Shown here piece by piece: positions 1 to 22,583 of a stretch of 22,583 nt of DNA. Positions within the stretch are counted from its first letter, which is position 1; the number at the start of each line of letters is the position of its first letter. The DNA is from a virus: the IMG/VR virus record IMGVR_UViG_3300028228_000032, positions 1-22,583 of that record. One strand, given 5' to 3'. Made by a program: the position numbers and the translations under genes. The notes under the pieces were generated by a model, which was given only the letters and a program-made list of their open reading frames with translations, did no database searches and had not been told where the DNA came from.

Positions 1-158
1 GTTTGACCTGCGCTGCGCGATCTTTGTCGATGGCGTCGAGCCGATTAAACAGCGTGACCCATACGTTCCTCGACCCGCGCAAGTGAAACGATAGCTTCCC
101 CCATTTGATCAAGTTTGGCTTCAATTCTAGCTAAGCGCGCGTCGTCAGGCATTTGCAT
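1..158 (-). CDS. Partial coiled-coil protein, duplicate of a neighbouring N terminus
   Basis: The window edge cuts this gene; only its start is present. From ATG at 158 it reads MQMPDDARLARIEAKLDQMG and continues with a run of charged and heptad-like residues (LARVEERMVTLFNRLDAID), so it should be a short coiled coil. One extra C in CCC at 58-60 breaks the frame; removing it restores a reading frame to the edge (DAIDKDRAAQVK). The first 40 or so residues are nearly identical to those of the gene at 1236-1574, and the DNA is also very similar, so the two are recent duplicates. Small coiled-coil proteins of this kind sit near lysis genes in many phages (XhlA- or holin-associated type), but nothing seen here proves that role. 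The 36 bases before it (159-194) hold only the spacer to the gene at 195-518. Confidence 0.6.
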
Positions 159-194
159 ATCTCACATAGTTGAGTAAAACTTTATTCTCGGACT

Positions 195-518
195 TCACGC
201 AATATCGCTAATGATTTCGACGCGGATATATCCGTTGTTTGGGAATGTCTCAATACTGGCGTCAGCATAAGTCACCTCAAATTCAGCTTGATAAGATCCG
301 ATGGCGTCAGTGTCCGCACCAACCCAATCATATCGGACAATCCCGTCAAGCGCCGTGACGATTGTGGCCGCCGCGTCAACCTTAATGACCCTTGAGCTGA
401 TCGGCCACATATGAAACCGAACAGAAGCCGCCGTGATGTCTATCGCGACCCCGCTTGCATCTTGCAACGTGGCCAGCATGGCTGGGCTTGTATCGTTTCG
501 CTTGATATAAAAGGTCAT
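195..518 (-). CDS. BppU-like baseplate/tail protein
   Basis: A 107-residue protein with an all-beta pattern: N-terminal MTFYIKRNDTSP, then DASGVAIDITAASVRFHMW, a GIVRYDWVGADTDAIGSYQAEF segment and a C-terminal ETFPNNGYIRVEI strand. The order of elements (linear ligand-free strand, D-[IL]-T-GA-like motif, RYDW, G-Y-AEFEV, FPNNGYI) matches the N-terminal sandwich domain of BppU (baseplate upper protein, Pfam BppU_N) that many phages use to attach fibres or enzymes to the tail tip. Here the domain stands alone, close to the usual size of the isolated domain. The start codon follows the TAA of the preceding gene directly (tta at 519-521, cat at 516-518), so translation is probably coupled. Role at the tail tip is inferred from family and position. 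Confidence 0.75.
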   Translation of the reverse strand: MTFYIKRNDTSPAMLATLQDASGVAIDITAASVRFHMWPISSRVIKVDAAATIVTALDGIVRYDWVGADTDAIGSYQAEFEVTYADASIETFPNNGYIRVEIISDIA

Positions 519-1232
519 TTATGCAGCCTCATTTGATTCAGACACTGACAGAATACACGCATTTTCGCCGATAGTCACCACTGCGAAGTTGTTTGATGGA
601 TCGGAAACGTGGACTGCCCGCCGCCTGCTGGGGTTGATGGTCAGACTGCCCACAAATGGGACGCCCGTGACGATGCTATCACTGAGCAGATAAGTGGTAA
701 CAGTTGACTGAGCAATAATAGGATGACCAGTCGTTATGCTTTCCGGCATAAGAACGTGGCTTTGGTTTACGGCACCATCAGAAGCGGTAGGCTCACCCGT
801 AGTGATGCCTTCACCACCCAGAACAAGGTTCTCAATCAGAACAGCGATTGACGCTGTAGGAGGCGCTGTGGCGATATTGGCAGCAACAAAGGTTTGGCCT
901 TGGACAAAGGCTGATGCCGAAGCTGTAGGACGGCCCGTGGCGATTTCGGAAAGAAGCAATGCGTGATCTTGGGTAAACGTCGCAATGCCGATCCTCGGTG
1001 AACCCGCCGTGATGGGATCGGAGTTGAGCGTTTCCCGTTCTGACATTGTAATGCCAGCAACCGAAGGCGGACCCGTGGTAATGTCGCTCGCAATTATGGA
1101 ATGTTGTTGGCCAATAGACGAAGCGGATATGACAGGCTGGCCCGTTGCTATGCTGTCGGCGCTGATTAAATATACAACATCAGCCCCATCATCTCCGAGA
1201 GGCGCAGAGGCGAGAGGGGAAAATCCTAGCAT
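519..1232 (-). CDS. TGxP tandem-repeat tail protein
   Basis: A 237-residue protein built mostly of eight degenerate repeats of 22-24 residues between residues 21 and 203. Each has the core (D/E)-x-I-(A/T)-T-(G/A)-x-P followed by a beta-type stretch and often Q-x-H before the next unit (for example SIATGQPVISASSIGQQ and ITTGHPIIAQSTV). The last 30 residues (RRRAVHVSDPSNNFAVV and following) are a separate capping segment. Repeats of this kind occur in tail proteins of alphaproteobacterial prophages and suggest a rod or beta-solenoid stalk. The start ATG at 1232 has a GGAG six bases upstream inside the end of the preceding gene. It lies between a tail-chaperone-like gene and the BppU-like gene, so a structural role at the tail tip is likely; the exact function is unknown. 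Confidence 0.75.
   Translation of the reverse strand: MLGFSPLASAPLGDDGADVVYLISADSIATGQPVISASSIGQQHSIIASDITTGPPSVAGITMSERETLNSDPITAGSPRIGIATFTQDHALLLSEIATGRPTASASAFVQGQTFVAANIATAPPTASIAVLIENLVLGGEGITTGEPTASDGAVNQSHVLMPESITTGHPIIAQSTVTTYLLSDSIVTGVPFVGSLTINPSRRRAVHVSDPSNNFAVVTIGENACILSVSESNEAA
624..1172 (-). repeat. Eight tandem protein-coding repeats (22-24 codons each)
   Basis: Residues 21-203 of the TGxP protein. The units are diverged at the DNA level but the amino-acid core I-x-TG-x-P recurs at near-constant spacing; unit 3 has TAGSP and unit 5 has TAPP in place of TGxP, which shows independent drift. Confidence 0.75.
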
Positions 1233-1235
1233 GAC

Positions 1236-1574
1236 TTACTCCGGTTTGATGGGCCAAATTATACTGTGTGGAAATTCCGTTTGCTGCGGCACATCACGAA
1301 GCGCCTGACGATAGCCTGTCATAGCAGTGGACATGACTATATCAGAGCTGCCTGCCCAGTCGGTTTGATAAAGCAGATCGTCACGAAACATTCGCGCATT
1401 GCGGATAAGATCTTCGATAGGCCGAGGCACGTCGGGCAGGTCTTCGTCGATGGCGTCGAGCCGATTAAACAGCGTGACCATACGTTCCTCGACACGCGCA
1501 AGCGAAACGATAGCTTCCCCCATTTGGTCGAGCTTGGCTTCAATTCTTGCGAGTCTTGCATCGTCCTGCATCAT
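1236..1574 (-). CDS. Coiled coil fused to phage tail assembly chaperone domain
   Basis: A 112-residue protein with two parts. Residues 1-44 form a coiled coil (ARLARIEAKLDQMGEAIVSL, RMVTLFNRLDAID) shared almost exactly with the partial gene at 1-158. Residues 55-112 contain the pattern R-x-x-R-D-D-L-L-x-x-T-D-W, YRQALRDVPQQ and FPHSIIWPIKP. That pattern is typical of the Phage_tail_APC family (Pfam PF16778), which is associated with tail-fibre or tail assembly. Similarity to the neighbour stops abruptly after DAID, about residue 44. The start overlaps the TGA of the preceding gene as ATGA (1571-1574), so translation is probably coupled. Two start codons follow each other (1574 and 1571); either is possible. 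The assembly-chaperone role is inferred from the C-terminal domain; the coiled coil may allow pairing with the product of the duplicate gene. Confidence 0.75.
   Translation of the reverse strand: MMQDDARLARIEAKLDQMGEAIVSLARVEERMVTLFNRLDAIDEDLPDVPRPIEDLIRNARMFRDDLLYQTDWAGSSDIVMSTAMTGYRQALRDVPQQTEFPHSIIWPIKPE
1446..1574 (-). repeat. Duplicated N-terminal coding segment (copy 2; copy 1 at about 27-158)
   Basis: Direct repeat of about 130 bases with the segment at roughly 27-158. Long exact stretches run from the codons for MGEAIVS to those for RLDAID. Most differences are synonymous third-position changes near the start codons, plus one extra C in copy 1 at 58-60. Similarity ends at the codons for DAID. 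Confidence 0.85.
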
Positions 1575-2155
1575 GCTGCCCTTAACCTTTGGATGATATT
1601 TTGAAAGAGTATTGCATGGTCAATGTCAAATCTGATAATCCACCACGGCGGGGGGGTGTTCTCCAAGATGAACTGCGCGTCCTCACGTTCAGCCTCGTCA
1701 GTCACGATCAAAGGGTTGGTCACTGTGGCTGTCGTTGCTACACCCTCATCGTCGTAGGTGGTTTGCTCAACTGTGGCCTCAAGAGCTTCAATAAACGTCT
1801 GCACCACGACCTCGTGCATTACGTCAGCATACTCCCCAGTTTCCTCGTTATATAACTTTTCGCCTGTAGGCTGTTGCTCTGTTATCTCTGGACGACCATC
1901 GGCTAAGATGTATTTCGCCAGACGTGAGGTAGCTTTTCGGTATTCACCCATTTGATAGTTAAACGTATTGTTCACAGTGTTGACGTCATGGTTGTTTGAG
2001 AACGTCAACATAAAAGCATCAAACACACCGTCACATTTCCGAATAGACTGCTCACGGGCTTGGCTTGTCCAACTGCGGTTTATGTACGACTGCGCCCTGT
2101 TCTCAAGCTGTGCAGATGTCAGAGGCGCGTCACCTTTGGTTACAAATATACTCAT
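1571..2155 (-). CDS. Unknown tail-region protein
   Basis: A 194-residue protein of no family I recognise. It starts MSIFVTKGDAPLTSAQLENR and the first half is mainly helical and charged. The middle has QPTGEKLYNEETGEYADVMH. The C-terminal third has TNPLIVTDEAEREDAQFILE followed by an aromatic stretch PPPWWIIRFDIDHAI; the segment NPL-I-x-DE-xER-x-AQ recalls the end of some tail-fibre accessory proteins. No signal peptide and no convincing membrane segment are visible. It overlaps both neighbours by ATGA (1571-1574 and 2152-2155), so it belongs to the fibre operon and is probably a structural or chaperone protein for the fibres; this is inference from context only. Confidence 0.7.
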   Translation of the reverse strand: MSIFVTKGDAPLTSAQLENRAQSYINRSWTSQAREQSIRKCDGVFDAFMLTFSNNHDVNTVNNTFNYQMGEYRKATSRLAKYILADGRPEITEQQPTGEKLYNEETGEYADVMHEVVVQTFIEALEATVEQTTYDDEGVATTATVTNPLIVTDEAEREDAQFILENTPPPWWIIRFDIDHAILFQNIIQRLRAA

Positions 2156-2808
2156 ACTTTCACCGCCTTAATTCTTGTTCGGGTTAGAACTCCAGGGGCC
2201 ACTGTGGGCTTGATCCAAGTTCTGAAACCGTCCGTGTCAATTATGTAATCATCGCCCGCGCCTTCATCCACAAGCAGCCCGTCAATAAAGACTTCTTGAG
2301 GGTACCATCCGTTTGGTAGTACGTGAATAATGTCTGTGCCGTCTGTTTGGTAAGTTGATACGTTGTCAAACGATAGGTTAGTGGCCGAGTTCCGTGCCTG
2401 AGCTTCAATTGTTGACTCTGTAGTTGTTGCGACAAAAGAACCAGATACCACACCTGTAGAAGTTTTAGCGTCCGTGATCAGGATAAATCCCAGCATCGGA
2501 CCTAACAATCATCCTAACTCCGCCATCAGTGTAATCATTTACGTCAAAGGAGCCTAAGTAAGTTTTCCCAACTTCAGTTGCGAACTTGGTTGATGTGATA
2601 GACGAGTTGACAGGAGCATTTGTAGCGACTGCTTACCCCCCGTTATTGTCCATCCAGTCCCCTTAGTCCAACCAGTATCACTAGCAAAATCTCCATTAGT
2701 CACAAGGTTGTCGAACCTAAAAACCTCCTCTTGGTATCCACCCTGATCTCTCAGGGAAGCCAATGTTTCCCGAAGGTTAATCGCTGGTTTTGTTATCAGT
2801 ACGGTCAT
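2152..2808 (-). CDS. Carbohydrate-binding-like tail protein, frame broken twice
   Basis: Reconstructed gene of about 219 codons. It starts MTVLITKPAINLRETLASLR at ATG 2808, chosen because GGAAGGATAAG lies just upstream inside the end of the preceding gene. A beta-sandwich domain follows (FDNLVTNGDFASDTGW, then KTYLGSFDV and NLSFDNVSTYQ), similar to the LVTNGDF...GW domains of family-4/9/22-type carbohydrate-binding modules. A second part (FIDGLLVDEGAGDDYIIDTD and following) looks like a C-terminal beta cap. The open pieces are 2554-2808 and 2152-2508. One missing A at 2633-2634 and one extra G at 2489-2491 explain both breaks, and the domain reads continuously once they are corrected. It probably binds surface glycans together with the large fibre encoded just upstream, which carries a related domain. 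Confidence 0.65.
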
Positions 2809-2812
2809 ACTC

Positions 2813-5488
2813 TTATCCTTCCACAATCATGTCGTCGCTTGCTGCTATCGCCACCGCAACCGCTGTTGTTGTATTTGAAACTCGCTGCAAGCCTGAGAAT
2901 GTTGACCGCCCTGCTGATGTACCGACGTGCAGTAGGTCAGTTACATCGTCGTGTGCTAGGGCTGTCACTGCGTCTGACGTGCCATATAATGTGCAAGCTG
3001 CGTTCTCTTGGAACAGTGGTAGTTCATCACGGTAGGACTTAGCGATTTGCTCTGCGCTTGGTGCTGTTGCTGAAACGCGCCAGAGGGCTAGCGTGGCCCC
3101 CGTAGCTGGCGCGGTAAGGCCAAACGAATTACCAAAGAATACGGAGGCCGCTGTGTTACTGATGTTCTCTACATTTGCCACCGAGTACACCAAAACATCA
3201 TTTACGTATAAACACAGAACCCCAGAACGTCTGACGAGGTGTACGCGCTTTAGACCTGTGCTGAAAGGGACACCTGTACCGATAGCCGCTCCGCTAGCAC
3301 TACATGCGACATACCAATTTCCTGTTATGACGAACAAAGCCAATCTGCTGCTTGATACTGCGCCTCTGTCAAAAAAGACTTGAGTACGTACGTCAGACGA
3401 GACCCACCCACACACACTAAAGTCACCTGTACCAAAGTCCAGATCACTATTGTACGGCTGCTCAAGGTAGTTGCTTGAGGAGAACCCTGAGTACGCCATA
3501 AGTTCAGCGCCAGTCGCCACTGCTGTCTTTGTGACTGTGCCGAATGTAGCTAGGCCGTTGGCGTTGACTGATCTGTCTTCGTCGGCAAGGCGGTGGCGAA
3601 CACTGTCAATGATTATGACTTGTACCGCTAAAGATGAAGGACGAATATCAATTCTAGGTGATTGGTTTGTTGCGACATAGGTTATTGTCTGAACACCTGT
3701 TCCAGATGCGTTGTATGTAGTACCACCTGTAATAGCCACATACACATCTCCACCTCCATCGTTAACAACGTCAAAAGACAGCACATATGTTTTACCGACA
3801 ACGTTCGAGGAGCTAAGTGTCTGTACAGTATTACTACCATCTTGGCCATTACGGTCAATTTGTAGCGCACCTGATACGATGGTATACTGCGTAAGCGTTC
3901 CAGCTTTTGTCCAGCCAGTAGGTGGCGTATTACCCGTTGCGCCCGTCCAGTCTTCCCCATTAGTAACCAACTCACTACCAACCAAATCAGTATCATCAGT
4001 TGACGCAAGGAACGCACCTTGGATGTCACCGACCATGTAGCCAGTGGCGTAGTCTGACGCTGTGTAGGCGACCATGCCGTCGCTTGTCTCTCCCGAAAGA
4101 ATAGTTATTCCTTCCGTTGTGCCTACCACGTTGTTGTTTAAGCTAGTTTGGTCTGTCCCGTTAATCGCCATGCTAGACTGAGAAGCGTTGTAAGTGTTAC
4201 GGTTTTGGGCAGTAGAGTTAGTGACATCTGATGTGGGAATGTCAATCACGTCGAGCTGGTCTATTGCCCCTGTATAAAAGCTACCGTAAAGTCTGTTACC
4301 AATCAGGTCGACATAATTAAACGCATACGCTGCAACAGTATAGTCAAACACAGCGCCAGTATCCGTAATAACACTCACACCACCCGCAGTCGCTAGTGCA
4401 ATAGTTGGAACCTGCAAACCTGTAGCTGAATCAATAGGTGCATTGGGCAGCACGGTCATTGCTACGTCGTTGCATAAATTGCTAACTAACCTTGTCCCAC
4501 CAGATACCGCCGTGTTTGTGCCAACGTCATTACGTTGAGAAATATTAACAGGAACTATGAAATTAAAGTTAAACCCAGATCCCGTCAAAACTTCACCGTC
4601 GTCGCTGGTAAACCTAACTATGGTTAAACCTGATGCGGTGGTGCCATTACTTGACATAACTAAAGTGCCGTTAAGAATCTTAACAGAGGACACTGAGCCA
4701 GCGCCCAAACGACAAGGCAAACCTGACCCCCAGCCATTTTGACTGAAAACCATCCACATCGGCAACGTGGGATCATCGCCATCAAAGATCGTAACCTTGT
4801 CGCTTTCAGCAATAATAATAGCAACAGATGGGAACTTACGTGTAGCTCCTCGTGTAGCTGTGTTCAGCGTCTCTTTGTACCATGACGTGCCTTGTGTGCG
4901 ATTGCGCCATGCACCACCGTCCGAGTCTTCGGAAGTCCTGTAGACGAAACCATCAACCATTGTGATGGCCTTAGAGGCTGCGATAGCTGTTAGCTCAACA
5001 TCAGTGAACTTAGGGTCATCAGTTGTAGCCAAGCCTTGGTCTAACGCTTTAACTGAAGCGATATCTGTAAGCTCACTGTCCATTAAGGCACCAGCGGCAG
5101 CGACATTTGCGGCGTCCGTCACATCGGCACTCGCTTCGATCCCGTTCAACTTGGTCTTGTCGCCATTGGCAAAAGCGCCTTCAGATGGTGGCTGTTGTAT
5201 GTCCACGCCAGCGGCAGTGACATAAACCACAGCGTCGCCGGAAAGGCTTAACAGTGAACCTGTGGAGCTTTCATCAAGCGCTCGAGAAAGGGAGGTGCCT
5301 GTTGTCGTGTAGGTTCCTAAACCAATCTCCCAAGCGTCCCCATCCTCAATAATGTATCGGACCACATTGGCATTGGAGACGCCAGCATCAGCGAACGTCT
5401 GATAGCCACTCTCAGCAGCGCCAAGCGTGATTGTACCTGTGCCAGTTGTGGCGGTTGCTACCTTGGCTCTATTTACGAAAGTGACCAT
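2813..5488 (-). CDS. Large tail fibre / receptor-binding protein
   Basis: An 891-residue protein, the longest intact frame in the window. Residues 1-98 form the conserved head seen in many tail fibres (MVTFVNRAKVATATTGTGTI, then WEIGLGTYT and LSRALDESS). Residues 108-160 hold the stalk motif KTKLNGIEASADVTDAANV. Residues about 175-500 form a beta-rich region. Residues 506-635 are a carbohydrate-binding-like domain (ELVTNGEDW, GWTKAG, KTYVLSFDV). Residues 655-815 resemble a LamG/concanavalin fold (YLEQPYNSDLDFGTGDFSV, LYVNDVLVY, TLALWRVSATAPS). The C terminus (ctLYGTSDAVTALAHDD, LLHVGTSAGRSTFSGL) is a short repeat-like cap. These features indicate the main adhesin contacting cell-surface polysaccharide. 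The stop lies five bases before the next start, and the ribosome site of that gene is inside this one. Confidence 0.85.
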   Translation of the reverse strand: MVTFVNRAKVATATTGTGTITLGAAESGYQTFADAGVSNANVVRYIIEDGDAWEIGLGTYTTTGTSLSRALDESSTGSLLSLSGDAVVYVTAAGVDIQQPPSEGAFANGDKTKLNGIEASADVTDAANVAAAGALMDSELTDIASVKALDQGLATTDDPKFTDVELTAIAASKAITMVDGFVYRTSEDSDGGAWRNRTQGTSWYKETLNTATRGATRKFPSVAIIIAESDKVTIFDGDDPTLPMWMVFSQNGWGSGLPCRLGAGSVSSVKILNGTLVMSSNGTTASGLTIVRFTSDDGEVLTGSGFNFNFIVPVNISQRNDVGTNTAVSGGTRLVSNLCNDVAMTVLPNAPIDSATGLQVPTIALATAGGVSVITDTGAVFDYTVAAYAFNYVDLIGNRLYGSFYTGAIDQLDVIDIPTSDVTNSTAQNRNTYNASQSSMAINGTDQTSLNNNVVGTTEGITILSGETSDGMVAYTASDYATGYMVGDIQGAFLASTDDTDLVGSELVTNGEDWTGATGNTPPTGWTKAGTLTQYTIVSGALQIDRNGQDGSNTVQTLSSSNVVGKTYVLSFDVVNDGGGDVYVAITGGTTYNASGTGVQTITYVATNQSPRIDIRPSSLAVQVIIIDSVRHRLADEDRSVNANGLATFGTVTKTAVATGAELMAYSGFSSSNYLEQPYNSDLDFGTGDFSVCGWVSSDVRTQVFFDRGAVSSSRLALFVITGNWYVACSASGAAIGTGVPFSTGLKRVHLVRRSGVLCLYVNDVLVYSVANVENISNTAASVFFGNSFGLTAPATGATLALWRVSATAPSAEQIAKSYRDELPLFQENAACTLYGTSDAVTALAHDDVTDLLHVGTSAGRSTFSGLQRVSNTTTAVAVAIAASDDMIVEG

Positions 5489-5498
5489 TATTTACGCC

Positions 5499-5870
5499 TT
5501 ATGCAGGATCAGGGATGCCGATGGAGACGGAGGACAGCGTGAACGTGTTGCCGTCAGTAACCGCCTGTGAAGCCGTTAATGTGCTGACTGCAAGCAATCT
5601 GGTGTTCACTGTGTCAATAATGGCATAGTGCGTTGCCGTGCCTGTACCAGTGACAGAGCCGTCAGTGATAGCTGTGACAACAACCTCACGTCCGCCGCCA
5701 GAGCGATCTTGCGGTGCGCTGATGGAAAGTGACGTGCTGTCACCTAGAGCATAGGTTGCATTCGCTTCGGTGTAGGTTGTCGCCGCTTGCGAGGTGATGA
5801 CGATTTTGTTTGCCTCTGTATCAAGAACGGTAAGCCCGTTGTCAAAGACGCGATCATTCAGGGTTGCCAT
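5499..5870 (-). CDS. Conserved small beta-rich phage protein
   Basis: A 123-residue protein beginning MATLNDRVFDNGLTVLDTEA, with KIVITSQAATTYTEANATYA, a QDRSGGGREVVV loop and a C terminus GIPDPA. This layout (LND-x-x-DNGL, LDTEA, ITSQ-AT-Y-EA, GGGR, SGT-like repeats, final IPDPA) recurs in tail regions of alphaproteobacterial phages as an unnamed family. The composition (Thr, Ser, Ala, Val, many short strands) suits a trimeric fibre or baseplate adaptor. The ribosome site GGAGG lies seven bases before the ATG. It sits between two fibre genes, so a structural role is inferred; function is not known. Confidence 0.75.
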   Translation of the reverse strand: MATLNDRVFDNGLTVLDTEANKIVITSQAATTYTEANATYALGDSTSLSISAPQDRSGGGREVVVTAITDGSVTGTGTATHYAIIDTVNTRLLAVSTLTASQAVTDGNTFTLSSVSIGIPDPA

Positions 5871-5983
5871 GTCGGCCTCCGTTTGGTTATAATTCCTCGC
5901 ATCCTAGCACAAGTCGGATGAGATTCAAAGGTGGCAGTTCTCGTATTGTCTTTATGTGCAGCCATGTTTGTACTCTTATGGTT
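5871..5983 (-). other. Intergenic gap between two fibre genes
   Basis: The 113 bases hold no supported gene. A 34-codon minus-strand frame starting MAAHKDNTRT has no ribosome site and runs into the next gene. One weak stem (CATCC/GGATG, loop 11) is present, with no T run after it. The GGAGG just before 5870 serves the next gene. Confidence 0.5.
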
Positions 5984-6664
5984 TTACTGCGCGTGCACCG
6001 CGAAGTTGATCGTTGTAGGCTCTACTGCTTGGTTTATGAAGGCAGATCGCAGGTTAATAAGGGATGCGTTTTTAGAGTGTACGGATACGTGGTATCTTGC
6101 GTCAGCATTGGACGTTTCAAATCCCGTAGTTACTGCATAGTGAGAAGACCCCATCCCCGTAGTAAAAGTTACGACGTAAGAACCTTGTGCAGTACGGTTA
6201 ATAGACGCAACATTGTCTGACGCCAAAATGGCACCAGTTGTTGCCGTAAAACTCCCCCAAGCCTTTAATGTAGACGTTGGGACGTTAGCAACTATAGCAG
6301 CTTTAACCTTATCTGGTGACACAAGGCTTTCTGTGGTTGATGTTCCAGCTTCCCAAGAAGCGGTAGCTTGATCCCCCAGAAGGGCCGTCTGTGTACCAGA
6401 GGAATTGACCACCTTAGTGTCATCAAACAGGCTAAATTCGTTTGTAGACTGGTTTAAGTACCCAACACTGATCCAAGCGTCCTTGGCTTCTGAAAGAATC
6501 TTCAAGGTATTGTTGTCTGTGTCATACCAGAACATGTTGGCATAAGTGGTTGTAGGTTCCGTTGCTCCGCTGCTGTTGCTAGCCGCCGCTTGGAACGCGG
6601 AAGTTAAGTCAGCACGAGTTGCAGGGAAGGAATCGTTGTTTATTACGAAGTCGTTTTGCGACAT
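5984..6664 (-). CDS. Tail fibre-like protein
   Basis: A 226-residue protein. The N terminus (DSFPATRADLTSAFQAAASN, TTTYANMFWYDTDNNTLKI, AWISVGYLNQ) is the widespread fibre-head motif in which a helix R-A-D-L-x-x-A-x-Q-A precedes a P-x-TTYA-x-M-W-x-D-T strand. A linker with SLVSPDKVKAAI follows, then a C-terminal beta domain (AWGSFTATTGAI, GSYVVTFTTGM, HYAVTTGF) like those ending many short fibres. The start overlaps the stop of the J-like gene as TAATG at 6662-6666, so translation is probably coupled. It may be a side fibre or a fibre adaptor attached to the tail tip; which of the three receptor-type proteins contacts the host first cannot be told from sequence. Confidence 0.78.
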   Translation of the reverse strand: MSQNDFVINNDSFPATRADLTSAFQAAASNSSGATEPTTTYANMFWYDTDNNTLKILSEAKDAWISVGYLNQSTNEFSLFDDTKVVNSSGTQTALLGDQATASWEAGTSTTESLVSPDKVKAAIVANVPTSTLKAWGSFTATTGAILASDNVASINRTAQGSYVVTFTTGMGSSHYAVTTGFETSNADARYHVSVHSKNASLINLRSAFINQAVEPTTINFAVHAQ

Positions 6665-7923
6665 TAGTTATACTCCACATATGCGGTTAGGTCGGTTACG
6701 CTGGGGGTTATGTTGGAAGCTGTGGAAGCCAGCTTAATTTTGAATCGGTAGGCTCTCGCGCTTATGTCAGCTACGTTAATGCGAGAGTAGTCTGTCCAAG
6801 TTGGTGTGCCTGATGGATCGTCTTGTGTGGTGGATACAAAAGCTATGATGTCAGTATCAGCGAACTGACTTGCACCACCTAAGTCATCAAAAAAGCCTGG
6901 CGCATCATCAAAAAAGCCACTCTGGTCATCAAATAAGCCTGCTGAACTGTCATGCCTTAGTGTAACCGCACTAACGTAAACCCTAGACCTATGTACTGCA
7001 TTGTCTAAGGTCTCAAGGTAGCTGCTAAAGAAATATTCACCGTCTGAGGCGACTGGGGTGTAGTCAGTTATCCTTAAACTGGACCCAACCACTTCCACGC
7101 TTGTCTTGGTCCCTGTGAAGGCTGTGCTGTCTGTCAGGGACACTGTGTTAGCAAAAGGCTCAATATCAGCAGGCAATACAATCGTAGCCGTGTAGTTGAT
7201 GGACGCAATGCCTGACTTGTCGTAAGCCCTGATGGTATAGCTGCCAGACTTAGCTGGAGCTGATACTGTAGAGGCTGGACGAGGAACTTTGTTTACATAG
7301 GTAGTTGAGTTGGCCCATGTAGCCCCAGTCAAATCAGGTGTAAACCTAATACGGTAGAACGAAAGGTCTAGGTCGGGGACTGCATCCCAATCGAAGGTGA
7401 TGACTGAGCCGTTGACCTCGGCCGTAAAGTTGGAAACGTCAGATGGCGGTTCGAGAAGACCGCTGGCGTTTACGTTGTTCAAGTATTCCCAATCGCCCTT
7501 CACGCCGAAAGCGCTGATTGCACGGGCGCGAAAGTCATAGTCGCCGTCGTCCAGATCAATCGCCTCAAATTCGCCAAGCTGCCCCGTCCCCAAGCTGATC
7601 CAGCTCGAATTGGTTGAAACCTTAAACTCGGCCTCAACGTAGTCGACCCGCTCGCTGGCCCCCGATGTCACCGTGATTGTGATAATGTTGGTCAGCTTTT
7701 CACGAATGACCTGCGTTCTGACTTCAGACGATAAGCCGACAGGCGGAACTTCAGTAAATGAAAGCAAATTAGTGTTGTTGCTGATGATGTCGTTTTCTTC
7801 GGCGTTCCAGTCAAAGGCCGCTTCGGACGTTTCCCTCAGAGTTAAGGTCACACGAAGATCTCCAGCTTGGCCGTTTGGGCCGAACTTCCAAGCGGCGACT
7901 TCAACTCTTTTCGTCCCAGCCAT
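6664..7923 (-). CDS. Tail tip protein J-like, C-terminal part
   Basis: This 419-codon frame is the second half of a lambda gpJ-like tail tip protein whose first half is at 7901-9253. One A missing from AAAA at 7908-7911 separates the two; with five A the join reads YGWDEKRVEVAAWKF. It contains fibronectin-III-like domains (about residues 85-150, then 155-240, with EPPSDVSNFTAEVNG and FDWDAVPDLDLSFYRI as the clearest strands). A threefold acidic repeat (GLFDDQS, GFFDDAP, GFFDDLG) follows, then a C-terminal beta domain with TYVEYN-like end strands. J proteins form the trimeric tail tip that determines host range and initiates DNA ejection. The displayed ATG at 7923 is probably not a real start because the protein continues from the previous frame. 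Confidence 0.85.
   Translation of the reverse strand: MAGTKRVEVAAWKFGPNGQAGDLRVTLTLRETSEAAFDWNAEENDIISNNTNLLSFTEVPPVGLSSEVRTQVIREKLTNIITITVTSGASERVDYVEAEFKVSTNSSWISLGTGQLGEFEAIDLDDGDYDFRARAISAFGVKGDWEYLNNVNASGLLEPPSDVSNFTAEVNGSVITFDWDAVPDLDLSFYRIRFTPDLTGATWANSTTYVNKVPRPASTVSAPAKSGSYTIRAYDKSGIASINYTATIVLPADIEPFANTVSLTDSTAFTGTKTSVEVVGSSLRITDYTPVASDGEYFFSSYLETLDNAVHRSRVYVSAVTLRHDSSAGLFDDQSGFFDDAPGFFDDLGGASQFADTDIIAFVSTTQDDPSGTPTWTDYSRINVADISARAYRFKIKLASTASNITPSVTDLTAYVEYN
6880..6942 (-). repeat. Three 21-base repeats coding G-(L/F)-FDD-x-x
   Basis: Tandem 21-base units (minus strand) in the J-like gene encoding GLFDDQS, GFFDDAP and GFFDDLG. The repeated core TTTGATGA differs by only a few bases between units, so they arose by recent tandem duplication or slippage. 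Confidence 0.7.
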
Positions 7924-9253
7924 AACGCTCGATAGTCAGCGCAATGATTTCGCCAACCTCAACATCAAGAGCGTTCAACCCGAAGTCAGCGTTGAAAGTC
8001 ATTTGCTCACGCGCTCGGAATAGCGTCAACTTAGCAATCCGCTGAGCCGCTGAGCCGCTGGTTGTTAATGGAAGCTGCATATCAAGCGAAGTCTGCTCCC
8101 CGCCGTCCTCTATTTGAAACGCCGTCGAGGTCAAGGGCGGGTAGTCTGTCGTTATCCACCGAGCTTCGGCGTTGTTAAACGTGCCCTGCACGGCGTTAAA
8201 CTGATCCCGCAAGTTGGTTCTGGTATCCAAGTCAATACCGCTGCGCAGGTCATCCAGCGTCAACACTTTCGTCGGGGCAACATAATCTGCTGCGATCAGC
8301 TTCCACTGGCCCGCACCCCAGAATAATGTGCCAGCGCAGGCAGTCATCATTTGCCCCAAGATCGACGAATGACTGACGCCGCCGCTGACAACGCCGTTCA
8401 TCGCATATCTGACCTCAGTCCCGCCGTCAGCCAAAGTGATAACTTCGTCGCAAACATTAGCAGCCACAGAAAACACCGTGTCATCGACATCGGCGTCTTG
8501 CAGCCCATATGCGCTAGTGATGTAATCCCTGACGCACAAGGCAGCATTCGCACTGTATGCCGTCGCCGCCGTGCGAGGGTCGTAAACCTTCTTCCCTTTA
8601 ACCACCGCCGTGATCAACGGTATTCCGTTAGCGAATACATCTTGGTCAAATTCGTATCGCACGTAAAGATATGAAATCCCACTGCCAACAAAAGACCCAT
8701 CTATTTGATCACTTTCAGCCAAGAGGTCAGCATCGGGCGACGTTTGATCCCCAAGGTGCTTGCGGATGCGGATCTTGTTGTTCCACCGCCCGCCAACAAG
8801 CCCAGTGCTGGCTTTCCAAGTAACAACCTCATCGTTGATATAGATGTCGCCTATTTCTTCAGTTTCATGCCCAGCCAGCGTGATGATCTGGTGCAGGAAT
8901 TTATTGTTTCCGCCCGTCGTCTCATAATATGTTATTGTTCCACCAACGCGGGCCTGACCATAGACAAACTGATGCGGCGATATTGGGTTCTTTTGGTTTA
9001 CAAGTATTCCCTGCGATCCGACCGCGCCAAAGTCTTGCTTGGGGGCTAGCGCTTGCAGCGCCCAAGACGTGACTACACTAATGGCGAGGTATCCAACAAT
9101 TCCGCCGACCGTAAGCCCGAACGCAACGGTCGTCCCAGCCAAGGCGGTTGTCCCGCCGAGTCCTGTAATAATGGCCGTCCCAATAGTAACTGGGTCACGC
9201 GGCGCGCGGTCCCAATCGGAATAGCGCATTACATTGTATGGGCCGTCTTTCAT
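7901..9253 (-). CDS. Tail tip protein J-like, N-terminal part
   Basis: First half of the lambda gpJ-like tip protein. I place the start at ATG 9253 (MKDGPYNVMRYSDWDRAPRD), not the longer frame from 9361, because 9250-9253 forms an ATGA overlap with the stop of the peptidase gene. A hydrophobic stretch (VTIGTAIITGLGG to YLAISVVTSWALQALAPK) is followed by the J-type hub region: PISPHQFVYGQARVGGTI, HQIITLAGHETEEIGDIYIN, then a TipJ-like domain with SILGQMMTACAGTLFWGAGQ and RDQFNAVQGTF. The frame runs off at LTIERYGWDEK where a homopolymer A has been lost; the protein continues in 6664-7923. Together the two halves give about 863 residues, within the usual J range. Confidence 0.88.
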   Translation of the reverse strand: MKDGPYNVMRYSDWDRAPRDPVTIGTAIITGLGGTTALAGTTVAFGLTVGGIVGYLAISVVTSWALQALAPKQDFGAVGSQGILVNQKNPISPHQFVYGQARVGGTITYYETTGGNNKFLHQIITLAGHETEEIGDIYINDEVVTWKASTGLVGGRWNNKIRIRKHLGDQTSPDADLLAESDQIDGSFVGSGISYLYVRYEFDQDVFANGIPLITAVVKGKKVYDPRTAATAYSANAALCVRDYITSAYGLQDADVDDTVFSVAANVCDEVITLADGGTEVRYAMNGVVSGGVSHSSILGQMMTACAGTLFWGAGQWKLIAADYVAPTKVLTLDDLRSGIDLDTRTNLRDQFNAVQGTFNNAEARWITTDYPPLTSTAFQIEDGGEQTSLDMQLPLTTSGSAAQRIAKLTLFRAREQMTFNADFGLNALDVEVGEIIALTIERYGWDEKS

Positions 9254-9669
9254 ATCCACGCCTTCGCAATATCTGTCACGGGCATGTATATCACACCTTT
9301 GCGGGAAAGAAACGCCGCCTTGATGCCCATACAAATTCCCATTCCGTAACCAATCCCCCACTTTTCAGCCTTGTCCGTTACGACAAGCGCGCCGCGTGGT
9401 GGCACGCAATCAACCCGCGTCAGTTTTTTGTCCACTGCCTCAATGAATGAAAAAAAGCCAAATTCACTTCTGAGCTGATCCCCGCGCATAGGGCGTTCGC
9501 CGTATGAGGTTTCGACCATATAGCGACCCAGCCAGTCATCAGCCCACCCGCGCCCGTGCATAGACCTCCATGCGCCGTTGGTGAATGTTAAACAGTCGTG
9601 ATGGCCCCACTTGAATGGTGTGTCCCTGACGCGCTTAACGTAGCTATTTAACTGCTTTTGCGGCCCCAT
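9250..9669 (-). CDS. DUF6950 / NlpC-P60-like tail peptidase
   Basis: A 139-residue protein with N-terminal MGPQKQLNSYVKRVRDTPFK and the motif FKWGHHDCLTFTNGAWRSMHG, giving a candidate catalytic Cys at residue 26. A later segment (LVVTDKAEKWGIGYGMGICM) sits where related proteins have the barrel with the second catalytic residue. This matches the DUF6950 family of phage proteins, a relative of NlpC/P60 cysteine peptidases that stand in for the lambda gpK tail-tip protein. The role would be local peptidoglycan opening or tail-tip assembly. It lies directly between the gpL-position gene and the J-like gene, with ATGA overlap to J, as gpK does in lambda-type tails. Its start overlaps the corrected end (9648) of the preceding gene. 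Confidence 0.75.
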   Translation of the reverse strand: MGPQKQLNSYVKRVRDTPFKWGHHDCLTFTNGAWRSMHGRGWADDWLGRYMVETSYGERPMRGDQLRSEFGFFSFIEAVDKKLTRVDCVPPRGALVVTDKAEKWGIGYGMGICMGIKAAFLSRKGVIYMPVTDIAKAWI

Positions 9670-10199
9670 GAGATCTCCGAATCTTGGATTGGCGCAACAT
9701 AATCGAAGAAGGTGTCACCCGAAAACCGCGCCTTTTGGTTTCGCTGGTGTATCGCCTATTTGAGGATCTATCTGCCTCGACCATTTTTGCTGTCGACAAG
9801 AACTGTGACCGTCCCTGAGCTTGCGCTGTCAGCAATGGTCATTTTGTTTAAGCTGCCAGTGAACACCTCGACAACATCCGCCACCGACGTGTCGCCAAAA
9901 TAAACGCGGCATTTTCGTCGCTGATATGGTTCCTGCAAGGCCATACTGATGACCGTGCCCGACATCCCACTAAGGCTTATTGTCAGTGCCTTTGCCGACA
10001 TATCGTTGACTTCTTCAAGCCCACTAATGGAAATCAACTCGCCTGCGCCAGTGTAAACATTGTCGCCAATCGTGCGGTCACCGTAGCCGCTCCAAAAACG
10101 CAGTGCCGCGCTTGTAAGTAAAAACTCAACTGCAAAGTATGGGTGAGCCACATCCCCAGACCACGCGGCAAGCAAAGATGCTGGAACCGTGCGGCTCAT
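9648..10199 (-). CDS. Minor tail protein (tail-tip, gpL position), frame broken twice
   Basis: Reconstructed gene of about 184 codons. ATG at 10199 (MSRTVPASLLAAWSGDVAHP) overlaps the preceding stop as ATGA. The protein is beta-rich (FAVEFLLTSAALRFWSGYGD, LISISGLEEVNDMSAKALTI, VEVFTGSLNKMTIADS), in the style of tail-tip proteins that precede the gpK-type peptidase. It reads open to VTVLVDSK, where AAAAA at 9784-9788 has one A too many. Then VEADRSSNRRYTSET continues in a second frame until AAAA at 9733-9736, which lacks one A. The third frame then gives ARFSGDTFFDYVAPIQDSEI to a TAA at 9648-9650. Related proteins end the same way (F-F-x-Y/F-V-x-x-x-Q-D-x-E-I-x-WGR), which supports the repair. 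Family assignment is tentative (DUF2163-type is one option). Confidence 0.65.
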
Positions 10200-10814
10200 A
10201 TTGCCTCCACCGCGCCAAACGTGATGCCATAAGTTGACGCCTCGCTGACTGTCCAAGATTGGCTATTTACTGCAAGCCTGAAATTCCCAACTGGGTTGTT
10301 GACTGTGATGTCGCCTGTTCTTGTCCCACGGACGCTCGGCCAAACCTCAAGCGTGACATTGCCAGAAGCGTCAGTGCTTGCGGTTTCTAAAACCTGATGA
10401 AGCGTTGATGTTGACGCTGCTCCGATCTGGATGTAGTCGCCAGCAATAAGCCAATCCGTCTCGCTCGCCGCCGCCCCCGTCACCGCTATTGTCTCACCCG
10501 TTTGTCCCGTAATGGTAGGCGACCCAGCATTTGTGCCTGCCGCGCCTTGCGGTGCTGTGCATGTTGGATCGCCGATCAAGAACCGACCAGTTTGCCCCCT
10601 TCAGGCTGACAAGCCACGCGATCCAGATGCTCGCATGTTCGCGCCTCATCTGAGGCAGTGCGACATCTACCTGCCACATCTGACCAGCGTAGGCGTGTGT
10701 CTGCCCTGCGAACGTAAACGGAGAAATGCTGTAAGCAACAGCGTTGACTGCACGCAACTCAATAGTTCGCGGAGTAACATGCGTCGGAAGTGAAAGTGGG
10801 TATGTAATAGCCAT
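10196..10814 (-). CDS. Minor tail protein (gpM position), frame broken once
   Basis: Reconstructed gene of about 206 codons. It begins MAITYPLSLPTHVTPRTIEL at ATG 10814, which shares TAATG with the corrected end of the tape measure gene. Open pieces are 10494-10814 and 10196-10579. The run GGGGG at 10595-10599 should be six; then the join reads VSLKGGQTGRFLIGDPTCTA, matching the typical SL-x-G-x-x-G-x-F-LLGDP pattern of this phage family. The second half (GAAASETDWLIAGDYIQIGA, HQVLETASTDASGNV, FGAVEAI) completes a beta-sandwich. It follows the tape measure and precedes other tip genes, so it probably closes the distal end of the tail tube. The family is widespread in siphophages of Alphaproteobacteria without a firm functional name. 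Confidence 0.7.
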
Positions 10815-11423
10815 TATGCGAACGACCTTCCGTAAGAGCCGCCGCGTAGCTTTGCATCCACGACCGCTGATTTTGTTGCCTCAACCATTTTTGGCAGCAT
10901 CGCGTTTCACTTCGGCACGACTGACGCCGCTTCCAAATGTGTTATTTTGAATGACTGTTACCCCGCCGCCGCCGCCAGCCGCCGCGTTGTTGGTTTGAGC
11001 CGCGCTCAGAACCCTGCCATTAACTTGAGGCACAAACAGCTCACGGCCATGCTCGCCTGTCATGTACGATTGGCCAGCCTTAACTGGGCCGCCTGATGCC
11101 TTCCCGCCGCCGCCAACGCTAGCCCCTCCGCCAGCAAGGCCGCCTATTGCGCCAGTTATGAAGCCAGTGATCTTTTTTACCACAAGAACGCGGTAAAGTT
11201 CTTTAATGATGCTGGACGCCATCGACTTGAAGGCATCAGACGCACTTGACGTACCGTCGATCATAGACATGAACGCGCTCTCCATGCTGTTTTCCACGGA
11301 CGACATCACACTGCCAAGACCCTCGACATCAAAGCCCAAAGCCTTCAACGCTGGCGATGCTTCAAGCATTTTTTCCAGCATATCCTCGTAAGCATCTTTT
11401 GTCAGAAATTGCTTCTTCTTTGA
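10814..11423 (-). CDS. Tape measure protein, C-terminal part
   Basis: Continuation of the tape measure gene after an in-frame TAG at 11424-11426. The open frame resumes KKKQFLTKDAYEDMLEKMLE in the same phase, then carries the usual C-terminal tape-measure features. These are GLGSVMSSVENSMESAFMSM, a hydrophobic VLVVKKITGFITGAIGGLAGG segment, and GGPVKAGQSYMTGEHGRELF with FVPQ, which is the conserved GE-x-GRELFVP motif of lambda gpH relatives. One extra A in AAA at 10905-10907 then breaks the frame. After correction the end reads EVNAMLPKMVEATKSAVVDA to a TAA at 10814-10816. ATG at 11381 is an internal Met rather than a likely start. Whether TAG is a sequencing artefact is discussed in the findings. 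Confidence 0.8.
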
Positions 11424-12773
11424 CTATTTCGTGGCAGCGCCAGCAGACTTCACTGGGTTTAGAATAAGGCTGGCTGACAAAGCCGCTTTCTCGTAAGCGT
11501 CGCCGAGTGCAGTGATCTGATTGCGTTGCTCGTCAGTAAAGTAGGCCGACGAAATGGCGCTGGCTTTTTCAAGGTCACTAAACAATGACGCCTCATAAGC
11601 CGATCTCTGTTTTTCGATGCGCAAGCGCTCCACAGCTTCTGCACCCATTCCGCGCAATCTGCTTTGTTCTTTGAGCGCGTCTGTTTCGGCCCTTATTATT
11701 CTCACGCCATCGTTTAGACCTTGCTGGCCAGCCTGTCTGTCTTGACGTTTTTTGACCGCCGCCGCCAAGTTTCCTTCGGCGGTTGCTAGCTTCTTCGCCC
11801 ATGCTGCTGCTCTACCGGAATCTTGGCCAAATTCTGCAACATTTGCGTTGTATGCTGCTTGCGCCTGCGTCACAGCAGATAGCTCTTTGCCTACATCTTT
11901 ATACTCTGCCGCCAACGCCCGCACTTGGTCCGCGTTCATTGAACTGGTGGCCGAGTATCCAAGACTGTTAAGCGCGGAGGCGATTTTGGCAATTGCGTCC
12001 GCCGCGCCTATCGCTAGTGGCGCGATGTCCAAAAGAGCCTGAGACAGGTTTGCGGATATTACCTTCGACATCAGGCCAAGTTCGACCTTGGCTTCCCTAG
12101 CCTTTGCAGTCGTTTCTTTATCGAGAACCCCGCCAAGCTCGGAGGCCCGCTGATCCATGTCTTTGATTGCGGCAGAGTTATTTTCAAACGCCGCGACCAG
12201 TGCTGTGCTGTCACTGGCGAGGGCCTCCATGTAGAAAGTCATTTCGGATTGTGTCACGTTGGCTTCTTCAAGGGCAGAAATGTAAGCGCCCAGCTTGTTT
12301 TCAGATGACAGGTCCGCAAACGCAGATGCGGTCAACCCGACCTTTGGCGCAATGTTTTCGAAGAAGTCAGCAAGCGGGCCAGCGCCTGTTTGCGTGAAAT
12401 CACCAAATTTGTCGTTCACATCTTTTAAGATGTCGGCCAGTTTTTCTTGCTCTATTCCAAATTGAGAAGTCGCCATTGAAAGGACTTGGAACCTCTCTAC
12501 GCTAACGCCAGCAAGAGTTGACAAGTTATCAATTTGGATCGCCGAATCAACAGCGCCTTTAAATGCCTGTACGCTAAACGCAGCGAGCAGCGCTGGACCC
12601 AATCGCTTTGCCGCTTCGCCAAGCGCATTGAATGACTGCCCCGTCTTAGACAGGTTTTTCTGTGATTTTTTAGCAAAGTACGCAACCCGCTTCTCGCTAC
12701 GGTCCATCGCCTTCGTAAACTCTTTGTCACGGGCCGACAAAATGATGTTTAGCTTTTCAGCATTAATTGCCAT
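11424..12773 (-). CDS. Tape measure protein, N-terminal part
   Basis: A 449-codon frame, the first two-thirds of the tape measure protein that sets tail length and is ejected with DNA. N terminus MAINAEKLNIILSARDKEFT is typical of the family. It is followed by coiled coils (FTKAMDRSEKRVAYFAKKSQ), the conserved PALLAAFSVQAFKGAVDSA hydrophobic segment and the ALAAEYKDVGKELSAVTQAQ region. The start overlaps the end of the second chaperone frame by a few bases (12763-12773), so translation is coupled. The whole gene (about 653 codons including the C-terminal part) would correspond to a tail of roughly 100 nm by the usual 0.15 nm per residue rule; that number is inference. The frame ends at TAG with LNPVKSAGAATK, without the usual C-terminal motif, which shows it is incomplete. 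Confidence 0.9.
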   Translation of the reverse strand: MAINAEKLNIILSARDKEFTKAMDRSEKRVAYFAKKSQKNLSKTGQSFNALGEAAKRLGPALLAAFSVQAFKGAVDSAIQIDNLSTLAGVSVERFQVLSMATSQFGIEQEKLADILKDVNDKFGDFTQTGAGPLADFFENIAPKVGLTASAFADLSSENKLGAYISALEEANVTQSEMTFYMEALASDSTALVAAFENNSAAIKDMDQRASELGGVLDKETTAKAREAKVELGLMSKVISANLSQALLDIAPLAIGAADAIAKIASALNSLGYSATSSMNADQVRALAAEYKDVGKELSAVTQAQAAYNANVAEFGQDSGRAAAWAKKLATAEGNLAAAVKKRQDRQAGQQGLNDGVRIIRAETDALKEQSRLRGMGAEAVERLRIEKQRSAYEASLFSDLEKASAISSAYFTDEQRNQITALGDAYEKAALSASLILNPVKSAGAATK

Positions 12774-13023
12774 CTACTCGCCTCACAAGTTCGCGGAACT
12801 GATCCGCCGTCATCGCGTCATCGCCCGCTTTTTTTGGGCTGTGCGCTTCGCTCCAACCTTCAAAAATAAGCCATGTGTCTTTCGGGATCATATCACGAAT
12901 TTCTTCTGGGCGTAACCCAATGACAATCCCGTTTGCAATCATAGCGCGGACGTTCAATTTTCTAGGTTGAGGTCCGCTTCCGTCTTTTTTTTGCGTCATC
13001 AACCGCGTCTGGCATGAACGCAA
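12763..13023 (-). CDS. Second tail-assembly chaperone frame (gpT-like extension)
   Basis: An 86-codon frame overlapping the end of the first chaperone gene. The conserved part starts at KKDGSGPQPRKLNVRAMIAN and continues GLRPEEIRDMIPKDTWLIFE and MTADQFRELVRRVDGN, a small helical protein typical of the position between the tail chaperone and the tape measure. The upstream residues MRSCQTRLMTQ come from sequence that codes the first chaperone in another frame. It could be made by a +1 (or -2) shift on the A8 run at 12985-12992, giving a G-GT-type fusion, or from its own start (ATG 13023 or 12999). The homopolymer count may also be wrong, which would make both frames one continuous gene. Its stop overlaps the tape measure start. 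Confidence 0.7.
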   Translation of the reverse strand: MRSCQTRLMTQKKDGSGPQPRKLNVRAMIANGIVIGLRPEEIRDMIPKDTWLIFEGWSEAHSPKKAGDDAMTADQFRELVRRVDGN

Positions 13024-13327
13024 CCCCCACGACAGCTTGCGCTATTTGATATAGCCGCATTAGATCATCAGGTCCGCAGCTAGATACGATTTCATCAGCT
13101 TCGTGATCTTTTTTGCCGCCGCCGACAAGGGCCAGCGCGATAATATCACGCACCTCGGTAGATGTTGGCTTGGTCCCGCGTCCGAAGAACCCATCCCACA
13201 AATCAAAGATGCCGCGATGCTTGTCTTCAAAGCGTTCAATCTCTCGATTGCGCAGTGTGAACTGGTAAGAGGTGTCGCCAATATACTCAGCGACACCCCC
13301 ACGCAATGCTTCAGCAGCAATGCTCAT
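12962..13327 (-). CDS. Tail assembly chaperone (GTA gp10-like)
   Basis: A 121-residue protein starting MSIAAEALRGGVAEYIGDTS, with FTLRNREIERFEDKHRGIFD, LWDGFFGRGTKPTSTEVRDI and IALALVGGGKKDHEADEIVS. The order of blocks (beta hairpin, E-R-F-E helix, G-I-F-L-W-D-x-F-GR, T-x-x-x-V-R-I-I-x-x-AL-x-GG) matches the gene transfer agent gp10 / Phage_TAC family that coats the tape measure during tail assembly. Start ATG 13327 shares TAATG with the tail-tube stop. The 3' end carries eight A in a row, followed by basic residues KKRRKRTST that may be an out-of-frame tail. It stands where lambda gpG stands, before the gpT-like frame and the tape measure. Confidence 0.85.
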   Translation of the reverse strand: MSIAAEALRGGVAEYIGDTSYQFTLRNREIERFEDKHRGIFDLWDGFFGRGTKPTSTEVRDIIALALVGGGKKDHEADEIVSSCGPDDLMRLYQIAQAVVGVAFMPDAVDDAKKRRKRTST

Positions 13328-13752
13328 TAGGCAGCCGTAAACGTGACAGCGCCGTTGCTTTCAAGACTCAGGGAGTAAGTCACGCCACCTTCAGATTCGC
13401 CGCCAAATTCTAGCGATGAAATGCGGTACGCGCTCGCGTAGGTGCCGAAGTCAGGAACAACGATTTGCATGTTCACAGAATTGTCTGCGCTCATGGCAAC
13501 TGTGTTCATGCGGGCTTCCGCTGTGCTGTCTTCAAAGAATCCGTCACCGCTGACGGAGACATTTTTAAGGCCAGCCAACGTTTGTGTCCACAATGCGCCT
13601 TCGGGTGCAGTACAGTCGGGTGTTGTCACGTCAATGGACGAATTGTTGATCGTCAAAGACTTTGAATTTAACCCGCAAAGGTTTGTGAACGCTTCTGTGC
13701 CTTCGCCGTCGCCGATCTTGACCAGCAAGGCACGTCCTAGTTGTTTAGCCAT
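13327..13752 (-). CDS. Major tail tube protein
   Basis: A 141-residue protein, MAKQLGRALLVKIGDGEGTE onwards. I choose ATG 13752 because GGAGG lies five bases upstream; the alternative ATG at 13764 is itself part of that ribosome site. The body is beta-rich: FTNLCGLNSKSLTINNSSID, VTTPDC, LAGLKNVSVSGDGFFEDSTA, MQIVVPDFGTYASAYRISSL and a final GAVTFTA strand. It matches the TP901-1/GTA-type major tail protein family (Phage_tail_2), in which the C-TT-x-x-I-D-V-TT and SG-x-G-x-F motifs build the tube fold. It is intact, in contrast to most neighbours. Its position after the tail terminator and before the chaperone is standard. A small stem-loop lies just upstream. Confidence 0.9.
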   Translation of the reverse strand: MAKQLGRALLVKIGDGEGTEAFTNLCGLNSKSLTINNSSIDVTTPDCTAPEGALWTQTLAGLKNVSVSGDGFFEDSTAEARMNTVAMSADNSVNMQIVVPDFGTYASAYRISSLEFGGESEGGVTYSLSLESNGAVTFTAA

Positions 13753-13771
13753 GATGGCCTCCATTTTTCAA

Positions 13772-13788
13772 GCGCAAGCCCACTGCGC
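13772..13788 (-). promoter_or_regulatory. Small stem-loop before tail tube gene
   Basis: Stem GCGCA/TGCGC, loop of seven, in the 39-base gap between the tail terminator stop and the tail-tube ATG. No T run follows directly, so it is not a typical terminator; it may protect or set apart the tail-tube message. Five base pairs could also be chance. Confidence 0.3.
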
Positions 13789-13791
13789 GGT

Positions 13792-14211
13792 TTAGGCGGT
13801 TTCCTCAAGCATTGCTTGAAGTGAGACGACAGCCGTATGACCACGCCCATCTGTGTCAGTTGTAACCAATATTCCTTCAAATATCAATTCAACCAAATTA
13901 TGACCTGCGACCGTCACTGACGCTTCTTGACGGTGCAACGCAGCGCGGACCGTCTCTGCCATCTGTGCAGCTTCAACGCGGCCTGATGCGGATCTGCTGT
14001 GCGCCTGAATACTGACGTCGACCAGTGCTCCAAGCGTTGTGTCAGTGTCAAAAACGTTTGGGCTAATGTCGCCGAAGCGGATGTATGGGAAGACAACAGG
14101 CTGTGGCGGCTCATCATAAACGCGCGTCGATACAATCGCAGAAATGTCCGTGTCGGCAACCAATGCAGCGCGCAAACCTTTTTGCAAGGCCAAGATAAAC
14201 CCATCAGCCAT
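13792..14211 (-). CDS. DUF3168 tail terminator / completion protein
   Basis: A 139-residue protein, MADGFILALQKGLRAALVAD, with TDISAIVSTRVYDEPPQPVV, FPYIRFGDISPNVFDTDTTL, VDVSIQAHSRSASGRVEAAQ and LVELIFEGILVTTDTDGRGH. This is the DUF3168 family (gene transfer agent gp8, gp17-like), which caps the tail tube and joins it to the head. Key family marks are the V-Y-D-x-x-P-x-x-x-x-FPYI-x-G segment and the G-x-x-EA-x-x-x-A-x-x-V-x-x-AL helix. ATG 14211 is preferred to 14220 because the protein family starts near MADG and it overlaps the preceding stop by eight bases. The frame is intact. Confidence 0.85.
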   Translation of the reverse strand: MADGFILALQKGLRAALVADTDISAIVSTRVYDEPPQPVVFPYIRFGDISPNVFDTDTTLGALVDVSIQAHSRSASGRVEAAQMAETVRAALHRQEASVTVAGHNLVELIFEGILVTTDTDGRGHTAVVSLQAMLEETA

Positions 14212-14591
14212 TGACCGCATCCTTTATCGCCTTGTTGATTGCCCGCTTCACCGCGTTAGCACTGCGCGCCCCAACAATGTTTTTCGTGTACTTTATGAAA
14301 CCGTAACCGCCGCTGGACCCTTTGCGCCCGTAGTTGACCGCCCCAACCTTTATTGCGTCAGCTTTTGACCCATCGCTGAAGTTTATAAACGCAAATATGC
14401 CCTTTTTCGCTTTCAGTGACTTGTGCATTTATGCCAGCTTTCAGGGCACCCTTGTCCACAGGGACAATAGCCTTTGCCTTGCGAGCGCCGAACTTCGCGT
14501 TGTTGTATAGCGACTTTTTCAGCGCAGTGTGCGTTTCGACAGGCAGGTCTTTGAATTGCTTCATCAACTTTTTTTGACCAGTGATTTTCAC
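14204..14591 (-). CDS. HK97 gp10-like head-tail joining protein, frame broken once
   Basis: Reconstructed gene of about 129 codons. The first piece (14358-14591) starts MKITGQKKLMKQFKDLPVET and runs through NNAKFGARKAKAIVPVDKGALKAG-type helical and beta elements to VTESEK. The second piece (14204-14428) begins productively at GIFAFINFSDGSKADAIKVG and continues YGFIKYTKNIVGARSANAVK. The run AAAAA at 14403-14407 has one A too many; with four A the join reads TESEKGIFAFINFSD. This is the HK97 gp10 family, recognised by A-R-K-A-K-x-x-x-P-V-D-x-G-x-L and G-R-x-G-x-G-x-F-like elements, which sits between head closure and tail terminator. ATGA at 14588-14591 couples it to the preceding gene. Confidence 0.75.
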
Positions 14592-14926
14592 GTTGCCACC
14601 CCGCGTTCGATCAGAAATTCGACCATGATGTTCTTTGAATCTGGCTTCATAACATTCTTAACGGCCCAAGTGTAGCCACGAATAACGACACGGTTGGCAG
14701 TTGTCACTGTGTCCGTAAAGCTGTCTGATCGGCATCGCATGGTAGCCATACTGACGTCAGCCAAAGCGCCGCCCTCAATGGCTTCTTTGCCCGTGCGCTC
14801 TCGCAGGTCAACCGACCTAGAACCCACGGCTTTCCACCCCGTATAGCTATTGCCATATTCGTCAACAACGCCCGCTGTAAGCTGCTGAAACGTGGCGCGC
14901 TCATTTAAGGTGCCAGCCCTAACCAT
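14588..14926 (-). CDS. Phage head closure / head-tail adaptor protein
   Basis: A 112-residue beta-barrel protein: MVRAGTLNERATFQQLTAGV, DEYGNSYTGWKAVGSRSVDL, RERTGKEAIEGGALADVSMA, NRVVIRGYTWAVKNVMKPDS and IMVEFLIERG. This is the SPP1 gp16-like head closure family (Phage_H_T_join), with the hallmark G-x-L-x-x-R-x-x-x-Q, G-W and I-x-x-x-x-x-x-x-W elements. It binds the connector ring and forms the plug and the tail-docking surface. It overlaps the connector gene by eight bases and the next gene by ATGA. The frame is intact. Confidence 0.82.
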   Translation of the reverse strand: MVRAGTLNERATFQQLTAGVVDEYGNSYTGWKAVGSRSVDLRERTGKEAIEGGALADVSMATMRCRSDSFTDTVTTANRVVIRGYTWAVKNVMKPDSKNIMVEFLIERGVAT

Positions 14927-15526
14927 ACCAAGAGTCGCGATGCATGTTTAACAGTGCTTCGTATCCGAAGGGAATGTTTGACAGCTCGTCGAATCCTGTT
15001 TGTTCTCGGTTATCATACCAATGGCCGACCATAAGCATCATCGCGTGTCTAATTGTGTCAGGAACGTCGGTATCTGCGTCGCCGTAGCCAGTGATGTACT
15101 CAACGGCGATAGCGTCCGAGCGGTCTTGCGCAACGGGCCAGCTTTTGCCTGACTTTGGCTCGATTGTCTTTGCAAAGTCTGTGCCGAAAACCTGATAGTT
15201 GCCAACCACGTCGGTCTGCAAGGCACCATCGTATGGTCGTAATACTTCACCGCAGAAATTGATTGGACGGGTCCAAGCATCAACCTAATGCTTTGCGTCG
15301 GGTTTGGCCCCATCCACTGCGCCCATGTCTGCGTGATCATGGCTTGACCAAGTGCGCCTTTTGCGTCCGTGTACGCCGTCGCAACATTTATCAGCCGCAT
15401 CAGCAAGACATCATCGTCTGGCCCTTCAACCCGCAGCTGTGCCTTCACTTCAGAAAGCGTAATAGGCGCTGTCGTTGGCGCTGTGACTCGCTGCAATGCG
15501 TTGTATGTTTGCAAAGGCTGGGCCAT
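14919..15526 (-). CDS. Head-tail connector (phiE125 gp8 family), frame broken once
   Basis: Reconstructed gene of about 203 codons. ATG 15526 follows GAGGAATAAGA, a clear ribosome site that also holds the TAA of the preceding gene. The N-terminal part (MAQPLQTYNALQRVTAPTTA, ITLSEVKAQLRVEGPDDDVL, ALGQAMITQTWAQWMG, GPVQSISAVKYYDH) continues after the break as DGALQTDVVGNYQVFGTDFA, SGKSWPVAQDRSDAIAVEYI and MLMVGHWYDNREQ. One base is missing near 15231 (probably an A, giving YDHNDGALQ). The architecture is that of the phiE125 gp8 / HK97 gp6-type connector: a helical N-terminal half, the YF-like hairpin, and a HA-x-x-x-LV-x-HWYDNRE helix. It forms the ring under the portal. Confidence 0.78.
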
Positions 15527-15528
15527 TC

Positions 15529-15726
15529 TTATTCCTCAGAAATCGCTTTGCGGGTGACTGTTTTTTTGACTGCGCGCTCGACCTTTGATGTCGGTGCCGC
15601 GACAGCTTCAGCGATGCCAGCTTTGACAAACCTTACAGCTTCCGCTTCGTTGCAATCAATAATATCGCCAGAATTGTGCGAGAAATCAATGCCCGCCATA
15701 GACGTCAATAGTTTTACCTTTGGCAT
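15529..15726 (-). CDS. Small capsid-adjacent protein
   Basis: A 65-residue protein, MPKVKLLTSMAGIDFSHNSG, then DIIDCNEAEAVRFVKAGIAE and a basic Ala-rich tail (SKVERAVKKTVTRKAISEE). ATG 15726 is the start: AAAGGAGG lies six bases upstream. The longer frame back to 15810 runs through the capsid gene end and a stem-loop. Similar small proteins of the form K-V-x-L-L-x-x-x-A-G-x-x-x-x-x-G-D-x-I-(D/E)-x-x-x-x-EA-x-R-x-x-x-AG-x-AE are common between capsid and connector genes in Rhodobacterales phages. Their function is not established; a head-decoration or connector-accessory role is only suggested by position. Confidence 0.75.
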   Translation of the reverse strand: MPKVKLLTSMAGIDFSHNSGDIIDCNEAEAVRFVKAGIAEAVAAPTSKVERAVKKTVTRKAISEE

Positions 15727-15754
15727 GACTGCCTCCTTTGGTTCAGCTTGGTAA

Positions 15755-15777
15755 GTGGGGCGAACTTGCCGCCCCAC
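15755..15777 (-). promoter_or_regulatory. Strong stem-loop after the major capsid gene
   Basis: A perfect 8-bp stem GTGGGGCG/CGCCCCAC with a 7-base loop, extendable by one G-U pair, about 13 bases after the capsid stop codon. On the transcribed strand six U precede it and none follow, so it does not have terminator form. It more probably blocks 3' decay or ribosome run-on and fixes the 3' side of the capsid message. Confidence 0.6.
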
Positions 15778-15790
15778 CAAAAAACTGACT

Positions 15791-17044
15791 TTACGATGCG
15801 GCCAGTGCAAGGTGCTTAATTGCGTTTACGTTGGCAAGCACGCCATCGAAACGAATGTAGCCCAAGATACCGAAGTCAGGTGCGAAGCGTTCACGCGCAA
15901 CGTAAAGCGAAGGCTGCGCTACTTTGCGGACGTAAAACTTGGACATGTCACCGAACAACATGACCTTTGAATCGACGCCAGAACCCACGTTTGCCATCGA
16001 CTGATTGACCGCGACGTTGTAGCCCAGAATGTTCTGCGGGATGCCAGCTTGATAGTTGCCCATCTGCCACAGATAATTCCCGTTGCCATCCTTCAACTTG
16101 CGAATCGCTGCCAATGTAGGATCGGCCATCATAATCGCAGTATTAGGTGAAGAGCGGTAGGACGGATCAACAGAGTGAATCAGGTCAATGATTTCGTCGG
16201 CTGTGATGGCGTTGGTTGCTGCTGCAACTTTACCTTCTGCCGAGTTTGTCACGATGCCTTCAACGTCAGAAGAACCTGAACCAGTGGTCAGCTTTGCGTT
16301 GGCAACACGACCAAGGCGCTCACCAAGCAAATTACCCAACAGGCTTTCCATGTTCAAAATGCTGTCTGCATTCAGCTCCGCTGACCAGCGAATCCACTCA
16401 GAATCAAACGCAAATGCGCCCAATGATTTTTGGCCAAACGTGACATCTTTGCCGCCGTCGTCTGTCGGCTGTGTACCTTCAGTGTGAGCAACTGCGGTTG
16501 AAGCTGTGTCATCAACCGTTGGGATGCTGAACGTGCGACCATCAGCGGAGTTAATGACGCTGAACAAGCCGTCGCCATACATCGGGCCAGTTGCAATCAT
16601 TGCTTGCTCGATAAATGACGCCAGTTCCGTCGGAACAGTAAAGCCGCCAGCAGTGGTCGTGCCACCAGTCTGAACGCGCTTTTCCTTCAAAACGTTGCGA
16701 ACTTCTTGATCGACGTAGCCCTCGCCACCAGCCGCAATCATTTCAGCAAACGCCGCGCGGTAATCCATCTGCAAGCCTTCATCCACAACAGGTGCAGAAC
16801 GGTTTTCAAATGTTGGACGCTTGTCCAGATCAACGGCTTCGCCTGCGCGCAATGCAGTCTCAACTTTTTCCAGACGCTCGGCGCGTGCGCCAAGTTTGTC
16901 GTGGTCGACCATCATAGCGTCAAATTCACGCTCGATGTCAGCAGCGCGGGTTTCTTCTGTTGTGTCTGTCACTTCAGAAAGTTTGGTGCGGGCCTCAGTG
17001 GCGATATTCGCCATTTGCTCCCGCAAGGTCTTCAGATCAGCCAT
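15791..17044 (-). CDS. HK97-family major capsid protein
   Basis: A 417-residue protein starting MADLKTLREQMANIATEART at ATG 17044, chosen for GGAGG six bases upstream; the longer frame from 17092 lacks support. Residues about 1-110 form the helical delta (scaffold) domain, rich in Glu, Arg and Ala, which the neighbouring protease removes. The capsid fold follows: QTGGTTTAGGFTVPTELASF, GRTFSIPTVDDTASTAVAHT, FGQKSLGAFAFDSEWIRWSA (E-loop and spine helix region), LGNLLGERLGRVANAKLTTG, AIMMADPTLAAIRKLKDGNG, LWQMGNYQAGIPQNILGYNV and a C-terminal RFAPDFGILGYIRFDGVLAN. Length and motif order are typical for the HK97 fold. The frame is intact. It is bracketed by two stem-loops and is probably the most strongly expressed gene here. 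Confidence 0.95.
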   Translation of the reverse strand: MADLKTLREQMANIATEARTKLSEVTDTTEETRAADIEREFDAMMVDHDKLGARAERLEKVETALRAGEAVDLDKRPTFENRSAPVVDEGLQMDYRAAFAEMIAAGGEGYVDQEVRNVLKEKRVQTGGTTTAGGFTVPTELASFIEQAMIATGPMYGDGLFSVINSADGRTFSIPTVDDTASTAVAHTEGTQPTDDGGKDVTFGQKSLGAFAFDSEWIRWSAELNADSILNMESLLGNLLGERLGRVANAKLTTGSGSSDVEGIVTNSAEGKVAAATNAITADEIIDLIHSVDPSYRSSPNTAIMMADPTLAAIRKLKDGNGNYLWQMGNYQAGIPQNILGYNVAVNQSMANVGSGVDSKVMLFGDMSKFYVRKVAQPSLYVARERFAPDFGILGYIRFDGVLANVNAIKHLALAAS

Positions 17045-17124
17045 TTTCGGCCTCCATCTAAGCGGCGAATCAATCTTTCGATGATCGGCCAACGCGCTTG
17101 CCTAATGCGCAGGGAAAGGCAAAA

Positions 17125-17140
17125 CAGCGGGAGTCCGCTG
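17125..17140 (-). terminator. Weak terminator-like hairpin between protease and capsid genes
   Basis: Stem CAGCGG/CCGCTG with loop ACTC, followed on the transcribed strand by TTTT (17121-17124), in the 104-base gap before the capsid gene. The stem could extend with one G-U and one A-U pair. Six base pairs and four U make a weak intrinsic terminator or an RNA processing barrier; the capsid gene would need readthrough or its own promoter. I see no clear promoter in the rest of the gap. Confidence 0.4.
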
Positions 17141-17148
17141 CTATCTCG

Positions 17149-17711
17149 TCACAGCCTGCCCTTCATACGAAGTCGGCGGGTTGATTGTGATTTCGTTTGC
17201 TCGGCGCGGTGCGCTTCAAGCGCGCGCAGGCCGATTTCGGTGCCTGCATATGCTGGCGTCGTGACAATCGAAACGTCATAAAGCTCGACGTCCTTGATCA
17301 TCCGCTTTGGAATGTCGCCGCTGTCGTCCCACTCTTGGCGGGTCGGCACAAAACGCAAAAAGACATTTGTCCAGATCGCCGCGCTTCATTTTAGGGACAA
17401 TGCTGCGCACGTCTGGGTCCATCGGGTCGAGATCTGTTTCAATAACAAGCCGCGCTCGTCCTCGGTCAGCTTCAGCGTTCCTGAACGCGTCCGTGCCAAT
17501 GGCAGCCCTTCATGGTTGATAACAAAACAACATCGTCGCCGCGCTCTATCGCACTTTTGAACGCGCCGCGCTCGATTACTTCGGTAAACATGCCCGCGAT
17601 GTTGGTTTCTTCGCCAAAGATTGCGGCATAACCCGACACGCGGACTGGCGCGTCGTCTTCTTCGCGGACTTCAAGCGCTTCGGATAACGCACGAATCTCT
17701 TTATCAGGCAT
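17149..17711 (-). CDS. HK97 prohead protease (S78), heavily frame-broken
   Basis: Reconstructed gene of about 187 codons that processes the capsid delta domain. ATG 17711 (MPDKEIRALSEALEVREEDD) overlaps the portal stop and has GGAGG upstream. The frame gives VSGYAAIFGEETNIAGMFTE and ERGAFKSAIERGDDVVLL. It then breaks near 17520, continues INHEGLPLARTRSGTLKLTE with the catalytic His in NHEG, and breaks near 17448. It continues VIETDLDPMDPDVRSIVPKM and KRGDLDK, then meets a cluster of three indels at 17353-17368. After repair that cluster reads DKMSFAFVPTRQEWDD with the catalytic Ser in MSFAF. The last part, DIPKRMIKDVELYDVSIVTT and PAYAGTEIGLRALEAHR, is the usual S78 core end. All key residues are present once indels are corrected, so the gene is probably functional in the real phage. 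Confidence 0.82.
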
Positions 17712-18375
17712 CGTCGCCTCCATTTTTTTGTGTACCCATCGGCACGGTTGCACCTTGAATCATCAGGTTTCCGCCTTCATCGCGCTCAGGCAGGTTTTCA
17801 ACTGTGCGAACTTCGTTTGGTGTGCGAATGCCATTTTGAATTGACGTTGCGTGTGCTTCCATGCGCGTCTTGAAGTCACCGCGCAGCAAGCCGTCAACAT
17901 TAAACTCGACATAAAACTCAGACCCACGCGGGAAGAACTTTAAGTTCATTTCTTGCTCGACTTGCTCGATCCACCGCTTCATCGTGTGTTTCACGAATTG
18001 CAAATCTTGCTGCTCTGTGTTGCTGAATGTGCCGTGCGTTAGGTCTTGCAAGAACACTGGCGGTAAGCTGTAAATTCGGGCAATCTGCTCAATGCTGAAA
18101 CGCTGCAACTCCAAAAGCTGCATTTGCTCTGGGTTGAAACCGATTGGCTTCATTTCGTGGCCCATAGGCAGCGCCATCACAGGCCGACCTTCGCGTGCTA
18201 GTCTTTCAGTAGTCTTAGCAACGTCATCAGAAGCACGCTGTGCAGCCGCGCCGCTTTGAAACGGACCTTGCAGCACAACAGGGGGGATGCCGCCCGCTTT
18301 GAAACGCCTTGGCCCCGTAGCGACTGGCTGCGATTGCCATGCCGATAGCGTCGCGGTTCGTGTGAATAGGGCCAC
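17704..18375 (-). CDS. Portal protein, C-terminal part
   Basis: Second half of the HK97-type portal. The productive reading begins at FKAGGIPPVVLQGPFQSGAA after the frame break near 18302. It includes the LPMGHEMKPIGFNPEQMQLL wing segment, the QIARIYSLPPVFLQDLTHGT core helix, SNTEQQDLQFVKHTMKRWIE (tunnel helix), QEMNLKFFPRGSEFYVEFNV and the crown helix with RMEAHATSIQNGIRTPNEVR. Those motifs (FNPEQ-x-Q-x-LE-x-x-x-F, I-AR-x-x-x-xPP-x-x-L, N-x-EQQ, G-x-x-T-xNEVR) are diagnostic of the Phage_portal family. Residues upstream of the break (MALFTRTATLSAWQSQPVAT) are out-of-frame sequence. The stop overlaps the protease start by eight bases. Confidence 0.9.
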   Translation of the reverse strand: MALFTRTATLSAWQSQPVATGPRRFKAGGIPPVVLQGPFQSGAAAQRASDDVAKTTERLAREGRPVMALPMGHEMKPIGFNPEQMQLLELQRFSIEQIARIYSLPPVFLQDLTHGTFSNTEQQDLQFVKHTMKRWIEQVEQEMNLKFFPRGSEFYVEFNVDGLLRGDFKTRMEAHATSIQNGIRTPNEVRTVENLPERDEGGNLMIQGATVPMGTQKNGGDDA

Positions 18376-18934
18376 GCACGTCGAGGTTGTTCGACTTCAC
18401 CATGAATGGGATGTCGATAACCTCGTTTGCCGAATAGGTTTGACCCTTGTGAATATAGACGCGGACCTGACGGCGGCCTTCTGTGCGATGTTCCACCCGC
18501 GTGTATTGTGGATCAAGCGGGTAAAGGTTCGCAATCGCTCCGTTTTCGGTGCGTTCAATATATGTAACGCTGCGCCCGCCAGTGAAGACCTGATCAAATG
18601 AATATTTGCGCCACTCGAATGATGACATGCTTTCGTTCGCAACGTCATGCAGGATGGACTGCAACGGGCCTTTGACGCGTTCTCGGCTGCCGTCCTCATT
18701 CTTGCGGTAAACATGCAACGGCAAGCCCGCAAGCGTTCCGCTCAAAAAGTTGACCGCAGCCCATACAGCGGGAACGCCAAGCGCGGTGTCAGTGTTGACT
18801 GTGATGCCTGCCGAAGACGACATATCGCCCCAGCCCATAACCTGAAGGAAATCAGACGCCGAGACAGGCGCTGACGGATCTTCAAGGTTTCGCGCTTCTG
18901 GTTTTCTTAGCCGATCAAAAAGGCCCATCAACAT
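18227..18934 (-). CDS. Portal protein, N-terminal part
   Basis: First half of the HK97-type portal, the dodecamer through which DNA enters. It starts MLMGLFDRLRKPEARNLEDP; ATG 18934 and ATG 18928 are both possible, with only a weak AGAGCGG upstream. The clear portal segments are ITVNTDTALGVPAVWAAVNF, LSGTLAGLPLHVYRKNEDGS, ESMSSFEWRKYSFDQVFTGG, AIANLYPLDPQYTRVEHRTE and VIDIPFMVKSNNLDVRGPIH. The frame is valid to AIGMAIAASRYGAKAF and then runs into out-of-frame residues (QSGRHPPCCAAR). Loss of one T from TTT at 18302-18304 joins it to the second half as AKAFKAGGIPPVV. A 53-base gap after the large terminase holds nothing else that I can identify. Confidence 0.9.
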   Translation of the reverse strand: MLMGLFDRLRKPEARNLEDPSAPVSASDFLQVMGWGDMSSSAGITVNTDTALGVPAVWAAVNFLSGTLAGLPLHVYRKNEDGSRERVKGPLQSILHDVANESMSSFEWRKYSFDQVFTGGRSVTYIERTENGAIANLYPLDPQYTRVEHRTEGRRQVRVYIHKGQTYSANEVIDIPFMVKSNNLDVRGPIHTNRDAIGMAIAASRYGAKAFQSGRHPPCCAARSVSKRRGCTACF

Positions 18935-18987
18935 ACCGCTCTATGGTTTTGGCCACAATAACATAAGAAACGGAACGCGACAAGCCA

Positions 18988-20289
18988 TCAGGAAACCATG
19001 CTAAAATTAGGATCGTCCCAAGGTGATGCAGCTACGAGGCCAGCGTCTCCGTTTATCGCAGCGCCGATTGCCATCGTGGCGGCGAGTGCAATGTCGATCC
19101 GCCCAGTGGCGCGCTGTTTTTCAAACCTGCGAAGGCCAGCAGGTGACGTCCAGAAGCACGCGGATGCCACCGCAGAGCGCAGAGCGGGATTGACCTCGAT
19201 GCGCAGCCGACCTTCTAAAATCAGATCCTCAAACTGGTTTACAGACTGCGGCATCCAAAGCGGGCTGTCTTTGCGTTGATTCGTCCCTTGCGGATGCTCA
19301 ATCAACGGTAGGGTTGCGCCCGTTTCATCCAGCGCGTTTTCAAATGTCTTGATCAGCCACTTGTCATAGGAAACTGCCTGCACGTCAAAACGCTGCGCGG
19401 CGTTCACCAGATCGTGCGCAAGGTGGTCATATCGGATCACTTTGCCAGCGGGGGCAATCAGCCAGCCGTCGCGTTCCCACACAGTGTAGGGCGCTTTGTC
19501 CGTCAGTTCTCGTTGCGACAAAGTGTCCTTTGGGGTATACCCACGCGCGCAAAGCGCAAACTTGGGCCTGCCGTCCTCGTCCTTCCCGTCTGGAAAGACA
19601 TAAGCAACGCCAGTCATGTCCTTAGTCGCTGACAAATCAAGCCCAATAAAACATGGTTGGCCCTCAAAGTCCTCCAACGTCATGTTAGGGTCTTCGCAGG
19701 CTTCCCACGCGCTGCGGCTAATCCATGCCGCTTCCGAGTCTGTCCAAACGCAGAAGTGCAAACGCAAAATGCTATTCAATTTTCCTGGAATTGCCTTGGC
19801 CTGATCAACAACGCCTTGCAAATAACTTTCTTTTAGGATGACGCCCAGCATCGGGTTCACTTTGACCCAGCACGTTGGGTCATTGAGCGGGTCGTCGCCT
19901 TCATCCAAGGCGCAAACATATGGAAAAGTCGTGTCGTCCGTCGCATCACCAGCGGCCACTGCGCAGGCGTGTTCGTGTTCTTCCCAGCAAACGCTGTTGC
20001 GGTCAGACCCGCTGTTTGTGATCATCAACATCAACGGCTGGCGGCGGAATTTAAAGCCACGTTCAAGCATTTCCATGATGTTTCTGTCTGGGTGTTCGTG
20101 GACCTCATCACAAAGCGCAAAGTGCGGACGCGGGCCAGATCCCGACTTGCCACTGTCACGGCTGATGGGGCGAAAGAAAGATCCTGAACGCAAGTCGGCA
20201 AGGTTCCAAACTGGGTTGACGCCCGACGGCGTGACGCGCGGCTCAAGCACTGGCGACTGGCGGACCATTTTCACAGCGTCTTGGAACAA
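18988..20289 (-). CDS. Terminase large subunit, main part
   Basis: A 433-codon frame holding most of the DNA-packaging motor. It contains the Walker B region HFALCDEVHEHPDRN with the DE pair, the coupling segment PLMLMITNSGSDRNSVCWEE, and WVKVNPMLGVILKESYLQGV. The RNase-H-like nuclease follows, with metal-binding candidates in FIGLDLSATKDMTGVAYVFP, VQAVSYDKWLIKTFENALDE and a final RIDIALAATMAIGAAING. Composition and order are those of HK97-type large terminases. The displayed start (TTG 20289) is artificial: the protein continues from the frame at 20271-20453 through a missing T in the run at 20288-20290 (AMILFQDAVKMV after repair). The stop at 18988 leaves a 53-base gap before the portal gene. 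Confidence 0.93.
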   Translation of the reverse strand: MFQDAVKMVRQSPVLEPRVTPSGVNPVWNLADLRSGSFFRPISRDSGKSGSGPRPHFALCDEVHEHPDRNIMEMLERGFKFRRQPLMLMITNSGSDRNSVCWEEHEHACAVAAGDATDDTTFPYVCALDEGDDPLNDPTCWVKVNPMLGVILKESYLQGVVDQAKAIPGKLNSILRLHFCVWTDSEAAWISRSAWEACEDPNMTLEDFEGQPCFIGLDLSATKDMTGVAYVFPDGKDEDGRPKFALCARGYTPKDTLSQRELTDKAPYTVWERDGWLIAPAGKVIRYDHLAHDLVNAAQRFDVQAVSYDKWLIKTFENALDETGATLPLIEHPQGTNQRKDSPLWMPQSVNQFEDLILEGRLRIEVNPALRSAVASACFWTSPAGLRRFEKQRATGRIDIALAATMAIGAAINGDAGLVAASPWDDPNFSMVS

Positions 20290-20711
20290 ATCATTGCTTG
20301 CTCTTTTTTAGCCGCCGCCGCGTATATCTGCGCGCCAGCCTCCCCGTCAGCCATCATGCCATAAAGGCCAATACCGCCAGCAAGCGGAGACTTCCCGTTG
20401 CCCTTTCCCATTTCAATGTAGGCGCGGCGATAGCGGCGTGTCCCATCGGGCAACTTCCAGCCGAACAGTGAGCCAACAATAAACGCCTGACTGATATGAA
20501 GGTCAAATGGGATGCCTTCAAACTGGCCTTCACTCAGCCGCAGGACTTCGGCAAAAAATCAATCACGCGGTCAGCTGCGCCTTCATCGAAATAAATGCCG
20601 TCGCGCGTTAAGTCAGCCAAGTGCCGCTTGCACTGGTTGCGGACGTGCGGGCCAGCAACAATTTTGCCAGACCATTACCTGCTCGGCGTATTGGTGTACG
20701 ATGTGAGTCAC
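20271..20711 (-). CDS. Terminase large subunit, N-terminal part (broken frames)
   Basis: The N-terminal ATPase half, spread over three frames. GTG 20711 is the likely start, inside a GTGA overlap with the corrected small-subunit stop; it reads THIVHQYAEQV. One extra G at 20672-20673 moves the frame to SGKIVAGPHVRNQCKRHLAD and LTRDGIYFDEGAADRVIDF. Six A at 20553-20558 (plus strand) should be seven, after which it reads FFAEVLRLSEGQFEGIPFDL, HISQAFIVGSLFGWKLPDGT and RRYRRAYIEMGKGNGKSP with the Walker A motif. The frame is then open (GIGLYGMMADGEAGAQIYAA) to the third break at 20288-20290. Total length after repair is about 575 residues, normal for the family. Confidence 0.82.
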
Positions 20712-21201
20712 TGAAAGAACCTCGCTGATGGGTCTTTTCGTTCGCCTTGTCAGCATCCACACCAAGGCGAACGCGGCTGGATGGCGTCAAACCATATTCA
20801 GCGGCGTATTTCATCGCATCCCGCATTGCCGTGTTAGCAGTCCCTACCATTGGGTTTTGAACGATATTCCCGTTGCTGGTTTTGATAATTAGACCGCCGC
20901 TTGCTGGACTTTTTTCTGCCATCGCTTGAATCGCTTCTTCGGCTTTTTGCCACCGCCCATAGGCTTGGCAATACATCGCAAGCCCGCGACCATCTATTTC
21001 GGTCAGAATACCGCATCGAAACAATGCTCCGCATATGTGGTGCCACTCGGCCATAGCGTAGGGGTCAAGGTGGTCTGGCGGTTCTGGCAAGTGGCCCATA
21101 ATTGTGACGGGCGCAGGCTCGTTTTTCGGCAGTGGCCTGCGGCCTGCGTTGCCTGTCACGACCTTCATGGCAGTCGGCTTCGGCTTACGTCCCCGCGTCA
21201 A
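20608..21201 (-). CDS. Terminase small subunit, P27 family
   Basis: DNA-recognition subunit that starts packaging. The protein begins MTRGRKPKPTAMKVVTGNAG from a TTG codon at 21201 that overlaps the methylase stop. It continues RRPLPKNEPAPV, PPDHLDPYAMAEWHHICGAL, GILTEIDGRGLAMYCQAYGR, LIIKTSNGNIVQNPMVGTAN and YAAEYGLTPSSRVRLGVDAD, all standard P27 blocks. The open frame reaches 20608, but the real end is probably the TGA at 20708-20710. The A run at 20735-20738 seems to lack one A; with five A the C terminus reads DKANEKDPSARFFQ, the typical P27 ending, and the stop overlaps the GTG of the large subunit as GTGA. The last 45 or so displayed residues would then be out of frame. Confidence 0.9.
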   Translation of the reverse strand: MTRGRKPKPTAMKVVTGNAGRRPLPKNEPAPVTIMGHLPEPPDHLDPYAMAEWHHICGALFRCGILTEIDGRGLAMYCQAYGRWQKAEEAIQAMAEKSPASGGLIIKTSNGNIVQNPMVGTANTAMRDAMKYAAEYGLTPSSRVRLGVDADKANEKTHQRGSFSDSHRTPIRRAGNGLAKLLLARTSATSASGTWLT

Positions 21202-22432
21202 TGGCTAACTCCGCATATGTTTTCCCTGTAGCCTCTAGGGTTGCTGTCTGGCCTGTAAATTCCTGCCACCGATTAACAATCACATCGCAATATTTTGGGT
21301 CAAGTTCCATCAATCGTGCAAATCGCCCGTGTTTTTCGCAGGCGATTGCCGTTGTTCCTGAGCCAGCAAAACTGTCCAAGACCTGATCACCACCCTTTGT
21401 GTTGTTAAGCATCTGATATTCGAACAACTCGACAGGCTTCATGGTTGGGTGTTCTGTGTTTCGGCTAGGGCGATCAAACTCAAGAATTGTCGTTTGCTTT
21501 CGATCTGTAGCCCATAGGTGTCCAGCACCGCCCTTCCACCCGTAGAGGCACGTCTCGTGCTTCCAGTGATAATCTTGACGACCCATCACAAGCGTTTGTT
21601 TTTTCCAGATCAAACATTGACGAACCTGCCATCCCACATCGTGGCAGGCACCTCTGAAATTGTAGCCCTCTGAATCTGCGTGCCATATATAAAAAACCGC
21701 ACCGGGCTTCATGACTGCGTCTGCAGCAGTGTTTGCATCTGACAAAAACTGTCGAAACCCCTCATCGCTCATCGAATCATTTTGTATGGTAAGCGCGTCT
21801 TTAGTCTTGCCTTCATAAGCCACGTTATATGGGGGGTCAGTTAACCACATATCTACCAGCTGTCCCTGAGTAAGACTTTCCATAGCGTCTATGCTTAAGC
21901 TGTCACCGCACATCAATCGGTGCTTTCCCATGACCCAAACATCGCCCTCGACAGTGACGGGAACCTCTGGGGCATCTGGCACTGCGTCCTCATCGGTCAA
22001 CCCTTCGGTTTCCTCAACAAAAAACGCCGCCAGTTCGTCAGGGCCAAAACCAGTCAATGACAGGTCGAAATCAAGCTCTCCCAGTTCGCCAAGCTCAACT
22101 TTGAGCATTTCGTCATCCCAGCCAGAATTGAGCGCCAGCTTATTGTCTGCAATCACATATGCTTTTCTCTGTGCGTCGGTCCATCCCTCTGCAACCATGC
22201 AGGGGACATCTTCAATGCCCAGCTTTTGAGCTGCAAGAATACGCCCGTGACCTGCAATCAAACCGCCGTTTGATTCAATCAAAACAGGGACCGTCCAGCC
22301 CCACTCTTTGATAGAGGCAGCTATTTGTCCAACCTGCTCGTCGCTGTGCGTGCGGCTGTTTCGTGCGTACGGAATAAGCTCTGCGACCTTGCGGCGCTCG
22401 ACTTTATCGGCGGGCCATTGTTGTTCTGACAT
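21185..22432 (-). CDS. ParB-like nuclease / DNA methyltransferase fusion
   Basis: A 415-residue two-domain protein. Residues 10-105 form a ParB/Srx-like domain (ELIPYARNSRTHSDEQVGQI, GGLIAGHGRILAAQKLGIED, with the GHGR motif at 61-64). Residues 163-400 form an N6/N4 amino methylase with the catalytic TDPPYNV (DPPY at 199-202) before the SAM-binding DSFAGSGT (353-360), so it is a beta-class, permuted enzyme. DPPY usually means N6-adenine or N4-cytosine; CcrM-like adenine targets are likely but unproven. No restriction gene is nearby, so it is an orphan methylase that may protect phage DNA or mark packaging sites. ATG 22432 has AAGGAG seven bases upstream. Such fusions often precede the terminase genes in phages of Alphaproteobacteria. 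The stop overlaps the small terminase start. Confidence 0.93.
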   Translation of the reverse strand: MSEQQWPADKVERRKVAELIPYARNSRTHSDEQVGQIAASIKEWGWTVPVLIESNGGLIAGHGRILAAQKLGIEDVPCMVAEGWTDAQRKAYVIADNKLALNSGWDDEMLKVELGELGELDFDLSLTGFGPDELAAFFVEETEGLTDEDAVPDAPEVPVTVEGDVWVMGKHRLMCGDSLSIDAMESLTQGQLVDMWLTDPPYNVAYEGKTKDALTIQNDSMSDEGFRQFLSDANTAADAVMKPGAVFYIWHADSEGYNFRGACHDVGWQVRQCLIWKKQTLVMGRQDYHWKHETCLYGWKGGAGHLWATDRKQTTILEFDRPSRNTEHPTMKPVELFEYQMLNNTKGGDQVLDSFAGSGTTAIACEKHGRFARLMELDPKYCDVIVNRWQEFTGQTATLEATGKTYAELAIDAGT

Positions 22433-22460
22433 ATCTTCTCCTTTGGAAGTTTAAAAGGGG

Positions 22461-22526
22461 GTGCAACGTGATGGCTTCCATCCCGCAGCTCACATGATTG
22501 CAAGTTGCGGAAACATCACGCTGCAC
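22461..22526 (-). promoter_or_regulatory. Long RNA hairpin in the leader before the methylase gene
   Basis: On the transcribed strand GTGCAGCGTGATG pairs with CATCACGTTGCAC over 13 pairs, one of them G-U. After an internal loop (TTT against nine bases) a 5-bp stem CCGCA/TGCGG follows, then after a 1x1 mismatch a 6-bp helix CTTGCA/TGTGAG with a 4-base loop. The G-U pair is an A-C mismatch on the plus strand, so the fold favours minus-strand RNA. The hairpin begins five bases after the predicted -10 box. CCCCCTTTT follows it, so a terminator for upstream transcription is an alternative. No known RNA family is recognised. Confidence 0.6.
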
Positions 22527-22530
22527 GGCT

Positions 22531-22560
22531 ATTAAGATCAGCTTTGACCCTCGGTGTCAA
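22531..22560 (-). promoter_or_regulatory. Candidate promoter of the morphogenesis operon
   Basis: Minus strand TTGACA (22555-22560), 18-base spacer, CTTAAT (22531-22536). The -35 is a perfect match and the -10 matches four of six positions (TAAT end). The predicted start falls at about 22524-22526, at the foot of the long hairpin. It is the only convincing promoter I see ahead of the tightly overlapping gene series. Confidence 0.5.
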
Positions 22561-22561
22561 A
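22543..22561. promoter_or_regulatory. Operator-like inverted repeat over the -35 box
   Basis: Perfect 6-bp inverted repeat TTTGAC/GTCAAA with a 7-base spacer, centred close to the -35 box. The size suits a dimeric repressor or activator. Because TTGACA itself is one arm, part of the match could be a by-product of the promoter. Confidence 0.4.
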
Positions 22562-22583
22562 TTCGCGACTGAAAAAAGTAGGG

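Follow-up and report, generated by a model that had tools for sequence, protein, structure and literature searches.

The stretch at positions 22461-22561 of the window (the whole virus record of 22,583 nt, at whose contig edge the stretch lies) is best explained, with a probability of about 0.82, as part of the cos end of an HK97-type phage together with a separate functional RNA hairpin. The cos assignment is the best reading of the chromosome ends shared among contigs, the 11-nt gap between left and right stops, the HK97 control, and the setting among HNH nuclease, TerS and TerL genes. A packaging role had been only a side remark of an earlier sequence-only reading, and the shared ends, the gap and the gene order make it the main answer.

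In the mechanism that we propose, the stretch would represent the left chromosome end plus the leader of the first gene. The terminase subunits TerS and TerL, with the aid of the HNH nuclease, would cut the concatemer and leave 3' overhangs of ~11 nt. The first ~45 bp, including TTGACA and an inverted repeat, would serve mainly as a cosB-like element through which TerS recognises the site and sets the position of the cut. The hairpin at bp 58-123 would be distinct from this element and would function as RNA, in the orientation of the genes. Late transcription would pass from the HNH gene over the joined ends into the methylase-terminase operon with the hairpin inside the transcript, where it may process or stabilise the mRNA, for example as an RNase III site.

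The features are listed below, with p = 22584 - coordinate on the minus strand (p1 = base 22583).

22583, minus: left chromosome end (+1) and inferred cos cut; genes run inward and contig starts are shared
22541-22577, minus: conserved cos-proximal block CTTTTnnCAnnnnCAAAATTGACAnnGGGGGTCAAA, proposed TerS-binding element (cosB-like); block from alignment, binding inferred
22543-22561, no strand assigned: inverted repeat TTTGAC-7-GTCAAA, exact in the window (p23-41)
22555-22560, minus: TTGACA, exact (p24-29), the -35 box of the sequence-only reading
22531-22536, minus: CTTAAT, best -10 candidate, weak (4/6, spacer 18), absent from the promoter-scan output
22461-22526, minus: 66-nt RNA hairpin (p58-123), from folding, relatives and a covariance model
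22514-22526 with 22461-22473, minus: lower stem of the hairpin, 13 bp
22506-22512 with 22481-22487, minus: upper stem of the hairpin
22474-22480, minus: 7-nt 3' bulge UGGAAGC of the hairpin
22438-22441, minus: ribosome-binding site GGAG, outside the hairpin, read from the sequence
21185-22432, minus: ParB-like plus N6/N4 DNA methylase gene (phrog_498, PF01555), ATG at p152
20608-21201, minus: terminase small subunit, TerS (PF05119, phrog_83)
18988-20711, minus: terminase large subunit, TerL (PF03354/PF20441), frame broken near 20289

All recognised phage genes of the window lie on the minus strand. The stretch itself looks non-coding: no plausible gene fits it and the indels among relatives are not multiples of three. 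A coding role was rejected, and so was a dispersed repeat. TerL occupies two frames in the window contig versus a single open frame in L163, L165, L166 and L167, and the portal gene (17704-18934) is likewise split by a frameshift in the window and intact in L163 and L084; sequencing or assembly errors are most likely responsible for both. The tail region encodes an 891-aa protein (2813-5488) that has no PHROG or Pfam match. The first gene after the cos site keeps its ParB-like N-terminal domain, and the remainder is swapped between contigs: the window and L163 carry the methylase, and L179 (2503-3297) carries another C-terminal part.

The relatives that share the stretch are those found through TerL, with a left-flanking block that follows the pattern CTTTTnnCAAnGnCAAAATTGACAnnGGGGGTCAAAnCTG. 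The regions upstream of the methylase relatives are unrelated to that of the window, so that these relatives are misleading when used alone. Capsid relatives have a different terminase (~30% identity) except for L084, which ends before the methylase gene. The genome is mosaic: most contigs with a 77-88% identical capsid protein have a TerL only ~30% identical, and the close TerL relatives carry other capsid versions. L175 and L188 are the same 38-kb contig (IMGVR_UViG_3300046028_000962), which carries a terminase-capsid module close to either end, the two being different; it is either an assembly chimera or a fusion of two related phages. Prophages in sequenced genomes are distant (69% TerL identity at best), and a cos-like motif search of them by regular expression returned nothing beyond loosely similar G-runs. 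The nearest named relative found was Paracoccus phage Shpa (TerL 58% identical).

Contig ends and gene order at the proposed cos site

Fixed ends, as expected of an HK97-type cos site, were found on both sides, with nine left and three right ends each falling on a single homologous base. The nine left ends are those of the window and eight other IMG/VR contigs from different metagenomes (L166, L167, L168, L174, L177, L182, L183 and L184), which all begin at the base corresponding to 22583. The three right ends (L270, L272 and L282) stop exactly 13 nt past G-run..ATCCCTAnnGGC. All three belong to sister lineages, and no right end was retrieved when the window's own lineage was searched for one. 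Other relatives start elsewhere, either inside the end (L165, L169 and L170) or outside it (L163, L185, L186 and L204), as expected from a mixture of virion and intracellular DNA. One contig of 35,629 nt (G003, L169) extends from a point 35 nt inside the left end to the G-run of the right end, and therefore indicates a genome of ~35.7 kb for that phage.

The two kinds of stop can be related to each other in contigs that read through the site (L163, L175, L176, L179 and L204), all of which have the G-run and an ATCCCTA..GGC motif upstream of the left end. Right-end stop and left-end start are separated by 11 nt in L176, L179 and L204. The separation is also 11 nt in L163 when ATCCCTACGGCC is aligned base for base with ATCCCTATAGGC; the motif is one base shorter before GGC in this contig, and a motif-based count gives 12. 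The L175 junction has one base fewer. A loss of about 10 nt is the mark of a 3'-overhang cos site, and library end repair trims 3' overhangs, after which assemblers place the ends at contig limits (PMC5557969). The 11-nt gap would thus correspond to a 3' overhang, whose polarity and length are both deduced from contig ends.

It is very improbable that the shared ends are an assembly artefact, such as a population breakpoint or a homopolymer stop. The window contig does have broken TerL and portal frames, and a G-run is nearby, but the right-end stop lies 33 nt away from that G-run and the same base was reached in diverged lineages from different samples. The left-end blocks of the same-start contigs show as many as 18 differences over 43 positions, which makes a sequence-specific assembly stop unlikely. 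Moreover, stops occur on both sides with a constant 11-nt gap, in a geometry that matches HK97.

The gene neighbourhood is also that of an HK97-type cos site. The window itself ends at the cut, and in L163 and L179 an HNH gene adjoins the site, with TerS and TerL downstream. The surroundings run in the order HNH nuclease gene, G-run, joined ends, methylase, TerS and TerL. L260, a prophage contig that shares the motif, has by eye an HNH-like frame before the motif and a TerS-like start after it. The G-run plus ATCCCTAnnGGC recurs in other phages and prophages (L258, L259, L260, L262, L263, L266, L268, L269, L271 and L286), and the region of L258 has matches at the terminase small subunit genes of Klebsiella and Escherichia phage records, which suggests that the motif is a widespread cos signature. 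The stops of independent metagenome contigs can reveal where a chromosome ends and even how long its overhang is; no account of metagenome contigs that end at cos came up in a literature search.

The conserved block and the promoter question

TTGACA and the inverted repeat sit 23-41 bp inside the end, within the conserved block, and the block overlaps the interval equivalent to the TerS site of HK97. TerS probably binds this block as a cosB-like element, as judged from its position and conservation. The repeat is the only perfect match to TTTGAC-7-GTCAAA in the window (chance alone predicts 1.28 matches if up to two mismatches are allowed). TTGACA was retained in 12 of the 14 aligned left ends, and the two contigs that have lost it (L182 and L184) keep the rest of the block. 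One half of the inverted repeat is broken in L167, L168, L182 and L184.

TTGACA, the inverted repeat and the hairpin are all present where the sequence-only reading had placed them. Its main interpretation was that they form a sigma-70 promoter with an operator over the -35 box, the hairpin being the 5' end of the transcript. The exact TTGACA, the perfect repeat and a geometry that sets +1 at about the beginning of the hairpin agree with this, as does the 4/6 -10 candidate at spacer 18 in the window, L163 and L166. A sigma-70 promoter, however, requires conserved -35 and -10 boxes spaced by 16-18 nt, and here the -35 box is exact and the -10 box is not conserved: another window candidate, TCTTAA at spacer 17, matches at 3/6, and the best -10 of any relative does not exceed 4/6 and is 3/6 in most. 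In addition, the position of TTGACA is set by the chromosome end, the box and the repeat are lost or broken in the contigs named above, and a promoter scan reported nothing at this stretch. The promoter/operator interpretation is weakly supported because no -10 box is conserved, and we consider it unlikely, although a weak promoter in the hairpin-bearing lineages is conceivable. The supposed promoter/operator is better read as part of a DNA-packaging signal, which corrects a tempting call: a conserved TTGACA beside terminase genes can be a packaging signal.

A combination of both functions can also be imagined, in which TerS bound to the cos block would cover the -35 box of a promoter, packaging would silence the packaging operon, and the NGRAAGC hairpin would be a new protein-bound phage RNA. 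We regard this as distinctly improbable; if it were true, the binding partner of the hairpin would be a phage or host protein.

The hairpin and its possible roles

The hairpin described from the sequence has its 13-bp outer stem where proposed, with further pairing inside. The 66-nt element folds at -34.7 kcal/mol (z = -5.3; none of 200 shuffles was as good), and its stability ranks with the highest in a sample of 15,012 stretches of 66 nt from the window. A bare stem of 13 or more pairs, 6 or more of them G-C, turns up 0.85 times per shuffled window and is not rare, and the significance of the hairpin therefore lies in its conservation in relatives rather than in length alone. It was found in five contigs (the window, L163, L165, L166 and L170, the last cut by the contig start), three of which are close relatives; L170, left out of model building, scores E = 6e-6. 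A search of the other relatives with the covariance model revealed no further hairpin, a both-arm pattern search of IMG/VR found no other contig, and a 3'-arm pattern returned known relatives plus chance matches only.

Several features indicate an RNA element read in the direction of the genes. The covariance model scores 99 on the sense strand versus 18 on the antisense strand. Departures from Watson-Crick pairing on the gene strand comprise 12 G-U pairs versus one A-C and one other mismatch, in line with the proposal that the G-U pairs fit the minus strand only. In L166, the lower stem has double changes from UA to CG and from AU to GC, and several one-sided G-U changes occur in lower-stem pairs. 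The upper stems of L166 and L170 are different in sequence yet paired, and a comparison of these two contigs shows another two pairs with compensatory changes. The structural alignment from which the upper stem and the deviations were read was drawn up manually, a procedure biased towards pairing. The bulge on the 3' side has a constant length of 7 nt (NGRAAGC). The compensatory changes that keep the stem were as anticipated for a structured RNA, but the covariation score was reached by 48 of 500 shuffles, so that with five sequences the statistics are modest. The claim that no named RNA element has this structure was borne out in Rfam, where a covariance search gave no match at the gathering score and relaxed limits gave only a chance-level E of 3.3.

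It is quite unlikely that the hairpin is a DNA packaging element, i.e. a part of cos rather than an RNA. It lies <125 bp from the chromosome end, and phage lambda has cosB sites at such a distance. However, sister phages with the same cos block and an 84-89% identical TerL are without the hairpin, which argues that packaging does not need it, and the excess of G-U over A-C deviations on the gene strand also stands against a DNA element.

The hairpin is less likely again to act between the HNH and methylase genes as an intrinsic terminator or attenuator, even though some methylase relatives (L002, L005 and L022) have upstream, by eye, terminator-like hairpins with a T-run. The stem is followed by no conserved T-run (CCCCCTTTTAAAC, CCCCTTAACTT, CCCTCAGC and CCTTTGC) and the scan reported no terminator here. 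An intrinsic terminator was rejected because the U-tract required directly after the GC stem is missing.

Most likely, the hairpin is an RNA processing or regulatory element. A processing or stabilising hairpin fits best because of the 13-bp lower stem, the constant 7-nt one-sided bulge and the upper stem of 6-7 bp, and because there is no U-tract and the ribosome site is left free. The shape would suit an RNase III site (an irregular hairpin of ~20 bp), and an RNase III-type processing site is a tentative assignment, with a protein-bound or other regulatory leader ranking slightly behind it. In L163, the closest read-through relative, the HNH gene runs in the same direction and its end is ~80 nt from the cut, so that a late transcript crossing the joined ends may equally well contain the hairpin in its interior. 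The cos end belongs to a known kind, and this small hairpin with a constant bulge, which has no named Rfam family, is a candidate new RNA element that is open to test.

Comparison with HK97, other cos phages and T7

The ends of HK97 are known, whereas those of the window group are deduced from contigs, not from virion DNA. The HK97 cos site resembles that of the window group in its order of HNH gene, G-run, cut, TerS and TerL. As a control, the HK97 record ends 42 nt past its G-run, compared with 44 nt from the G-run to the left end in the window group, and 10 of the 42 nt are the overhang (PMC9410871; the discussion of the same paper gives 12), compared with the 11-nt gap here. The binding site of HK97 TerS lies at bp 15-29 from the cut, and binding requires a C:G pair beside an A/T tract (PMC11331095). 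An A/T tract next to a G/C pair is present in the TerS interval of both; the sequences of this interval differ, and the resemblance is architectural. Unlike HK97, the window group has a methylase gene between cos and TerS. For the 3' cos phages phiCD481-1 and phiCD506, the positions in the PhageTerm table imply an 11-nt gap (PMC5557969), as found here.

The closest likeness in shape to the hairpin is provided by the R sites of phage T7, which are RNase III hairpins of ~60 nt, located between genes of a polycistronic transcript, in which a one-sided bulge or an internal loop separates the two stems. We know of no sequence relation between them and the window hairpin; what they share is the form of two stems, a one-sided bulge and a length of ~60 nt.
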